Numbered from the stretch's first letter, positions 1 through 64,000 are shown. The stretch is 64,000 bases of DNA from Natronorubrum aibiense (GCF_009392895.1 NZ_CP045488.1:620001-684000); one strand, 5' to 3'. The notes: generated from the letters alone by a model not told the origin. Program-made: numbers and translations.

Positions 1-888
1 CGCGCCGGCGACGACTTCACTGCCGGCGACGGGCGCGGCGAGATTCTCGTAGAGGTCGACGTACGTCGGCAGGTCGGGAAGCGGGAACGACTCGTAGCCG
101 TGGATCGCCTCGCGGCCGGCGTCGTGACAGAGCACGAGTTTGTCCGCCATCGAGCCGTGGAGGATGCCACAGGTCACGGCAGAGTAAGCGGGGTGGACGA
201 TGCTACCCTGCCCTTCGACGAATAGGTAGTCGTGTTCGTCGCCTTTCTCGAGGATCATCTCCTCGACGGCTCCTGCGGTGAAGTCGCTGACGACCCGGTC
301 GATCGGGTTGCCCCAGCCTTCGATCATGATACCCGTCTGGCCGGTCGGGATCACGGCGGCGTCGTAGCCGGCCTCGCGGGCATCGCGGGCGAGTTCCATC
401 GAGACGGTCATCTTGCCGACCGAGCAGTCGGTGCCGACGGTGAGGATAACCTCGGCGTCGACCTCGTCGGCGACACCCTGACTGACCGTCAGGTCGTCGC
501 TCGGTTTTCGGACGTCCCGAAGTTCACAGTCGTTCTCGGCGGCGAGTTCGGCGAACTCCTCGTCCTCGGCGAGGAAGTAGTGCAGCCCGGAGATAATGTC
601 ACAGCCGTTCTCGAGGGCGGTGCGGACGTCCTCGCGCCAGCTTTCCTCGAAGCCACCGCCGATCGGCGCGATGCCGATCAGCAGGGCGTCGACCTCGTCG
701 GCCTCGAGGTCGGCCATCGATTCGTAGATCGGTGCGTCCTGAACGTCGGAGACGAAGTCGTTGACGCGCTGGCCCGCGGTCTCGCGGTCGAGGACGGCGA
801 CGGCTTCGTAGTCGGCATATCGGAGGACGCCCAGTGCGGTTTTGGCTCGGTCGGGGAACTTCTCGTGTGCGAGAATTGCGACGCGCAT
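1..888 (-). CDS. DUF1611 family protein (3' end outside window)
   Basis: The reading frame opens at the ATG at 886-888 and runs off the left edge, so about 296 residues are seen and the C-terminus is missing. The N-terminal half looks like the Rossmann-like DUF1611 N-domain (starts MRVAILAHEKFPDRAKTALG). The middle carries a P-loop-like GTDCSVGKMT followed by IPTGQTGIMIEGWG, typical of the family. Relatives include bacterial DgcN, linked to D-amino-acid modification, and in haloarchaea such genes often sit beside dipeptide epimerases; neither role can be confirmed here. An ATP- or GTP-dependent enzyme is inferred from the P-loop. Confidence 0.8.
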   Translation of the reverse strand, partial: MRVAILAHEKFPDRAKTALGVLRYADYEAVAVLDRETAGQRVNDFVSDVQDAPIYESMADLEADEVDALLIGIAPIGGGFEESWREDVRTALENGCDIISGLHYFLAEDEEFAELAAENDCELRDVRKPSDDLTVSQGVADEVDAEVILTVGTDCSVGKMTVSMELARDAREAGYDAAVIPTGQTGIMIEGWGNPIDRVVSDFTAGAVEEMILEKGDEHDYLFVEGQGSIVHPAYSAVTCGILHGSMADKLVLCHDAGREAIHGYESFPLPDLPTYVDLYENLAAPVAGSEVVAGA

Positions 889-971
889 ACTCGAGCATTG
901 TCGACGGCCTATTTAACGGTAAATACTGGACCCGACGGTCGCAAGAGAATGGCAGCCAGCGGCGGTCCGTA

Positions 972-1910
972 TCAGAGCACCCGCAGTTCCGTCGTCCAGA
1001 ACGACCGATGGGCGTCCTCGAGCGCCGGTTTCGGGTCGCCGGTCGCGTCGACAGCGGCCGTCCCGGCTGGCTCAAGGCCGGCGTCGTCCACGAGCGTCCC
1101 GACGACGCCGCGCTGGCCGACGACGAACAGCCGGTCGACGTCGTCGGGGACGTGTGTTGCGAGCGCGTCCGCACAGCGCTCGAGGTGGTCGTCGATCTGG
1201 TCGTCGCGGATACGCTCGAATCGGGCCTGCGAGAAGCCGCCTTTCGAGTGGCTACCCTTGACGTCGCTTTCGAACCCGTGGTAGTCGATGCGCTCGTCGC
1301 CGTCGTAGATCCCGAGCGCGAACAGGTCGGCCCGTACGAGCGCAAGCGCATAGCGGCCGGTCGGGAGGACCCACTCGCGCTCGAGTGCGAAGCGATCCCT
1401 CCAGCTGGCCCGGTGGTCTCCGTCGAGACTCACTGGTGGCTCGAGCGTGACGCTAATGAGGCCAGCATCGTCGGCACACACTACGCAGGGGGCAGCATCG
1501 TTGACGAGCGCGGCTCGCTCGCCGAGGACGTCCTCGAGGTCGTCGGCGATCTCATCGCGAAGTCCCACGAGACCGTCGTCGCCGACGACTGCCGTCAACG
1601 CGCCTTCAGGACCCGTCCGGAACGACGTTAATCGGTCGACCACCTCGGCGAGTCGACTCCCGCGAAGCTGTTCGCGACGGCGCACCTCGAGACCGCCGTT
1701 CTCGTCGTCCACTCGCTCGAGTTCGCCCTCGAGTTGGGCGATGCGGTCCTCGAGTCGGTTCACCTCCGCCTCGGCGTCCTGTCTGGCCGTGACGGCGTCC
1801 GACCGGCGGTCGGACTCGGCCTCGTAGCGCTTTCGCAGTCGCTCGTTTTCCTCCTCGAGTTCGTCGATGCGCGCTTTCAGCGAGGCGCGGCCGAGCAACT
1901 CATCGAGCAT
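972..1910 (-). CDS. Vms1/Ankzf1-type peptidyl-tRNA hydrolase
   Basis: 312 residues from the ATG at 1908-1910; a longer frame upstream lacks family character, while MLDELLGRASLKARIDEL is the usual haloarchaeal N-terminus. Residues about 10-75 form a charged coiled coil, followed by an eRF1-like fold. The segment SKGGFSQARFERIRDDQ is the counterpart of the release-factor GGQ loop in Vms1-like proteins. Family knowledge: these enzymes release nascent chains from peptidyl-tRNA on stalled ribosomes. It lies 29 bp downstream of the DUF5802 gene and probably shares its transcript. Function is inferred from motif and length. Confidence 0.8.
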   Translation of the reverse strand: MLDELLGRASLKARIDELEEENERLRKRYEAESDRRSDAVTARQDAEAEVNRLEDRIAQLEGELERVDDENGGLEVRRREQLRGSRLAEVVDRLTSFRTGPEGALTAVVGDDGLVGLRDEIADDLEDVLGERAALVNDAAPCVVCADDAGLISVTLEPPVSLDGDHRASWRDRFALEREWVLPTGRYALALVRADLFALGIYDGDERIDYHGFESDVKGSHSKGGFSQARFERIRDDQIDDHLERCADALATHVPDDVDRLFVVGQRGVVGTLVDDAGLEPAGTAAVDATGDPKPALEDAHRSFWTTELRVL

Positions 1911-1939
1911 CTGACCGAACAGGCGAAGCGAAAATACTT

Positions 1940-2317
1940 CTAGGTTCCGACGTTCGACGGGTCGGTTCCGGGGGCCGACCACTCGCCGGTGAACGCGAGC
2001 AACTGTTGGGCGCGTTCGCGCCGGGCGAGCAACACCTCGCGAAGTGAGGGTGGGTTTCGAACGTCGGTCCCTTCGAGCAGCGACTCGGGGACCGCGAGCG
2101 TGTTCGTCGGGACGGCGTCGTCGCCGTGGACCGAGAAGTGCTGGGACTCGAGTTTCATCACCAGTGGCGCGTCGAGACGCTCGATCCCCTCGCCGCTCGC
2201 GTAGAGTTCTTCGTTGATTCGCTCGTGTTGAGCGCTATCCATGAGGGCGTGGTCCCCGTCGGTCGGAGTCACGTAGAGTCGTCCGAGATAGTAGCTCCGC
2301 GAAAACACCTCGAACAT
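1940..2317 (-). CDS. DUF5802 family protein
   Basis: 125 residues starting at MFEVFSRSYYLGRLYVTP, ATG at 2315-2317. A second ATG lies five codons upstream, but the family begins at MFE. This small acidic soluble protein family is restricted to haloarchaea and has no assigned function. Conserved-looking blocks are YYLGRLYV, ERLDAPLVMKLE and FSVHGDD. It precedes the Vms1-type gene in the same orientation, so a shared operon and a link to ribosome rescue are possible but not shown. Confidence 0.75.
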   Translation of the reverse strand: MFEVFSRSYYLGRLYVTPTDGDHALMDSAQHERINEELYASGEGIERLDAPLVMKLESQHFSVHGDDAVPTNTLAVPESLLEGTDVRNPPSLREVLLARRERAQQLLAFTGEWSAPGTDPSNVGT

Positions 2318-2669
2318 GGTATCTAGTACCATGGGTTGGCGAGGGATAACTATTGTCGACTAGAGTTAAGTCGGAGGACTATCAGGGAAGAAAAGCAGTG
2401 TGGCTGACGAGAGTGAGATCGCCGTCCGGCGTTCGTGACAGATGGCGCCGGGATGGACAGTCGATATCCCCAAGCGATCGATGTGAACGACCGCGACGAT
2501 CCAGTACTCGATTCGATGGTTTGTTCGGGTCCTCGCGTACACTGACGGCCGTGGTTCAGATCCGGATTGAACCACACCGAGTGTGACTGCAACTGTTGTA
2601 AACGCTTCAAATGAGTTTTTCAACGGTCGTGGATCGATTGAACGGTTCGAACGAAGGTCCGTTTTTTTA
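2318..2669. other. Intergenic region, no convincing gene
   Basis: About 350 bp between the divergently transcribed DUF5802 gene and the secreted-protein gene. Short open frames on both strands have no family resemblance and atypical composition, so none is called. The right end holds a T-rich stretch followed by a palindrome (see next feature), consistent with a promoter for the rightward gene. Confidence 0.5.
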
Positions 2670-2685
2670 GTATGTTCGAGCATAC
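2670..2685 (+). promoter_or_regulatory. Palindrome GTATG-ttcgag-CATAC upstream of secreted protein gene
   Basis: Perfect 5-bp arms around a 6-bp spacer that is nearly self-complementary itself. It ends 10 bp before the ATG at 2696, and its own ATG at 2672 is the alternative upstream start. A position over the transcription start would suit a repressor site; the ArsR-type regulator encoded at 3755 is the obvious candidate, but nothing in the sequence proves it. Confidence 0.4.
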
Positions 2686-2695
2686 AGAATCGACG

Positions 2696-3565
2696 ATGAC
2701 CACCACTCGGTCGGTTGCGCTCCTCGTGTTGGTCGCCACGGTCGGGCTCACGGTCGCCCCGATCGCGAGCGGTGCCGTCGTGGGAGCGTTAACGGACGAG
2801 ACGACTGCCGACGAGACGACTGCCGACACCGAACCTCCCGAGTCGGAGGCGAACACCTCCGTCTCGATGTTCATGCAATCCAGTGCAGCCGATACCGAGA
2901 ACACCGTCGAAGACGGGATGTTCGAGGCGAAGTACGACGCCGCCGACAACGACAGTCGGTCGGCGCTCGTTCGCGACCGAACGGCCTCCTTAGAGCAGCG
3001 ACTCGAGGACCTCGAGGCCGAACGCGAGCAGCTCCGCGACCAAAAAGACGACCTCCCCCGTGGAGAGTATCAGGCTCGAATGACGCGTCTGGCGGTCGAG
3101 ATCGACTCGCTCGAGCGATCCGCCGGGAACGTCGAGAACCGAGCACACGGAAGCGACGTCGAGGACCGACTCGCCCAGCTTCGAGAAAACGCGTCGGCGC
3201 TTCGCGGCCCCGAAGTAGCCGAAATCGCGCGGGGCCTCGGTGGCAGGAACGGACCTGCCGGCGGCCCGGCCGGCAACTCCGGACCGCCGACAGAGACGCC
3301 GGGAACCGGACCGAACGCCGAAACCGGACCGAACGCCGAAACCGGACCGAACGCCGAAACCGGACCACAGGAACCACCATCTGGGAACGGTCCGAACACC
3401 GAGACGGAGGTAGATTCCGGTCCGCAGGCAAACCAGCCCGAAACCGAACCGAACGCCGGGGCCGGGGACGACACCGAGTCGGAAGCCACCGCAGAAACGG
3501 GATCGAATGCTGACTCGAGTCCCGGCTCGAACGGCGGAAATGGATCGGGTAACGATCAGTTGTAA
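2696..3565 (+). CDS. Secreted coiled-coil protein with Gly/Pro/Asn-rich tail
   Basis: 289 residues from the ATG at 2696; the ATG at 2672 would put a charged stretch before the signal peptide and overlaps a palindrome. A Sec-type signal (TTTRSVALLVLVATVGLTVAPIASGA) is followed by an acidic Thr/Glu region. A charged coiled coil occupies about residues 95-155, with LEQRLEDLEAEREQLRDQKDD in its core (quoted in part). The low-complexity tail holds three tandem GPNAET repeats and ends GNGSGNDQL. No enzymatic motif is seen. It resembles cell-surface proteins of unknown function that occur beside HTH regulators in haloarchaea. Confidence 0.7.
   Translation: MTTTRSVALLVLVATVGLTVAPIASGAVVGALTDETTADETTADTEPPESEANTSVSMFMQSSAADTENTVEDGMFEAKYDAADNDSRSALVRDRTASLEQRLEDLEAEREQLRDQKDDLPRGEYQARMTRLAVEIDSLERSAGNVENRAHGSDVEDRLAQLRENASALRGPEVAEIARGLGGRNGPAGGPAGNSGPPTETPGTGPNAETGPNAETGPNAETGPQEPPSGNGPNTETEVDSGPQANQPETEPNAGAGDDTESEATAETGSNADSSPGSNGGNGSGNDQL
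3305..3358 (+). repeat. Three tandem 18-bp repeats encoding (T)GPNAE
   Basis: Three exact copies of accggaccgaacgccgaa at 3305, 3323 and 3341, inside the tail of the secreted protein. Degenerate relatives follow near 3390 and 3446. The unit is a multiple of three, so copy-number change would keep the frame. Confidence 0.9.
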
Positions 3566-3754
3566 CAACGACTGAAACGATTTACTGGCTACGATAGGCG
3601 ACGACTAAGACCGTTCACTCCGTTTCAACCGACTCGTCTTCAAGGGCTGTACAGGCCGATCGTTTGGCCAGTGTGGGACGGTAACGACTGTGAATCAGTC
3701 CGCACCAGCGGCGAGCAGACACGTTTTTCAGCGCCGACCCCCAACTTTCACGTG

Positions 3755-4414
3755 ATGGATTCCGCCGAACTGCTGGATTTGCTGGGAAACGAAAACCGGA
3801 GACGCATTCTCCGGTTGCTCGCCCGCAAACCCTGTTACGTCACCGAAATCTCTGATTATCTCGGCGTGAGTCCCAAAGCGGTCATCGAACATCTCCGAAA
3901 ACTCGAGGATGCCGGCTTGATCGAGAGCCGGGTCGACGATCAACGGCGGAAGTACTTCCATATCGCTCGCCACGTTCGCCTCGAGGTCAACGTTTCGCCG
4001 TATGGCTTCGCGAGTAAGAGCGCCTATCCCGCAAACAGTAATCTGGATATGACGGCTTGTCGACATCTCACGCTCGACGTGTTCGCCGACGAGACGGACG
4101 AACTCGACGACCTGTTGCGCGTGCTCGAGGACTTAGAGCAACTCGAGAACGAGCTTTCGCTGGCCCAGCGGTGGGTTCAGGGCCAGCTCTGTGACGTGCT
4201 CGATCGCATCTCAGAAACGGCCGGGACTGGCCCCGAAAGCCGGATCTACGCCGACGTGCTGGCGAGCATTCGAACGGAGCCGAAGTCGGTCGGCAAACTC
4301 AGCCGGGACGTCGACGCGCCCCGTGAGGTCGTTGCCGAACTGCTCGAGTCGATGGCCGATGAAGGGATCGTCCAGCGGACCGAACGCGGCTGGGAACTCA
4401 CTGCGAGTGAGTAA
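3755..4414 (+). CDS. ArsR-type winged-helix transcription regulator
   Basis: 220 residues from ATG 3755 (MDSAELLDLLGNENRRRILR); the extra upstream codons in frame lack similarity. An N-terminal winged helix covers residues 1-70, with recognition segment YLGVSPKAVIEHLRKLEDAG. The linker region is helical. A second winged-helix-like segment lies near the C-terminus (PKSVGKLSRDVDAPREVV and GIVQRTERGWELT). It follows the secreted coiled-coil gene by 190 bp in the same direction and may control it. Two cysteines (CYVTE, TACRH) are present, but there is no obvious metal site, so the ligand is unknown. Confidence 0.8.
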   Translation: MDSAELLDLLGNENRRRILRLLARKPCYVTEISDYLGVSPKAVIEHLRKLEDAGLIESRVDDQRRKYFHIARHVRLEVNVSPYGFASKSAYPANSNLDMTACRHLTLDVFADETDELDDLLRVLEDLEQLENELSLAQRWVQGQLCDVLDRISETAGTGPESRIYADVLASIRTEPKSVGKLSRDVDAPREVVAELLESMADEGIVQRTERGWELTASE

Positions 4415-4445
4415 GCGTCGTCGCTGACGATCGTCACCGTTCGTA

Positions 4446-5009
4446 TCAAATTTCGCGGGTCAACCCGTCTCGCAAGTCGCGACCGAAGTAGTAGCCGACG
4501 AGCGACGCGACCAACCCGACGGTCACACCGACCGCGACGACGGCCTGAAACGACCCCGCAACGGCGAGAAAGGCGTGACTTGCGACTGCCGAAACTGCGC
4601 CGACCGCTGTCCCAGCGGCCGTCAGCTCGAGATACCGTCGTTTGGACGAGAGGAGACCGATCGTGAACGCGACGCCGAGGATGCCGATAATTCGCCCGGC
4701 GATCGGAATCACCGTCGCACCGGCGAACAGTCCCGCGCCGAGCAGCAGGACGAACGCGACAAACGCCTTCGGCGAGAAGTAGGTATCCACCGCAAGCCAC
4801 GACCGAAGCCCCGCAAGCCGTGAAGACGCAGTCGTCGACTCGCGGTCGTGTGCGGCGCCAGCGGCCACATCGGACTGGTCGGTGGCGGCCGACGGCGACG
4901 GCTCGGCGTCTGCGGCCTCGAATCCGGCATCCGAGAGCAGCCGATCCGTCTCCTCGAGGAGGTCGTCGGTGTCGCGGCTCTCGGTGACCTCGTCCGAGCG
5001 GTTGCTCAT
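4446..5009 (-). CDS. DUF456-like small membrane protein
   Basis: 187 residues from the ATG giving MSNRSDEVTES. The first 85 residues are an acidic, Ser/Ala-rich cytoplasmic region (SRDTDDLLEETDRLLSDAGF). Four hydrophobic segments follow, and the tail is GYYFGRDLRDGLTREI. The layout matches haloarchaeal proteins annotated DUF456, whose function is unknown. It is convergent with the ArsR-type gene and divergent from the small membrane gene at 5127, with which it shares a 117-bp promoter region. Confidence 0.65.
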   Translation of the reverse strand: MSNRSDEVTESRDTDDLLEETDRLLSDAGFEAADAEPSPSAATDQSDVAAGAAHDRESTTASSRLAGLRSWLAVDTYFSPKAFVAFVLLLGAGLFAGATVIPIAGRIIGILGVAFTIGLLSSKRRYLELTAAGTAVGAVSAVASHAFLAVAGSFQAVVAVGVTVGLVASLVGYYFGRDLRDGLTREI

Positions 5010-5126
5010 GACGAGGACTTGGACCGCCGACAGCATGGGTTTTTTCCTCGCCGAATCGTCAGCTGTCCTGTTTTTAACCCAACAGGTGGGGGCGTTTTTT
5101 CACCCCGGAAGCGGTATCACTCAGCG

Positions 5127-5324
5127 ATGAACGCCGAACTGCTCGCGTTCGGCGCCAGTGCACTCGCGCTCGGAATCGGGGTGCTGGCCGCTGCGCACCG
5201 CCTCTATCCGCGACTCGAGGTCCCCGAGGAGACTGAGGCGTCCTTAGAGCTGTTGACCGCGATGATCGCCGGCATTCTCCTGTTGACTGGGCTGGGGCTG
5301 GTCTTGCTCGGCCTGTTCGGCTAA
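5127..5324 (+). CDS. Small two-helix membrane protein
   Basis: 65 residues with two hydrophobic helices (LLAFGASALALGIGVLAAAH and TAMIAGILLLTGLGLVLLG) joined by an acidic loop. The start ATG at 5127 is the only one before the first helix. Codon use matches the neighbours and no family is recognised. It lies 94 bp upstream of gatD on the same strand and could be cotranscribed. Confidence 0.6.
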   Translation: MNAELLAFGASALALGIGVLAAAHRLYPRLEVPEETEASLELLTAMIAGILLLTGLGLVLLGLFG

Positions 5325-5418
5325 CTCGCCGCTCGACTGCTGGGATCGATCCTCGCCAGCCACGCGAGTCGACCACAGAAAGCGTGCCTTCAAGTCCGAC
5401 GCCGCGCAACGCCCACGC

Positions 5419-6669
5419 ATGAATCCAGGCGATCGCGTTCGCGTCGACCGCGCGGATCGCACGTACGAAGGCGTGTTACTCCCCTCGAGCACGGACGACC
5501 ACCTCGTCGTGAAACTCGAGGGCGGCTACAACATCGGTATCGATCGCGCCGAGGCCGACGTCGAACTACTCGCGGAGGACGTCTACGAGATCGACGGCAC
5601 CGATGCAACGGGCGACGACGGTGCCTCGGAGATCGAGTTCGACGACGACTTGCCGACGATCTCGCTCATCTCAACGGGTGGCACGATCGCGTCGACGGTC
5701 GACTACCGCACGGGTGCGGTGACGGCCCAGTTCGACGCCGAAGACGTTCTGCGCGCCGTGCCGGATCTGGCAGGCCGAGCCAACTACCGCGGGCGCGTCG
5801 TCGCCAACATCCTCTCGGAGAACATGGAACCGCCGCTCTGGCAGGATCTCGCCGACGCCGTCGCCGAGGAGATCGAGGCCGGGGCCGACGGCGTCGTCGT
5901 CATGCACGGCACCGACACGATGCAGTACTCCGCGTCTGCGCTGTCCTTTATGCTCGAGACGCCCGTGCCGATCGTCTTTACGGGCTCCCAGCGCTCGGCC
6001 GACCGACCGTCCTCCGATAACGTGATGAACGCCGTTTCGGCCGTCGAAGCCGCGAAAAGCGACTGCGCAGAGGTGCTGGTCTGTATGCACGCGACCGAGA
6101 GCGACGACGTCTGTGCGCTCCACCGCGGCACGCGCGTCCGGAAGAACCACACCTCTCGGCGGGACGCCTTCGAGACCGTCGGTGCGAAACCGCTCGGCGA
6201 GGTCGAGTACGATACCGAGGAGATCACGTTCCGTCGTGACTACCAGCAGCGCGGCGCAGTCGACCTCGAGCGAGCCACCGCCCTCGAGAGCGACGTCGAA
6301 CTGCTCAAGTTCACACCCGGGATGGACCCCGCCTTCCTCGACGTCGTCGAGGGCAGCGAGGGCCTGATCATCGAGGGCACCGGCCTCGGCCACGTCCACA
6401 CCGATCTCATCCCCCGGATCGAAGAACTGATCGAAAACGGGACGACGACCGTCATGACGAGTCAGTGTCTCTCCGGCCGGGTCTGTGACCGGGTCTACGA
6501 TACGGGTCGGGACCTGCTCGAGGCGGGTGTCGTCGAAGCCGGTGACACCCTCCCCGGAACGGCGAAAGTCAAACTGATGTGGGCACTCGCGAACAGCGAG
6601 GACGTCGAAGAGGCGATGGGGACGTCGCTGGCCGGCGAGATTCAGGATCGGTCGGTGCCCTGGGAGTAG
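5419..6669 (+). CDS. gatD: Glutamyl-tRNA(Gln) amidotransferase subunit D
   Basis: 416 residues, usual length for archaeal GatD. An N-terminal Tudor-like/AAD domain (MNPGDRVRVDRADRTYEGVL) is followed by an L-asparaginase-type domain. Catalytic signatures are ISTGGTIAST, MHGTDTMQYSA and a downstream FTGSQRSADRPSSDN. With GatE, which is encoded outside this window, it releases ammonia from glutamine to convert Glu-tRNA(Gln) to Gln-tRNA(Gln), the route archaea use instead of a GlnRS. The reading frame is intact. Confidence 0.95.
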   Translation: MNPGDRVRVDRADRTYEGVLLPSSTDDHLVVKLEGGYNIGIDRAEADVELLAEDVYEIDGTDATGDDGASEIEFDDDLPTISLISTGGTIASTVDYRTGAVTAQFDAEDVLRAVPDLAGRANYRGRVVANILSENMEPPLWQDLADAVAEEIEAGADGVVVMHGTDTMQYSASALSFMLETPVPIVFTGSQRSADRPSSDNVMNAVSAVEAAKSDCAEVLVCMHATESDDVCALHRGTRVRKNHTSRRDAFETVGAKPLGEVEYDTEEITFRRDYQQRGAVDLERATALESDVELLKFTPGMDPAFLDVVEGSEGLIIEGTGLGHVHTDLIPRIEELIENGTTTVMTSQCLSGRVCDRVYDTGRDLLEAGVVEAGDTLPGTAKVKLMWALANSEDVEEAMGTSLAGEIQDRSVPWE

Positions 6670-6761
6670 TCAGCGCGGAGTGGCTGGCTGTTCGACGCCA
6701 GCCGTCTGATGTCCGACGTCGGGAGTGACGATTTTCCTGCTTCGGGTCGAACTGACCGCGT

Positions 6762-7706
6762 ATGAGCGATGCGTCAGCTGCCGACCCCACCATCGAGATT
6801 CGCCGTGCGACCCACGACGATTACGACGCCGTCGTCGGCTTTACGAGCGAGATCTGGGCCGACCGCGGCGGTGACTACATTCCCGACATCTACCACGAGT
6901 GGCTCGAGGACGACGACGAGACGGACAGAAAGACCTTCCTCGCGGAGGTCGACGGCGAGGCCGCGGGCATCGTGCAGGCAGTGATGCTCACGCCCGACGA
7001 GGCCTGGTTTCAGGGGATTCGCGTCGCCGCCGACTATCGGGGGCAGGGCGTCAGCCACCGGTTGAACGAGGCTTGCTTCGAGTGGGCGCGAGCGCAGGGA
7101 GCCACGGTCGCTCGAGTAATGATCTTCTCGTGGAACACGGTCTCACTCGGTGCCGCGCGGGCGAGCGGCTACGAGCCGATCACCGAGTTCCGGTTCGCCC
7201 AGCCGGCCCCCGATCCGGACGCCGAAGCGCTACAGTCGGTCTCGATCGATCCGACGGCGGCGTGGCGATACTGGACCCACAGCGACGCCCGCACCCATCT
7301 CTCGGGACTTGGGCTCGCCCCCGAGGAGTCGTGGGCCGTCAGAGAGCTCACGCGGGGCGACTTCGACCGGCTCGCCGACGAGACGGCCGTCTTCGCCGTC
7401 GACGGCGAGGCCGGCCTCGCGGGGACGGCTTACCGATCGCGGACGTTCGAGCGCCCCGTCGAGGACGAGTCGGGTGACTCGAGCACTGAAACGTGGGCCG
7501 AGTACGGCGTCGGCGCGTGGGACGACGCGGCGGCTGCTCGCTCGCTGTTCGCGGCGATCGCCCGCGACGCTGCCGCCTGCGGGGCCGACGAGACGCGTGT
7601 GTTGATCCCCGAAACCGCTCGCACCGTCACCGACGCCGCCTACGCGGGCGTCGAACTCGCCGAGGAACCGGATTTCGTCCTCGGGATCGATCTCACGGGG
7701 CAGTGA
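6762..7706 (+). CDS. GNAT family N-acetyltransferase
   Basis: 314 residues. The N-terminal GNAT domain (residues 5-150) shows the acetyl-CoA loop RVAADYRGQGVSHRLNEACF and the following RVMIFSWNTVSLGAARASGY. The C-terminal half looks like a second, degenerate GNAT-like domain (WTHSDARTHLSGLGL onward). This arrangement is common in haloarchaea and the substrate cannot be told from sequence. The gene lies 92 bp after gatD on the same strand and is convergent with the SAMP-like gene. Confidence 0.8.
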   Translation: MSDASAADPTIEIRRATHDDYDAVVGFTSEIWADRGGDYIPDIYHEWLEDDDETDRKTFLAEVDGEAAGIVQAVMLTPDEAWFQGIRVAADYRGQGVSHRLNEACFEWARAQGATVARVMIFSWNTVSLGAARASGYEPITEFRFAQPAPDPDAEALQSVSIDPTAAWRYWTHSDARTHLSGLGLAPEESWAVRELTRGDFDRLADETAVFAVDGEAGLAGTAYRSRTFERPVEDESGDSSTETWAEYGVGAWDDAAAARSLFAAIARDAAACGADETRVLIPETARTVTDAAYAGVELAEEPDFVLGIDLTGQ

Positions 7707-7739
7707 CGATTCTCACTGCGTGCTCGGCCACGATCGCAG

Positions 7740-8024
7740 CTATCCGCCGCTGACCGGCGGGAACAGCGCCAGTTCGTCGCCGCCCTCGAGTACCGTCTCG
7801 AGACCGTCTTCCTCGACTAAGACGTTCGTACCGTTCCGAAGCACGTTGATCTGCGAGCGCAGGTCGCCGTCGTCGTCGAGGACGCGCTCCTCGAGTGCGG
7901 GCCGGTCGTCGAGGAGTTCCTCGAGAGCGTCACCGACGGTGTCGCCGGCGGCCGCGTCGACGGTGGCGTGTTTGGTACCCGCGTGCTCGGCGAGATCGGC
8001 AAAGAGTTTCCAGTCCGTGGACAT
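7740..8024 (-). CDS. samp1: Ubiquitin-like small archaeal modifier (SAMP1/MoaD-like)
   Basis: 94 residues from ATG 8022-8024 (MSTDWKLFADLAEHAGTK); the extension upstream is not conserved in character. A beta-grasp fold of MoaD/ThiS type is expected from length and pattern, and the chain ends in ...LALFPPVSGG. The free C-terminal di-glycine is needed for adenylation by the E1-like UbaA. Proteins of this type are conjugated to lysines or supply sulfur for molybdopterin. SAMP1 versus another paralogue cannot be decided without comparison. Confidence 0.8.
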   Translation of the reverse strand: MSTDWKLFADLAEHAGTKHATVDAAAGDTVGDALEELLDDRPALEERVLDDDGDLRSQINVLRNGTNVLVEEDGLETVLEGGDELALFPPVSGG

Positions 8025-8055
8025 ACGTGGCGGTATCGGTGCCGAAGGCAAGTAG

Positions 8056-9327
8056 CTACCGCTCCCGCGTACGTTCTGCCGCTGCTTCTTTTGCCCCGTT
8101 CGATGGCGACTCAGGTTCACGCTCCAACTCGGAAACCCGACGCAGGGCGTCCGGTCGACCCAGTACGTAGGCCACGTCGCCGGCCGCGAGTCGAAGCTCG
8201 TCGTCGGGCAGGGCGAGCTGGTCGTCGCTCGCCGCCTCGCCCCGCTCGAGGGCGACGACGAGCACCGGCAACGAGCCGACCGTCGCTCCCTCGAGCGGAT
8301 CGCCTGCGGCGATGGGCAGGGTAGTCACGGTTTCGTCGGCCGCCCGAAGCAGCGAGACGAGTTCTCGTTCCGCACCGGGGCTTCGCGGGAGCGTCACCAG
8401 CCGGTACGCCGTGTCATCGGCGGGCCGCGCCGACTCGGGCTGACTGCTGACAGCGTCACCCTCGAGGGGAGCCTGCCGGCGCAGCGTTCGCGCATCGGCG
8501 GCGTCGACCGCGACGGTGGCCACGTCGTTGGCGACACCGCGGAGTTCGCCCCCGGCGACTCGCTGAAGCGAGTCCCCGTCCCGGCGCCAGATACGAACGG
8601 CATCGCCGGGGCTCGCGTCGGGTGCTGGATCGGCGCTGATCGCGACGGCGACGCTCCCGGGCGCGAGCGTGGGCCCGATCCCCGCCGGACGGCTGCCGAC
8701 CGCGAGGTACTCGATCGTCCCGTCGGCCGCGAACTCCACGTCGACGTGGCCGATCCCGTGATCGCGCTGGAGCCGATCGGTCAGCCGCTCCCGGCGCTCC
8801 TCGAGCGAGAGTCGCCGCGGCAAGAGCACCGTCTCGCCCGCGAGTTCGGTTTTCGTCTCGACGGAGACGGGGTCGTAGCCGTCGATATCCTCGATCGTCT
8901 CGGGGAGTTCAACGGTGACGACGCGGCCGGCCGAGCGAACGAGTTGGCTCACGTCGGTAATCGTCTGCGGGGCCGTAATCGAGAACACGTCTCGAGCGAG
9001 GTGGTCGCCGATCCGTCGGCCGCCGTCGGCGGCGATCGCGCTCACGGTGAAGGCAGCGACGGTGTAGACGGCCGTTTCGGGGTCGAGCAACGGTGTTTCG
9101 CCGATGATCGCGTCCTGAAGCGCCGTCTTCGTGTTCAGCCAGATCGCCACCATCGAGACGCCACAGAGGATCGCCACTCCCTCGGGAATCTCGTCGGCGC
9201 TGTACCAGTGGTAGACGAACGCGACGCCCAGTCCGGTGCCGCCCGCGAGCAAACTGAAACCGAGCAGTCGAACGAGCGCATCGAGCAGCGTCTCCGACGT
9301 GAGCTGGGCGACGACGGGGTCGATCAC
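8056..9327 (-). CDS. Membrane protein with TrkA-C (RCK_C) domain, copy A
   Basis: 423 residues; the start is GTG at 9325-9327 (VIDPVVAQLTSETLLDALV). Two to three N-terminal hydrophobic helices are followed by a long cytoplasmic region. The C-terminus carries an RCK_C-like domain (DELRLAAGDVAYVLGRPDAL). Such domains bind ligands that gate potassium channels or transporters. It is 46 bp downstream of a similarly built gene (copy B) and probably in the same operon. No pore motif is seen, so it is more likely a regulator or partner than a channel itself. Confidence 0.7.
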   Translation of the reverse strand: MIDPVVAQLTSETLLDALVRLLGFSLLAGGTGLGVAFVYHWYSADEIPEGVAILCGVSMVAIWLNTKTALQDAIIGETPLLDPETAVYTVAAFTVSAIAADGGRRIGDHLARDVFSITAPQTITDVSQLVRSAGRVVTVELPETIEDIDGYDPVSVETKTELAGETVLLPRRLSLEERRERLTDRLQRDHGIGHVDVEFAADGTIEYLAVGSRPAGIGPTLAPGSVAVAISADPAPDASPGDAVRIWRRDGDSLQRVAGGELRGVANDVATVAVDAADARTLRRQAPLEGDAVSSQPESARPADDTAYRLVTLPRSPGAERELVSLLRAADETVTTLPIAAGDPLEGATVGSLPVLVVALERGEAASDDQLALPDDELRLAAGDVAYVLGRPDALRRVSELEREPESPSNGAKEAAAERTRER

Positions 9328-9373
9328 GCTCGATCACCACGAGCCCGTCCGGCTGGCCGTATCCACGTCGCGT

Positions 9374-10618
9374 TCATCGGGCGACCGCCTCCGCGAACGC
9401 CTCGGTCGCCGACTCCGGGCCCGCGACGAACACCTCGTCGCCGGCCTCGAGGGCGCGTTCGATGCCGGGACCGAACACCCAGCCGTGGCGACGACCGCTC
9501 GTCTCGCTGCCCTGTCGGCGGACGGCGAGGATCGTCACGTCCGTCGCCGGCACCGTCTCCTCGTCGGTCGAGCCGACCGTAAGCCGGCGGATGACGTGGC
9601 CGGCCCGCCTGACCAGCGCGAACGCCTCGAATTCCTGGCTCGTGCCCCGCGATTGGACGACGAGTTGAGGCTGGTCCGTCTCGAGCAGCGGCGTGATCGC
9701 TCGAGGGGACACAGCAACGGTCACGCGGCCGACACCGCCCGCAGTCGCCGCCGTCGGTTTGGCGGTCGGTTCCGCGTCCGCAGCCGCCTCGCCGTCCTCG
9801 AGTGGGGCTGCCTCGCCGTCGGCTGTCGGCTCGCCGGTCGCTCTCTCGTCGTCGGTCGCGTCGAGGTCGGTTCGAGCGCTCAAAACCGTCCCGCTGATCG
9901 ATCGGTCCTCCGTCCGGACGGCTACCGCGTCGCCGCGAGCCAGTCCCGTCGGGACCAGCGTCACGAGCGAGACGGCACGCTGGCCCTCCGGAACGCGCCG
10001 GGAGAGTCCACCGGACGGCGGCGCGGCGACGATCGTCGCCCGCGCCTGCTCGTCGATCGTCACGTCGACGTCGGCGAGGTCGTGGTCCGTCCGCAGGCGC
10101 TCCTCGAGTCGGGACTCGAGTTCCGTCAGCGGAATGTCGGCGGGGAGTCGCCACGATCCCGATTTCAGCGTCGTCCGGAGGGCGGGCGTCAACGGCGGGT
10201 ACCCCTCCATATCGCGGATTTCGCCGGTCGGACGGACCGTGACCTGTCCCATCGTTCCAACGAGTTCGACGACGTCGGCTGACAGCGTTCGCTGGCGGAT
10301 CGAGGTCAGCGAGAGTCGGCGTGGCAGTTCCGCGCCGAGTTTGTCCCCCTGATTGTGGGCGTAGAGGGCGAGCATAAGCACGACGAGGACGGCGACGAGC
10401 AGTCGTGGCGACTGGGCGATGTCGGGCTGGACGAGTCCGAGCAGGCCACCCTGCACGCTCGCGATCGACAGCGCGAGCACGACGACACCGAACCCGGGGA
10501 GAGTAACGCCGGTGAAGTAGCGGACCAGAAAGCCCAGCGACCCGGCGACGAACGCGGGGACGATGCCGGTCAACAGCCCGAGATAGAGCCCGAGGAGGAT
10601 CTCGACCGGAAGTGTCAT
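9374..10618 (-). CDS. Membrane protein with TrkA-C (RCK_C) domain, copy B
   Basis: 414 residues. Three N-terminal membrane segments (LPVEILLGLYLGLLTGIVPA first) are followed by a cytoplasmic region built like copy A. A linker of low complexity is rich in Ala, Glu and Asp. The C-terminal RCK_C-like domain ends ERALEAGDEVFVAGPES. It is transcribed divergently from the potassium channel gene at 10893 across a 274-bp gap, which supports a role in potassium homeostasis. Family members exist throughout haloarchaea without experimental assignment that I can name. Confidence 0.7.
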   Translation of the reverse strand: MTLPVEILLGLYLGLLTGIVPAFVAGSLGFLVRYFTGVTLPGFGVVVLALSIASVQGGLLGLVQPDIAQSPRLLVAVLVVLMLALYAHNQGDKLGAELPRRLSLTSIRQRTLSADVVELVGTMGQVTVRPTGEIRDMEGYPPLTPALRTTLKSGSWRLPADIPLTELESRLEERLRTDHDLADVDVTIDEQARATIVAAPPSGGLSRRVPEGQRAVSLVTLVPTGLARGDAVAVRTEDRSISGTVLSARTDLDATDDERATGEPTADGEAAPLEDGEAAADAEPTAKPTAATAGGVGRVTVAVSPRAITPLLETDQPQLVVQSRGTSQEFEAFALVRRAGHVIRRLTVGSTDEETVPATDVTILAVRRQGSETSGRRHGWVFGPGIERALEAGDEVFVAGPESATEAFAEAVAR

Positions 10619-10892
10619 GTGGGGTTGGTGGTCCGGGAGTGGTAAACCACTACCGGCACGGCGACCGAGTGCGGGTGAATGTGTGCATGTCGGATCGGAA
10701 ATCGAGTCCGGGAGGCGATCCGACTCGTTTCCGGTTGCATCGGGTCGGGAAGGAGGCCAGTCACACGTTGTCCACGACTGGTGTCCTCGAGAGACCCCGT
10801 CCAGCCGGCGAAATTACTGCTTTGGGTTTCGCCGACCGAGGGGCGCATCCGGAGACGGAGCCGTTAACTGAACCCATCGCTCATCGGCGGAT

Positions 10893-12080
10893 ATGCCTGA
10901 CGACCGGTCGTTTCGTTCGCAACTGCCCGAGAACTGGCAGCGGGTGCTCTCGATACGAGCAGCTATTGCGCTCGCACTGGCGGTTGCGCTGCTGTCGGTT
11001 GCGACAGCGCTCGTAAACATCGGGCTCGACACCGTTGGGGGACCGCTCGCACCGTACGTCCCGGAAGCCGTCCAGAACGCCGCCGGCTTCACCGGCGCAC
11101 TGACGGGATTCCTGATGGTCGGCAGCGCGCTCGCACTTCGGCGCGGCCTGCGGGCAGGCTGGTGGGCGACGCTGCTGTTGCTCCCGTTGACCGCAGCGCA
11201 GGGATTGCTCCAGTCGAGTGAGTACTCGCTGCCACTGGTCGTCCTATCGCTGATTGCGATCCCCGTGTTGTTACTGAGTCGCAACCGGTTCGATCAGTCG
11301 CTCTCGTTGAGTACGACCCAGATCGCAGCCGGCGCTGCACTGATCGGCGTTCAGGCCTACGGAACCTTCGGCGCGTACGCGCTTCGGGAGGACTTCGACG
11401 GCATCACCACCATTCTCGATGCGTTTTACTTTACGCTGATTACCTCGAGTACGGTCGGCTACGGCGACATTACGCCGGATCCGACGTCGACAGAAGCGAT
11501 GCTGTTTACCATGTCCGTGCTCATCCTCGGTGTGGCCAGTTTCGGTATCGCTATCGGGGCGCTCGTCGGGCCGGCGATTCAGGCTCGCATCACGAAGACA
11601 CTCGGAAAAATGACCGACTCACAACTCGAGCTACTCGAGGACCACATCCTCGTGCTCGGCTACGGCAAACTCACTGAACCGATCGTCGACGAACTCGCGG
11701 CCAACGACCGGGCGTTCGTCGTCGTAACACACGACCGCGAGGTCGCAGCGGATCTCTCCGACCGGGACATTCCGGTGATCACGGGTGATCCGAGCGACGA
11801 AGAACCGCTCAAGCGAGCGAAGATCGACCGCGCGAGCGCGATTCTCGTCGCGACGAACCACGACGCCGAAGACGCGTTTTCGATCCTCACCGCACGCCAA
11901 CTCGCGCCGGAGTGTCGGATCGTCGCCGCCGCGACCGACCGCGAGAACACACGGAAACTCGAGCACGCGGGCGCGGACGCGGTGATCAGTCCAACGGTGC
12001 TCGGCGGTCACCTGCTGGTGCGGTCGGCACTCGGCAGCGACGACAGCGATCTGATCGAGCGAATCATCGGGAGCGATTGA
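10893..12080 (+). CDS. Potassium channel with cytoplasmic NAD-binding (RCK_N) domain
   Basis: 395 residues. Several hydrophobic helices occupy residues 20-135. A two-helix pore module follows, with selectivity filter TSSTVGYGDITP (about residue 185-200). A Rossmann domain then begins ILVLGYGKLTEPIVDEL, with the GxGxxx nucleotide loop. This is the Kch/MthK-type layout: K+ flow gated through RCK domains. A short RCK_N-only tail (VISPTVLGGHLLVRSAL) ends the protein; the RCK_C part may be supplied by the divergent neighbouring genes, which is an inference from adjacency. Confidence 0.88.
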   Translation: MPDDRSFRSQLPENWQRVLSIRAAIALALAVALLSVATALVNIGLDTVGGPLAPYVPEAVQNAAGFTGALTGFLMVGSALALRRGLRAGWWATLLLLPLTAAQGLLQSSEYSLPLVVLSLIAIPVLLLSRNRFDQSLSLSTTQIAAGAALIGVQAYGTFGAYALREDFDGITTILDAFYFTLITSSTVGYGDITPDPTSTEAMLFTMSVLILGVASFGIAIGALVGPAIQARITKTLGKMTDSQLELLEDHILVLGYGKLTEPIVDELAANDRAFVVVTHDREVAADLSDRDIPVITGDPSDEEPLKRAKIDRASAILVATNHDAEDAFSILTARQLAPECRIVAAATDRENTRKLEHAGADAVISPTVLGGHLLVRSALGSDDSDLIERIIGSD

Positions 12081-12191
12081 GACGGGCTGCGGTCCCGAAA
12101 CCCGAACACTCACAGGACGTTACGGGCACACTGATACTGCCTGACAAGAGTCTGTCTGAGCCACAGCTACGGCAGTTCGGACGGGGTCCGC

Positions 12192-13583
12192 TTACCGGTG
12201 GCGACCCCGGTGGACGATCGCCACGTCGGCCTCGAGGTCTTTGAGTCGCCGGAACGTCGGCGGGGAGACGAACCGCGAGGCGGCCGACCGGTCGGTGCTC
12301 GAGCCGACGAAAATCACGTCGTACTGCGGGGCGATCCGCGCGAGACACGACTCCACCTGCTCGGTGACGACGTGCGTCTCGAAGCGGCCGTCGAAGGCGT
12401 CGACGAGATCCGCGACCGTACTTTCGGCGGTTCGACGCTGGGATTCGCGCTCGATACAGGTACAGATGCTCGTGGGATGCCAGGAGTCGGTTGCCCGCTG
12501 TGCGAAGTCGACCATCGCGCGAGCGGTGTCGCCGGCGCCACGGACCGCGACGAGGCTGCGCTGCCATTGCTGGTGGCTGGTTGCGGGCCGGAAGGCGATC
12601 ACGTCGATCTCGCTGTCGAACAGTCCCGTGATGAACGACGAGAGCCCGCCGCTGTCGTGTTCGGCGTACGGTGCGACGATGAGATCGCAGTTGTGCTCGC
12701 GAGCAGTTCGGAGCACGAGGTCGGCCGACCGCTCGTCGGCGGCCGCAACGACGACCTCACAGGGCAGCTCGTACTCGCGCTCGAGGTCGGCTGCGAGTGA
12801 CTCGAGTTCGTCGACAGTTCGGTCGGCCGCGTCACCGGTATCGTCCTCGTGGTCGGTTTTCGCTGCCGCTTCCGGGGCCGTGTCGAAGAGGACGACCTTG
12901 CCGGCCGCGTGGGCGCTGGCGAGTTCGGTCGCGAAGCGAGCGACCGTCTCCGTGTCGTCGCCCATCGGGACGAGCACGTGGTCGTCGCCACTGGCCGTCT
13001 GATAGAGATAGCGCGCACGCTTCTCGTAGATGCGGTTCCGCCAAACGACGAACGCGGCCGCGACGAACGAACTCGAGACAACGATCCCGAGCACGTACGC
13101 GAACTGTGCGTTTCCGGTCACCAGGACGAGCAACGCGGTCGAAAACGCCGTCGGCTCCTCGAGGTCGAGCGCCCAGGTGATCGCACCGGTAAAGAAGACA
13201 CCCAGCGCCGCGCCGATCGTGCTCACGGCGCTGCCGTTCAGCCCCACGCCGGTCGCGAGCGCGAGCGCGAGCCACCCACAGAGCGCGCCCGCGGTCATGC
13301 CGCCGACGAACTTCGCCGGCGTGGAGTAGCGGCCTTCGGGATGGGCAAAGAGCGTGTACGTTCCCGACGCCAGCGGCGGAAACAGCAGAAACGAGACGGC
13401 CGCCGTCGCGTTCGACAGCCACGTCACGGCGGCGATCAGCAACGGGACGAACACCAGCACCGAGAGATGCAAGAGATTTCGCGTTTGTTCGACCCACCGG
13501 ACGAACGCGTCGAGTTCCCGTCGCTCAAATCGACGGATTCGTCGTCGAAACGAGCGCACGTGCGCTCGAACCCGCTCGAGCAT
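12192..13583 (-). CDS. HPP-family membrane protein fused to two Usp-like domains
   Basis: 463 residues from ATG 13581-13583 (MLERVRAHVRSFRRRIRRFE); the upstream frame is antisense to deoC. Residues about 45-190 form four to five helices of the HPP type (FPPLASGTYTLFAHPEGRY, AKFVGGMTAGALCG). The C-terminal 270 residues contain two segments resembling universal stress domains, one near DDHVLVPMGDDTETVARF and one near QRSLVAVRGAGDTARAM. Function unknown; nitrite or small-ion transport has been suggested for HPP relatives. Placement beside the K+ channel group hints at stress or ion balance. Confidence 0.75.
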   Translation of the reverse strand: MLERVRAHVRSFRRRIRRFERRELDAFVRWVEQTRNLLHLSVLVFVPLLIAAVTWLSNATAAVSFLLFPPLASGTYTLFAHPEGRYSTPAKFVGGMTAGALCGWLALALATGVGLNGSAVSTIGAALGVFFTGAITWALDLEEPTAFSTALLVLVTGNAQFAYVLGIVVSSSFVAAAFVVWRNRIYEKRARYLYQTASGDDHVLVPMGDDTETVARFATELASAHAAGKVVLFDTAPEAAAKTDHEDDTGDAADRTVDELESLAADLEREYELPCEVVVAAADERSADLVLRTAREHNCDLIVAPYAEHDSGGLSSFITGLFDSEIDVIAFRPATSHQQWQRSLVAVRGAGDTARAMVDFAQRATDSWHPTSICTCIERESQRRTAESTVADLVDAFDGRFETHVVTEQVESCLARIAPQYDVIFVGSSTDRSAASRFVSPPTFRRLKDLEADVAIVHRGRHR

Positions 13584-13632
13584 ACCACATACTGGTCGGC
13601 ACTCGAGGAAAAGGATTCGCCTCGCCGACCGA

Positions 13633-14271
13633 CTACGGCGACGGCGCGCCCTCCAGAATGGCCACACCGCTCGAGGCCCCGATCCGTTCGGCACCGGCCT
13701 CGAGCATGGCGATCGCCTCGTCGTAGCTGCCGATGCCGCCGCTGGCTTTGACGGGCAGATACTCGTGCATCCGTTCGACGGCTGCGATGGTCGCCCCACC
13801 TTCCGAGAAGCCGGTCGAGGTTTTGACCATCGCCGCGTCGGCCGCGGTGGCGGCCTCGCAGGCTCGATCGATCTCGGCGTCGGTCAACAGCGCGGTCTCG
13901 AGGATTACTTTGACCGGGATCGGAACCGCGGCGACGAGTTCGGCGAGTTCGTCTCTGACGGCGTCGTCATCGCCGGCTTTCAGGCGACCGACGTTGATGA
14001 CGACGTCGAGTTCGTCCGCGCCGGCCTTCCAGGCGAGGACGCCCTCCCGGCGTTTCACGTCGTGGTCGTTCTGGCCGTGTGGAAACCCGACGACGGTCGC
14101 GAGCGTGACGTCGGGTGCGTACTCGGTCGCCATCTCGAGGGCGTACGGCGGGATACAGGCGTTCATTCCCCATTCGGCGGCGTCGTCGAGCGTCCGTCGG
14201 ACGTCGTCCGGCGTGGTCTCGGGGCCGAGGACGGTGTGATCGATCAGGGGGGCGAGCTCGGAGCGGTCCAT
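13633..14271 (-). CDS. deoC: Deoxyribose-phosphate aldolase
   Basis: 212 residues from ATG 14269-14271, standard archaeal DeoC size. It cleaves 2-deoxyribose 5-phosphate to glyceraldehyde 3-phosphate and acetaldehyde. Visible signatures are the Schiff-base lysine in [14 protein letters not shown], the aspartate in [10 protein letters not shown] and the second lysine in [15 protein letters not shown]. It stands back to back with the ribose-1,5-bisphosphate isomerase gene, with 56 bp between starts, so deoxyribose and ribose salvage may share regulation. Confidence 0.95.
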
Positions 14272-14327
14272 ACGGTGTGGACTCGCCGAGCGGTCAAAAA
14301 CCCGCCCGATAACTTTTGGCTGCCGAC

Positions 14328-15326
14328 ATGCAACTACTCGACATGGACTCCCGCCAGCCCGACGTCGATCCAGCGGTCGTCGCGACCGCTGACGACATCG
14401 CGGCGATGCGAATTCGGGGCGCGGCGACCATCGCCGACGCGGCCGCCGAAGCGCTTGCGACGCAGGCCAAGCGATCGGACGCGACGGCGCCGGACGTCTT
14501 CGAGCGACAGCTGCGGGCCGCTGCGAAAATGCTCTACGAGACCCGCCCGACTGCGGTGAGCCTCCCGAACGCGCTCCGGTACGTCCTGCATGGCATGGGC
14601 GGCGCGAGCGTCTCGGCGCTTCGGGACGCGACGACCGATCGCGCCGAGGAGTTTCAACGCGAACTGGCGCGGGCGCAGACCACACTGGGATCGATCGGCG
14701 CGAACCGCCTTCGCGATGGCGACGTCGTGATGACACACTGTCACTCGACGGACGCGCTGGCGTGTCTCGAGGCCGCCCTTGAGGACGGCAAAGCGATCGA
14801 AGCGATCGTCAAGGAGACGCGCCCGCGAAAGCAAGGCCACATCACGGCGCGGCAGCTCCGCGAGTGGGACGTCCCGGTGACGCTAATCGTCGACAACGCG
14901 GCTCGGCGATACCTCGACGAAGCGGACCACGTGCTGGTGGGAGCGGACAGCATCGCCGCCGATGGCAGCGTCATCAACAAGATCGGTACCAGCGGGCTGG
15001 CGGTCAACGCCCGCGAGCGCGGCGTGCCGGTGATGGTTGCCGCACAGACGATCAAACTCCATCCGGACACGATGACGGGCCACACCGTCGAAATCGAGAT
15101 GCGAGACGAAGCCGAAGTGCTCTCCGACGAGCAGCGGGTCGACATCGTCGGCGACGCCACCGACGCCGGGGACGGACTCGTCGTCGAAAATCCCGCGTTC
15201 GACGTCACGCCGCCGCGGTACGTCGACGCGATCGTCACCGAACGCGGTCAGTTCCCGCCCGAAAGCATCGTGACGCTGATGCGAGAACTGTTCGGCGAGA
15301 CGACTGGCGAGCCGTGGGAGCCGTAG
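14328..15326 (+). CDS. Ribose-1,5-bisphosphate isomerase
   Basis: 332 residues from ATG 14328; an ATG at 14343 is a credible alternative, while the TTG at 14316 is less likely. It belongs to the eIF2B-like R15P isomerase family, with [18 protein letters not shown] holding the catalytic Cys and [19 protein letters not shown] holding the catalytic Asp. Known reaction: ribose 1,5-bisphosphate to ribulose 1,5-bisphosphate. In haloarchaea lacking Rubisco this enzyme works in a non-carboxylating pentose bisphosphate pathway. The kinase at 16296 and phosphorylase at 17756 fit the preceding steps. Confidence 0.92.
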
Positions 15327-15436
15327 CGCCGCCGGCACCGGCACGACTTTTTGAGGAATCGCTTCGGAGAAAATTCCACTCGTGTAACCCATTGGCGATC
15401 GGAAAGTGTTAGTCGCTGGTGTGTGCCAGTACCTGT

Positions 15437-16258
15437 ATGGTATTACCCGAGGGGTTCGTGCTCCCGCCGTGGTACCTCCTCGTACCGATGCTGGTGGTAC
15501 TGGCGGGGATCATCGCGCTGCTGTGGGCACTCGAGCCGCCGGTGACCGATCGGACCGTGCTGGCGTTTGCGCCGTGGATGATGTTCGGCTCAACGCTACA
15601 CGTCCTCCATCGAATCGAGGTGTATCCGGATCGCATCGAACCGTTGTTCGCCTCGCCGAGCGTCTATCTGGTGACGGCGATCGTCGCCGGGGCCGCGTGG
15701 ATCGTTGCGATCTTTCTGTACGCCGGCGGGCTCCAGCCGACAATTTCGCGGTTCGTCGGCATCTCCGGCACCGCGTTCTTCGCCGTCTTCACGATGATCA
15801 CGATCAACATCGGTCTGGAACGGGGCACGTTCGAACCGTTCTGGCCGGTTATCGCCGTCGTCGCAACCGGCGTCGTCACCGCACTCGCCTGGGTTGCGCT
15901 CAGTCTCACCTTCACCGATGTCGCCACGACGACGGGCATGACTGGCGCGCTCGTCGTCTTCGGGCACGCGTTAGACGGCGTGTCGACGGCGATCGGCTAC
16001 GACGTCCTCGGGGCTGGCGAGACGGTCCCGCTCTCGAGACTGATTCTCGAGGCCGGCGAGGCGCTGCCGACTGCGCCGTACATCGGTGCCGGGTGGCTGT
16101 TCGTCCTCGTTAAAACGGTCCTCGCACTGGTGATCCTCGGGCTGTTCAAAGAGTACGTCGACGAACAGCCCCAGCAGGCCCGGACTATCCTCGCACTGGT
16201 CGCCGCAGTCGGGCTCGGCCCGGGCATTCACAACGTCTTGCTCTTTCTGATTACCTAG
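15437..16258 (+). CDS. DUF63 family membrane protein
   Basis: 273 residues from ATG 15437 (MVLPEGFVLPPWYLLVPM). Seven or so hydrophobic helices are present, with family-like blocks TLHVLHRIEVYPDRIEPLF and ALVVFGHALDGVSTAIGYD (each about 20 residues). It ends GPGIHNVLLFLIT. DUF63 is an archaeal integral membrane family without a known activity. It separates the isomerase and kinase genes in a same-strand run, which may be chance or may indicate a transport role; sequence alone does not tell. Confidence 0.85.
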   Translation: MVLPEGFVLPPWYLLVPMLVVLAGIIALLWALEPPVTDRTVLAFAPWMMFGSTLHVLHRIEVYPDRIEPLFASPSVYLVTAIVAGAAWIVAIFLYAGGLQPTISRFVGISGTAFFAVFTMITINIGLERGTFEPFWPVIAVVATGVVTALAWVALSLTFTDVATTTGMTGALVVFGHALDGVSTAIGYDVLGAGETVPLSRLILEAGEALPTAPYIGAGWLFVLVKTVLALVILGLFKEYVDEQPQQARTILALVAAVGLGPGIHNVLLFLIT

Positions 16259-16295
16259 GCTTTTTTCGGCGGCCACCGTCTTGCTGTAGCATCGA

Positions 16296-17174
16296 ATGGC
16301 TCCCACCGTACTCACCGCCGGGCACGTCAACTGGGACGTGACGCTCCGGCTCGATCGGCTCCCCGAAGCCGACGGCGAGTCGATGATCCGTACTCAACGC
16401 CAGTCCGGCGGTGGCAGCGCCGCGAACGTCGCCGCCGCCCTCGCCGGCCTCGAGGTCGACACCGGCCTGATCGGAAGCGTCGGCGACGACGATAACGGGC
16501 TGCTGGCCAGACACGACCTCGAGTCGGCAGGCGTCTCGCTGTCGGGACTGCGCGTCGTCGAGGGCGCCGAGACGGCCGTCAAGTACCTGCTCGTCGACGA
16601 CGACGGCGAAGTCTCGATCCTCGGCAACGACGGCGTCAACGAGGCCGTCCGGCCGGCCGACCTCGAGCCCGAGCGAATCCGTGCGGCCGACCACGTCCAC
16701 CTCACGAGCCAGCGCCCCGAGACTGCGGCGGCAATCGCCGACATCGCGACGGCCACCGGCGCGACTGTCAGTTTCGATCCCGGCCGGCGCTTTGGCGATC
16801 GCGAGTACGACGAAACGCTTGCGGTCGCCGACGTCCTCTTCGTCACCGAGCACGAGGCCGCGGCGCTGGCCGACGTCGACGCCGACCTTTCGGACGACCG
16901 CCTCGTCGTCACCACCGCCGGCGGCGACGGCGCGACGGTCAGAACGCCGGATGGAACCGCCACTCATCCCGGATTCGACATCGAACCCGTCGACACGGCC
17001 GGGGCCGGCGACGCGTTCGCGGCGGGCTTTCTCGCGACCCGACTCGCGGGCGGCGACATCGAAACCGCCCTTGAGTACGCAAACGCCTGTGGGGCGCTCA
17101 CCGCGAGTCGAGACGGCGCACGAAACGCCCCGACGGCAGCCGAGGTCGACGCATTTCTCGCCGACCGGTCGTGA
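16296..17174 (+). CDS. PfkB-family sugar kinase, probable ribose-1-phosphate kinase
   Basis: 292 residues. Ribokinase-fold signatures are SGGGSAANVAAALAGL near the N-terminus and VDTAGAGDAFAAGFLATRL near the C-terminus, the latter with the catalytic Asp. ATP-dependent ribose-1-phosphate kinase of halophilic archaea belongs to this family and makes ribose 1,5-bisphosphate, the substrate of the isomerase encoded two genes upstream. The specific substrate is therefore inferred from neighbourhood, not from residues; a general nucleoside or sugar kinase remains possible. It starts 37 bp after the DUF63 gene. Confidence 0.82.
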   Translation: MAPTVLTAGHVNWDVTLRLDRLPEADGESMIRTQRQSGGGSAANVAAALAGLEVDTGLIGSVGDDDNGLLARHDLESAGVSLSGLRVVEGAETAVKYLLVDDDGEVSILGNDGVNEAVRPADLEPERIRAADHVHLTSQRPETAAAIADIATATGATVSFDPGRRFGDREYDETLAVADVLFVTEHEAAALADVDADLSDDRLVVTTAGGDGATVRTPDGTATHPGFDIEPVDTAGAGDAFAAGFLATRLAGGDIETALEYANACGALTASRDGARNAPTAAEVDAFLADRS

Positions 17175-17299
17175 GACACGTTTTTATAGACACATTTCGA
17201 CGACTGAATGAGGGCGATTCCGGTGCAGTCTATCGGTTCTCACCGGCCGTTGTCTGACGGCAGTTATATTACCGGAGACGTTGGCCACTTGAGTAGATA

Positions 17300-17315
17300 G
17301 TCACGGAGACGTGAC
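17300..17315 (+). promoter_or_regulatory. Palindrome GTCACG-gaga-CGTGAC upstream of HalOD1 gene
   Basis: Perfect 6-bp arms around a 4-nt spacer, ending 8 bp before the ATG at 17324. An AT-rich ttatatta lies about 35-40 bp further upstream (near 17264) and could be the TATA element. Position suggests an operator or a leader hairpin; the ggaga just after it could also serve as a ribosome site. Confidence 0.35.
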
Positions 17316-17323
17316 GGAGAGAC

Positions 17324-17626
17324 ATGACGGAAGGCACTATCAGCAATTCCCACGGATGTGCGTTCAGACACCACATCCAGTACGAGCGGGACGCGGACGA
17401 AGCGCCGAGCATCGCTGCCGCAACGGCACTGGCACAGTATCACGGCGACGACGTCACGGAAACCGACACACGGCTGTACGATTACATCGATCCGGACGCG
17501 CTCGACGCACTCTTTGCGGACACGGAGAGAGGGGCCCGTCGACACACCGGAACCGTCGAGTTCACCGTCGAAGACGCGACGGTGACGGTCGGCCCCGACC
17601 GGATCAAGGTGTATCGAACCGAGTGA
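17324..17626 (+). CDS. HalOD1 output-domain protein
   Basis: 100 residues, essentially one HalOD1 domain: SIAAATALAQYHGDDVTETD, then LYDYIDPDALDALF and TVEFTVEDATVTVGPDRIKV. HalOD1 is a haloarchaeal domain thought to act as an output module in signalling, often found alone or fused to receiver domains. No DNA-binding helix or receiver domain is present here. It sits alone between the kinase and phosphorylase genes on the same strand. Confidence 0.85.
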   Translation: MTEGTISNSHGCAFRHHIQYERDADEAPSIAAATALAQYHGDDVTETDTRLYDYIDPDALDALFADTERGARRHTGTVEFTVEDATVTVGPDRIKVYRTE

Positions 17627-17755
17627 CGGGGGCGACCATCCCCTGATCTGACTGTCCGTCTCTCGTGTGGGGCGGAGTGGTGGTCGTGTTTCGCAGTCGT
17701 CGACTCGAGACACGGCCTCGAATCTTTTTTCTCGTCACCGCGGGAAGCGACGGGT

Positions 17756-18484
17756 ATGGCAACCCAACCACACCTGCTGGTCGACGAGGGAGACCTGACC
17801 GATCGCGTACTTATTCCGGGCGATCCGGGCCGCGTCGATCGGATCGCCAGCCACTGTGACGAGGCCGAAACGGTCGCCGAAAACCGCGAGTACAAGGTCG
17901 TCAACGCCACCTACGAGGGCCAGGAGCTGACGATCTGCTCGACCGGCATCGGCTGTCCGTCGGCCGCGATCGCGATTGAGGAACTGGCGAACGTCGGCGT
18001 CGAGACGTTCATCCGCGTCGGGACGACCGGCGCGCTCCAGTCCGACATCGAGATCGGCGACATGGTCGTCGCGACCGGCGCCGCAAAAAACGAGGGGACC
18101 ACGAAACGGTACGAGGCCGTCGAGTACCCCGCCGTCCCGGATTACGACGTGCTGTCGGCGCTCGTCGATTCCGCCGAGGCAAACGACGAAGAGGTTCACG
18201 TCGGCCCGATCGCCTCCGACGACGCCTACTACGCCGAGTCCGAGGACGCCGTCGCCGACTGGGAAGCCGCCGGCCTGCTCGCCGTCGAGATGGAAGCCGC
18301 CGCCGTCTTCTCGCTGGCCCGCCGCAAGGGCCTGCGCGCCGGCGCGATCTGTACCGTCGACGGCAACCTCGTCGAAGGCACGCAGAAAGGGACCGACACC
18401 GAAGACGACGAACTCCCCGAGAAGGCCAAGAACAACGTCGCCCGCGCAATCGACATCGCGCTCGAGGCCGCCGTCGACCTCTAA
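17756..18484 (+). CDS. Nucleoside phosphorylase (probable guanosine phosphorylase)
   Basis: 242 residues of the PNP/UDP phosphorylase family. Family signatures are VLIPGDPGRVDRIA near residue 20, STGIGCPSAAIAIEELANVG (phosphate/ribose loop) and LLAVEMEAAAVFSLAR (base/ribose site with the conserved MEAA). It splits a nucleoside with phosphate into base and ribose 1-phosphate. Automated labels usually read uridine phosphorylase, but in the halophilic pentose bisphosphate pathway the first enzyme is guanosine phosphorylase of this family. Base preference cannot be read from the sequence alone. Confidence 0.88.
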   Translation: MATQPHLLVDEGDLTDRVLIPGDPGRVDRIASHCDEAETVAENREYKVVNATYEGQELTICSTGIGCPSAAIAIEELANVGVETFIRVGTTGALQSDIEIGDMVVATGAAKNEGTTKRYEAVEYPAVPDYDVLSALVDSAEANDEEVHVGPIASDDAYYAESEDAVADWEAAGLLAVEMEAAAVFSLARRKGLRAGAICTVDGNLVEGTQKGTDTEDDELPEKAKNNVARAIDIALEAAVDL

Positions 18485-18737
18485 CCGGACCCGTTTTTGC
18501 TCGAGTCGATCCGTTCCTCGAGAACCCGTTCTCTCCGCTGCGCTCTCGCCGCTCGAGATGCAGTTAGCGATGCTGCGAGCGCCGTCGCACCGTCGGTCGC
18601 TCGCTTCGTCACGGACAGTGTGCAGGTCGGCGTTCGAAATCAGTTCGTTGGTGGCGCTCGCCTCGGCGTCGTCGGTGCTTCAGTCGCCCGGTTCGAGCAG
18701 AGGCAATCACTAACACGCTGGCCCGACGAGAGTCCGT

Positions 18738-19388
18738 ATGGCAGATCCATCGAGCGACTCCGTCACCGTTGCCTTCGAGCGAGGCTACGACCGCGACGAA
18801 CTCGCTGCCCTCTTCGGGGACCTCGAGACGGCACTGACGGCCAACCGACCGCTGTGGCTGACTGACGGCGACCGGACTGTGCGAGTCACGATTCCATCAC
18901 ACGTTGTCGCGATGGCCGAAACTCGTCACGACGCCACCGAACCGCCGGTCGACGAACTAACGCTCTCCCTCGAGTGGGACGATCCGGACGGCTCGCGGCT
19001 CCGACTCGAGGACGCCGAGCGCGACGGACCCGAGATTACGAGCGACGAACCACCAGCCACGGGTGACGCGACGGCCGATTCGGGGATGGCGACGATTCCG
19101 CCGGACGCGGTCTCCGGTGGGGACGAACCAGAGACGGCTCGAGCGGACGCTCCCGAGGCAGCGTCGGAGACACAGCCGGAATCGACGCCGGACCAAGGCG
19201 AGCGATACAGTCGATTCGAGGTCTACGAGGACCGCGCTGGCGAGTGGCGCTGGCGATTGGTACACTGGAACGGCAACATCATCGCCGACAGCGGCGAGGG
19301 GTACTCCTCACGGTCGAACGCCAGACGCGCCGCACGCGGGGTTATGCGCAACGCCCCGACTGCGACGCTCGAAGACGCCGAGCGCTGA
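18738..19388 (+). CDS. Amphi-Trp domain plus YegP/DUF1508 domain protein
   Basis: 216 residues. The N-terminal 80 residues match the amphi-Trp type (ALTANRPLWLTDGDRTVRVT, ELTLSLEWDDPD). A disordered acidic linker covers about 85-150. The C-terminal 60 residues match the HVO_2922/YegP type: RFEVYEDRAGEWRWRLVHWN, then IIADSGEGYSSRSNARRAA. YegP-like domains are small dimeric proteins of unknown function, sometimes tied to stress. The 253 bp upstream contain no credible gene. It converges on the DUF547 gene with a 9-bp gap. Confidence 0.82.
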   Translation: MADPSSDSVTVAFERGYDRDELAALFGDLETALTANRPLWLTDGDRTVRVTIPSHVVAMAETRHDATEPPVDELTLSLEWDDPDGSRLRLEDAERDGPEITSDEPPATGDATADSGMATIPPDAVSGGDEPETARADAPEAASETQPESTPDQGERYSRFEVYEDRAGEWRWRLVHWNGNIIADSGEGYSSRSNARRAARGVMRNAPTATLEDAER

Positions 19389-19397
19389 CGGACGCCG

Positions 19398-20132
19398 TCA
19401 CGGCTCACGGACGAACTCGTCGGAGTCGAAATCGACTGCCGGCGTCCGGGATGCCGACTCGTAGCGGAGCGACGGCGTCCGGCCGTCCGGAACTGCGCCG
19501 TACTGCTGCAGAAACGCGACGATGCCGCGTTTGCCGCCGAAGTCGCCGCGATAGCGTCGAAACAGCCGTGGCACGGTCGCGACGTCTCGTTCCCGGTCGT
19601 ACGTCACGTTCTCCTCGAGAAACCACTCGACGGCGATATCGAGTTCCGTCTCGACGTCATCCGGCGAGTACGTCGTGATCGGGGTCGCGTGGTCGGCACC
19701 GTCGCTCACCGCGAAATGGATCCGTGGCTCGCAGTCGGGCAAGCGGAACTGCCGTTCGAACGACGACGGGAACGGTCGCGGCAGATAGCCGAATCCCCAC
19801 GGGTGTTTCGAACAGCGAAGCATACCGTGTTCGATGTCGTTGAGGCTCATCCAGACGCCGCTCACCGGGATTCGGTCGCGAGTACGGAGCTTCCAGCGCG
19901 TTCGAATACCACCCTCGAGCACCGATGGCTCGGCCTCCGAGAGCAACTGCGCGTAGGCGTTGTAGCAGTTGAGCCAGAAGGCGAGTTTCCCCTCGCGGCT
20001 GGCGAGTGCACGCTCTAGTCGCGATCGCTCGAGGGTCGCAAGCCGGTCTTGCAGCCAGTCGGTATCCCCCTCAGTCTTGACCGTATACAACAGATCGGCC
20101 GACAGAGAGAGGGGATCGAGCTGGGTCGGCAT
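19398..20132 (-). CDS. DUF547 domain protein
   Basis: 244 residues from ATG 20130-20132 (MPTQLDPLSLSADLLYTVK); the longer frame upstream runs into the promoter of the next gene. The DUF547 core includes KLAFWLNCYNAYAQLLSE, RIPVSGVWMSLNDIEHGML and HFAVSDGADHATPI. DUF547 has a cysteine-peptidase-like fold according to family descriptions, and a Cys (NCYNAY) with His residues is present here. No signal peptide is evident. It is divergent from the AI-2E-type transporter gene. Confidence 0.82.
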   Translation of the reverse strand: MPTQLDPLSLSADLLYTVKTEGDTDWLQDRLATLERSRLERALASREGKLAFWLNCYNAYAQLLSEAEPSVLEGGIRTRWKLRTRDRIPVSGVWMSLNDIEHGMLRCSKHPWGFGYLPRPFPSSFERQFRLPDCEPRIHFAVSDGADHATPITTYSPDDVETELDIAVEWFLEENVTYDRERDVATVPRLFRRYRGDFGGKRGIVAFLQQYGAVPDGRTPSLRYESASRTPAVDFDSDEFVREP

Positions 20133-20247
20133 TCGTTCGACCGTTGGCGAACCAGACCCTTGAAGCCGTGTGGCGAGTGGCGGTGACACTCTCATCGAGA
20201 GACATGTCTGGATCAGTTTTATCCGACACTTCGTAGAGAGAAACACT

Positions 20248-21264
20248 GTGAACCTGAGTAAGGGGTATCTCCTGGCGCTTGTCCTCCTCTTTGCGTACCT
20301 CTCGTGGCAACTGGTAACGCCGTTTCTGCAGTTCGTCCTCGGAGCCGTACTCATCGCGTTCGTGTGTTATCCGATGCAGGCCCGACTCGAGGCCTACGTG
20401 TCGCCGTCGGTCGCTGCGTTCTCGCTCGTCGTGGTGTCGATCGTCGCCTTCATTATCCCGTTCGTTCTCGTGATTGCCGTCGTCGCCGACGAGGCCGCAC
20501 GGATCGCACAGGAACGCGATCCACGGGCGCTGCAGACAGACGAACTCGAGGCACGAATCGAAGCCGAAACGGGGTTCGAGGTCGATCTGACGGAGACGGT
20601 CGTCTCCTCAGCAGAACAGATCGGGACCGCCGTCTTCGAGCAGACGACGGCGTGGTTCAGCGTGGTGACTCACGCGCTGATCGGTCTTGGGGTGGCTCTG
20701 TTTCTCCTCTACTACCTGCTCAAGGATGGCGACAATCTGCTACGGTGGCTTCGAGAGATAACTCCACTCCCCAAGGACGTGCAGAACGCCCTCTACGGTG
20801 AACTCAGCGACGTCATGTGGGCTGTTCTGGCCGGCCACGTCCTGATCGCGATCATCCAAGGTGTCATCGCCGGGCTGGGGCTGTTCGCGACCGGCATTCC
20901 GAACGCCGCGTTCTGGACGTTTATCATGGTAATCCTTGCGCTCATCCCATTGGTCGGCGCGTTTTTGGTCTGGGGGCCGGCCGTCGGGTATCTCCTGGTT
21001 ATCGGCGAACCGATCCTCGCGATCATCTTGGCGATCTACAGCACGATCGTCGTCGGCCTCTCGGACGACTATCTGCGGCCGATACTCGTCGACCGGTACG
21101 CCAGCCTCAATCCCGCTGTCATCATCATCGGCGTGCTCGGCGGCATCTACGCCTACGGCATCATGGGGCTGTTCTTCGGCCCCGTTCTCGTCGGTGGGCT
21201 ACTCGCGACCCTCGACGTCGTCAACGATCACTACGACCGTCTCGGCGACGAGACACGGTCGTGA
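20248..21264 (+). CDS. AI-2E/PerM-family membrane transporter
   Basis: 338 residues with a GTG start at 20248 (VNLSKGYLLALVLLFAYLSW); in-frame codons upstream overlap the divergent promoter. About eight transmembrane helices. A charged extracytoplasmic segment covers about 85-135. The C-terminal block has GIPNAAFWTFIMVILALIPL and YIYGIMG-like GGIYAYGIMGLFFGPVLVGG, typical of the family. Bacterial members export AI-2 or act as Na+/H+ antiporters; the haloarchaeal role is unknown. It stands upstream of the oxidase operon with an 86-bp gap containing its own TATA-like element. Confidence 0.87.
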   Translation: MNLSKGYLLALVLLFAYLSWQLVTPFLQFVLGAVLIAFVCYPMQARLEAYVSPSVAAFSLVVVSIVAFIIPFVLVIAVVADEAARIAQERDPRALQTDELEARIEAETGFEVDLTETVVSSAEQIGTAVFEQTTAWFSVVTHALIGLGVALFLLYYLLKDGDNLLRWLREITPLPKDVQNALYGELSDVMWAVLAGHVLIAIIQGVIAGLGLFATGIPNAAFWTFIMVILALIPLVGAFLVWGPAVGYLLVIGEPILAIILAIYSTIVVGLSDDYLRPILVDRYASLNPAVIIIGVLGGIYAYGIMGLFFGPVLVGGLLATLDVVNDHYDRLGDETRS

Positions 21265-21317
21265 CTCGAGGGGTCCGTAACGGCCGCTATGGGGACACTG
21301 CCACATCGTGTCAATCC

Positions 21318-21327
21318 TTTATTTATC
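21318..21327 (+). promoter_or_regulatory. TATA-like element of the cba oxidase operon
   Basis: The sequence tttatttatc lies 24-33 bp before the cbaD ATG at 21351, the usual archaeal distance from box A to the start of a leaderless transcript. It follows directly after the preceding transporter gene, so the oxidase genes likely have their own promoter. Confidence 0.55.
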
Positions 21328-21350
21328 TAGCCGTGGTCAGGAGTCCGAGT

Positions 21351-21533
21351 ATGCCAGACGAGAACGTCCACGAGTTGGCGGCGCCGGATCGAGCGATCGA
21401 CCACGACGAGTTCGATCCACTGGGGACGCTGACGTTGATTGTATTATACTTTCTCGTGCTCGTGTTAATGTGGCTGTTTACGTACTTTATCGAATTTCTC
21501 GGCAACGATCCGACACCACTGGTGATCGTATGA
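21351..21533 (+). CDS. cbaD: ba3-type cytochrome oxidase small subunit CbaD
   Basis: 60 residues with one membrane helix (TLTLIVLYFLVLVLMWLFTY) after a short acidic N-terminus. In Natronomonas pharaonis a small CbaD precedes cbaB and cbaA, and the FDPLGTLTLI...FTYFIEFLG pattern fits. The stop overlaps the ATG of the next gene by 4 bp (ATGA), implying translational coupling. It is probably an accessory helix of the oxidase complex. Confidence 0.8.
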   Translation: MPDENVHELAAPDRAIDHDEFDPLGTLTLIVLYFLVLVLMWLFTYFIEFLGNDPTPLVIV

Positions 21534-22381
21534 GAATTCATACTTACGAGAAACTGTGGCTCGTTGCTGCATTCCTGTTGATCGTGGGGTTCATCGCGAC
21601 GATCACGTACGGCTCGGTGGGCCTCGGAATCCAGATGATCGACGATAGCGAAGAGACGCTCAGTCCCGACGACATCAACGACGACGAGCGTTTCGGCGAA
21701 CCGCGCGTCGAGCAAGTCGGTGAAAACGAGTACGAAGCCTACGTCGTCGCCCAGACGTTTATTTTCCAGCCCGACCCGATCGAAATACCCGCAAACAGCC
21801 GAGTGACCTTTTATGTGACCAGTCGGGACGTGATCCACGGCTTCGATGTCGTCGGGACGAATACCAACACGATGGTGATCCCCGGTGAGGTCTCGAAGAT
21901 GACCGTCGAGTTCGACGAACCCGACGAGTACGGGATCGTCTGCAACGAGTACTGTGGCGACTTCCACCACACGATGGAAGGCCAACTCAACGTCGTTCCC
22001 GAAGACGAGTTCGACATGACCGAACTCGAGGTCGAAGCCGACGACGAAGTCGAGCTCGGCGACGAAGCGACCGTCACCATCACCGTCGAAAACGGCGCGC
22101 TCGACGACCTCGAGACGACGGCCACGTTCGAGATCGGCGACCAGACGGTCGAAGAGGACATCACCGTGCCCGGACAGGACTCCGAGGAGGTGACCGTCAC
22201 CGTCGATTCGACTGAACTCGGTGAAGGGGACCACGACTGGACGGTCACGGTCGACGACTACGAGGAGAGTGGGACGCTGACCGTGGCCGAAGACCTCGAG
22301 AGCGAGGACGAGGATGGCGCCGATGGCGGCGATGGAAGCGAAACGGACGAGGACGCCGAGGCGGGTAATGACAATGAGTAA
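21530..22381 (+). CDS. cbaB: ba3-type cytochrome oxidase subunit II (CuA) with C-terminal extension
   Basis: 283 residues. One N-terminal anchor helix (residues 9-32) is followed by a cupredoxin domain. CuA ligands visible are His103 (DVIHGFD), Cys138 and Cys142, His146 and Met149 in IVCNEYCGDFHHTMEG. This subunit takes electrons from a small redox protein such as halocyanin. After the CuA domain, residues about 163-255 form an extra beta-rich, CARDB-like segment (ELGDEATVTITVENGALDDL), then a very acidic tail. That extension is not part of a standard subunit II. It overlaps both neighbours. Confidence 0.92.
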   Translation: MRIHTYEKLWLVAAFLLIVGFIATITYGSVGLGIQMIDDSEETLSPDDINDDERFGEPRVEQVGENEYEAYVVAQTFIFQPDPIEIPANSRVTFYVTSRDVIHGFDVVGTNTNTMVIPGEVSKMTVEFDEPDEYGIVCNEYCGDFHHTMEGQLNVVPEDEFDMTELEVEADDEVELGDEATVTITVENGALDDLETTATFEIGDQTVEEDITVPGQDSEEVTVTVDSTELGEGDHDWTVTVDDYEESGTLTVAEDLESEDEDGADGGDGSETDEDAEAGNDNE

Positions 22382-24125
22382 CACGTTTGTCGACGCGTAT
22401 CCGGACCAAGCACGCTTCATTCGGCGGGTGTTTGCCACCTCGTTTACCGCCTTCGCCGTCGGCGCGTTCTTCGGCTTGATTCAGGCACTCCATCGGACGG
22501 ATATCCTCAGAGTCCTCGAGTCGCCGGACTACTACACCGTGTTGACCGGTCACGGCGTCTTTCTGGTCCTCTCGTTTACGATCTTTTTCCTCGTGGGAGT
22601 CTATCAGTGGGCAGTCACCGACAGCCTCGAGCGCCGCCCGGTCGATATGCGGTTTACTTGGGGCTGGTACGGCCTGATGGTTCTCGGTACGTTGCTCGCA
22701 GCGTTTGCGATCCTGGCCGGCTTCGTCGAGGAGATCGACGTGAGTGCGGACACACTCTTTACGTTCTACGCACCGCTGCAGGGCCATCCGATCTTCTACG
22801 TCGGGCTGGTGTTGTTCGTCGTCGGAACCTGGCTCGCGGGCGTCGACTGGTTCCGGTCGTGGTGGGCTTGGAAAGGAGACCACCCGGGCGAGCGGATCCC
22901 GCTGCCGACGTTTATGGTTCTGACGACGATGATCATGTGGTACATCTCGTCGATCGGCGTCGCCGTGGCGATTCTCGCGTTTATTTTGCCGTGGACGCTC
23001 GGTCTCGTGGAATCGGTCAATCCGACGCTGACGCGAACGCTGTTCTGGTACTTCGGTCACCCAGTCGTCTACTTCTGGTTGTTACCGGCGTATCTGCTGT
23101 GGTACATTCTGTTGCCGAAACTCTCCGGCGGCCGACTGTTCAGCGATCCGCTCGCTCGAGTCGTGTTCATCCTGTTTATCTTGCTGTCGACGCCGGTCGG
23201 GATCCACCACCAGTATCTCGATCCGGGGATCGCGGACGGATTCAAATTCATCGTGATGACGAACACCATGTTTCTCCTGTTGCCGAGCCTGCTGACGGCC
23301 TTTACTGTCGTTGCCAGCATGGAACACGGCGCTCGACAGCGCGGCGGGACGGGTTACGTCGGCTGGCTCAGAGCCCTGCCGTGGCGAGAGCCGGCGTTTA
23401 CCGGGATGGCACTGGCAGGGCTCGTCTTCGCGTTCGGCGGCTTTACCGGCATCGTCAACGCCGGGATGAACATCAACTACCTCGTCCACAACTCGCTGTG
23501 GGTGCCCGGCCACATTCACACGCAGGTCGGCACCGCGACCGCACTGACGTTCATGGCCGGCTCCTACTGGCTCGTCCCGCAACTGACCGGAAACCGCCTC
23601 GTCGGGCGCACGATCGGGCTGGTCCAGGTCCTGTTGTGGTTCATCGGGATCGTGTTCATGACGAACTCGATGTACCGCGGCGGGTTGGTCGGCATGCCCC
23701 GGCGAACCGCCGAACCGCAGTACGAAGGCTTCCAGTACGAAGTCGCCGCCGGCTCGGTCGGTGAACTCAACGCGCAACTCGCCATCGGCGGCGTGCTCCT
23801 GTTCGTCTCGGCGATGCTGTTCCTCGCGCTGATGCTTTTGACCCTGTTCAACCCAGACAGCGAACCGATCGACAATCGGACGATCCCAGCGCCGCTATCC
23901 GGTCCCGACGACGCACCGGCCGTCCTCGACAACCTGAAGCTCTGGACCGCCATCGCCGCCGTTTTGGTCCTGTTGGCGTACTCGCTACCGCTCGCCAGTA
24001 TCGTCACGCGAGGTGGCCTGTTCGGCCCGGATATCGGTCCTTTTCCCGTCACGATCGAAGAAAGTGGAAGCATCGAACTTGTCCGAATGGGTCTCGAGTT
24101 CGCCCTCGAGACCGTCGGTCGGTGA
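22374..24125 (+). CDS. cbaA: ba3-type cytochrome oxidase subunit I
   Basis: 583 residues from ATG 22374; ATG 22368 is possible. It is the haem-copper catalytic subunit reducing O2 to water and pumping protons. Visible ligands are His60 (VLTGHGVFL) for the low-spin haem, His229 and Tyr233 (FGHPVVYFW) with His278/279 (GIHHQY) for CuB, and His380/382 (VPGHIHTQVGT) near the haem a3 site. Lack of the Glu in HPEVY (here HPVVY) marks the B-type family. The start lies inside the end of cbaB, so the operon is tightly coupled. Thirteen or more helices are expected. Confidence 0.93.
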   Translation: MSNTFVDAYPDQARFIRRVFATSFTAFAVGAFFGLIQALHRTDILRVLESPDYYTVLTGHGVFLVLSFTIFFLVGVYQWAVTDSLERRPVDMRFTWGWYGLMVLGTLLAAFAILAGFVEEIDVSADTLFTFYAPLQGHPIFYVGLVLFVVGTWLAGVDWFRSWWAWKGDHPGERIPLPTFMVLTTMIMWYISSIGVAVAILAFILPWTLGLVESVNPTLTRTLFWYFGHPVVYFWLLPAYLLWYILLPKLSGGRLFSDPLARVVFILFILLSTPVGIHHQYLDPGIADGFKFIVMTNTMFLLLPSLLTAFTVVASMEHGARQRGGTGYVGWLRALPWREPAFTGMALAGLVFAFGGFTGIVNAGMNINYLVHNSLWVPGHIHTQVGTATALTFMAGSYWLVPQLTGNRLVGRTIGLVQVLLWFIGIVFMTNSMYRGGLVGMPRRTAEPQYEGFQYEVAAGSVGELNAQLAIGGVLLFVSAMLFLALMLLTLFNPDSEPIDNRTIPAPLSGPDDAPAVLDNLKLWTAIAAVLVLLAYSLPLASIVTRGGLFGPDIGPFPVTIEESGSIELVRMGLEFALETVGR

Positions 24126-24131
24126 TCTTCG

Positions 24132-24323
24132 ATGCGTCTCACGCTTCCTCGATTGCTCTTAGTGATCGCGTTTCTGATCGTCGTTCTCGTCGAGTTGCGA
24201 ACCGTGCTCGGCTTTTTCGATATCGCGGTCCCGTTTACCACCGTGATCGTCGTCGGTGTCGTCGTGATCGGGGCGCTTGTTCTCTGGTCGCTACTCTCGA
24301 GTGGAGAGCGCTCGAACGAGTAA
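24132..24323 (+). CDS. cbaC: Small membrane protein of the cba oxidase operon (CbaC-like)
   Basis: 63 residues with two hydrophobic helices (LLLVIAFLIVVLVELRTVLG and VIVVGVVVIGALVLWSLL). It starts 6 bp after cbaA on the same strand, so it almost certainly belongs to the operon. Small proteins of this kind are labelled CbaC in haloarchaeal annotations; the symbol is given on context only. Confidence 0.65.
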   Translation: MRLTLPRLLLVIAFLIVVLVELRTVLGFFDIAVPFTTVIVVGVVVIGALVLWSLLSSGERSNE

Positions 24324-24388
24324 GCCCCACTCGAGCGCCACAATCCGTCGCGCTTTTGCCCGACCAGCCCTGAAGAGCGGACACGCGA

Positions 24389-25642
24389 ATGGCCCGCTAT
24401 CACATCGAAACCTACGGCTGTACGTCGAACCGTGGCGAGAGCCGCGAGATCGAGCGACGACTCCGCGATGCGGGCCACTACCGAGTCGATGGACCGGACG
24501 ACGCCGACGTCGCGATTTTGAACACCTGTACCGTCGTCGAGAAGACCGAACGGAACATGCTGCGCCGCGCCGAGGAACTCTCCGAGGAGACGGCTGACCT
24601 CTTTATCACGGGCTGTATGGCCCTCGCACAGGGCGAGGAGTTCGCTCAGGCCGACATCGACGGTCGGGTCCTCCACTGGGACGAGGTTCCTGAAGCCGTC
24701 ACGAACGGCGAGTGTCCGACGACGACACCCGACGCCGAACCCATCCTCGACGGCGTCGTCGGCATTTTGCCCATCGCACGGGGCTGTATGTCCGACTGTT
24801 CGTACTGTATTACCAAACACGCGACGGGCAAAATCGACTCCCCGCCGATCGAGGACAACGTCGCGAAAGCCCGCGCGCTGATCCACGCCGGCGCAAAGGA
24901 GATCCGAATCACGGGCCAGGACACCGGCGTCTACGGCTGGGACGAAGGGGAACGAAAGCTTCACCGGCTGCTCGAGGAGATCTGCGAGATCGACGGCGAC
25001 TTCCGAGTGCGCGTCGGGATGGCCAACCCGAAAGGCGTCCACGGCATCCGCGAGGAACTCGCCGACGTCTTCGCCGAGTACGACGAACTGTACGACTTCC
25101 TGCACGCGCCCGTCCAGTCGGGAAGCAACGACGTCCTCGGCGATATGCGACGCCAACATCAGGTCGAAGAGTATCTCGAGGTCGTCGAGACGTTCGACGA
25201 GGCCCTCGACTACTGGACGCTCTCGACGGACTTCATCGTCGGTTTCCCGACCGAAACCGACCACGACCACGACCAGTCGATGGCCCTCCTTCGGGAAACC
25301 CGCCCGGAGAAGATCAATGTCACCCGCTTCTCCAAGCGGCCGGGGACCGACGCTGCCGACATGAAAGGGCTAGGCGGCACCATCAAAAAGGAGCGCTCGA
25401 AGGAGATGAGCGCGGTCAAACGCGACATCGTGGGCGAGGCGTACGCGGCGATGGTCGGCGAGACGCGCGAGGACGTCCTCGTCGTCGAAGAAGGGACCGC
25501 CGACTCTGTCAAGTGCCGGGACTCCGCGTACAGGCAGATCATCGTTCAGAACGCCAGCGAGCACGGCATCGAACCCGGCGATTTCGTCGACCTCGAGATC
25601 ACGGCCCACGAAACGATGTACGCGTTCGGGACACCGGTGTAG
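24389..25642 (+). CDS. tRNA t6A37 methylthiotransferase (MtaB/CDKAL1 type)
   Basis: 417 residues with the full MiaB-family layout. An N-terminal UPF0004 domain (ETYGCTSNRGESREIERRL, LNTCTVVEKTERNML, ITGCMALAQGE) supplies one [4Fe-4S] cluster. A radical-SAM motif CxxxCxxC follows in ARGCMSDCSYCITKHATG. A TRAM-like C-terminal segment ends the chain. It converts t6A37 to ms2t6A37 in tRNAs reading ANN codons. The archaeal/eukaryotic e-MtaB subgroup is the best fit by length and domain order. The very long minus-strand frame over this region is an artefact of GC bias. Confidence 0.92.
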   Translation: MARYHIETYGCTSNRGESREIERRLRDAGHYRVDGPDDADVAILNTCTVVEKTERNMLRRAEELSEETADLFITGCMALAQGEEFAQADIDGRVLHWDEVPEAVTNGECPTTTPDAEPILDGVVGILPIARGCMSDCSYCITKHATGKIDSPPIEDNVAKARALIHAGAKEIRITGQDTGVYGWDEGERKLHRLLEEICEIDGDFRVRVGMANPKGVHGIREELADVFAEYDELYDFLHAPVQSGSNDVLGDMRRQHQVEEYLEVVETFDEALDYWTLSTDFIVGFPTETDHDHDQSMALLRETRPEKINVTRFSKRPGTDAADMKGLGGTIKKERSKEMSAVKRDIVGEAYAAMVGETREDVLVVEEGTADSVKCRDSAYRQIIVQNASEHGIEPGDFVDLEITAHETMYAFGTPV

Positions 25643-25737
25643 CTGCTTTTCCACTGCGTACATGGCGCTCGAAGATGGCGTGTGGCCACACCACCGCCGT
25701 GTCAGCGTTTTTGCCGCTCCGACGCCAACGACAACGT

Positions 25738-25974
25738 ATGCTAACGCTGTACCGCCTCGAGGGCTGTCCGTACTGTGTAACCGTCGCCGAACGCCTCGAG
25801 GCCCTCGACGTCGACTACGAGAGCGTCTGGGTCGAGGGACGTCACTCACAGCGCGACGACGTCAAAGGCATCTCCGGGCAGCGACAGGTTCCCGTCATCG
25901 TCGACGACGCTCGAGGGGTGACGATGGCGGAATCCGAGCGGATCCTCGAGTATCTCGATACGACATATGCCTAA
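25738..25974 (+). CDS. Glutaredoxin/GST N-domain-like thioredoxin-fold protein
   Basis: 78 residues, one thioredoxin-fold domain with LYRLEGCPYCVTVAERLEAL (CPYC redox motif), QRQVPVIVD (cis-Pro) and VTMAESERILEYLDTTY. It has the length of a glutaredoxin; haloarchaea use gamma-glutamylcysteine rather than glutathione, so its electron partner is uncertain. It follows the methylthiotransferase by 95 bp and converges with the HIT gene. Confidence 0.85.
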   Translation: MLTLYRLEGCPYCVTVAERLEALDVDYESVWVEGRHSQRDDVKGISGQRQVPVIVDDARGVTMAESERILEYLDTTYA

Positions 25975-26046
25975 CGCTGTCTTCCAGCAGCCGACGATCT
26001 GGTCGGATGATCGATTCTGGCAGAAGAACCGCTCGTTACTCGTTCG

Positions 26047-26586
26047 TCACTCGAAGACGACGGCGCTGTTCGCGTCCGGCACGGTCGCCCCGTCCTGGTC
26101 GGCGAACGCTTCGTGGACGAGGTCGTAGGTTTCTTCGAGCGCTTCGACGATCACCGTGGTGTCGCTGATCACGGGCATGAAATTGGTGTCGCCCTGCCAG
26201 CGCGGGACGACGTGGGTGTGGAGGTGGTCGTCGATGGAACCACCGGCCCCGTCACCGAGGTTCAAGCCGGCGTTGAACCCATCCGGGGCGAGGCCTGCCT
26301 CGAGTGCGTCGAAGGTTCGCTGTTTCAAGCGAGCGTGATCGAGGAGTTGGTCGTCGGTGAGGTCACTGTAATCCCCGGTGTGTGCGTGCGGGATCACCAT
26401 CGTGTGGCCCGGGTTGTACGGATAGTTGTTCAGCATGACGAACGCGTGCTCGCTGCGCGCGACGATGTGGTTCTCCCTGTCGGTGTCCTGTTCGGGCAGT
26501 TCACAGAAGACGCAGTCCTCGATCTCGGCGTTTTTGTCCTCGCGTCTGATCCACTCGATTCGCCACGGGGCAAACACCTGCTCCAT
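26047..26586 (-). CDS. HIT family nucleotide hydrolase/transferase
   Basis: 179 residues from the ATG at 26584-26586 (MEQVFAPWRIEWIRRED); the first codons upstream are dropped. The histidine triad is DDHLHTHVVPRW. A zinc-type pair CVFCELP is present near the N-terminus, as in Fhit/Ap4A-phosphorylase relatives. Family members hydrolyse or transfer nucleoside phosphates such as Ap4A or AMP-lysine. The substrate is not determinable here. Confidence 0.9.
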   Translation of the reverse strand: MEQVFAPWRIEWIRREDKNAEIEDCVFCELPEQDTDRENHIVARSEHAFVMLNNYPYNPGHTMVIPHAHTGDYSDLTDDQLLDHARLKQRTFDALEAGLAPDGFNAGLNLGDGAGGSIDDHLHTHVVPRWQGDTNFMPVISDTTVIVEALEETYDLVHEAFADQDGATVPDANSAVVFE

Positions 26587-26922
26587 AGTCACTACCACTC
26601 GAGGGTGTGTATAGTACCCATTGAAACGTCCACCGGCGGCCTATGAAACGGTATGTCTCACACAGAACTCGGTACAAGGCTCGCTTGTAGTCGCACCGTC
26701 GGTCACAAGCACCGGATGCGACGGCTCGAGCATGCTGGCCGTGGAGTCGCGCTCGAGCGAACGTTTCGACGATCGTGACAGTCAGTGGCTGAAGATCCGC
26801 GAAAACGGATCTCTGATCGGTATGAACGGTCTCGGTCGACCTCAGCCGGTCGTTCACCGATAGTAATTACGTCTTTCGATTTTTTCGTGTCAGTCCGCGA
26901 AATGAAACAGGGATTTAAGACT
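26587..26922. other. Intergenic region, no convincing gene
   Basis: About 340 bp between divergent HIT and zinc-ribbon genes. Short frames in it have no family similarity. The right end has a T-rich run (near 26878) and ggatttaag (near 26912), plausible promoter elements for the rightward gene. Confidence 0.45.
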
Positions 26923-26939
26923 GAACTATCGAATAGTTC
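26923..26939 (+). promoter_or_regulatory. Palindrome GAACTAT-cga-ATAGTTC before the zinc-ribbon gene
   Basis: Perfect 7-bp arms with a 3-nt spacer, ending 5 bp before the ATG at 26945 and about 10 bp after a TATA-like tttaag. It therefore covers the expected transcription start. Such a position suits a repressor site. Confidence 0.45.
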
Positions 26940-26944
26940 TGCTA

Positions 26945-27145
26945 ATGGCAACGACAGATAACTCCGTCAATGGGATGACCGAGCACTGCGACGCCTGTGA
27001 GCTCGAAACGCTCCACGAGGTGTCGGTCCAGATTCGGACTGAAAGTCTCAAAGAAGAAAATGCACAGTTTTCCCGTGAGCCGTACCGCGTGGCCGAGTGT
27101 CAGCGCTGTGGTAACCGGACGAGCCAACGGATGAACAACGCCTAA
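26945..27145 (+). CDS. DUF7835-type zinc beta-ribbon protein
   Basis: 66 residues with two CxxC pairs (HCDACE and ECQRCGNR) about 35 residues apart, forming a predicted zinc ribbon. It ends SQRMNNA, a tail seen in this small haloarchaeal family. Function unknown; zinc ribbons of this size often bind nucleic acid or partner proteins. It is monocistronic to judge by the gaps on both sides. Confidence 0.75.
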   Translation: MATTDNSVNGMTEHCDACELETLHEVSVQIRTESLKEENAQFSREPYRVAECQRCGNRTSQRMNNA

Positions 27146-27269
27146 CCAGTTCTTGGCGTGAACGCAGCGACCATCACAGACGCTCTTCGTTGCCCGGTCT
27201 CCCGATGCGACTCGCGTACCGACCGTCGGACTGTGGGCGCTCGAGAACGAACGCGACGGTTCGACTCGC

Positions 27270-28166
27270 TTACGCTGTAGTCACTTCACAGCCGTCTTCG
27301 GTGATGATGATCGTGTGTTCTTTCTGGCTGACGAGATAGCCATCGTCCTCTTTGAGCACTGGATAGCCGTGGACGATGTTGTTGCGCTTGAGTCGGCGCA
27401 GTGCCATCTCCGCACGGTCAGTCTCGAGCCAGCGCGTCGCAAACGGTAGCGTGCGGAACTCCTCGGTAATCTGCTCTAGCGCGTTGCGAGCCTGCCGATC
27501 CCGAACGGAACCCTCACGCTCGAGTGCGAAGATTTCCTCGCTGGCCCCTTCCGTGACCTTCCCGCCACCGTCGGTCGCGAAGGGCTCGATCGCGACGACG
27601 TCGCCGACTTCGAGTGTCGTCCCCTGTGAGACGGCGCGGTTCGGGATGTTCGGGCTGGTGTGTTGTTCCCAGTGACCCAGTCCGTGTCCGGTGAGGTTGA
27701 CGACGGGGTTGAAGCCGTACCCGTTGATCACGTCCTCGATCTCGGCTCCGATGTCACCGGTACTGACGCCCGGTTCGATGATCTCGAGCGCCGCCTCGAG
27801 CGCCTGTTCGGACGCTTCGGCGAGTTCCGGATTCCCAGACAGGTCGACGGTGATCGCGGTGTCGGCGAGCCAGCCATCGACGTGGACGCCGATATCGAGG
27901 TTAATCATCTCCTCGCCGAACGTCGAGTCGTCGTCGATCTTCGGCGTCGCGTGGGCCGCTTCCTCGTCGATCGAGATGTTGACCGGGAAGGCAGGCTGTC
28001 CGCCGAGTTCTCGGATGCGATCTTCGGCGTATTCGGCGATCTCGAGGTGGCTTGCGCCGACCTCGACGCGTTCGGCGGTTTCTTCACGCACCTGGGCGAG
28101 GATATCTCCCGCTTCGCGGTGCTTTTCGTACTTCTCGGACGTCAGATCCACCTCGGATTCGGCCAT
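27270..28166 (-). CDS. map: Methionine aminopeptidase, type II
   Basis: 298 residues from ATG 28164-28166 (MAESEVDLTSEKYEKHREAG). It removes the initiator Met from nascent proteins. Metal-binding and active-site blocks visible are LDIGVHVDGWLADTAITVDL (two Asp), LTGHGLGHWEQHTSPNIP (His) and VVAIEPFATDGGGKVTEG (Glu), with a C-terminal EHTIIITEDGCEV. Archaeal enzymes are type II without a long N-terminal extension, as here. Confidence 0.95.
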   Translation of the reverse strand: MAESEVDLTSEKYEKHREAGDILAQVREETAERVEVGASHLEIAEYAEDRIRELGGQPAFPVNISIDEEAAHATPKIDDDSTFGEEMINLDIGVHVDGWLADTAITVDLSGNPELAEASEQALEAALEIIEPGVSTGDIGAEIEDVINGYGFNPVVNLTGHGLGHWEQHTSPNIPNRAVSQGTTLEVGDVVAIEPFATDGGGKVTEGASEEIFALEREGSVRDRQARNALEQITEEFRTLPFATRWLETDRAEMALRRLKRNNIVHGYPVLKEDDGYLVSQKEHTIIITEDGCEVTTA

Positions 28167-28880
28167 GCTCCGGGGTTGTACCGGTCGACAAAAAGAGGTT
28201 CCGCTCTGGTCGACCCAGTCGCTCGGCTGTCGCTCACATCGTATTGAATCAGTGTTAATCGCACTCGTATCGAATCCGGCACCACTGCTCGAGACCGAGC
28301 GGCTACCCGGTCGCTCGTTTGAACAGGCCCACAAACGGGTCCGAAACCTCTCATAGTATCACCGAACTGTCTGAAACGGTCACCGGCGTTTTATCGGCAG
28401 CGTGAATCGGTCATAGCTGGCGTGAGAGACGCCACGTTTGGGCGAGCCATAAATGGCGTCCGATACCCGTAACCTCCCTCGAGACCACGGCAGACCGTAC
28501 CCGGCGGGTGGATCTGCGGTCTCGAGGGCGGTTGCGCTGCGGGTGGATACGACGCTCGGTTTCGAGTCTCGAATATCGATGACCACGTTGCACGCAAGTG
28601 ATTGGCCCGCCGTTGTCGTCGCCGATCACTCGCACAATCCTACACGATCGTTTAGTATGGTCGTTCAGCAGGCGTGAAAAATTGGATTTTAAACCCATAT
28701 TAGAAAGTATTCGCCAATCGTTCATTCTATTCGAATGCTGATTTCGATCGACTCGGTCAGCAAAACGCCGTATACACATCGCATAGAACGTATAACTCGG
28801 TTGTGTATCGCCCCAACTTTTGCCGCCCCTCGATGGAAAAGGTAGACCTTTTACCCCCGTCGAAGAACCGTACAGACGAG
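28167..28880. other. 714-bp intergenic region between map and icd
   Basis: No frame with coding character. It must contain the divergent promoters: for icd, an AT-rich ccttttac about 30 bp before the ATG at 28881. In addition it contains two inverted repeats, TGGCGT-gagag-ACGCCA at 28418-28434 and a larger hairpin at 28477-28527. The length is unusual for this compact region. Confidence 0.5.
28477..28527. ncRNA. Candidate structured element (15-bp interrupted stem)
   Basis: Ten-bp perfect arms CCTCGAGACC (28477-28486) and GGTCTCGAGG (28518-28527) enclose a second 5-bp stem GCAGA/TCTGC (28490-28494, 28513-28517), with one 3-nt bulge and an 18-nt loop. Chance inverted repeats rich in CTCGAG are frequent in this genome, so an RNA or terminator role is only a possibility. 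Confidence 0.25.
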
Positions 28881-30143
28881 ATGAGCTACGACAAGATCGA
28901 AGTCCCTGAAGACGGGGAAAAGATCACGCTGAAAGAAGGAACCGAGGACGAACTCGAGGTTCCTGACAACCCGATTATCCCGATTCTCTACGGTGACGGT
29001 GTCGGAAGCGACGTCGGTCCCGCCGCACAGAGTGTGCTCGAGGCAGCCGCCGAGGCGACCGGTCGTGAGATCAACTGGATGCGCGTCTACGCCGGCGAAT
29101 CCGCTCGCGAGAAGTACGGCGAGAACCTGCCAGACGAGACTGTCGAAGCGATCAAGGAACACCGCGTCGCCATCAAAGGTCCGCTGACGACGCCCGTCGG
29201 CGCTGGCTTCCGTTCGCTGAACGTCGGCCTGCGCAAGTTGCTCGACCTCTACGCGAACGTTCGCCCTACCTATCACTTAGACGGCGTCCCATCGCCCGTC
29301 AAGAACCCAGAGCAGATGGACATGGTCACCTTCCGTGAGAACACGGAAGACGTCTACGCCGGCATCGAGTGGGAAGCCGGCTCCGACGAAGTCGAGCAGG
29401 TCAAGGAGTTCGTCGAAGACGAGATGGGCGCAACGGGCGTCATCCACGACGGTCCCGTCGGCATCGGCGTCAAGCCGATCACGGAGTTCGGAACGAAGCG
29501 ACTCGTCCGCGAGGCAATCGACTACGCCCTCGAGAACGACCGTGACTCCGTGACCCTCGTCCACAAGGGGAACATCATGAAGTTCACCGAGGGTCAGTTC
29601 CGCGACTGGGGCTACGAGGTTGCAGAAGAAGAGTACGGCGACGAGGTCATCACCGAGGACACGCTCTGGGAGGAGCGAGACGGCGAAGCGCCGGAAGACG
29701 CCGTCGTCGTCAACGACCGCATCGCGGACAACATGCTCCAGCAGATCCTCACCCGAACCGACGAGTACGACGTCGTCGCGACGATGAACCTGAACGGGGA
29801 CTACATGTCCGACGCCTGTGGTGCCCAGATCGGTGGCCTCGGCATCGCCCCCGGTGGCAACTTCGGTGAGGGCCTGATGCTCGCCGAACCCGTCCACGGC
29901 TCCGCACCCAAGTACGAGGGTCAGGACAAGGTCAACCCGACCGCCATGATTCTCTCGGGTCGCATGATGCTCGAGTACATGGGCTGGAACGACGCCGCAG
30001 ACCTCGTCCGCGACGCCGTCGAGGAGACTATCTCCTCCGGTAAGGTCACCTACGACCTCGAACGCCAGCTCGAGGACGCCGAGAAACTCGCCACCAGCGA
30101 GTTCGCCGAGGAAGTCGTCGACAACATCGAAAAGCTCGCGTAA
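28881..30143 (+). CDS. icd: Isocitrate dehydrogenase (NADP+-type)
   Basis: 420 residues from ATG 28881 (MSYDKIEVPEDGEKITLKEG). It oxidatively decarboxylates isocitrate to 2-oxoglutarate in the citric acid cycle. Isocitrate-binding segments are GAGFRSLNVGLRKLLDLYAN and VTFRENTEDVYAGIEWE. The metal/cofactor region is MNLNGDYMSDACGAQIGGLG, with EPVHGSAPKYEGQDKVNPTA after it. It most resembles the E. coli-like type used by haloarchaea. The stop codon lies in the loop of a perfect 11-bp hairpin that begins the repeat array downstream. Confidence 0.95.
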   Translation: MSYDKIEVPEDGEKITLKEGTEDELEVPDNPIIPILYGDGVGSDVGPAAQSVLEAAAEATGREINWMRVYAGESAREKYGENLPDETVEAIKEHRVAIKGPLTTPVGAGFRSLNVGLRKLLDLYANVRPTYHLDGVPSPVKNPEQMDMVTFRENTEDVYAGIEWEAGSDEVEQVKEFVEDEMGATGVIHDGPVGIGVKPITEFGTKRLVREAIDYALENDRDSVTLVHKGNIMKFTEGQFRDWGYEVAEEEYGDEVITEDTLWEERDGEAPEDAVVVNDRIADNMLQQILTRTDEYDVVATMNLNGDYMSDACGAQIGGLGIAPGGNFGEGLMLAEPVHGSAPKYEGQDKVNPTAMILSGRMMLEYMGWNDAADLVRDAVEETISSGKVTYDLERQLEDAEKLATSEFAEEVVDNIEKLA

Positions 30144-30271
30144 ACGAGCTTTTCGTCCTCTCACGGCAAGGCCGTGAGAACATCGAAAAACTGGCGTAAG
30201 CCAGTTTTTCGGACAGTCAGGCCGTGAAGCGGTCTGACGCTTTCGAGAAACGAGCTTATGCGAGTTTCTCG
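30128..30271 (+). repeat. Array of five hairpins at the 3' end of icd
   Basis: Five consecutive inverted repeats: 30128-30155 (11-bp perfect arms, loop CGTAAA holding the icd stop), 30160-30178 (8-bp arms), 30184-30211 (11-bp perfect arms, loop CGTAAG), 30216-30238 (8-bp arms with one G-T pair), and 30244-30271 (8-bp arms CGAGAAAC/GTTTCTCG). The first, third and fifth are related in sequence (the fifth in opposite orientation), as are the second and fourth (shared GGCCGTGA). The periodicity is 56-60 bp. It may act as terminator or mRNA 3' stabiliser. Confidence 0.8.
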
Positions 30272-30417
30272 AGCGGTCGTCTCTCTGCATTTTATTTTTC
30301 TGGGTCGATAGCTGACAGGGATCGGACTGGGTAACTCCCACTCCCTCACGAACGACCCCACCTGACCTCGAGTACAACCAGTAGCTTTTCGACGCACTGT
30401 CCACGCGTCTCACGTAT

Positions 30418-30957
30418 ATGGAGTTGCCCGACCCGGAAACGCTGTGCGATCGCGAAGACGTCGAGTGTGAAACTGAGACGCGGTCCGTCACGCGAGGTGA
30501 ACTCGAGGCCGCACGCGACATCGAGACCCACGTGACGGTCGGCATCATCAACGACGGCGGCGACGTGTTGTGGATCGACGACGGCAGCCGGGACTGGACC
30601 CTGCCGGCCGCGCCCGTCAGCCGCAACGAAACGTGGGCGACGGCCGCCCGGCGGATCGCCGCGGCGGCAACCGGCGTCGATGTCGACCTCGACGCGCCGG
30701 TTCGTGTCCGCCGCGTCGCGTTCCAACACGACGATCAACGGCACACGACGTACAACGTCGTCGTTCGGACTGCCCCGGTCTCCGGACGGCCAGTCGGTGA
30801 CGAGCCGATCGTCCCCGCAGGCGACGACTCGCTCAGTGGGAGTAGTGACGAACCGACCGCCCTCGGAACGGCGCGTCACGAACGGCTCTGGCTCGATCAC
30901 GTGCCCGAATCGGAATCAACTGGCGTCGACGCGGACGTTCGGTCGGTACTCGAGTGA
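30418..30957 (+). CDS. Nudix-fold protein with degenerate Nudix box
   Basis: 179 residues. The central part follows the Nudix pattern (DIETHVTVGIINDGGDVLWI, then LPAAPVSRNETWATAARRI). In the box, the canonical G-x5-E-x7-RE-UxEE-x-GU reads A-x5-E-x7-RR-IAAA-A-TGV, so the REUxEE glutamates that bind Mg2+ are gone. It is therefore probably not an active Nudix hydrolase; a binding or structural role is likelier. The acidic C-terminal tail ends VRSVLE. Confidence 0.75.
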   Translation: MELPDPETLCDREDVECETETRSVTRGELEAARDIETHVTVGIINDGGDVLWIDDGSRDWTLPAAPVSRNETWATAARRIAAAATGVDVDLDAPVRVRRVAFQHDDQRHTTYNVVVRTAPVSGRPVGDEPIVPAGDDSLSGSSDEPTALGTARHERLWLDHVPESESTGVDADVRSVLE

Positions 30958-31047
30958 AGCGACTGTCCACGGCTCGAGCGTGTCGGAGTCGATCGACAGG
31001 ACACCGGGTCGTAACGCTCTCGGTGCGCTCGCACGTAGCGACTCGCA

Positions 31048-31479
31048 ATGGCCGAGGTACACGTCGTCGACTCCGAGCGAGAACGAGAAGACGCATTCGC
31101 GGTTCGACAGACCGTGTTCGTCGAGGAACAGGGCGTCGATGAGGCCCTCGAGTACGACGAGTACGAGGACGAAGCAATCCACTTCGTCGCCTACGACGGC
31201 GACGAGCCGATCGGTGCTGCCCGACTTCGAGAACCCGAACCCGGGCTCGGAAAGGTCGAACGCGTGGCGGTACTCGAGTCACGCCGCGAGTCAGGAGTTG
31301 GCCGCGACCTGATGCTCGCCGTCGAAGACCGCGCGCTCGAACAGGGACTCTCGTCGCTCAAACTCCACTCACAGACCCGCGCCGCAGAGTTCTACCGCGG
31401 GTTGGGGTACGACCGATACGGCGAGGAGTTCATCGAAGCCGACATTCCCCACGTGAAAATGCGGAAATCGCTCGAGTGA
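31048..31479 (+). CDS. GNAT family N-acetyltransferase (ElaA/YjcF-like)
   Basis: 143 residues forming a single GNAT domain. Family-like blocks: AVRQTVFVEEQGVDEALEYD near the N-terminus, GAARLREPEPGLGKVERVAV, acetyl-CoA loop RRESGVGRDLMLAVEDRAL, and RAAEFYRGLGYDRYGEEFIE with IPHVKMRKSL at the end. The start pattern and size match the ElaA/YjcF subgroup, whose substrate is unknown. It converges with an SDR gene. Confidence 0.87.
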   Translation: MAEVHVVDSEREREDAFAVRQTVFVEEQGVDEALEYDEYEDEAIHFVAYDGDEPIGAARLREPEPGLGKVERVAVLESRRESGVGRDLMLAVEDRALEQGLSSLKLHSQTRAAEFYRGLGYDRYGEEFIEADIPHVKMRKSLE

Positions 31480-31505
31480 CGTGGCAGCCGACTCGACTCG
31501 CGCAC

Positions 31506-32237
31506 TCAGCCGAGGCGTTGTTCCCACTCCTGGGCCGTCATCGACTCGCCGGTGACGCCGTCGGGCCCCTGTGCGGCCAGTAAGACCGCTGCGTCGTTCA
31601 TTACGTCGGGCTGGAGGATCTCCTCGCGTTCGGCCGCCGGGAGGTGCGCCCAGATATCCGTGTTGACCCGACCGCCCGGATCGAGTCCGTTGACGGTGAC
31701 GCCATAGCTCTCGCTCTCGAGGGCGGTCGCTCGGGTGAGTCCCTCGAGGCCCCACTTCGAACTCACGTACGCGGCCGCGCCGGGGATCGCACGCCGGCCG
31801 AGTCCGGAGGAGATGTTGATGATGGTTCCGTGGCCCTGCTCGTACAGGTGTGGGACGGCCGCACGGGTGAACAGGAAGACGCCTTTGAGGTTGACCTCGA
31901 GGACCCTGTCCCACTCATCTTCGGTGATATCGCTGAGTTCGTCGTGATCCGCTTTGTGAAGCAGGCTCACGCCCGCGTTGTTGACGAGGGTGTCGAGTCG
32001 GCCGAACGCCTCGATCGTTCGGTCGATCACCCGTTCCACGTCGTCGCTGTCGCGGACGTCCGCCGGCACGACGAGCGATTCGCCCGGCAACTCGGCGGCG
32101 ACGGCGTCGAGTTGTTCGCCGTTACGTGCAGTGAGCACGACCCGTGCGCCCTCTTCGGCGAAGCGTTCGGCCATCGCGCGTCCGAGTCCGCGACTCGCGC
32201 CCGTGACGACGATCACGTCGTCCTCGAGTGTTGTCAT
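31506..32237 (-). CDS. SDR-family oxidoreductase
   Basis: 243 residues, classical short-chain dehydrogenase. Cofactor motif TGASRGLGRAMAERF, structural NNAGVSLLHK, catalytic Ser and YxxxK in INISSGLGRRAIPGAAAYVS followed by SKWGLEGL. The basic residue after the first strand region (TARNGEQ) is compatible with NADP(H). No substrate is indicated. It lies 72 bp downstream of the Nramp-like gene on the same strand. Confidence 0.9.
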   Translation of the reverse strand: MTTLEDDVIVVTGASRGLGRAMAERFAEEGARVVLTARNGEQLDAVAAELPGESLVVPADVRDSDDVERVIDRTIEAFGRLDTLVNNAGVSLLHKADHDELSDITEDEWDRVLEVNLKGVFLFTRAAVPHLYEQGHGTIINISSGLGRRAIPGAAAYVSSKWGLEGLTRATALESESYGVTVNGLDPGGRVNTDIWAHLPAAEREEILQPDVMNDAAVLLAAQGPDGVTGESMTAQEWEQRLG

Positions 32238-32309
32238 CGAGTGGTGGTTGGTGCCACGGCTCTTGAATCTTCGTTCGACGAAATGACCGACACGAGAGCC
32301 AAACGGCCG

Positions 32310-33677
32310 TCAGTTGGCGCTGAGTCGGTCCCGTCCGTACTTGCCGGCGAGGCCGACGATTGCGAGTGCCATCGCGCCCGCGAAGGCGACGACGAACGCC
32401 GAGGTCGGTTCGCCGATCGTCTCCACTTCCTCGAGGACGAACTCGCCTGCGAGGATCGTCGCGACGGCGAACAGCGCGATGCCGCCGAGGTTCTCGAGGT
32501 GGGAGTTCGTCTCGGAGACGACGTCGGTGTCGTTTAGCAAGTAGAGGATCACCGCGAGCGCAAAGGGGGTGCCGACGAGGCCGAAGGCGAGCACAAGGAC
32601 GAGCAACTGGAAGAACGCGCCCTCGAGGAACGCGCCGCCAGCGGAAGCAAGCGCGACGAAGACGAGGGCTGCTCGGTACCGCGAATCGTCGACGGACTGC
32701 TCCCAACCGAGTTTGTCGGCGACGAGGAACGGCGGCACGATCGTGTTCCCGCCGAGCGTCGAGACGGCGGCTCCCCAGAGGCCAGCGAGGAACAGCCAGG
32801 TGGCGTACTCGCCGGCGACGGGACCGAGCGCCTCTGCGGCCTGAATCTCACTGATCGTCGCGGGATCGACGCCAGCGGCGGGAAGCACGCTGGCCGCGAC
32901 GAGGAAGACGGCGAGGCTGTAGATCCCGAACGCAACGAGCATCGAACTCACGACGTCGAACGTCGCGATGTCACGGTCGCGATCGGTCCAGCCGCGGGCG
33001 CGCATCGTGTAGCTTTGCATCGTCAACAGCGTGATATGGACCGCGCCGCCGAGGATGCCGGCAGCGACGACGGCCCCGCCGACGCCAGCCGGAATCTCGG
33101 GTGCGAGCCCGGCTACGGCCGCGGTCGGATCGATCGGAACAACGAACGCGGCGATGACGAACGCGAGCACGACCAGCGAGACGAGGACTTTCGCACCGAG
33201 TTCGGCGACGCGGTAGCCGCCGCCGGCGAGCCCCGCTGCGAGGATCACCGCCCAGATGATCCCCCAAAGTCGGGGGTCAGCCAGCGCGGCGATGCCGAGT
33301 CCGGTGTCGGCGACGATCGTCGCGCTGACGTCGGCCACCGTTTTCATGATCACGAGCTGGGCAAGTCCCGCAGCCAATACGACGTCGACGACGAGCACCC
33401 AGGCCCAGAACGAGCCGAGGTGCGTCTCGACGACGTCGACGATCCCAGCCTCCGTGAGCAACCCCAATCGCATCGCGAGATACTGGCCGACGGTTCCGAA
33501 GATCGCCGAGAGGACGACGACCCACAACAGCGCGTAGCCGAAGCTCGCACCCGCAACGAGCAGACTGACCATCGTCGCCGGCCCTGCCGCGATCGCGCCG
33601 GCGAGCCACGTCGGCCCCAAGCGCTCGGCGTACGTTCCGATCCGTCCGATTCCCACCGATCGTGACTCGGTTGCCAT
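32310..33677 (-). CDS. Nramp-family transporter with non-canonical metal site
   Basis: 455 residues, eleven or so helices. The N-terminal segment GPTWLAGAIAAGPATMVSLL aligns with the transmembrane-1 region of Nramp proteins that normally reads DPGN or DDDPSG; here the metal-binding Asp and Asn are absent. The transmembrane-6 region reads GGAVHITLLTMQSYTMR, where the usual MPH is replaced by AVH. Fold membership is clear from AGASFGYALLWVVVLSAIFG and overall layout. Transport of manganese or iron is therefore doubtful; the cargo could be another cation or something else. Confidence 0.8.
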   Translation of the reverse strand: MATESRSVGIGRIGTYAERLGPTWLAGAIAAGPATMVSLLVAGASFGYALLWVVVLSAIFGTVGQYLAMRLGLLTEAGIVDVVETHLGSFWAWVLVVDVVLAAGLAQLVIMKTVADVSATIVADTGLGIAALADPRLWGIIWAVILAAGLAGGGYRVAELGAKVLVSLVVLAFVIAAFVVPIDPTAAVAGLAPEIPAGVGGAVVAAGILGGAVHITLLTMQSYTMRARGWTDRDRDIATFDVVSSMLVAFGIYSLAVFLVAASVLPAAGVDPATISEIQAAEALGPVAGEYATWLFLAGLWGAAVSTLGGNTIVPPFLVADKLGWEQSVDDSRYRAALVFVALASAGGAFLEGAFFQLLVLVLAFGLVGTPFALAVILYLLNDTDVVSETNSHLENLGGIALFAVATILAGEFVLEEVETIGEPTSAFVVAFAGAMALAIVGLAGKYGRDRLSAN

Positions 33678-33757
33678 CAGGTATCCTTGCCCGCTAGGTA
33701 GTATAACTCTGTGGTATTCTCCGGTGGCACTCTCGAAAACGGTCAGAACCGGCCTCG

Positions 33758-34099
33758 CTACTCGGACTGCCAGTTCGGCTGCTCTCGCGGCGGACTGAAG
33801 ATGTCGACGCCGCGGACGGGAACGTCGCCGCGATTCTCGGCCGCGTGAGGCTCCTCACCCGGGATCGCATACGAATCGCCGGGGCCACAGACGATCTCCT
33901 CGCCGTCAGTGTGGAAGACGAGTTCACCTTCGTAGATGTACCCCGTCTGCTCGTGGGGATGGCTGTGTTCGTCGACGGCCGCGCCGGGCTTGATCTCGAA
34001 GTGCTGGACGTTCATCGCGTCGCCGCCGGCCAGCAGCGCCAGGTGGACGCCGTCGGCGGCTTCGGACGGTTCACGGTCGGACAGGGAAACACGTTCCAT
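33758..34099 (-). CDS. Small cupin-domain protein
   Basis: 113 residues from ATG 34097-34099 (MERVSLSDREPSEAADGVHL). One cupin barrel with the metal motif HSHPHEQTGYIYEGE (motif 1) and GDSYAIPGEEPHAAENRGD (motif 2). These small cupins bind a divalent metal and may be sugar- or dioxygenase-like, but no activity can be assigned. It is divergent from the DUF5817 gene across 115 bp. Confidence 0.85.
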   Translation of the reverse strand: MERVSLSDREPSEAADGVHLALLAGGDAMNVQHFEIKPGAAVDEHSHPHEQTGYIYEGELVFHTDGEEIVCGPGDSYAIPGEEPHAAENRGDVPVRGVDIFSPPREQPNWQSE

Positions 34100-34214
34100 A
34101 CGCGTCGAGTGGACGCCACGACGCATAATTCCGCGGGCCGACGGCGACCCGCAGCCGGTTCAGTTCCACTTCGGGTGGCGAAGGTTGAACTACCAGCCGA
34201 AACCATCTCGAGGC

Positions 34215-34739
34215 ATGTACGCTGTCGTCGGCTGTAGCGAGTGTTCAAACCTCTGGATCATCGAGGGTCGCTCGGAGACGACCCAGTGTCCCCGCTGTGG
34301 CTCCCGGCGAGCCTACGAGAAACGCAAGAAGTTCGTCGAGACGGACGACGCGAGTCACGCTCGCGACGTACGCGCATCGATGCTCGCGAACCGACAGGGT
34401 GAGGGTGAGGCGTTCGCCAAACTGGACTCCTACGACGCCCTCGAGGACGAGGTAGCCGACGGCGTCGTCGACGACGAGGAGTACCTCGAGGCATCCGGCC
34501 TCGACGTCGACGCGGTCAAAGCGGCCGGCGAGCGCGATCCCCGGGGATCGACGCGCAGTGGCAGCAAAAAAGAGATCGTCGAGGCCGCGATCGAAGACCT
34601 CGATCGACCGACGGAAGACGAGGTCGTCGACTACGCCGAATCACGCGGTGTCTCGGCCGACTACACTCGAGATGCCCTCGAGAAACTCGCCAGACGCGGT
34701 GTCGTCAGTGAGAGTCGCGGTCGCTATCGGCTGCTCTAG
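34215..34739 (+). CDS. DUF5817 protein with zinc ribbon and C-terminal winged helix
   Basis: 174 residues from ATG 34215. The N-terminus holds two CxxC pairs (VGCSECSNLW, TQCPRCGSRRAY), a zinc ribbon. The middle is acidic. The C-terminus (GSKKEIVEAAIEDLDRPTED, then EKLARRGVVSESRGRYRLL) looks like a winged helix of the sort that ends many archaeal regulators. The family is annotated as DUF5817 in haloarchaea, function unknown; a nucleic-acid-binding role is inferred. Confidence 0.8.
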   Translation: MYAVVGCSECSNLWIIEGRSETTQCPRCGSRRAYEKRKKFVETDDASHARDVRASMLANRQGEGEAFAKLDSYDALEDEVADGVVDDEEYLEASGLDVDAVKAAGERDPRGSTRSGSKKEIVEAAIEDLDRPTEDEVVDYAESRGVSADYTRDALEKLARRGVVSESRGRYRLL

Positions 34740-34764
34740 CGTCCTCGTTTGCTCGACCATTTCT

Positions 34765-34780
34765 TTTAGGCATACCTAAA
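34765..34780 (+). promoter_or_regulatory. Iron-box-like palindrome A (TTTAGG-N4-CCTAAA)
   Basis: TTTAGG-CATA-CCTAAA, perfect 6-bp arms, just upstream of an AT-rich ttacttaac that probably serves as TATA for the gene at 34814. The arms match the half-sites of DtxR/IdeR operators (TTAGG). It lies 18 bp before box B. Confidence 0.65.
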
Positions 34781-34798
34781 TTACTTAACCCCGCCGGT

Positions 34799-34814
34799 TT
34801 TAGGGCCACCTAAA
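34799..34814 (+). promoter_or_regulatory. Iron-box-like palindrome B overlapping the start codon
   Basis: TTTAGG-GCCA-CCTAAA, perfect arms; its last base is the A of the ATG at 34814. Boxes A and B thus flank the TATA region and the expected transcription start, an arrangement suited to metal-dependent repression. Confidence 0.65.
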
Positions 34815-35083
34815 TGATGGGGGAAACGCTCGGCGATATTCGCCAGCAGATCGAGTCGCTTGCGAGCGACTCGGGAACGTACTACCTGATCTGCGGACGA
34901 ACGGGGGAGCGTCCCGTTCCCGCATCGGGACTCTACTTCGAGAGTCGTTCGGCCGCGCGAGCAGCCACTCGCGCGACGAAACGCTATCGCGCTGCGCTCC
35001 GGCAGTACGATCCGCAGGTTCCCTACTACGACGTGATCGTCTGTGAAACGCCGACAGAACGCACTATCCCGACGAAACTATGA
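34814..35083 (+). CDS. Small haloarchaeal protein (DUF7552-like)
   Basis: 89 residues; ATG 34814 or 34817. Blocks YYLICGRTGERPVPASGLYF, ATRATKRYRAALRQYDPQVP and YYDVIVCE match a small haloarchaeal family of unknown function. Its promoter is bracketed by two iron-box-like palindromes, so it is probably metal-regulated. Its stop overlaps the ATG of a 40-codon frame (ATGA), and the DtxR-like gene follows. Confidence 0.75.
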   Translation: MMGETLGDIRQQIESLASDSGTYYLICGRTGERPVPASGLYFESRSAARAATRATKRYRAALRQYDPQVPYYDVIVCETPTERTIPTKL

Positions 35084-35202
35084 CGATGACCGGACCACGA
35101 AGAAAGCGAGCACGGCTCTGGGTTGGCGTGTACGTCGCCCTGTTCGACGAACCTGATACCGACAAGACGGACGAGACCCGCGAAAACGGTGGCTCGACGT
35201 GA
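35080..35202 (+). CDS. Possible 40-residue protein coupled to preceding gene
   Basis: ATG at 35080 overlaps the preceding stop by 4 bp. The product starts MTMTGPRRKRARLWVGVYVA and ends acidic (DETRENGGST). A basic N-terminus is followed by a short hydrophobic patch and an acidic tail. No family is recognised. The ATGA overlap in a metal-regulated transcript is the main argument for translation. Confidence 0.45.
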   Translation: MTMTGPRRKRARLWVGVYVALFDEPDTDKTDETRENGGST

Positions 35203-35274
35203 GCAACGCGTCGAACGCGACGGCTGCTCAAGATTGCACTGTGAGACGGCCGACCGTCTGCGAGTGGTGACGGT

Positions 35275-35673
35275 ATGTCGATGGTAAACCATTATTTGCT
35301 TACGGTTTACGAGCTGGCCGAGACCGCTGGCGAACCGGTGTCAACCGGCCGGATTGCGTCGTCGGTCGGCCGCTCACCCGCCGCGACGACGGAGATGGTC
35401 CAGCGTCTCGAGACGCAAGGGCTCGTCGACCACGAACCGTACGAAGGGGTGCGATTAACGGCTGCAGGCCGGGATCGGGCCAGCGAACTGTTCGACAGGT
35501 ACGAGACGGTCTGTCGATTTTTCGATGAGGTACTCGATATCGACGACCACCGCCGGGAAGCCGCGGCGGTGGTCGGTACCGTGAGTCCGGCCGTCGTGAC
35601 GCGGCTCGAAGCGACCCTTCTGGCCCCGACTCAGTCAGGCGGTTCGCCCGGAGCCGACGAGTCGACACAGTAG
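35275..35673 (+). CDS. DtxR/SirR-like regulator lacking the usual metal ligands
   Basis: 132 residues. The N-terminal winged helix is typical: HYLLTVYELAETAGEPVSTG, then SSVGRSPAATTEMVQRLETQ and EGVRLTAAGRDRA. The dimerisation part is short (RYETVCRFFDEVLDIDDHRR, then EAAAVVGTVSPAVVTRLE). Aligned to DtxR, the His and Glu of site 1 and the Cys-x2-Glu-His of site 2 are replaced (Tyr76, Cys80, then Ala/Val/Gly). Metal sensing by the standard route is therefore unlikely. It sits 72 bp after the coupled small genes and near three iron-box-like sites. Confidence 0.75.
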   Translation: MSMVNHYLLTVYELAETAGEPVSTGRIASSVGRSPAATTEMVQRLETQGLVDHEPYEGVRLTAAGRDRASELFDRYETVCRFFDEVLDIDDHRREAAAVVGTVSPAVVTRLEATLLAPTQSGGSPGADESTQ

Positions 35674-35738
35674 GCCCCGTCCCACCGTGTACGCGATTCG
35701 GCGACGGATCACACCGAGTGCAACCGGACGGTTTTTGC

Positions 35739-35754
35739 TTTAGGGTGGCCTAAA
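35739..35754 (+). promoter_or_regulatory. Iron-box-like palindrome C
   Basis: TTTAGG-GTGG-CCTAAA with perfect arms, in the 268-bp gap between the DtxR-like and amphi-Trp genes. It lies 188 bp before the next called start. A frame without ATG runs from just after the box to an ATGA overlap with the amphi-Trp gene (in-frame GTG at 35838, ATG at 35883); it is not called because there is no family match. Confidence 0.6.
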
Positions 35755-35941
35755 CCGATATCGCGGCAGATGGTCTCTCGCCACAGTCGAAACTGACCGA
35801 GAACCAGCACCGAGCGGCGGGCACGACATACCGGTCCGTGACGCGGATCCGAGAAATCGTTCTCGAGTCGGAACACTGCCAGATGGCGCGGAACGACCGT
35901 GACTGCCGTTCGCTGATCACACCAACACACGTAACCGAATC

Positions 35942-36232
35942 ATGACATCTGATACAGACGAAGACGACCGAACGACGATTCGCCAGGGGCGCAAGTTCGA
36001 ACAGGAGTTTCGCCTCGACGCGGCTGAAGCGGGAGCGTTTCTGATCAAACTGGGCGAACAACTCCGTGAGAACGACGAACTCACCATTTCCACCGACGAG
36101 TGGGAGCTTCCGTTCGCCTTCGGCGAGCCCGTGGGACTCGAGGTCGATTTCGACGGCGTCGGCGAGCCGGAACTCGAACTCGAACTCGAGCTACCGGGAC
36201 GGACGGACGAGAAAGCGCCGGACGTCGAGTGA
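35942..36232 (+). CDS. Amphi-Trp domain protein
   Basis: 96 residues, one amphi-Trp domain: TTIRQGRKFEQEFRLDAAEA, GAFLIKLGEQLRENDELTIS, EWELPFAFGEPVGLEVDFD, with a run of Glu-Leu pairs and an acidic tail. The family is common in haloarchaea and its role is unknown. It lies beside dps in a locus with iron-box-like sites, so a metal or oxidative-stress link is possible. The second amphi-Trp domain of this window is at 18738. Confidence 0.85.
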   Translation: MTSDTDEDDRTTIRQGRKFEQEFRLDAAEAGAFLIKLGEQLRENDELTISTDEWELPFAFGEPVGLEVDFDGVGEPELELELELPGRTDEKAPDVE

Positions 36233-36284
36233 GCCGACGCCGAAACGGCAGTAGTCACAGCGGAACCGAACTCCACACCTATCC

Positions 36285-36327
36285 CACAGCCGTCGTGCGA
36301 TGCGGTGTGCAGTGACGTTCAGGCTAC
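36285..36327. repeat. Dispersed ~43-bp repeat, copy 1 (3' of dps)
   Basis: The core cgatgcggtgtgcagtgacg (36298-36317) is identical to 51630-51649. Flanks are similar too: cacagcMgtcgtKcg before and Ktcag..gctac after. It overlaps the dps stop codon. The other copy lies directly 3' of the small gene beside the integrase. A transcript 3' element or a trace of an old recombination are both possible. Confidence 0.75.
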
Positions 36328-36869
36328 TTCGTCGCGGACTCGAGGACGAGCGTGTCGTCTTCGAGGTAGTGTTCGATGTGGTGAGCGTGTTCTTCGATCG
36401 TCTCGAGTTGTTCGCGCAGCATCTCGCCCGTGGCGTAGTCGCCGAGGCTGTCGGCGAGTTCGATGTGGTCGCGGTAGCTCTCGATGACGTCGCCCATCAT
36501 CTCGAGGTCGTTCGCAAGCGACGTTCGAACGTCGTAGACGTCCTCGTCTTCGGGCTCGACTGTCGCGTTCTCGGCGAGCGTCGTCATGCTGGCGTGGGGA
36601 ACGCCGCCGAGTGCCTGCAGTCGTTCGGCGAGGTCGTCCGCGGCGTCCTCGACGTCCTCGTAGACCTCCTGGAGGAACACGTGGATCTCGAGGAACTCCG
36701 CGCCCTCGACGTTCCAGTGGTGTTTGTGAAGCTGGTGGTAGAGGACGTACGCATCCGCGAGGTCCGTGTTCAGCGCATCGATGATCTGCTCGGCCTTCTC
36801 TTTCTCGAGGCGCAGCGCGTTCTCTTCGACGGTGCCGGCGGATTGACGGATGGTCTTTTGGGTGCTCAT
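36324..36869 (-). CDS. dps: DNA-protecting ferritin-like protein DpsA
   Basis: 181 residues from ATG 36867-36869 (MSTQKTIRQSAGTVEENALR), close to known haloarchaeal DpsA. Ferroxidase-type residues occur in YVLYHQLHKHHWNVEG (His) and the following helix LEIHVFLQEVYEDVEDAADD (Asp/Glu), and the C-terminus EEHAHHIEHYLEDDTLVLES is characteristic. It forms a 12-mer shell that oxidises and stores iron with H2O2. The upstream region contains a degenerate iron box, in line with iron-dependent control. Confidence 0.93.
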   Translation of the reverse strand: MSTQKTIRQSAGTVEENALRLEKEKAEQIIDALNTDLADAYVLYHQLHKHHWNVEGAEFLEIHVFLQEVYEDVEDAADDLAERLQALGGVPHASMTTLAENATVEPEDEDVYDVRTSLANDLEMMGDVIESYRDHIELADSLGDYATGEMLREQLETIEEHAHHIEHYLEDDTLVLESATK

Positions 36870-36924
36870 TACGACTTTCACTTCGCGTTGCACGTTCTTA
36901 TATCTTTTCAGCAAACAAACAATT

Positions 36925-36940
36925 TTTCGTGCCACCTAAA
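36925..36940 (-). promoter_or_regulatory. Degenerate iron-box-like site upstream of dps
   Basis: On the minus strand it reads TTTAGG-TGGC-ACGAAA: one perfect arm and one half-matching arm, with the same 4-bp spacer (as GCCA on the plus strand) as box B. It lies about 55 bp before the dps ATG. It could be a weak or single-arm operator. Confidence 0.4.
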
Positions 36941-37064
36941 ACCGACGTTCGGTCTTATGTGTACACGTCCCAGCGGACGATCGCACAGTGATTGTCAGAT
37001 AGTAATCAAGTGGTGTGGCGCGAAGAACGGCACAGCTTTCGAGCGCGGGCCCAACGATGGGGAC

Positions 37065-37442
37065 ATGGACGAGACGGCGGACGCACAGGGGACGGCGATC
37101 GGTATCGGGACGGTCGTCGCGCTCGCGTTCTTCGCGTACGGCAGGTATCTCGACGAGACGATCGTCGGCGTCGAGACGACGACACTGGCGATGGCTGCGC
37201 TCGCCGCGACGTTCGTCGCCCTTGCACTTCTTCATGGCGCATACGGCCGGCGCGACCTCGCACTCGCCCACGGTCTCGCCGCAGCCGGACTGGGGCTTTT
37301 TACGTTCGCCGCGAGCGGCCCGCAGGCGCTGATCGGGTTGGGACTGCTCGCCGCGAGCGGGGCGTACATCGCACTCGTCACGGTCCGGACACGAGACGCA
37401 GCGCGTGACGCCGCCGACTCGGCTGGCGACCCGCAGCGTTAG
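37065..37442 (+). CDS. Small four-helix membrane protein
   Basis: 125 residues from ATG 37065 (MDETADAQGTAIGIGTVVAL). Four hydrophobic segments: GTVVALAFFAYGR, LAMAALAATFVALALLHGAY, LAAAGLGLFTFAASGP and LIGLGLLAASGAYIALVTV. The C-terminal tail is mixed-charge. No family is recognised. Its stop overlaps the hmgA stop on the opposite strand by 4 bp. Confidence 0.65.
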   Translation: MDETADAQGTAIGIGTVVALAFFAYGRYLDETIVGVETTTLAMAALAATFVALALLHGAYGRRDLALAHGLAAAGLGLFTFAASGPQALIGLGLLAASGAYIALVTVRTRDAARDAADSAGDPQR

Positions 37443-38665
37443 CGGCCGAGGTCTTCGTGTGCGCTGGCCAGATGCCGGGAAGCCAGTGCCGCGAGCAAGG
37501 AGAGTTCGCCCGCGAGCGCGCCGACGGCGATGATTTCGGCCAGCGCGTCGGCGTTCGACCCCGCCGGCTCGCCGCCACCACGGAGGCCGAGGATCTCGAG
37601 CGCTTCGGCCTGGGTCGGCAGTTTCGTCCCGCCGCCGACGGTGCCGACCTCGAGGGAGGCGAGCGAGACGCTGGCGTAGAGGTCGGTGGTGCCGTCCTCG
37701 CGCTCGCGCGCGTCCATGGTCGTGATCGTGTTCGCGGCTTCGACGACCTGCGCTTCGTCCTGCCCGGTCGCGAGGAAGGCGGCCGCAACGACGTTCGCCG
37801 CGTGGGCGTTGAAGCCGAGACTGCCGGCTTTGGCGCTGCCGGTGAGGTTCTTGCGCGTGTTCGCTTCGGCGATGGCGTCGGCGGTCGTGTGCAGTCGCTG
37901 CTCGACGAGTTCGCCGGGGATCAGGACGTCGGCCGTGACGGAGCGTCCGCGGCCCTCGACGGCGTTGATGGCGGCGGGTTTCTTGTCCGAACAGAGGTTG
38001 CCCGAGAGCGCGACGAGCGACGCGGGCGTCTCATCCTCGACGATCTCACAAGCCTCGCCGGTCGCGATGGTGGCCATGTTCATCCCCATCGCGTCTTTGG
38101 TGTCGTAGGCGAATCGGAGGTAGACGGAGTCGCCGACGACGTAGGGTTCGATGTCGATCAGTTCGCCGTGGCTCGTCGTCGACTCGGCAGCCTCGCGCAG
38201 CGTCTCGACGTTGTCGGCGACCCATTCGACCGTCTCGGCGGCTTCTGCGACGCCGGCGACCCGAAACACCGGGGCGCGGGTCATCCCGTTTTTCGTCACC
38301 CGAGCGTCAGCGCCACCGGCGGAGCGGATCACGCCGAGACCGCGGTTGACCGACGCCAGCAGCGCGCCCTCTGTCGTCGCCAGTGGCAGGTAGTGTTCGC
38401 CGTCCGCTGCGCCGCCATCGACGTCGACGGGTCCGACGACGCCCATCGGAATCTGGGCCGCGCCGATCATGTTCTCGATGTTCGGCTCCGCGGCCGCGGC
38501 CGGGAACGTGTACTCACCGATCGTCTCGAGATCCGTCTCTGTCTCGCGTTCGACGAACAGCCGGCGGGCCGTGGCTGCCGTGTCGGCGTCGGCGTGGTCC
38601 TCGAGTTCGTGAAGCCGAATGTCGCCCTCGCGCACCTGCGCGACGAGGTCCTCGGGGTCTGTCAT
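37439..38665 (-). CDS. hmgA: HMG-CoA reductase (class I)
   Basis: 408 residues, standard archaeal length. It reduces HMG-CoA to mevalonate with NADPH, the committed step of archaeal lipid synthesis and the target of statins. Catalytic Glu in LATTEGALLASVNRG, catalytic Lys in NLCSDKKPAAINAVEG, catalytic Asp in DAMGMNMATIATGEA, catalytic His in LASRHLASAHEDLGR. The GTVGGGTKLPTQAEAL block is also present. The ATG at 38663-38665 fits the family. Confidence 0.96.
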   Translation of the reverse strand: MTDPEDLVAQVREGDIRLHELEDHADADTAATARRLFVERETETDLETIGEYTFPAAAAEPNIENMIGAAQIPMGVVGPVDVDGGAADGEHYLPLATTEGALLASVNRGLGVIRSAGGADARVTKNGMTRAPVFRVAGVAEAAETVEWVADNVETLREAAESTTSHGELIDIEPYVVGDSVYLRFAYDTKDAMGMNMATIATGEACEIVEDETPASLVALSGNLCSDKKPAAINAVEGRGRSVTADVLIPGELVEQRLHTTADAIAEANTRKNLTGSAKAGSLGFNAHAANVVAAAFLATGQDEAQVVEAANTITTMDAREREDGTTDLYASVSLASLEVGTVGGGTKLPTQAEALEILGLRGGGEPAGSNADALAEIIAVGALAGELSLLAALASRHLASAHEDLGR

Positions 38666-38743
38666 GGGTTGGCCAAGACAGCGGCCGGCCCTAAGGATTG
38701 CTGATTTCGTCGCGCGGCCACCAGTCGCAAGCGACAGCGACGG

Positions 38744-39127
38744 TCACACGTTCGACGGTGACTCGTCGCCTGCGCCGCGATAGCTCGCCAGCAGCTCGTA
38801 ACAGACGAGGCCGAAGACCGCTCCCGCGCCAATCGTGGTAATCAGCAGGGAGCGAGCGCCGGCTGTCGTGCCGGCGAACGCGATCGACAGCACGGCCGTA
38901 GCGACGGCCGCGAACTGGATGCGCGTTCGCGACGGAACCGTGTCGTCGGTCGCGGCGAGATACAGTTGCGGCGCGGCGACGGCGACCCCGGCAAACAGGA
39001 GAAACGACACGACTGGGTAGTCCCGAAGCTCGAGGCCGAACTGGAACTCGACGATGATCGACCCGGAGAGGACGAGCACGAACACCAGGAGTGAGCCGAA
39101 GACGACACGGCTGTTGCGATCGATCAT
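38744..39127 (-). CDS. Small membrane protein, unknown
   Basis: 127 residues from ATG 39125-39127 (MIDRNSRVVFGSLLVFVLVL). Four hydrophobic helices: VFGSLLVFVLVLSGSII, VVSFLLFAGVAVAAPQLYLA, IQFAAVATAVLSIAFAG and SLLITTIGAGAVFGLVCYEL. No family is recognised. It lies 78 bp upstream of hmgA in the same direction and may be transcribed with it. Confidence 0.6.
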   Translation of the reverse strand: MIDRNSRVVFGSLLVFVLVLSGSIIVEFQFGLELRDYPVVSFLLFAGVAVAAPQLYLAATDDTVPSRTRIQFAAVATAVLSIAFAGTTAGARSLLITTIGAGAVFGLVCYELLASYRGAGDESPSNV

Positions 39128-39318
39128 ACCGAGGCATCCACACGAGAGGTGGTCAAACTTGTGCTCAGATGCAGTTTCAGAGGCGACCACGTCGGCAGTC
39201 GCTGCCGATCCGTGTAAACCAACTGAACGATGAGAGCCGCCGATTCACTCTCGCAGCCCGAAATCGAGAGACGCCGCCGGACCAAACTGTTTTGTCGCTC
39301 GCCAATCGCCTCTCAGCT

Positions 39319-40896
39319 ATGACCGACGCCGCCGACCGCCTGCTCGTGAACGCGGAGATCCACTCGCTTTCGGACCCAGATACCGTCTTCGAGGCAGCCG
39401 CGATCCGCAACGGCGAACTCGTCCGTCTCGGCGACAGCTACGAGATCGAGTTCCTTGAGGGCGTCGAGACCGACGTGATCGACTGCGACGGTCGGGTGGT
39501 CCTGCCGGGCTTTATCGACGCCCACACGCACATGGAGCAACTCGGCCAGCATCTGGTCCACGCCGATCTATCGACGGCCGACAGCGCCGACGACTGTCTC
39601 GAGTCGCTCTCGGCGCAAGCCGAGGCCGACCCGGACCGTGAGTGGGTTCTCGGCTTCGGCTACGACGATAGCGCGTGGGGCGGGGCAGACGGCGAGCCGC
39701 TCACTCGAGCTGACCTCGATGCGGTCAGCGAGGATCGGCCCGTCGTCGCGATGCGCGTCGACCTCCACACCGCCTCGCTGAACTCGGTCGCGCTCGAGCG
39801 GTTCGCAGACGTGGTGCCCGATGACGACCTCCACACGGCCGACGGCGAACCGACGGGCGTGGCCGTCGAGGACGCCGCCGAAGCCGTCAGGCGCGAGTTG
39901 ACTGCAGACCGCGAGGAGCTACAGGACGTACTCGAAGCGGCGACACAGCACGCGGTCGAACGCGGCGTCACCGGCGTCCACGACAAGGTTCGGGGGTCGC
40001 AAGCGCCACGCGTCTACCGCGACCTGGCGGCCCACGGCGACCTCCCGGTTCGCGTCCGAATCGATTACTGGAGCGACCACCTCGAGAACCTCGTCGACGT
40101 CGGTTTGATGACGAACGCCGGTACCGACCGCGTGGAGACGGGTGCGATCAAGTCCTTCTCCGACGGGAGCATCGGCAGTCGGACGGCGAAGCTGCAAGAG
40201 CCGTACGCGGACGGCGATGTGGACGCGGACGCGTCCGACTCGGGCCCCGAGCGCGGCCAGTGGGTCGTCGATCCCGACGACCTCCGGGCGCTCGTCGACC
40301 ACGCCGACGACGAGGGGTACCAGCTCTGCGTTCACGCCATCGGCGACGACGCCGTCGAGGAGACGCTGTCGGCGCTCGAGGCCACCGACGACCCGGGCGC
40401 ACGACGCCACCGGATCGAACACGTCGAACTCGCGACCGACGACCACATAGCGCGACTGGCCGACGCCGGCATCGTCGCGTCGATGCAGCCGAACTTCCAC
40501 CGCTGGGCCGACGAGGGCGGCCTCTACGACCAGCGACTCGGTGACGAGCGACGGCGTCGGACGAATCGGTTTCGACGGGTGCTCGAGGCCGGCGTTCCGC
40601 TTGCATTCGGCTCGGACTGCATGCCGCTCGATCCGTTGCTCGGCATCCACCACGCGGTCACCGCGCCGACCGAGGCGCAGCGACTGTCGGTCACCGAAGC
40701 GCTGCGGGCCTATACACACGGTGCAGCCTACGCTGGCTTCGACGAGGACCGACTCGGGACCGTCGAAGTCGGGAAGCGGGCGGATCTCGTGGTGCTCGAG
40801 GAGTCACCGTGGGCGCAGGCGGATCGAATCGACGAGATTGGGGTGGCGATGACGCTGGTCGACGGCGAGGTCGTCTTCGACGGTCGTCGCCGATAA
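39319..40896 (+). CDS. Amidohydrolase, YtcJ-like (Amidohydro_3)
   Basis: 525 residues from ATG 39319 (MTDAADRLLVNAEIHSLSDP). Metal-binding signatures are LPGFIDAHTHMEQLGQHLVH (HxH), CVHAIGDDAVEETLSALE, RIEHVELATDDHIARL and FGSDCMPLDPLLGIHHAV. The C-terminal composite-domain strand LGTVEVGKRADLVVLEESPW is typical. The YtcJ group includes N-substituted formamide deformylases; the substrate cannot be assigned. Confidence 0.9.
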   Translation: MTDAADRLLVNAEIHSLSDPDTVFEAAAIRNGELVRLGDSYEIEFLEGVETDVIDCDGRVVLPGFIDAHTHMEQLGQHLVHADLSTADSADDCLESLSAQAEADPDREWVLGFGYDDSAWGGADGEPLTRADLDAVSEDRPVVAMRVDLHTASLNSVALERFADVVPDDDLHTADGEPTGVAVEDAAEAVRRELTADREELQDVLEAATQHAVERGVTGVHDKVRGSQAPRVYRDLAAHGDLPVRVRIDYWSDHLENLVDVGLMTNAGTDRVETGAIKSFSDGSIGSRTAKLQEPYADGDVDADASDSGPERGQWVVDPDDLRALVDHADDEGYQLCVHAIGDDAVEETLSALEATDDPGARRHRIEHVELATDDHIARLADAGIVASMQPNFHRWADEGGLYDQRLGDERRRRTNRFRRVLEAGVPLAFGSDCMPLDPLLGIHHAVTAPTEAQRLSVTEALRAYTHGAAYAGFDEDRLGTVEVGKRADLVVLEESPWAQADRIDEIGVAMTLVDGEVVFDGRRR

Positions 40897-41218
40897 CGCG
40901 TCACCGCCGGTCGCGTTCGAGGATCGCGATTTCTCGTTCGTTGTTCGAACTGGTCGACGCTGAGAGCCAACCCTGAGAGCAGGCACAGTGAGCAGTCACG
41001 ACGGTTTCGCGACGACGCCGTAGTGTCTCCTGCTTTGTTCAGGCGCGTTCGACCCGCCGATCGGCAGTTCCGATTTCGAAACTGTTCTCCAACACGAATG
41101 ACGAGTAGTGCGTTTTCGACTGCCGTATCAGTCGGTGGTACTCACTCATTTACCCTTATCGAAGGAAAAAGTTATTCAATAGCGCCCTGCGATGTCTAGC
41201 AACCACCGGTGACGTGAC
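40897..41218. other. 322-bp intergenic region upstream of nadA
   Basis: No coding frame is supported. The right half becomes AT-rich (tttacccttatcg near 41150, gaaaaagttattcaata near 41166), a likely promoter for the nad genes. A short palindrome CACCGGTG lies at about 41203-41210. No obvious NiaR/NrtR-type operator is recognised by eye. Confidence 0.45.
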
Positions 41219-42352
41219 ATGGTAAAAATGGAAACGGCAGAGCTGGAAACCGACTTAAGTCTGTTCAAATACGACTCCCTCGAGCAGTTACCGCCCCGGT
41301 ACCGGGACCTCGAGGCCGACGAACGGACCGAACGCATCGAAGCGGCGCTCGAGGAACTCGGCGACGACGTCGTAATCCTCGGCCACAACTATCAGCGCCG
41401 GGAGATCGTCGAACACGCCGATTTCATCGGGGACTCCTACGAACTCTCGAAACGCGCCGCCGAGACCGACGCCGAGTACGTGATCTTCGGTGGGGTGACG
41501 TTCATGGCCGAGAGCGCGGACATCATCACCGACGACGACCAGACGGTGATCCTCCCGAGCATGGAGGCCTCCTGTCCGATGGCGGGCATGGCCGAGGCCC
41601 TGCAGGTCGACGCCGCGTGGGCCGAGATCACGGCCGCGGCGCCCGACACGGACATCATCCCCATCACGTACATGAACTCCTACGCGGATCTGAAGGCGTT
41701 CTGTGCGAGTCAGGGCGGACTCGTCTGTACCTCCTCGAACGCGCACAAGGCCTTCGAGTACGCGTTCGATCGGGGTGACAAAGTCCTCTTTTTGCCCGAC
41801 AAACACCTCGGGGAGAACACGGCGCACCGACTCGGCATGGAAGACGAAATTGTCGAGTGGGACCCGTGGGACCCCGAGGGCAAGGATGCCGAGGCGGTCG
41901 CCGAGAGCGACATCATCCTCTGGGACGGGTACTGCCAAGTCCACGAGCGGTTCACGACCGACCATATCGAGCAGGTTCGAGATGCGAACCCGGACGCACA
42001 GGTCATCGTCCACCCTGAATGCCGACGCGAAGTCGTCGAAGCCGCCGACAAAGCCGGTTCGACCGCCGAGATCTGTCGCACCGTCGAGGAAGCCGACCCC
42101 GGCGACACGTGGGCGATCGGCACCGAGATCCACCTCACCGAACATCTGAAGCGCTGGCATCCCGAGATGAACGTCCTCCCGCTGTGTGGGGACGCCTGCA
42201 TGGACTGCAACGCGATGCGCCAGATCGACCCGAACTATCTCACCTGGGTCTTGGAGGAACTCGTCGCTGGACGCGAACGCAACGTGATCGAAGTCGCCCC
42301 CGAGGAGAAAGAACTGGCCGGACTCGCCCTCGAGCGCATGCTCGAGATTTGA
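41219..42352 (+). CDS. nadA: Quinolinate synthase
   Basis: 377 residues. It condenses iminoaspartate with dihydroxyacetone phosphate to quinolinate using a [4Fe-4S] cluster. Repeated A-type domains are visible: ILGHNYQRREIVEHADFIGD, VIFGGVTFMAESADIITDD and LPSMEASCPMAGMAE. Cysteines likely to bind the cluster are in CASQGGLVCTSSNA, HPECRREVVEAADKAG and LPLCGDACMDCNAMRQI. The nadB start follows the stop by 2 bp, forming an operon for NAD synthesis from aspartate. Confidence 0.95.
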   Translation: MVKMETAELETDLSLFKYDSLEQLPPRYRDLEADERTERIEAALEELGDDVVILGHNYQRREIVEHADFIGDSYELSKRAAETDAEYVIFGGVTFMAESADIITDDDQTVILPSMEASCPMAGMAEALQVDAAWAEITAAAPDTDIIPITYMNSYADLKAFCASQGGLVCTSSNAHKAFEYAFDRGDKVLFLPDKHLGENTAHRLGMEDEIVEWDPWDPEGKDAEAVAESDIILWDGYCQVHERFTTDHIEQVRDANPDAQVIVHPECRREVVEAADKAGSTAEICRTVEEADPGDTWAIGTEIHLTEHLKRWHPEMNVLPLCGDACMDCNAMRQIDPNYLTWVLEELVAGRERNVIEVAPEEKELAGLALERMLEI

Positions 42353-42354
42353 TC

Positions 42355-43959
42355 ATGACTGACACACCAGACCACGACACCGCAGGCGTGCTGATCGTCG
42401 GCTCCGGTATCGCCGGCTGTGCGGCGGCGCTCGCGGCGGCGCGGGCGGGCGCTGACGTCTGTCTCGTGACGAAAGCGCGGCGGCCAGATGACGCGAGTAC
42501 CGACTGGGCCCAGGGGGGAATCTCGACCACTCGCGACGATCCCGAGAGCCTGAAAGAAGACATTCTGGCGGCCAGCGGCGACACTGCAGATGAAGATGCG
42601 ATCGACGTCTTGCTCGCCGAGGCCGACGACGCCATCGAGGACGTGTTGCTCGAGACCCTCGAGATCGAGTTCGACGAGGCCGACGATGGGTTCGATTACA
42701 CCCGTGAGGCCGGCCACTCGAGCCGGCGGATCCTCCACGTCGACGCGATGACGGGGACGCACATCCTCCGGCCCTTCCTCAACTATCTCGACGACCACGA
42801 GCGCGTCGAGATTCGACAGGACACGGCAGCCCTCGACCTCATCACTCACGAGGGACGGGTCCACGGCGTGCTGACCGACGAGGCTGCCGACGGCCACCCG
42901 ATCTTCGCCGGCGCGACGATCCTCGCGACGGGTGGGATCGGCGAACTGTACTCCCGATCGACGAACCCCGCCGACGCGACGGGCGACGGCATCGCCATGG
43001 CCGCGCTGGCCGGGGCCGAGGTGGCCGACCTCGAGTACGTCCAGTTCCATCCGACCGCGTACGCGGGTCGCGAGGCACAACGCGACTCGAAGCGGAGCGG
43101 CGGAGACGCGGAGCAGGACGATCCGTTTCTGCTCTCCGAAGCGCTGCGCGGCGAAGGCGCAGTGTTGCGAAACGGCGAGGGCGATCGGTTTATGCACGAC
43201 TACCACCCCGACGCCGAACTCGCACCGCGGGACGTCGTCGCCCGCGCGGTCGACCGCGAACGCGAGGCGACCGGTGAGGTCGTTCTCGACGTGCGCACGC
43301 TCGAGGGCGAGTTCGAATCCGAGTTCCCCGCGATCGCACGGATGTGTCGCGACCGGGGTATCCAAGACGAGGAAATCCCCGTCGCTCCCTGCGAGCACTT
43401 CCTCTGTGGGGGGATCGACGTCGACGCGGTCGGACGAACCTCGCTCGACCGACTCTACGCCGTCGGCGAGTGCGCTCGCACGGGTGTCCACGGCGCGAAT
43501 CGACTGGCGAGTACGAGCCTGCTCGAGGGACTCGTCTGGGGCCTGCGAGCGGGCGACGACGCGGTCAGCGAGGTGCAACGCACCTCGAGTCGGAGCGGTG
43601 ACACCACGGAGCGGTTCGAACCGGACGTCGTCGAGGCACCCGACCTCCGAAACAGCGACCCTGAGCTGCCCGAGCGCTTCGCCGCCGAGAAGTTCACCCG
43701 TCTCCAGCAGACGATGGACGAATACCTCGGCTTGGAGCGCGATCCCGACGACGTCGCCCGTGCGGGAGCCGTTCTCCGGCGGCTCAAGGGCGAGGTCGAC
43801 GCCTACACCCGCACGCGAACCTCCCGGAGCCTCTACGAACTGCGTAACGCCACCGTCACCGCACTGTTGACTGCCCGCGCGGCCGCGGAAAATCCGGACT
43901 CGAAGGGCTGTCACTACGTCTCGTCCGAGACGACCGAGCGACCGGCCCCGACACGGTAA
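42355..43959 (+). CDS. nadB: L-aspartate oxidase
   Basis: 534 residues from ATG 42355. Flavoenzyme oxidising aspartate to iminoaspartate for NadA. FAD-binding GVLIVGSGIAGCAAALAAAR, then STDWAQGGISTT, HSSRRILHVDAMTG and a second block ATILATGGIGELYSRSTNP. The fumarate-reductase-type active-site region is LEYVQFHPTAYAG, and EHFLCGGIDVDAVGRTS near the C-terminal half. The frame is intact; a minus-strand frame of similar length is only its GC-driven mirror. Confidence 0.95.
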   Translation: MTDTPDHDTAGVLIVGSGIAGCAAALAAARAGADVCLVTKARRPDDASTDWAQGGISTTRDDPESLKEDILAASGDTADEDAIDVLLAEADDAIEDVLLETLEIEFDEADDGFDYTREAGHSSRRILHVDAMTGTHILRPFLNYLDDHERVEIRQDTAALDLITHEGRVHGVLTDEAADGHPIFAGATILATGGIGELYSRSTNPADATGDGIAMAALAGAEVADLEYVQFHPTAYAGREAQRDSKRSGGDAEQDDPFLLSEALRGEGAVLRNGEGDRFMHDYHPDAELAPRDVVARAVDREREATGEVVLDVRTLEGEFESEFPAIARMCRDRGIQDEEIPVAPCEHFLCGGIDVDAVGRTSLDRLYAVGECARTGVHGANRLASTSLLEGLVWGLRAGDDAVSEVQRTSSRSGDTTERFEPDVVEAPDLRNSDPELPERFAAEKFTRLQQTMDEYLGLERDPDDVARAGAVLRRLKGEVDAYTRTRTSRSLYELRNATVTALLTARAAAENPDSKGCHYVSSETTERPAPTR

Positions 43960-43961
43960 CC

Positions 43962-45092
43962 CTACTGCCGTCCCGTCGCGATTTTCTCGGAATCGTCCTC
44001 CAGCAGGGACGTCTGCGGTGACCGGTCAGCTTCGGTGACGACTCGAACGTCACGCTGTGGGAATGGGATCTCGATATCGGCTGCGAGCAGTTCCGTGTAG
44101 ATCGACCGGTTGAGTTCGTGTCTGGTCTTGTTGGCACGGGTCGGCGAGCCGACCCAACAGAGGAGTTCGTACTCGAGTGCGGAGTCGCCAAAGGCTCGAA
44201 ACCGCATCCGCGGTTTCGGCGAGTCGAGCACGAGCGGTTCGTCGATGGCGATCTCCGTGACGAGTTCCTCGAACACGTCGATGTCGGTGCCGTAGGCGAC
44301 GCCGATCGGCACCTTGAGCCGTCTTCTTCGCTGTGGGGCCGACTGGTTGATCACCTTCGCGGCGTTCAGCGACGCGTTCGGCACTGTGACGAGCACCTCG
44401 TCGCGCATCATGAGCGTCGTCGACCGCACCCCGACCTTGACGACCGTTCCCGCCTCGCCCGAATCCAATTCGATGTAGTCGCCGAGCTTGTACGTGTCGT
44501 CGAAATAGAGCGCGATCCCGCCGAAGAAGTTCGCGACGGTGTCTCGAGCGGCGAAGCCGACGGCGATCCCCGCGACGCCGGCCGCACCGAGCAGCGGCGA
44601 GATGCTGTACTCCCACAGCGACAGCAAGACGCCAATCGTGCCGATGACGACGACGAGCGTCCAGACGTTCGAGAAGACGGGTGCGAAGTCGAACCGCGAC
44701 CCCTTGTCCTTGACTTCCTCGACGAACCGGTTGACGATCCGGTTCGAGGCGAACGCCCACGCGACGATGATGATCGACAGCGACGGCCTCCCGAAGAACG
44801 TCTCGAGTTGTGCGGACGTCAGGAGGACGTTCTGGCTCACCGACGGCAGCTGCGTGAGTAGATAAACGCCCGTCAGCGCCGCTGTCAGAACGACGGGTGC
44901 GCGAAGCTCCCCGACGAGGATGTAATCGTACTCGGTTTTCGTTCGACTGGTGTATCGCAACAGCGTCCGAAGCACGAGGACCTCGAGCAAGACAGCGAGA
45001 CCGACCGAGGTGCCGATCAACAACAGCGTGGCCTGCCAGGCCGGAACCCCCTCGAACACCCGTGTTAGAACACTGGTAACTACCTCGACCAT
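43962..45092 (-). CDS. MscS-family mechanosensitive ion channel
   Basis: 376 residues. Three or four N-terminal helices are followed by the MscS pore and beta domain: ISPLLGAAGVAGIAVGFAAR (pore helix region), DTVANFFGGIALYFDDTYKL and VGVRSTTLMMRDEVLVTVPN. The C-terminal cytoplasmic part covers about 110 residues. It opens under hypo-osmotic stress, important for a halophile facing dilution. It is placed between nadB and nadC on the opposite strand. Confidence 0.92.
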   Translation of the reverse strand: MVEVVTSVLTRVFEGVPAWQATLLLIGTSVGLAVLLEVLVLRTLLRYTSRTKTEYDYILVGELRAPVVLTAALTGVYLLTQLPSVSQNVLLTSAQLETFFGRPSLSIIIVAWAFASNRIVNRFVEEVKDKGSRFDFAPVFSNVWTLVVVIGTIGVLLSLWEYSISPLLGAAGVAGIAVGFAARDTVANFFGGIALYFDDTYKLGDYIELDSGEAGTVVKVGVRSTTLMMRDEVLVTVPNASLNAAKVINQSAPQRRRRLKVPIGVAYGTDIDVFEELVTEIAIDEPLVLDSPKPRMRFRAFGDSALEYELLCWVGSPTRANKTRHELNRSIYTELLAADIEIPFPQRDVRVVTEADRSPQTSLLEDDSEKIATGRQ

Positions 45093-45248
45093 GACAGACT
45101 CACGGTAAAGAGTGAGTTAACCGTTTCTGCGGGCAGAAAATCAGAATTTCGAGCCAATTCCGGGGCTGCTGTGAGACGCGTTCGATCGACTGTCAGTCAC
45201 CCGAAACGGATCGCTTATTTTCGCCGCGGTCGCATCCGCAGACGAGAC

Positions 45249-46061
45249 ATGATTCCCGACACACAGATCGAGGGCTGGCTCCGCGAGGACCTCGGCCACC
45301 ACGATGTCACCAACGAGGTGCCGGGCGAGACGACCGGCCGACTCGTCGCCAAAGCATCCGGTGTCGTGGCGGGCCTCGAGGCCGCTCAATCTGTTTTCGA
45401 CTACCTTGGCGTCGGCGTGGTCGACGCGCTCGAGGACGGCGCTGCCGTCGATCCCGGCGACGAACTCCTCCGCGTCGAGGGGCCGGCCCGCGACGTGCTC
45501 CGCGGTGAACGCGTCGCGGTCAACCTCGCCGGTCACGCTTCGGGCATCGCAACCGCAACGCACGAGGCAGTCGAGGCGGCCCGATCCGAATCCGACGACG
45601 TTCGGATCGCCGGGACCCGCAAAACGACGCCCGGCCTGCGCGGGCTCGAGAAACGTGCTGTCGTCGCCGGTGGTGGCGACACACACCGACTCGACCTTTC
45701 GCATATGGTGATGATCAAGGACAACCACGTCGCCGAACTGGGGCTCGAGGGCGCAATCGAGCACTTCCGCGAGCGCGTCTCCTTCGCGACGAAACTCGAG
45801 GTCGAAGTCGAAACCGTCGACGACGCCCCGCGAGCGGCCGCAGCGGGAGCCGATATCGTCCTACTCGACAACATGACCCCCGACGACGTCGCGGCGGCTG
45901 TCGACGAACTCGAAGAACACAACGTCCTCGCGGAGGCCAGTGGTGGGATCACTCTCGCAGACGTTCCCGACTACGCCGCGACGGACGTCGACGTGATCTC
46001 GATGGGGTCGCTCACGCATTCGGCGCCGTCGCTCGATCTTTCGTTTCGAACGGGAGCGTGA
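45249..46061 (+). CDS. nadC: Nicotinate-nucleotide pyrophosphorylase (carboxylating)
   Basis: 270 residues from ATG 45249 (MIPDTQIEGWLREDLGHHDV). It converts quinolinate and PRPP to nicotinate mononucleotide. Family blocks: GERVAVNLAGHASGIATATH, AGTRKTTPGLRGLEKRAVVA, HRLDLSHMVMIKDNHVAEL, LEVEVETVDDAPRAAAAGAD and DIVLLDNMTPDDVAAAV. Last gene before the integrated element; the mscS gene separates it from nadAB. Confidence 0.95.
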   Translation: MIPDTQIEGWLREDLGHHDVTNEVPGETTGRLVAKASGVVAGLEAAQSVFDYLGVGVVDALEDGAAVDPGDELLRVEGPARDVLRGERVAVNLAGHASGIATATHEAVEAARSESDDVRIAGTRKTTPGLRGLEKRAVVAGGGDTHRLDLSHMVMIKDNHVAELGLEGAIEHFRERVSFATKLEVEVETVDDAPRAAAAGADIVLLDNMTPDDVAAAVDELEEHNVLAEASGGITLADVPDYAATDVDVISMGSLTHSAPSLDLSFRTGA

Positions 46062-46090
46062 GGCAAGGACTGGGACTCGAGTCAGCACTG

Positions 46091-46253
46091 TGAGGGCTCT
46101 GATTCAAATCCAGATGCTGCAGTCGATGCTCACGGTCGTTCGAGTTGGTAGGCGAGGGCTGGGATTTGAACTACGCGAAGACGATCACCTCGCTTCGCTC
46201 GGTGCTTCGACTTCTCTACTTCAAATCCAGATACCGCAGTCGACGCTCACGGT
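46091..46253. repeat. Accreted tRNA-end remnants left of the element
   Basis: Two related blocks. A 34-bp sequence starting ttcaaatccagat occurs at 46103-46136 and 46220-46253 (31 of 34 identical). The tRNA-Leu 3' end gcgagggctgggatttgaac occurs at 46152-46171 and again, inside the 55-bp copy, at 46270-46289. The spacing is 117-118 bp in both cases, so a unit ending in the tRNA tail was duplicated. A weaker tRNA-tail-like match occurs at 46090-46111. This looks like scars of earlier integrations at the same tRNA. Confidence 0.7.
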
Positions 46254-46267
46254 GTGTTCGCGTCAAC

Positions 46268-46322
46268 ATGCGAGGGCTGGGATTTGAACCCAGGGACCCC
46301 TACGGGAGCGGGTCTTAAGCCC
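46268..46322 (-). other. Left attachment site: displaced 3' part of tRNA-Leu
   Basis: 55 bp identical to 53189-53243, which is the 3' portion of the intact tRNA-Leu gene from the discriminator to past the anticodon. To the right of 46322 the sequences diverge completely. It is the expected product of site-specific integration into a tRNA 3' half. Confidence 0.9.
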
Positions 46323-46580
46323 TGGCACCGCTTCGTTACCGAAATTCAGACATTCCGGCAAAGCGTGCCTCGTTTTGGGTCCTCGCAGCGATTTCGGGCG
46401 TCCTTGGTAGTTAGAATGTACTAAATCTATATAAATCCCAACGAGGGTGGTCATAGCCCAAATGCCGTTCAATGTATTCTGCAGTGCCTCTGTGACACTG
46501 ATAGGGAAAAGAGACAGATGAACAAACGGAACTAACCAGTGACACAGTGCACTGATACTCGGTGTTCTACAGGCTATCGA

Positions 46581-46705
46581 TCGAGAAGGCTGCCAACTCT
46601 TACTACCACCACAAACAGTACTCAATAAGTGATCGGTGACTATATCCAGAGAGTGACTGGCGGTGCTGGGAACGGTTGCTGTATGTGGTCTGCCGCCTTC
46701 TCGAA
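46581..46705. repeat. Imperfect palindromic module 1
   Basis: Left arm tcgagaaggctgcca (46581-46595) and right arm ggtctgccgccttctcgaa (46687-46705) enclose about 90 bp. The right arm is the exact reverse complement of the left arm of module 3 (49574-49592, 19 of 19). It lies 3' of the small membrane gene at 46789 (minus strand). No coding frame is conserved among the three modules. Confidence 0.7.
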
Positions 46706-46788
46706 ACAGAAAGTGTAGTCACTATTCACTACCACTTCCAGATCACTACTTACTGGGAAAAGAGAGACAGTTGTTGGTGGTCACTCAT

Positions 46789-47022
46789 TCATGCCGCGTC
46801 AAGCAGTGCAACGAACGATCCACCGAATACCAGGGTTAAGAGTACGATCAGTACGGCGAAGACTGTTGGATACGCTACAGCGAAGTCGATCCAGCCAGGC
46901 TTCAGTGCCATCATGTCTCCATTGAGTAGGTCCCTTGCAGTCGAAAGAGAAAGCAGTCCAGCGACAACTACCATTGCTCCACCAACTACAGCAATGACTG
47001 CTCCACGGTCTGTTCCACTCAT
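46789..47022 (-). CDS. Small two-helix membrane protein
   Basis: 77 residues from ATG 47020-47022 (MSGTDRGAVIAVVGGAMVVV). Two hydrophobic helices (AVIAVVGGAMVVVAGLLSLS and PTVFAVLIVLLTLVFGGSFV) flank a short loop with DMMALKPGWIDFAVAYP. No family is recognised. Codon use is more AT-rich than in the flanking chromosome, as in the rest of the element. It is divergent from the lipoprotein gene. Confidence 0.6.
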   Translation of the reverse strand: MSGTDRGAVIAVVGGAMVVVAGLLSLSTARDLLNGDMMALKPGWIDFAVAYPTVFAVLIVLLTLVFGGSFVALLDAA

Positions 47023-47149
47023 TACGGTTGAAAATACGACAGACTTTTATAAAATATTTTTGACGAGCTATCCACCTCCGTATAGATCAATGTACTTGTC
47101 ATTCCGTATTACCAAAAGTTCTATTTCATCTTCATGTGTTACCTGAATC

Positions 47150-47572
47150 ATGAAACGCCGATCGGTGATTACGGGGGTTGCTGCCGCAAGTCTCAGCTCA
47201 GTTGCGGGCTGTTCGGCAGTTGAAACGGCTATGGGGAACCAGTATATTGACGAGCATCGTTGGAACGAGGACGATGAACTGGTAATCGTATTCCAAGAGG
47301 ATCATGATACTGACGGCTGGGCAATTCTACATGAGCATCACAGCTCTATTGATGACGCCATTATGAGCGGCGAATCGCCTGATTTCACCGGGCCACTGAC
47401 GTTAGATCTTATACGAGAAATCGGGGACGATGACTACCCATCATATAACTTCGATCTGAAATTGTACGAGGGTTGGTTTGGTCCGATGATGAGAACCGCT
47501 GAAGAGGAACTGGGATCTTACAGCTTTGAGGTTCCAGAAGACAAGGTACCGGACACAGTTATTTCTGGATAA
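47150..47572 (+). CDS. Putative Tat-exported lipoprotein
   Basis: 140 residues. The N-terminus MKRRSVITGVAAASLSSVAG followed by CSAVE combines a twin-arginine-like start with a lipobox (VAGC), the usual way haloarchaea anchor secreted proteins. The mature part is acidic with blocks DELVIVFQEDHDTDGWAILH and DYPSYNFDLKLYEGWFGPMM. No family is recognised. Exported cargo of unknown role in the element. Confidence 0.7.
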   Translation: MKRRSVITGVAAASLSSVAGCSAVETAMGNQYIDEHRWNEDDELVIVFQEDHDTDGWAILHEHHSSIDDAIMSGESPDFTGPLTLDLIREIGDDDYPSYNFDLKLYEGWFGPMMRTAEEELGSYSFEVPEDKVPDTVISG

Positions 47573-47582
47573 TTCTCGTCAC

Positions 47583-47699
47583 CTATCTCTTCTGTTCGAG
47601 AAGGTCGGCACACTCTTCGTTAAGTCGCGCAGCGGTCTGACGCTCGCTGTGGTGGGCTTCTTCGTCCTCCATGATGTCGCGACTGGCTTCGTATATCAT
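47583..47699 (-). pseudogene. Small gene fragment
   Basis: 38 codons from ATG 47697-47699: MIYEASRDIMEDEEAHHSER and then QTAARLNEECADLLEQKR, helical and acidic. An in-frame stop lies shortly upstream (GTG at 47712-47714 is another start). Its GC content is higher than that of the surrounding element. It reads like the C-terminal end of a longer haloarchaeal protein, but could be an intact tiny gene. Confidence 0.35.
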
Positions 47700-47714
47700 G
47701 GCCAGCTGGCGCAC

Positions 47715-47880
47715 GTCGACTTATGCTATATTAACGCAGACTGTAGATATAGGTATATTTATACAAAATATTTAATATGTTGTACAGCGAAGCTGTAGTG
47801 GGAAGAAGGAACAGTACGAGCAACTGTCCCTGTCTAAACTAATTAGTGTAAGGTGGTGGGAAGTGTCCCATAGACTGGTT
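47715..47880. other. AT-rich noncoding stretch
   Basis: Very AT-rich (for example gtagatataggtatatttat near 47742), with no coding frame. It could hold a promoter for leftward transcription of the fragment at 47583 or be a junction between acquired pieces. Confidence 0.4.
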
Positions 47881-47970
47881 CGAGAACGGGGTCACCAAGT
47901 ACAACCAATAAGCTTCTCAGTTACTGTAACAAGTTACTGGTACTGTTGTAGTAGTGTGGTGCCGTTCTTG
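47881..47970. repeat. Imperfect palindromic module 2
   Basis: Left arm cgagaacggggtcacca (47881-47897), right arm tggtgccgttcttg (47957-47970). The segment ccaagtacaaccaataagct (47895 on) matches module 3 at 49591 in 19 of 22 positions. It contains an inner complementary pair (ccaataa / gttactgg-like). It stands alone in a long noncoding region. Confidence 0.65.
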
Positions 47971-48174
47971 TAACAAGTAGTGTAGAACCACTCCCAGATA
48001 CACTTCTTATCACTGAATCGGGCCACGCAGTAGTGCACCAGTTAGTGCCAGGTCACTCATTACTGAACCCCCTATATCCCCCTTTGACGATCCGTCAGGC
48101 AGGTTCGAGGATGTAGGTAGGAGATACACCGGATCATACCCGCTACCAGCCAATCTGACGCGTCTATCGCCCTC
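47971..48174. other. Noncoding stretch with short tagtg-type repeats
   Basis: Contains many short agtg/cact words (for example aagtagtgtag, gcagtagtgcaccagttagtg) and the run gaaccccctatatccccc near 48065. No coding frame. Downstream flank similar in wording to the flank of module 1 (46711-46760), so the repeat family may extend into it. Confidence 0.35.
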
Positions 48175-48312
48175 GTGGTCGAGTTTTCCATCTATCTGAA
48201 TTCATTCATCGCAGAACATCAAAAGTCGCTCCTGGGCGAATCTGGGGCCGATGGCAGGGTCCACCAGGAGCAGATTGCAGAAGTTGCTCAGACCGCCAAT
48301 TTCTGCACTTAA
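48175..48312 (+). pseudogene. Possible decayed coding fragment
   Basis: Open from GTG 48175: VVEFSIYLNSFIAEHQKSLL, GESGADGRVHQEQIAEVAQT, ANFCT, then TAA. An in-frame stop lies about 75 bp upstream, and no ATG is available. The amino-acid composition looks protein-like, but no family is recognised; it may be the 3' remnant of a lost gene. Confidence 0.3.
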
Positions 48313-48807
48313 GCGATCTCGAGGACCAACAGCCTTGAGGGATTACTACCAGTTATTGAACTCCACTTTTTTAGTTCATTGTAGTTGGTGTGCACTATAT
48401 AATCGCTAACTCAAGCGATAAGGATGCGATGCATGCTGGCGTGCGAGAACGAGCACAACCCACCGATCTCGGGCGGCCTTCTTGTATTAGCGAGTGTGCA
48501 ACGTATTGTGGGCAATGGGTCGGTTGCGACACCATCAGGGGAGGGGTGGGGCCTCTACAGAGAGGTGACTGTCTCAGAATTTTTTAAAATTTAACCTATT
48601 ATAAGGCCGTGGTATAAACTTGAATTACAGACAGACTCGCGAAAATGTGCCACCCCAATATTTCTGGATAGTATTACTGAGTATAGTGGAAGCGACAAGG
48701 TTAATACCACTGGTTGAGACGCTAAAGGGGAAAGTCGACTTAGCGGGCTTCAAATCCGAGTTTTTGGACGTCTGAGCTAATGCATAACCCCGGCCGGTGA
48801 AATATTC
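48313..48807. other. 495-bp noncoding region before the epsilon-like gene
   Basis: AT-rich, no supported frame. It contains a small inverted repeat CGCTAA...TTAGCG near 48720-48745 and, just before the next gene, ccggccggtga, which could act as a ribosome-binding site for ATG 48808. Confidence 0.4.
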
Positions 48808-49443
48808 ATGTCAACTACTACCGAAATTGAAAACAGTAGAGTATCGATCGAGCAATCAGAGAGCGAAGATCCAATTAGTTGTTCAACGACAGAGAATGCG
48901 ACGGTATTCCGTTCGTGGGAATGCGCACAGGGTTACCGTCTCGGTGGGAGAAAAGATAGTTACCACGCTCACTATCGGCGTCTTTGGAAGCAGCATCTCG
49001 GCCTCTATAACGGAATGTGGCGAGATGAAAAGAAAATGAACAGACTCGATACGTTGTATCTATTCGACGCGATCTCTGGGTTCCTCGAACTGACTGCACT
49101 TCAAAAAGAGGAAGCAAGACGTCACGTTGAAAAGCAAGACTTCCGCCGGTTCAACCGCCCTAACTCGGGTATGTTGCCAACACTGACGGGAATTATCGCT
49201 ATCTGCGCGTATTACTGCCATGAGGATGGTCGACGTTGCCACCCGAATCATAAAGACAAAGACGAGCTGTTTGAGCAACTGTTTGCAGACTTTGAGATAC
49301 CGATGAACTACTTCGGGAAAGTCTATGGGCGGTTTGAACAGGATCTGCGGAAACCCCTTCCTGCTCCTGATCTTGATGAAGCAGTAGTCGTCCCGCAGGG
49401 TGGAGAATGGTGGCCTTATGGACAGGTCTGCTCACCGGCTTGA
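48808..49443 (+). CDS. RNA polymerase epsilon-subunit-like / cyclin-like protein
   Basis: 211 residues. After a Ser/Glu-rich N-terminus, the core reads WECAQGYRLGGRKDSYHAHY, RRLWKQHLGLYNGMWRDEKK, then RLDTLYLFDAISGFLELTAL and a predicted helical bundle to residue 185. This pattern resembles haloarchaeal proteins annotated as RNA polymerase subunit epsilon and the cyclin-like repeats of TFB. As cargo of a mobile element it might redirect transcription. The family assignment is from memory of conserved wording, so moderate only. Confidence 0.55.
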   Translation: MSTTTEIENSRVSIEQSESEDPISCSTTENATVFRSWECAQGYRLGGRKDSYHAHYRRLWKQHLGLYNGMWRDEKKMNRLDTLYLFDAISGFLELTALQKEEARRHVEKQDFRRFNRPNSGMLPTLTGIIAICAYYCHEDGRRCHPNHKDKDELFEQLFADFEIPMNYFGKVYGRFEQDLRKPLPAPDLDEAVVVPQGGEWWPYGQVCSPA

Positions 49444-49573
49444 ACATATCATTATCTCCCAAAACTCGACAGATCGAATAGGGGGTTATAAAGAATTTTG
49501 TATTAATAGGGGTAGAGAAGCGGCGAACGGCGGTAGTGACACTACTTAGTGGGTTGTCGGTGTCGAAGATTAG

Positions 49574-49680
49574 TTCGAGAAGGCGGCAGACCAAGTGTAA
49601 CCAGTAAGCTTCCCGGTGAGATACACACTGAGCTACTCGGCGTTACTGGGAATGGCTATAGTAGTCTGGCGCCCTTCTCG
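49574..49680. repeat. Imperfect palindromic module 3
   Basis: Left arm ttcgagaaggcggcagacc (49574-49592), right arm gtctggcgcccttctcg (49664-49680), which pair over 16 positions with one bulge. An inner pair ccagtaa (49601) / gttactgg (49642) extends the fold. It shares 19 bp exactly (reverse complement) with module 1 and a 22-bp segment with module 2. It lies 130 bp 3' of the epsilon-like gene. Confidence 0.7.
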
Positions 49681-50019
49681 CAAGAAGAAGCTTTTCTCCC
49701 GATCCTGCCGGACACCGATCGGGCACGAAGGGGTGTTCACCACTACGTGTCACTTCTAACAGTACGGTAGGGTATCAAATTCTTTCTACACGCTAACAAT
49801 TTTCGCACATCTACCAACGAACAGCTAAAAACGGGAATCTTCGAAGCCTGTGAAAGCGTCTCTCGGTTCGCGATCGACGGAGTTCTTATTTACCAGGATT
49901 TGTTGAAATCCTCAGAATCTGTTAGAAAGAGAGTGCTGAATACAGAGAATGAATGTATCGGGCTTGTAAAAATTGTAGCCCTTTCACGCATCGGTCGTTG
50001 GAATACAATATCTCAGTAA
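49681..50019. other. 339-bp region without a called gene
   Basis: A plus-strand frame is open from about 49771 to a TAA at 50017-50019 (contains EQLKTGIFEACESVSRFAID) but lacks a start codon before an internal TTG. It is AT-rich; at this composition such a frame can arise by chance. It may instead be the end of a broken gene. Confidence 0.35.
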
Positions 50020-50262
50020 CTAATTTGAGTGGCCGGGCGGATTAACGCCGTTACAAAGCTTAGGAACATTTTCACCCGGTGGACCTACGTTTTTTGCATA
50101 GTTGGATGCAGCTTCTCCTTGCTCTCCTGGGTCACGGTCTGTAAGACTTGGTATTCCTTTGTTTTCACCGCAGTTGTTCGCGTCTGCTGATACCACGCCA
50201 GCGGTACCGCCCGTAAGCGCAACGAGTACTACGAGCGCGATGAGTATTTTAGTGGTTCTCAT
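50020..50262 (-). CDS. Small secreted protein
   Basis: 80 residues from ATG 50260-50262. A clear Sec signal MRTTKILIALVVLVALTGGT is followed by AGVVSADA (cleavage likely after SADA). The mature part of about 52 residues is Gly/Pro/Asn-rich with two cysteines (NNCGENKG and PKLCNGVNPPG) that could form a disulfide. No family is recognised. Size and cysteines resemble secreted peptides such as halocins, but that is speculation. Confidence 0.6.
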   Translation of the reverse strand: MRTTKILIALVVLVALTGGTAGVVSADANNCGENKGIPSLTDRDPGEQGEAASNYAKNVGPPGENVPKLCNGVNPPGHSN

Positions 50263-50465
50263 GTCTTTTCACTGGATAGGTGGTTTCCCTTATCCAGGTG
50301 AGGGTGCCACGGACGTCTATATAACCAATGACGACTGTTTCTCACGAGGAACTGATAGTTACTACGAGAAAATCATTGAATTATAGAATTATTGAGATGG
50401 TTCCAACAGTACGTCCGTCTTATGCTGTTGGTGAACGGAGGCCTGTGCTTGTCCTCTCCTGAATA
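50263..50465. other. Promoter region of the secreted peptide and pre-IS flank
   Basis: Contains tctatataacc near 50319-50329 (TATA-like on the minus strand would be about 60 bp before the ATG) and an inverted repeat CCAACAG...CTGTTGG at 50403-50431. No gene is supported. Confidence 0.35.
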
Positions 50466-50474
50466 GATACTCTG

Positions 50475-51453
50475 GGCCTTGTTTGAACGCGTGATTTCAC
50501 GGGTGTAAGTCCTCTATTGCGCGTTCGATGTTGCGGACGGCGGATTTCATGACAAGTTCACGGAATTGACCGAACCAGGTTCTCGACCAGAGCGTATCGC
50601 CGTATCTGCGCCGGAGACCGAAAAACACCGATTCAGCGTTCGACCGCTGGTGATACGCCCGATCCTTGATGAGCAAATTTCTCGCCCACCCCCGCATTCC
50701 AGGATCTCGCTGCGGAATCAGCGGCGTGATACTTTCCGCACGCAACCTCGTACGAATCTCCTCCCAGTCGTAGCCCTTATCGGCAGCGACAGTCGTCAAA
50801 TCGTCGAGATTCCGCACTAACACCTGCCAGCCGACCTGTGTATCGTGCGGTTGTTTCATCGAGCAGTGTATATCGAGAATCGCACTGGTTTCACAATCGA
50901 TAAGCAGCGTCGTCTTCACCGCCTCAAACGTATAGTCCGTCCGTTTTGCGTAGTGCTGGCTGGCCTGGACGCGATCGACACCGGTTGCGTCGATCGCCTG
51001 CACATCACCGAGATCATACAGCTCGACGGACTGATCAAGGATCGCTCGCCACCGCTTCATCGGAATTGCCTGCTTTCGCGTACACACCGTCGAGAAGTGT
51101 GGAACCGTTTCAGGCCTCAATCCGAGTGATTTTGTCACTCTCGGCATCTCGCGGAGGACGTCCATCAGCTTCCGGTACGGATGGCCGAGATACTCTTTCA
51201 ATCCCTGAACGGCGAGAATCACCCAGTCAGCGTAGCCTTCTTCTCCCGGACGGTAGGCCGGTGCTGGCGTTCCAACGACGGCTTTTTGAGCGAGCGATAC
51301 AACCTTCTCTGTGAAGCGGGAGGTCTTCGTGTGCACAACGAACCCGTCCCGCTTCACTTCCTAGTAGATTTGGTATTTTCCCCGAGCTACTAACACGACG
51401 ATACGAGTTCGATCGACTCTACACTGCTAATGTTTGAGCGTCTAAACAAGGCC
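50475..51453 (-). mobile_element. IS5-family insertion sequence, 979 bp
   Basis: Terminal inverted repeats of 16 bp: ggccttgtttgaacgc (50475-50490) and gcgtctaaacaaggcc (51438-51453), 14 of 16 pairing. The 9-bp flanks gatactctg are identical at 50466-50474 and 51454-51462, a target-site duplication. One transposase gene fills the element. The perfect duplication indicates a fairly recent insertion into the integrated element. Confidence 0.93.
50497..51357 (-). CDS. IS5-family transposase
   Basis: 286 residues. The start is GTG at 51355-51357 (VKRDGFVVHTKTSRFTEKVV), because an in-frame stop lies two codons upstream. DDE-type catalytic region: IDATGVDRVQASQHYAKRTD (first Asp), TTVAADKGYDWEEIR (second Asp) and HQRSNAESVFFGLRRRYGD (Glu). 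The intact frame and intact ends suggest it is active. Confidence 0.92.
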   Translation of the reverse strand: MKRDGFVVHTKTSRFTEKVVSLAQKAVVGTPAPAYRPGEEGYADWVILAVQGLKEYLGHPYRKLMDVLREMPRVTKSLGLRPETVPHFSTVCTRKQAIPMKRWRAILDQSVELYDLGDVQAIDATGVDRVQASQHYAKRTDYTFEAVKTTLLIDCETSAILDIHCSMKQPHDTQVGWQVLVRNLDDLTTVAADKGYDWEEIRTRLRAESITPLIPQRDPGMRGWARNLLIKDRAYHQRSNAESVFFGLRRRYGDTLWSRTWFGQFRELVMKSAVRNIERAIEDLHP

Positions 51454-51616
51454 GATACTCTGTATTACACATGGTTACTAAGGGGTTACCTCGTCTCTAA
51501 AAAAACTCCGTGGTACATTCGCGCTGTGTATCTTGCACGACTCCTGAAACTTATCGCCGATTAAGATTTTCAACAGAACCATTCATCCTATTATGTACGA
51601 TTGCAACCACACATCA

Positions 51617-51661
51617 CACAGCAGTCGTTCGATGCGGTGTGCAGTGACGGTCAGTGGCTAC
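51617..51661. repeat. Dispersed ~45-bp repeat, copy 2 (3' of the integrase-linked gene)
   Basis: Core 51630-51649 identical over 20 bp to 36298-36317, with similar flanks (cacagcagtcgttcg before, gtcagtggctac after). It ends 4 bp before the stop codon of the 86-residue gene, just as copy 1 touches the dps stop, and in the same orientation relative to the gene. Confidence 0.75.
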
Positions 51662-51665
51662 TATA

Positions 51666-51926
51666 TTAGAACAGATTCAGGTATGGCCGTCTCAGTAGCC
51701 TCTTGACGTCTTTGTTCTCGTCAGGAACACAGCCGTAGATCCGACGAAGTTCATCTTCACTGAAGGCCGCGAAGCCACACTCTTGATCTTCGAGTTCATC
51801 GAGCTGCCAGACGGTTGCTTCGAGGATCGCGGTCTCGAGCTGGCGGCGTTCTCGCTGCGTTCGGGCCTCCGGGTAGGCGTCGATGAGTTCCTGCACTTCT
51901 GCTGTGTTGTACGTCGTCATGGTCAT
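51666..51926 (-). CDS. Small acidic protein translationally coupled to the integrase
   Basis: 86 residues from ATG 51924-51926, which overlaps the integrase stop by 4 bp (ATGA); a second ATG lies two codons in. Helical and acidic: TAEVQELIDAYPEARTQRER, LETAILEATVWQLDELEDQE, ending RRPYLNLF. No family is recognised. The coupling to the recombinase suggests an excision or regulatory partner, but no DNA-binding motif is evident. Confidence 0.6.
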   Translation of the reverse strand: MTMTTYNTAEVQELIDAYPEARTQRERRQLETAILEATVWQLDELEDQECGFAAFSEDELRRIYGCVPDENKDVKRLLRRPYLNLF

Positions 51927-53023
51927 CCCATTCTGTCGAGTGCGTCCTGGCGATCTTCGACCGGGGCAGCGTCGTACTTCATCGTCGTCTGTACGCTCCT
52001 GTGACGCAATTGCGCCTGCGCAGCGGCCAGATCCTCTTCTCGAGTCATGTACGTCCCGACCGAGTATCGGATCGAGTACCAGCTCATCTTCCGGTTTTCC
52101 GTGTCGATCCCTGCTTCCTCGCACAGATTGTGGAGTAGTCGTTTGAGCGACTGCGAATCGTACGGGTTTCCGAAGCGGGTGAGCCACAGTGCGTCCGTAT
52201 CGTCGTAGAGTTCCCGTTGATCGCGTTCTTCGATCCACCGCTCGAGTGCTTCTGCGGTCTGCGAGGAGATGCTTACGAGCCAATTATCGCGGTTCTTGGT
52301 GGACTCCTCAACGGGAATGCGGAGCACTTCGTTTTCCGTGTCCACCCACGAGACTTTCGCGCGGCCGACTTCCGCTGGCCGAAGGCCCGCGTCCAAGCTC
52401 GTCCACACGATCGACGTCAGCTTCCATCCGTTGACTCGCTCCCAATCATCGGGAGATACCTCCTCGAGCGGCTTCCGCAACCGTTGTGAGACGTACTTCT
52501 TCCACTCTGCACGCTCTTCCGGTGAGAGCGAGCGGTAACTCGGGATCGAGCCGTAATCAAGTGCGGCTTCCCGAACCTTTCTGCGCTCCTGTACGGTCAG
52601 GAAGTCACGCGGCTGCGTGTTCTGATCCTTCGAGAAGGAGATCTTCGGCTCCCACTTCTCCTCGCCATGCTGGTGGTGTCGCCACTTGAAGTAGCGAACC
52701 AGCGCGTCTCGAGTGTTACACCTGTGCGAGCCACTGTAGTCCTCCTTCGCCAGATGCATCACGTAATCGTCGGCGTGGTCTCGAGTCAGCACTGGGACGT
52801 ACTCCTCTTCTTTCTCCCACACGTAGCGTTCGAAAACGCCGATGCGGTACGTCGTGGCGCGCGCGGTGTACTCGGAGTAGCCCTCGACCTTCTCGGGCTT
52901 TTTACCGAACACAAGGAGCCACTCGACGAACTCGCGCCGCTTGTTCTCGTAATCGACGAGCTGTTTGCTGTTCAGATACGTTTCGGCCTTCCGTGGGACG
53001 ATTTCGAAGTTGATTTCGACCAT
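51923..53023 (-). CDS. Tyrosine recombinase / phage-type integrase
   Basis: 366 residues. The N-terminal core-binding region (residues 10-125) is helical, and the catalytic domain covers residues 140-355. Catalytic residues visible: Arg215 in LDAGLRPAEVG, Arg319 in SWYSIRYSVGTYM (the usual preceding His is Tyr316), His341 in AQLRHRSVQTTMKYD and nucleophile Tyr350. It lies 166 bp from the tRNA-Leu gene, typical for elements using that tRNA as attachment site. The gene is not split by integration, unlike SSV-type integrases. Confidence 0.92.
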   Translation of the reverse strand: MVEINFEIVPRKAETYLNSKQLVDYENKRREFVEWLLVFGKKPEKVEGYSEYTARATTYRIGVFERYVWEKEEEYVPVLTRDHADDYVMHLAKEDYSGSHRCNTRDALVRYFKWRHHQHGEEKWEPKISFSKDQNTQPRDFLTVQERRKVREAALDYGSIPSYRSLSPEERAEWKKYVSQRLRKPLEEVSPDDWERVNGWKLTSIVWTSLDAGLRPAEVGRAKVSWVDTENEVLRIPVEESTKNRDNWLVSISSQTAEALERWIEERDQRELYDDTDALWLTRFGNPYDSQSLKRLLHNLCEEAGIDTENRKMSWYSIRYSVGTYMTREEDLAAAQAQLRHRSVQTTMKYDAAPVEDRQDALDRMG

Positions 53024-53188
53024 GTTGCGTCCGAACCCATTTCATCGAACGGGAACGGGTGTAGCCCAATCGTCAAAGTCGCCGCTGTCTTGCGATTTTG
53101 GCAGTCACATCGAACGATGTTGGGCGATAGTTGGTTAACGTACACGTTGCTCGGACGCGTGAAAACCGCAAGAGGGCAAAGCCCTGGA

Positions 53189-53243
53189 ATGCGAGGGCTG
53201 GGATTTGAACCCAGGGACCCCTACGGGAGCGGGTCTTAAGCCC
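53189..53243 (-). other. Right attachment site (3' part of intact tRNA-Leu)
   Basis: Identical to 46268-46322 over 55 bp. The element supplies this part and so restores the tRNA gene after integration. Confidence 0.9.
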
Positions 53244-53273
53244 ACCGCCGTTGGCCTGCTTGGCTACCCTCGC
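53190..53273 (-). tRNA. tRNA-Leu, anticodon UAA
   Basis: On the minus strand the gene begins GCGAGGGTAGCCAAGCAGGC and ends CCCAGCCCTCGC plus discriminator A. The acceptor stem pairs over 7 bp (GCGAGGG/CCCTCGC). The anticodon stem GTGGG/CCCGC encloses loop CTTAAGA, giving anticodon TAA. A long variable arm (class II) is present, and the T-arm carries GGTTCAAATCC. 84 nt including the discriminator; CCA is not encoded. It is the attachment site of the integrated element. Confidence 0.96.
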
Positions 53274-53368
53274 ACAGAAGTGCACTCGAGGATAGTACCC
53301 CACCCGGAATGTGCGTTTCGATGTCGATCCCGGTCAGCCGGCACGCGTCGGTGTGTTCGTGGTGCCCG

Positions 53369-53707
53369 TTACCAGTCGACGCTCAGCGAGCCGTCGCCGT
53401 GGGGATCGGGCGCGATCTCCTCGTCGGTTCGGCGGTCGATCACGTGAATACAGCCGTCGTCTTTTTTCGCCGGGCAGACCTCTGCTGCACGGACGTTGTG
53501 CTCGAGGTCCTCCTCGCCGAAGAAGTACGTCGTCGGCTGGGCGATGCCGGATTTGATCGACATCTCCCAGTTGTCGCTGACCTCGGCGCACTTGCCCGCG
53601 CCGAAGCACTTGTTGGCCTCGAAGATGATCTTGTAGGGCTTTTCCTCGATCGGCGGTGCATCCGACGAGCCGACATCGCTCGCGCGTTGAATACCGTCGT
53701 CGCTCAT
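53369..53707 (-). CDS. Single-cluster ferredoxin
   Basis: 112 residues from ATG 53705-53707 (MSDDGIQRASDVGSSDAPPI). Cluster-binding region NKCFGAGKCAEVSDNWEM and AEVCPAKKDDGCIHVIDRR. The arrangement suits a single [3Fe-4S] or [4Fe-4S] cluster ferredoxin and differs from the plant-type [2Fe-2S] ferredoxin used centrally by haloarchaea. The acidic C-terminus ends DGSLSVDW. Electron partner unknown. Confidence 0.85.
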   Translation of the reverse strand: MSDDGIQRASDVGSSDAPPIEEKPYKIIFEANKCFGAGKCAEVSDNWEMSIKSGIAQPTTYFFGEEDLEHNVRAAEVCPAKKDDGCIHVIDRRTDEEIAPDPHGDGSLSVDW

Positions 53708-53796
53708 TAGCTGATGGTTCGGCCCTGTGGTCTTTCCCGTTACGGTCGCGCGCCGACCGTGGCCGCGTGCTCGAGACCAGCGGTCGACGACGCCAG

Positions 53797-54747
53797 TCAG
53801 GACGACCGCGTTTTTGGCGTCGGTTCGGGGAGATCGTAGGTGACGCCGGTGAGGTCGCTCGAGACGGTCCATAGTCTGCGGGCCGTCTCGCGGTCGTACG
53901 AGCGATCGGACGACGCCTGTCGCTCGGGTGTGCCGCGCATGTTCATGAGACCGCCGGGACCGTAGTAGCCGCCGCCTTCGACGTCCGGCGCGGTCGCGGC
54001 GTACAGCGTCGGCAGCGCGCCCCGTTCGGCAGACTGGGCCAACACCGTGTTCGCGAGTCGCGTCGCCGCTCGAGCCACGCGGCCGCGGTCCTCGACGCTG
54101 CGCGACTGCAGTCGTGTGTCGGCGTAGCCGGGGTGGACTGCGACGCTTCTCGCATTGACACCACCCGCCCGAAACCGTCGCTCGAGTTCATATGCGAAGC
54201 ACACGTTCGCGAGTTTCGACTGACTGTAGGCGTCCCACCGGTCGTAGTCGCGCTCGCTCTGCAGGTCGTCGAACTCGAGCTCGCCGCGCTCGTGGAGGCC
54301 GCTCGAGACGGTGACGACGCGCGCCGGCTTCGAGCCGTCTGTCCGCAGGTTCTCGAGCGCCAGTCCCGTGAGCGCGAAGTGGCCCAGATGGTTGACGCCG
54401 AACTGGGTTTCGAAGCCGTCGGCGGTCTCCCGTCGTGGGATCGCCATCGTCCCGGCGTTGTTGATCAAGACATCAACCGGGTCGTCACCGAGGCGGTCGG
54501 CGAACGCGCGGATCGACTCGAGACGCGCCAGATCACAGTCCTCGATTCGGAGGTCGGCGTCCGGAACGTCCGAACGGACGTCCCGTGCGGCGTCCTCGCC
54601 GCGGTCAGTGTCCCGGCAGGCCATGATCACCGTCGCCCCGTTCCGGGCGATTTCGCGGGTGGTCTCGAGACCGATGCCGCTGTTTGCGCCCGTCACGATG
54701 ACGGTCCGATCGTGTTGCGGCGGGATATCGGCGGCAGTCCAGCCCAT
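53797..54747 (-). CDS. SDR-family oxidoreductase (retinol-dehydrogenase-like)
   Basis: 316 residues from ATG 54745-54747 (MGWTAADIPPQHDRTVIVTG). Cofactor loop TGANSGIGLETTREIARNGA, CRDTDRG suggesting NADP(H), LINNAGTMAIPR, VTVSSGLHERG and catalytic YSQSKLANVCFAYELERRF. The pattern resembles the retinol dehydrogenase/WW-domain oxidoreductase-like group, common in haloarchaea as a general carbonyl reductase. Substrate unknown. Confidence 0.88.
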   Translation of the reverse strand: MGWTAADIPPQHDRTVIVTGANSGIGLETTREIARNGATVIMACRDTDRGEDAARDVRSDVPDADLRIEDCDLARLESIRAFADRLGDDPVDVLINNAGTMAIPRRETADGFETQFGVNHLGHFALTGLALENLRTDGSKPARVVTVSSGLHERGELEFDDLQSERDYDRWDAYSQSKLANVCFAYELERRFRAGGVNARSVAVHPGYADTRLQSRSVEDRGRVARAATRLANTVLAQSAERGALPTLYAATAPDVEGGGYYGPGGLMNMRGTPERQASSDRSYDRETARRLWTVSSDLTGVTYDLPEPTPKTRSS

Positions 54748-54941
54748 ACGCGGATAGACGGGTGCAACCCATCTAAGCGTGGTGTACGCGGCAGTCAGCA
54801 CTGCCGACTAGTCGGATTCGATCCGGCTGGTGGCACCTGTCGCGGACCCGGTGACACGAGCCGGCCCGTTCAGGACAGTGTTCGTGACAGTTGCTGAACA
54901 GTACACGTAGTCTTTTGTGGCTGGCGAGCCACTAGTAGCGT

Positions 54942-55097
54942 ATGCCCCACGGCCAAGATGTCGAAAACGACACGTCAGAGATCAGCTCCGAGTACGAGTG
55001 TCTCCAGTGTGGGAACATCGTCAGGGCCGAGACCAACCCCGGCGAATGTGAGGAGTGTGGTGGCGACTTCCATAACCGAGCCAAATCGGTCGAGTAA
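54942..55097 (+). CDS. Rubrerythrin-like zinc/iron ribbon protein (DUF7129-like)
   Basis: 51 residues: an acidic N-terminus, then YECLQCGNIVRAETNPGECE (first CxxC) and ECGGDFHNRAKSVE (the second pair is CEEC). The two CxxC pairs resemble the rubredoxin-like tail of rubrerythrins. Small proteins of this sort are plentiful in haloarchaea; metal and role are unknown. The gene stands alone. Confidence 0.8.
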   Translation: MPHGQDVENDTSEISSEYECLQCGNIVRAETNPGECEECGGDFHNRAKSVE

Positions 55098-55178
55098 TCG
55101 CGAGTCCGTGACGCCGTCGGCTCGCTACGTGGTGTGCGGAACAAAAACGCGACGTACTCGAGTCGCCGAGCGTCGGTG

Positions 55179-55697
55179 TTACTCGTAGTCGACAGAAACC
55201 GACTCGAGGACGACCTCGTCTCGTGGCTTGTCGTTCCGGTCGGTGTCGACGGAGCCGATCTCGCGGACGACATCCATCCCGTCAGTGACTTTCCCGAAGA
55301 CAGAGTGGCGACCGTCGAGGTGAGGTTGGGCATCGAGCGTAATGAAGAACTGCGAGCCATTGGTGTTCGGCCCGGAGTTGGCCATGCTCAGGATGCCCGC
55401 GTCGTCGTGACGCAGGTCGTCGTGGAACTCGTCGTCGAACTGGTAGCCGGGACCGCCGCGACCGGTTTCGGTTGGGTCGCCGCCCTGAATCATGAAGCCC
55501 TCGATGATGCGGTGGAAGGCGACGTCGTCGTACAGTGGCTCGCCTTCGACTTCCTCGCCCGTCTCGGGGTCGGTCCACGTCTTACCGCCCGTAGCCAGCC
55601 CGACGAAGTTGTCGACGGTGCGCGGTGCGCGCTCGTCATAGAGTTCGACCTCGATGTCGCCGCGGTTCGTGTGCAGGGTCGCAGTTACGTCTCCCAT
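55179..55697 (-). CDS. Cyclophilin-type peptidyl-prolyl isomerase
   Basis: 172 residues. Short archaeal cyclophilin with typical blocks: [40 protein letters not shown] (active-site Arg), [20 protein letters not shown] and [20 protein letters not shown]. It catalyses cis-trans isomerisation of proline bonds in the cytoplasm. Divergent from the hydrolase gene at 55828. Confidence 0.94.
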
Positions 55698-55827
55698 ACT
55701 CTCGGCGACGACGGGACGACTGAAAACGGTAGTGGTCTCGAGTTATGACACGTCTAGGTGTGTCGATCCGCCTCGAGGCACACGAGACGGCCGCAGCTAC
55801 ATACCACCGGCCGTGGAACGACGTCGT

Positions 55828-56799
55828 ATGGCCACCGGAACGCATACCGCCGAAGCGGTGACACTCGCGCGGCTTCCCTCCGGCGTGGAACTCACGACGA
55901 CGATTCACCGGTATCGCGGCCCCGTTGACGGGCCGACCTGCTACGTTCAGGGGGCCCAGCACGGCCGTGAGATCAACGGGACCGAAACGCTTCGCCGATT
56001 TCACGAGCGCCTGTCGCTCGAGCAGTTGTCGGGAACCGTCGTCGCCGTCCCTGTCGCGAACCCGCTGACGTTCGATCGCGTCTCCTACACCACACCGGAA
56101 GTGCTCGACAGCGTCAACCCGAACATGAACCGAGTCTGGCCGGGTGACGCCGACGGCAGTCTCCACCAGCGGATGGCCGCCCGCCTCTGGACCGAGATCG
56201 AACAGGCCGATGCCGTCGTCGACCTCCACACGGGGAGCCCGGAGATGCTGCCACACGTGGTCTACCAGGAAGGCGACGAGGACGCCCGGCGACTCGCCGA
56301 AGCGTTCGGCACCGAACTCTTACTCGCCGAACGGGCAGACGACGACGCCACAGTCGAGTGGCACCGGCGCGGCTTCGCGGGCAAACTCCGCGTCACCGCC
56401 GCCGAGGAGGGAATCCCGTCGATCACGCCCGAACTCGCACACAACAAACAGATCGTCGAGGACGTCGTCGAGGCCGGCGTCGAGGGATTGTTCGACGTCT
56501 GTCGCTCACTCGAGATGCTGCCCGGGAACGTTCCCGATCGAGACCAGACGGTCGCTCGCAACCACCTCGGACAGGTCACCGCCACCGACTCCGGGCTGTT
56601 CCGGCCCGAGCCAGCGCTCGAGGTCGGCCAGTTCGTCGACGAGGGGACGACGCTCGGAACAGTGTACGATCCGACGACGTACGAACCGCTCTACGAGGCG
56701 GTAGCGGATCGGAGCGGCCTTCTCTACGTGCTCACGCAGGAGGCGACCGTCGTCGCGGGAGACCGACTCGCGAGCGTCGCAGAGATCGATGAGGCATAA
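55828..56799 (+). CDS. Succinylglutamate desuccinylase/aspartoacylase-family hydrolase
   Basis: 323 residues from ATG 55828 (MATGTHTAEAVTLARLPSGV). Zinc-binding motif GAQHGREINGTETLRRF (HxxE) and DLHTGSPEMLPHVVYQEG (His). Also SVNPNMNRVWPGDADGSLHQ and a C-terminal barrel-like segment GLFRPEPALEVGQFVDEGTT. The family removes acyl groups from amino acids or acts as carboxypeptidase-like enzyme; the exact substrate is not evident. Confidence 0.88.
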   Translation: MATGTHTAEAVTLARLPSGVELTTTIHRYRGPVDGPTCYVQGAQHGREINGTETLRRFHERLSLEQLSGTVVAVPVANPLTFDRVSYTTPEVLDSVNPNMNRVWPGDADGSLHQRMAARLWTEIEQADAVVDLHTGSPEMLPHVVYQEGDEDARRLAEAFGTELLLAERADDDATVEWHRRGFAGKLRVTAAEEGIPSITPELAHNKQIVEDVVEAGVEGLFDVCRSLEMLPGNVPDRDQTVARNHLGQVTATDSGLFRPEPALEVGQFVDEGTTLGTVYDPTTYEPLYEAVADRSGLLYVLTQEATVVAGDRLASVAEIDEA

Positions 56800-56809
56800 T
56801 CGCACCGAA

Positions 56810-57571
56810 TCAGCAGGTCGAAAACCCGCCGTCGACGACCAGTCCGTGGCCGCTGACGAACGAGGACTCGTCGCTCGCGAGAAAGAGGATGGCGTCGGCG
56901 ATCTCCTCGGGTTCGCCCAAACGTTTGAGTGGATACTCCTCGGCCATCGCCTCGCGGACCGCTTCGGGGTCGTCTTGGGCCGCCAGATACTGCTCGAGCA
57001 ACGAGGTGTCCGTAAAGCCCGGACAGACGGTGTTCGCACGCACACCGTACGGACCGGCCTCGGCTGCGATCGCACGGGTGAGGTTCAATACGGCCCCCTT
57101 GCTCAGCGAGTAGGCCGCCTGCTTGGGCAGTCCGAGGATACTCGCCAGCGACCCGACGTTGACGATCGCACCACGGCCTTGCTCTTTCATATGTGGTAAG
57201 GCGGCGTGACAGCCGTTCCAGACGCCCTTGATATTGACATCGATGACGAAGTCACGCGCCGAGTCGTCGGTGTCCTCTAGTCGAGCGGAGGGATGGCCGA
57301 CCCCCGCGTTGTTGACGATGATGTCGAGACCGTGCGTCTCGGCAACGGCGTCGACGACCGTGTGGAACGCCTCGCTGTCGGTAACATCGAGATCGGAGAA
57401 CTCGGCCTCCGCACCGTCCGCCGTGAGGGCCTCGGCGAGCTCCTGCCCGTCGTCGCTGTCGATGTCCGTCACGATCACTCGTGCACCCTCCTCGGCGAAC
57501 CGTTCGGCCGTCGCCTGCCCGATACCCGACGCGGCACCCGTGATAAGCGCTGTCTTGTTCTCGAGTCGCAT
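56810..57571 (-). CDS. SDR-family oxidoreductase (FabG-like)
   Basis: 253 residues. Cofactor motif TGAASGIGQATAERFAEEGA, Asp in VTDIDSDDG pointing to NAD(H), IVNNAGVGHPS, INIKG-like VNIKGVWNGCHAALPHMKEQ, catalytic Ser in VNVGSLASILG and YSLSKGAVLNLTRAIAAEAG. The end IGLVVDGG-like SGHGLVVDGGFS is standard. Third SDR of the window. It converges with the hydrolase gene at 10 bp. Confidence 0.92.
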   Translation of the reverse strand: MRLENKTALITGAASGIGQATAERFAEEGARVIVTDIDSDDGQELAEALTADGAEAEFSDLDVTDSEAFHTVVDAVAETHGLDIIVNNAGVGHPSARLEDTDDSARDFVIDVNIKGVWNGCHAALPHMKEQGRGAIVNVGSLASILGLPKQAAYSLSKGAVLNLTRAIAAEAGPYGVRANTVCPGFTDTSLLEQYLAAQDDPEAVREAMAEEYPLKRLGEPEEIADAILFLASDESSFVSGHGLVVDGGFSTC

Positions 57572-57689
57572 AGCGTATCAATCGGACGACCGGTCTATAA
57601 ATTCGTTCATTACCACACATATAAACGGAATATCTGTTTGCAAAACTCGAGTCTCTCTAAAACAGTGGTAATCCTTGGCCGACGGAGAC

Positions 57690-60101
57690 TTACTTCGTCC
57701 GCGAGAAGATGACGACGTCGCTGTCGGCAAGCGTTACGGGCTCGTCGGCGCGTACGTCCGCGCGCTCGGCGGTCGAGAGTGCGACCTCCCAGTCGCTGCA
57801 GGTCGTCTCGACGAGTTCGGTCGGGACGGCGGTCGCGGGCTGGCCTTCCATGTTCGCTACGAACAGCAGTTCCTCGCTCTCGTCAGGAGCTCGTCGCCGT
57901 CCGTAGTAGAGCACCGTTCCGTCGGCGGGGTGGTGATAGTCGAAGACGTCGTCTTCGTGGAGATCCTGACGGAGCCACGGCCGGTCGTGGCGAAATGCCC
58001 GAACCCGTCGATCGAAGGCGGTTCGCTCGGGGTCCTGTTCGTCCGTCCAGTGAGACAGGTTGCAGTACGCCTCGAGATCGCGCATCCAGGCGAGGGCGAA
58101 CTGCTCGAGATCGGCTGTAGTCGGTTGGCCGTCGCCGAGCGGCGGGGAGAGCGTCGAGAGAACGGTCGACATCGTCTCGAAGTCGTAGTCGGTGACGGCG
58201 ACGGCCGAGGCGAGCGCGTGAACGAACTCTCGGAGTTCGTCACGGTCCTCGAACCCGAGCTCCTTGAGTCGGGAGAAGTGGTTGGGATCGTCGTATCGCT
58301 CTTCGGAGATGTGCCAGTCGACGAAATAGGCCGCCTCGCCGACGACTTTGACGTTCCACGTGTCGTCGGTATCGCGGACGAAATCCCAGGGGGCACGCAT
58401 GTTCGCGTGGACGAAGTCCATCGGCACGCCCGGCAGGAAACAGTAAAAGAGGGCGTTCGAAGCGGGGTTGTTGTACGCGCGTCCGATCGTCTCGTGGAGC
58501 GTCTCGGCCAGATAGGGGTTCTCCTGAGTGGCGTTCCAGGCTTCGCCGATTTCGACCTGTGCGCCACGACGGAGCGTGTCGTGATTGGACACACCCGAGA
58601 TCCACTGGCTGCCAACGTCGGCGACCTCGCGGACACGCCACCACTTCGTCGCCCAGAAGGTGAGGATTGCAGGGGTGTTGTGCGCGAACGTCACCGGCCC
58701 CCACTGGAACGAGTGGGGATGCTGGTCGATGAGTTCGCGGTACGTCGAGGCTAGTTCCCAGTCCTCGGCGGGCCAGGGGCGGCCGTCCTCGAAGATCATC
58801 CAGGGACGGTACTCGGTGCCGGCGACCTCTTGGGTGACGGCGTCCATCGCCGCCAGAAACTCGTCGTCGTGCCACTCCGACTCCGTCTCCGGGTCCCAGT
58901 TGGTGAAATCCTGGGCTCCGTCGACTCTGATCCCGTCGGCACCCCAGTCCATCTTCCGGCGCTGGAGTTCGAGCAGGATTGCCCGGACTGTCGGCTGCGT
59001 GTAGTCGAGTTCTTGGCCGTACATCCCCGGTCCCTGGAAGTACTGCTCGGCCAGCAGCGGGAGCGCCCCGTTGTCCGCATGACCGAGCGCGACGTCGAAG
59101 ACGACGCGCATCGGCTCCGGCAGGTCGTGCAGCGTCGCGATGAAATCGACGAGTTCGTCGGGTCGGCTGGTCTCGAGGACGGCGGGGTTGGTCGCTCCGA
59201 ACCCCGAGATCACGATGTCGTACCCCCAGTTGCTCATGTCGGGGCTCCGGAACGTGACCTCGAGGGCGGCCGAGTCGATGCCCGCCGGTTCGGTCTCCAC
59301 CTCGAAGTGATCGGGCTGGTAGTCGCCCTCGGCGATCGGGGCGATCGGCATCAACTGGACGCCGTCGTAGCCAGCGAAGTTCCGTTCCGCTGGGGTCAGT
59401 TCCTCGTCCGCGCGCTGTTTGCGGCCGATCGTCTCGAATCGGCGGGTCAGTCCCGCAAGCGAGCCGTCGTCGGTCGCACTCCGGGGATGGATCTCGAGCA
59501 GATTGGTCGCGGGCTCGACGCGTGGTAGCCCGTCGTGCTCGCTCGTTTCGATGCGTTCCTCGTCGGTGCCGAGGGCCCGGAAGTAGTCCCGATCGTCGCG
59601 TGTCGCATCGAGGTGATCGATATCGTACAGTTCGGCAGGTGCGTACGCACCGAACGGGACCGAGTACGCGAGCGGGTCGGTGATCGTCTCCCACGAGCCG
59701 TCGTCGCGGTAGACGAGTCGATACAGCGAGCCGAGTCTCTCCCGGCGGCCGGCACGCGGTCCCGAAACCGCTGCCCAGGTGTACTCGCCCGATCGCTGTG
59801 TCGGGACGCGATCGTACCGGACCGAGACAGTCCGTTCGGCTGCTCCTGGGTCGACGTCGGCTGGCGGCGTGAAGATCTCGAGGGAGACGTCCTCAGCCGG
59901 AACGTCGCTCTCGACGAGTTCGGGCGTCCAGAACCCGAACTCGGCCCAGCCGTCGCGCCAGTGTGCACCCAGTTTCGGGACGATCGCCTGCGCGCCCTCG
60001 AACGGATCGTCGTGCGCCTCGAGCGTGTCGGCACACCACGTACACAACTCGGTTGTCCGCTCCTCTAGGACGGCACAGCCGTCGCCAGTGGACTCACTCA
60101 T
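57690..60101 (-). CDS. GH13-like hydrolase, probable glucosylglycerol hydrolase
   Basis: 803 residues. The N-terminal part is not amylase-like; the middle has a TIM-barrel pattern with PMRVVFDVALGHADNGALP, MDWGADGIRVDGAQDFTNWD (candidate catalytic Asp), RPWMIFEDGRPWPAEDW (candidate catalytic Glu) and GSQWISGVSNHDTLRRG (HD). Length and wording resemble GghA-type enzymes, which hydrolyse glucosylglycerol, an osmolyte. It overlaps the amylase gene by 4 bp, so the two are expressed together. Substrate inferred from similarity only. Confidence 0.72.
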   Translation of the reverse strand: MSESTGDGCAVLEERTTELCTWCADTLEAHDDPFEGAQAIVPKLGAHWRDGWAEFGFWTPELVESDVPAEDVSLEIFTPPADVDPGAAERTVSVRYDRVPTQRSGEYTWAAVSGPRAGRRERLGSLYRLVYRDDGSWETITDPLAYSVPFGAYAPAELYDIDHLDATRDDRDYFRALGTDEERIETSEHDGLPRVEPATNLLEIHPRSATDDGSLAGLTRRFETIGRKQRADEELTPAERNFAGYDGVQLMPIAPIAEGDYQPDHFEVETEPAGIDSAALEVTFRSPDMSNWGYDIVISGFGATNPAVLETSRPDELVDFIATLHDLPEPMRVVFDVALGHADNGALPLLAEQYFQGPGMYGQELDYTQPTVRAILLELQRRKMDWGADGIRVDGAQDFTNWDPETESEWHDDEFLAAMDAVTQEVAGTEYRPWMIFEDGRPWPAEDWELASTYRELIDQHPHSFQWGPVTFAHNTPAILTFWATKWWRVREVADVGSQWISGVSNHDTLRRGAQVEIGEAWNATQENPYLAETLHETIGRAYNNPASNALFYCFLPGVPMDFVHANMRAPWDFVRDTDDTWNVKVVGEAAYFVDWHISEERYDDPNHFSRLKELGFEDRDELREFVHALASAVAVTDYDFETMSTVLSTLSPPLGDGQPTTADLEQFALAWMRDLEAYCNLSHWTDEQDPERTAFDRRVRAFRHDRPWLRQDLHEDDVFDYHHPADGTVLYYGRRRAPDESEELLFVANMEGQPATAVPTELVETTCSDWEVALSTAERADVRADEPVTLADSDVVIFSRTK

Positions 60102-61993
60102 CGCGTCTCACCCGACAGTGGCGCATCGACGACGACGCAACTCTCGACGGAGAGCCCCCCGCCGGAGCGACCGACGTCGGAGCCAGTACGGAGATCGGTC
60201 GTCGAGCCGATCCGGTCCGGGAGGCTGACCTCGGCGGCGACCGGGCCGAAGTTCAGGACGACGACGCTACGCTGGCCGTCGTCCTCGCGTGCGTAGGCGA
60301 CCGCGCCCTCGAGATCGGCTTCGATGTCGACGGGCTCGAAAGTGCCGTCGCGGCCGAGTTCCGGTCGGTCCTCGCGAAGCCGGATCAGCGAGCGATAGTA
60401 CTCCCGGAGCTCGAGGTCGGCGTCGTCCCAGTCGACCGGGCTACGGCGTCCGGTCTCGCCGATCTCCTGGCCGGCGTACAGCAGCGGCGTGCCGGGAAGC
60501 GTGAAGATCGCACCCGCGGCGGCTTCGGTTTCTGGGCGACCACAGTCCTCGACGTACCGCGTTTCGTCGTGGTTCTCGATGTACTGGAGAAAGGCTGCGT
60601 GGTCGGGGAAGCCGATCTCAGTGCGCTGCTCGATCGCGTTCGCTACCGCGTCGGCCGTCATGTTCCCGTGGCCGATCTCTCGGAGGGCGAAGTACAGCGT
60701 CGTATCGAAGTGGACGTCGAAACAGCCCTCGTGGAAGTCCGGAATGTAGGGGATCGTCTCGTCGAGTAACAGGAACTCCGAATCGTGTGCCCGCACCCGA
60801 TCGCGGATCTCCTGCCAGAAGTTCGTCGGGACGGCCCAGGCCATGTCACAGCGGAAGCCGTCGACGACCGGTGCCCACTCGTCGACGACCTCGAGGAGGT
60901 GCCGACGGACGGCGAGGTTCTCGTAGTTGAAGTTCGCGATGTAGGGCCAGTCGAAGTAGGTCGCGGGCTCGTTTGCGGCTTCGTCTTCCCACTCGTACCA
61001 GTCCCGGTACTCGACGTCACCCTCGAGCGCTCGCTGGTAGAACTCGTGGTCGCGCGCAGAGTGGTTGAGTACCAAGTCGAACAGCACCCGAATCCCGTGG
61101 TCGTGACAGGCATCCACGAACGCCTCGAACTCGGCTCGCGTGCCGAGATCGTCGGCGATCGAAAAGAAGTCCGTGATGTTGTAGCCGTGGGGAAAGCCGT
61201 CGTGCTGGAGCACGGGCGAGAGCCAGAGACAGTCGACCCCGAGGTCCGCCAGCTCCGGAAGCTGAGCCTCGATCGCCTCGAAGGTCGGCTCGTCGTCGGG
61301 TGCGAACGATCGGAGGAACACCTCGTACAGCGTAACGTCGCTGCTCCAGGCAGGCGGCTCGTAGAGGCTATCCACGACGACGCCGTCGGCCGTTCGCTCG
61401 ATCGCGACGGCGTCGGCGACGCTGTGCGTGGTCCCGACGGCGACTGCGTGGACACGGCTCCGATCGCCGATCGCCTCGCGGTCGATCCGCGCGTCCTGAC
61501 CGCGGACGGTGATGTCCTCGGTCTCGAGGGGGTCGCGGTCGTCGGCGACGAACTCGACGTCGAGTTCCACATCGGGGACGTCGCTGTCGGGTGCCGATCG
61601 AGCCGCGGCCTCGAGAACGACGATGTCGCCCTCGAGTCGCCCGCTGAGCTGAATTCGCGGACGGGACGTCTCTCCCTCGACGCCGGGGTCGGCGTACGCG
61701 CCGGCGAACCCGTACTCGCCGGACCCTCCCTCGGACGACGTCGGTTGCCGGGATTCGGGGAAGGCCCGAACCGTAAGGCGGTGCGTTCCGGCGGGGCCCT
61801 CGAGACCGAGCGTGTAGGTCCCCGGAGCGTCGGGGACGAACTCGAGAACGGGGTCGCTCTCGAGCGTGAGCGTGCTTTCGGATGGTGCGTCGATAATGTG
61901 CCAGTCGTACGTCGCCGCCGGATCGGGATTTCGCGGTGCGAGATCGACAGCGGCGCCGACAGCGGTGAACTGCGGTGGTCCGGGATGCTCCAT
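60098..61993 (-). CDS. Alpha-amylase family protein (GH13)
   Basis: 631 residues from ATG 61991-61993; no signal peptide, so cytoplasmic. The N-terminal 200 residues form beta domains. The GH13 barrel shows GVDCLWLSPVLQHDGFPHGY, RVLFDLVLNHSARDHEFYQ, VVDGFRCDMAWAVPTNFWQE (nucleophile Asp), FLLLDETIPYIPDF (Glu) and YIENHDETRYVEDCGRPE (Asp of region IV). The C-terminal domain ends the chain. It probably hydrolyses maltodextrin-like glucans together with the divergent glucoamylase. Confidence 0.9.
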   Translation of the reverse strand: MEHPGPPQFTAVGAAVDLAPRNPDPAATYDWHIIDAPSESTLTLESDPVLEFVPDAPGTYTLGLEGPAGTHRLTVRAFPESRQPTSSEGGSGEYGFAGAYADPGVEGETSRPRIQLSGRLEGDIVVLEAAARSAPDSDVPDVELDVEFVADDRDPLETEDITVRGQDARIDREAIGDRSRVHAVAVGTTHSVADAVAIERTADGVVVDSLYEPPAWSSDVTLYEVFLRSFAPDDEPTFEAIEAQLPELADLGVDCLWLSPVLQHDGFPHGYNITDFFSIADDLGTRAEFEAFVDACHDHGIRVLFDLVLNHSARDHEFYQRALEGDVEYRDWYEWEDEAANEPATYFDWPYIANFNYENLAVRRHLLEVVDEWAPVVDGFRCDMAWAVPTNFWQEIRDRVRAHDSEFLLLDETIPYIPDFHEGCFDVHFDTTLYFALREIGHGNMTADAVANAIEQRTEIGFPDHAAFLQYIENHDETRYVEDCGRPETEAAAGAIFTLPGTPLLYAGQEIGETGRRSPVDWDDADLELREYYRSLIRLREDRPELGRDGTFEPVDIEADLEGAVAYAREDDGQRSVVVLNFGPVAAEVSLPDRIGSTTDLRTGSDVGRSGGGLSVESCVVVDAPLSGETR

Positions 61994-62000
61994 CAATAAT

Positions 62001-62018
62001 TAACAACAGGTGTAGTAC
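62001..62018. promoter_or_regulatory. Operator-like dyad, copy 1, near amylase start
   Basis: taacaacaggtgtagtac matches copy 2 (62086-62103) in 14 of 18 positions; it lies 8 bp before the amylase ATG on the minus strand, thus over the expected transcription start. Weak internal symmetry (aacaac...gtagta). Confidence 0.45.
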
Positions 62019-62085
62019 TACTTTTTCTTTTCCCAAATACTGACAATCAAGATTGATACACATTCTGTCAATATGGTAAAAATAT

Positions 62086-62103
62086 TTACAATAGGTGTTG
62101 TAA
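62086..62103. promoter_or_regulatory. Operator-like dyad, copy 2, perfect TTACAA-N6-TTGTAA
   Basis: Perfect 6-bp arms around taggtg, in the 174-bp region between the divergent amylase and glucoamylase genes. It lies 64 bp before ATG 62168. Another short palindrome CAATC-aa-GATTG is at 62044-62055. A sugar-responsive TrmB-like regulator is a candidate, but the motif differs from any I can recall precisely. Confidence 0.5.
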
Positions 62104-62167
62104 TTCCTTCTATCGTGATCTTTCCGTCGTGCCGGCTGGCAAACGGTGCCCGAACCACGATCAACCT

Positions 62168-64000
62168 ATGACTATGAGAACGACGCTCAACGAGTACAAA
62201 CACGACTGCAGAGCAGAGAATCGATATCCGGGCGAGCGGCGATCGACGAACGGCTACTTTACCGGCGACGAGGGGCGACTCGTCTACGTCGATCGCTCGG
62301 GGTCGATCCGGGACTACTCCGCAGGGACCCTCGGACTGAACGGCATCGAACACTCCCGGTTCGGCGTTCAGATCGGCGAGGAATGCACCTGGCTCGACGA
62401 GATGGACACAACGAAACAGGGGTACGACGGCGAAACAACGGTCGTTATCACCGAATACGACGCCGGTTCGATCACGCTTCGCCAGTACGATTACACGCTC
62501 GAGCACGCCCACCTGACGCACTTCGAGCTGCGCGGGACGGGTTCGGAGCGTGCGAAACTCGTCGCCGCACTCACGTTCGCGCCGGATGGTCAGGAACGGA
62601 GCGTCGGCCAGCTCCGTCACGAGGACGTCGTCGAGGTGTTCTATCACGACGAACACGATTACGTGACGGCGTCGACCGGCCTGGAGACCGTCGCCAGTCG
62701 GACGGTCGGTGGCTTCGACGAACTGCTCGAGGACGAGCCGGTAGCCTACCCGGGCGATGTGAAAGCGAACGACGACCTCTCTGACACCGTCGTCGTCGCC
62801 GCTCCATTCGACGACGAGGGGACGCTCGCACAGACGACGCTCGTTTCGCTCGTCGCAGACCACACCAAGACGGCTCGTGCAGACGCGCTCGCACATGTCA
62901 GAGCATTTGCCGATCATTACCAGACCGATGGCCGGATCCGCGACCGGGCGAACGCCCACGGGACCTTCGAGGTGCCGGATCATCCACAGCAAGACGCCAT
63001 CCACACCGACTTGCGCACGCTGTCGCTGCTCACAGCGCCGACCGGTGCACGGATTAAGGGACCGGAGTACGACCCCTATCACGTCTACACCGGTGGCTAC
63101 GGCTACACCTGGTTCCGCGACGACGCCGAAATCGCGAGCCATCTGTTGCAGATCGACGAGACGTTCGATATCGGTCTCGCCGACGCACACGCCGACAGCG
63201 TCGCGTTCTACTGTCAGACCCAGCTTCCCGACGGGACCTGGCCACAGCGCGTCTGGGCCCACGACGGCTCGATCGCCCCCGGCTGGGCACACGATCGCGT
63301 CACCGGCGACGGTCCCGAGTACCAGCTCGACGCGAGTGCGAGCGTCCTCGCGTTCCTCGCGACCTACCTCCGGACGAAGACGCTCGAGCCGGACGAGATC
63401 ACGATGATCGAAAACACGATCGACACCGCGTTCGACGGCCTCGTCGACGCGCTCGAGCCGGACGGGCTGCCCGGCACCTGCCAGTGTCTCTGGGAGGACG
63501 AACTCGGCCGATTCACCCACACCGCCGCAGCCGTTCTCGAGGCGTTCGCGGCCGTCGCACGCGCACCCGTCGACGACGAGTTACAGGCACGAGCCGAAGA
63601 ACGCGCCACGGCAATCTACGAGGGGCTCGCCGAGCGCTGGACCGGGCGCGGCGTCTTCGCTCGCCAGCCGGGCGAGGACCGACTCGACGTGGGTACGCTG
63701 GCGCTCGTCAGCGCCCACCGCGAGTATGCGGCCGTCGTCGGCGGTCTCGACGCCGAGCGACTCGAGCGACTCGAGACTCACGTCGAGACGACGATCGACG
63801 GACTCGAGCGCGTGCCTGACGGTGCCGTCGCCGGTCTCCCTCGCTACGAGGGCGACGACTGGCGGCAGGACGAGCAAGACGAATCGAAGATCTGGCCGCT
63901 GGCGGTCTGCTGGGCCGCCCACGCGAGTGTCGAACTCGCCGACCTGCTCGAGGGGACAGCCCGGACCGACGAGACGACCGAGGGCTGGGTCGATCGAAGT
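62168..64000 (+). CDS. GH15 glucoamylase / glucan 1,4-alpha-glucosidase (3' end outside window)
   Basis: 611 codons from ATG 62168 (ATG 62174 is equally possible), open at the right edge; perhaps 60-80 residues are missing. An N-terminal beta-sandwich (GSIRDYSAGTLGLNGIEHSR) is followed by the (alpha/alpha)6 barrel starting near DAIHTDLRTLSLLTAPTGAR. Signatures: VYTGGYGYTWFRDDAEIASH (substrate-binding Trp-Phe-Arg-Asp), QLPDGTWPQRVWAHDGSIAP and DWRQDEQDESKIWPLAVCW (candidate catalytic Glu). It releases glucose from chain ends. Divergent from the amylase operon. Confidence 0.9.
   Translation, partial: MTMRTTLNEYKHDCRAENRYPGERRSTNGYFTGDEGRLVYVDRSGSIRDYSAGTLGLNGIEHSRFGVQIGEECTWLDEMDTTKQGYDGETTVVITEYDAGSITLRQYDYTLEHAHLTHFELRGTGSERAKLVAALTFAPDGQERSVGQLRHEDVVEVFYHDEHDYVTASTGLETVASRTVGGFDELLEDEPVAYPGDVKANDDLSDTVVVAAPFDDEGTLAQTTLVSLVADHTKTARADALAHVRAFADHYQTDGRIRDRANAHGTFEVPDHPQQDAIHTDLRTLSLLTAPTGARIKGPEYDPYHVYTGGYGYTWFRDDAEIASHLLQIDETFDIGLADAHADSVAFYCQTQLPDGTWPQRVWAHDGSIAPGWAHDRVTGDGPEYQLDASASVLAFLATYLRTKTLEPDEITMIENTIDTAFDGLVDALEPDGLPGTCQCLWEDELGRFTHTAAAVLEAFAAVARAPVDDELQARAEERATAIYEGLAERWTGRGVFARQPGEDRLDVGTLALVSAHREYAAVVGGLDAERLERLETHVETTIDGLERVPDGAVAGLPRYEGDDWRQDEQDESKIWPLAVCWAAHASVELADLLEGTARTDETTEGWVDRS

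Follow-up and report, generated by a model that had tools for sequence, protein, structure and literature searches.

The three imperfect palindromic modules described here, m1, m2 and m3, are, as judged by sequence homology, copies of two recurrent non-coding control regions (A and B) of a tailed halovirus lineage. All three lie inside a compact integrated element of the window, the whole 64,000-nucleotide stretch of Natronorubrum aibiense DNA that was analysed, and this element is most likely a satellite-like parasite of tailed haloviruses or a derivative of one. On the best reading, to which we assign a probability of about 0.6, the modules serve satellite-like elements of haloarchaeal tailed viruses as control regions. 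Bacterial examples of tailed-virus satellites are well established, and the papers searched returned none from haloarchaea. If confirmed, this reading would extend tailed-virus satellite parasitism and its link with defence cargo to archaea, would suggest that a viral TFIIB-like factor serves as the handle, and would make the role of the repeat-rich leaders at halovirus early promoters, an old open point, testable.

The element comprises 6,976 bp (46268-53243) and is bounded by identical 55-bp direct repeats, att copy 1 at 46268..46322 (no strand assigned) and att copy 2 at 53189-53243, the latter being the 3' part of a tRNA-Leu(TAA) gene (53189..53274, minus strand). A tyrosine integrase gene (51923..53023, minus strand) adjoins one element end; it is full length and has no close relation to the integrase of the provirus in genome G006 with which the element is compared below. 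The remaining genes include a phrog_12649-family gene of 211 aa between m2 and m3 (48808..49443, plus strand), a cargo gene for a lipoprotein-like protein of 140 aa with a relative in G025 at 81% amino acid identity (47150..47572, plus strand), a cargo gene for a secreted small protein of 80 aa (50020..50262, minus strand), and the remnant of a 59-aa ORF (47583..47720, minus strand), an ORF that comes after module A in G006, G052 and G055. A putative small membrane-protein ORF of ~77 aa (46790..47023, minus strand) was identified by eye, contains one stop when its coordinates are translated, and falls within a block of 92% identity common to the window and G052. An IS5-type insertion sequence (50462..51466, minus strand; transposase 50497-51357) is a later insertion. 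The element lacks capsid, portal, TerL, polymerase and TerS genes as well as any replication gene of its own, and when the 62 proteins of the G006 provirus were compared with the whole window, the phrog_12649 homolog was the sole match.

The modules are all on the plus strand. m1, of A type, covers 46562..46820 and consists of a dyad (46581-46705) plus its right flank; m2, of B type, lies at 47881..47970 within a full homologous stretch of 47746-48014; m3, a B-type core, lies at 49574..49680. The initial annotation had drawn attention to a reverse-complement identity between the right arm of m1 (46686-46705) and the left arm of m3 (49574-49593), which proved to be exact over 20 nt and beyond chance, a search of the whole window giving 2 hits at 0 mismatches where 0.19 would be expected for up to 3 mismatches. 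Its source is the complementarity between the two arms of every module; the possibility that m1 is an inverted copy was rejected, as m1 has the same orientation as its homologs and is colinear with them. The inner segment reported as common to m2 and m3 is larger than first claimed (46 nt at 78% and 49 nt at 76%, in direct orientation), and the modules are indeed intergenic, none lying inside a credible gene. No Rfam family matched them at E-values up to 1.

Further copies, for which a genome search had been suggested, were found in G006, G052, G055 and G425. Among 149 related genomes, the m3 query matched G006 alone; the homolog (2798441-2798560) belongs to region B, which sits directly upstream of a phrog_12649-family gene and thus forms its leader, and m3 is 84-87% identical to 2798437-2798570. 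The m2 stretch aligns to 2798320-2798604 at 66-83% identity, and m1 to 2775808-2776075 at ~81% over most of its length. Region A of G006 (2775690-2776070) is 22 kb away from B, stands before a type IIG restriction gene, and lies 213 bp inside the provirus attachment site at tRNA-Trp (26-bp repeats at 2775402 and 2836789), as m1 lies 240 bp from att in the window. At the opposite end from A, the integrase-to-att distance is 166 bp in the window and 176 bp in G006. Module A had been considered host-borne, an idea dropped once the tRNA-Trp att repeats were found. As to the proposal that the modules are recombination sites, attachment involves separate tRNA-derived repeats 210-240 bp from the A-type module. 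Over window positions 46614-47067, m1 is 92% identical to the copy in G052, and it is 71-85% identical to those in G055 and G425, of which G425 has two. A-type regions accompanied by type IIG restriction genes also occur in G052 and G021, and the sequence flanking them shows homology to the tRNA-Trp locus of G006. In G007, one region of A type is found near tRNA-Thr and one of B type before a phrog_12649 gene; both G007 and G021 retain the module layout. A promoter block is common to A and B within G006 and within G007, with a weak third match in both genomes before the leftward replication operon. Two pattern searches were set aside: that for the inner segment in IMG/VR gave 1 true match and 14 judged to be chance on GC content and folding and because the adjacent gene was missing, and that for the arm in 391 genomes gave mostly chance hits, a control pattern also hitting widely.

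When the window element is laid on the G006 provirus, convincing nucleotide matches are confined to non-coding control regions plus one gene. The matched pieces are A, the 59-aa ORF, the shared promoter, B, stretches that precede TerS, phrog_12649, and the B core again, with several viral segments rearranged relative to the provirus. The non-coding matches to the virus or its relatives are mostly at 80-92% identity, typically 80-87% with 92% reached against G052 and a low of 66% in parts of m2, whereas the window phrog_12649 protein is only 32% identical to its G006 homolog. Three of the non-coding stretches, all on the plus strand, are connected with the terminase locus: 48011..48272 is 70% identical to a sequence upstream of TerS in G055 (L155 3344-3078), 48289..48357 is 83% identical to G006 2807972-2808040, ~1.1 kb upstream of TerS, and 49664..49767 is 82% identical to G006 2808957-2809061, which lies close upstream of the gene for the terminase small subunit, the match ending ~50 bp before TerS. 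Window positions 49668-49803 also align to the TerS-proximal region of G055 at 69%.

The G055 relative is a 15-kb element at tRNA-Gly (G055:C41:185503-200602; L159, L155) that combines an A module, the 59-aa ORF stretch, a type IIG gene, two terminase-proximal stretches and TerS. Its TerS is 86% and its type IIG enzyme 57% identical to the G006 counterparts, and these two are the only ones of the 62 G006 provirus proteins with homologs in 60 kb of G055. Att-like tandem repeats of ~86 bp were also observed in this element. Compact elements were recovered more widely, as all 12 sampled genomes with element-type phrog_12649 homologs (L134-L145) contain elements of 3.0-14.1 kb, each of which has an integrase together with tRNA-derived repeats of 25-54 bp; no G006 capsid, terminase, polymerase or primase gene was present in 20 kb at any of them. 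Their GC content is 0.43-0.54, against 0.60-0.70 for the chromosomes. Several carry defence genes, and among the cargo are type II/IIG methylases, a SIR2 protein (PDC-S65), a kinase and ParB, besides weak HEPN matches.

The phrog_12649 family is represented in 53 tailed-halovirus records, and in those examined the gene order is homing endonuclease, intergenic region, phrog_12649 and ERCC4 nuclease. AlphaFold modelling of the family (mean pLDDT 78) gave one cyclin/TFIIB-core-like fold, and Foldseek matched it to the TFIIB core/cyclin fold with probability 1.0, E 0.17 and a TM of about 0.45. Such a fold would account for the weak matches of the family to ~300-residue proteins in many haloarchaeal genomes, which are presumably TFB. 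Upstream of m2, a promoter region (47705..47815, plus strand) comprises a TATA box and a GAA-loop hairpin, TACAGC-GAA-GCTGTA, and is recovered by covariance model R1 with E 3e-19. A second TATA box, TTATAAAG (49484..49491, plus strand), lies directly downstream of the phrog_12649-family gene with a predicted start at ~49511, and m3 stands behind it. A TATA box within 60 nt past the stop codon was found at 15 of 30 phrog_12649 loci vs 11 of 575 other long frames; virus-type loci do not have it, except possibly L009. The region downstream of phrog_12649 genes is weakly structured (z mostly +2.6 to -3.3), and in the other elements it gave no convincing match to the phage collection.

The pairing of arms within each module, as initially described, was borne out by RNA folding, moderately for m1 (z of -1.7) and m2 (-2.1) and clearly for m3 (-3.4). 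With longer flanks, z is about -0.9 for m1 and m2 of the window and -6 to -9 for the proviral homologs, and the B palindrome of G006 reaches -9.4. In a ranking of 200-nt windows by excess folding, the B leader came 1/598 in G006, the equivalent leader 1/448 in G007, and the G089 leader 1/178; eight other virus regions did not rank first. A strongly folded leader is found in some viruses only, and strong leader folding was looked for in the elements and did not prove general among them. The 6-bp hairpin just past the TATA box occurs in A, B and m2 with an invariant GAA loop; across 7 sequences all 42 cells are paired and 4 of the 6 pairs have changed on both sides, whereas slid controls are at most 55% paired. 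For the large dyads, compensatory change between the arms was found in part; with this and the further copies described above, the outcome that the initial annotation named as refuting it did not arise. With the small GAA hairpin excluded, all five both-changed pairs between m2 and G006 B are Watson-Crick (1.3 expected; p 0.004) and three of the five belong to the core stem. The comparison of B with A gave p 0.01 in one direction and 0.22 in the other, that of m3 with B gave p 0.03, and m1 showed no compensatory changes. These tests are supportive rather than proof, being pairwise, several in number, and based on a structure taken from one of the two sequences. Replacements by G-U vs A-C in the large dyads show no consistent strand bias and so favour neither an RNA-level nor a DNA-level role.

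In the proposed scheme, a compact integrative element would carry the A and B regions of a halovirus, joining tRNA attachment, an integrase, a TFIIB-like protein, the A/B modules and terminase-proximal sequence. At each module a promoter would fire into a hairpin-forming leader, and the virus-matching cis regions might let helper proteins drive transcription, replication or packaging of the element. We know of no defined packaging site of these tailed viruses. Features that might bear on packaging are TerS in G055 and the terminase-proximal sequence in the window. More broadly, and tentatively, at just under even odds, compact haloarchaeal tRNA-integrated elements with an integrase, a TFIIB-like protein, defence cargo and, in one case, a small terminase subunit may be widespread satellites of tailed viruses, with the hairpin modules as virus-matching control sites through which they respond to a helper.

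Several known systems resemble parts of this arrangement. In HF2, the corresponding intergenic region, its equivalence resting on matching coordinates and sequence of HF2-group loci, contains two promoters, one of them strong and the other bidirectional and set within 12-bp repeats, and their start sites were mapped by primer extension (PMC8707807). The class I intergenic repeats of HF2 share with the present regions a location upstream of a phrog_12649 homolog, short direct repeats in the leader, and a TATA promoter-bearing intergenic sequence that is repeated in the genome, as are A and B in G006 and G007; however, the two show no sequence similarity, and a long palindrome and GAA hairpin are not described for HF2 (PMC8707807). 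The G006 leader matched no phage records, including those of HF2 relatives, and the HF2 alpha, beta and gamma motifs were not found. Like PICI/SaPI, the window element and its 12 relatives are compact, with an integrase and att direct repeats and without capsid genes, the G055 relative has a small terminase subunit, and several relatives carry defence cargo; as in phage satellites generally, a full set of structural genes is lacking from both the G055 and the window element. Unlike PICI/SaPI, they have archaeal hosts, a TFIIB-like protein and no recognised replication gene, and their use of a helper is putative. Fusellovirus satellites (pSSVx, and a putative integrated satellite; PMC4158269) are also archaeal and proposed to be virus-dependent, but are relatives of spindle-shaped viruses with prim-pol replication proteins, whereas the window-type elements are relatives of tailed viruses. 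The Rep-Arvir hairpin origin of SNJ2 (PMC13107129) similarly places hairpin-forming non-coding DNA beside a gene of an integrating haloarchaeal element, but its hairpin is short and the neighbouring protein is a Rep rather than TFIIB-like. A Rep/HUH origin was rejected for the modules on account of the TFIIB-like adjacent protein, and GC skew showed no turning point of origin sign at A or B.

The main competing account of the element is that it is a decayed tailed provirus which has lost most of its genes, the modules being functionless leftovers. Such a relic is conceivable, for the window copy in particular, since the window element has neither TerS nor a replication gene of its own and the palindrome of m1 has been poorly kept; the modules of the window fold less well than their homologs, an IS insertion is present, and phrog_12649 is the only provirus protein left. 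The poor folding of m1 and its lack of compensatory change also count against the satellite reading, as do the restriction of the strongly folded leader to some viruses, the lack of a defined packaging site, the absence of convincing phage matches downstream of the phrog_12649 gene in other elements, and the rearrangement of several viral segments. Decay nonetheless appears unlikely, as the att repeats match exactly and the integrase is full length, the integrase and phrog_12649 gene are of other lineages than the G006 virus, the matching pieces are non-coding and derive from four distinct regions, 33 kb apart, m2 has compensatory changes, and 12 independent compact elements and one TerS-bearing element exist. 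The initial suggestion of non-autonomous, MITE-like mobile repeats is highly improbable. Three related palindromes within 3 kb might recall such repeats, but the copies occupy fixed places relative to att and the phrog_12649 gene in several genomes, no target-site duplication was noted, and blastn of the host genome found this single locus and no module copies elsewhere.

Two further alternatives concern mechanism only. The modules could be DNA sites, i.e. dyad-symmetric arrays of protein-binding repeats forming an operator or a replication origin, the hairpin potential then following from inverted sites; this is compatible with the satellite reading and is a serious contender, though somewhat short of an even chance. 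Direct repeats spaced by roughly 11-15 bp in several leaders, the 14-15 bp spacing of the 12-bp HF2 repeats (PMC8707807), a private motif in each virus that is common to at least two of its own regions, the absence of G-U vs A-C bias and the near-invariant core stem of A-type modules all agree with it. Against it stand the coordinated substitutions seen in m2/B as well as in the GAA hairpin, and the divergence of A and B of one genome in the two hairpin arms, which is unlike what sites for a single protein show. Alternatively, the modules might be structured regulatory RNA, as leaders or small RNAs, possibly pairing with viral primase mRNA. The right arm of m1/A (46687-46714) is identical at 27 of 28 nt to G006 2792440-2792467 (L004 4000-4027), which is viral primase coding sequence, so that the left arm is complementary to primase mRNA, but this match was seen only in the G006 lineage. 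The structured-RNA option of the initial annotation gains from the upstream TATA boxes, the hairpin that covaries at the predicted start site and the mapped HF2 promoters (PMC8707807), and loses from the lack of strand bias and the about equal folding of G006-type A and B on either strand; we regard it as possible, with the odds leaning against it.

A few additional observations were made on these loci. Strong TATATAAACC-type promoters right after the phrog_12649 stop codon were seen in L136-L145, L009, L029, L031, L032 and L034 and at window position 49484, with no clear gene in the next 250-300 nt. G334, G403 and G218 have in common a GGCCACC-CGAGCCGCAGGCGAGG-GGTGGCC-like motif downstream of phrog_12649, and in the proviruses of G089, G317, G290 and G256 the repeats of the phrog_12649 leader recur at least once elsewhere, with a virus-specific motif. 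Near-identical copies of the IS5-type sequence of the window (50462-51466) occur on haloarchaeal plasmids. Finally, window positions 46097-46322 contain degenerate tandem copies of the tRNA-Leu 3' end (46138-46171 and 46256-46289) and of a 40-bp flank (46097-46136 and 46214-46253), a pattern that suggests repeated integrations at the tRNA-Leu site.
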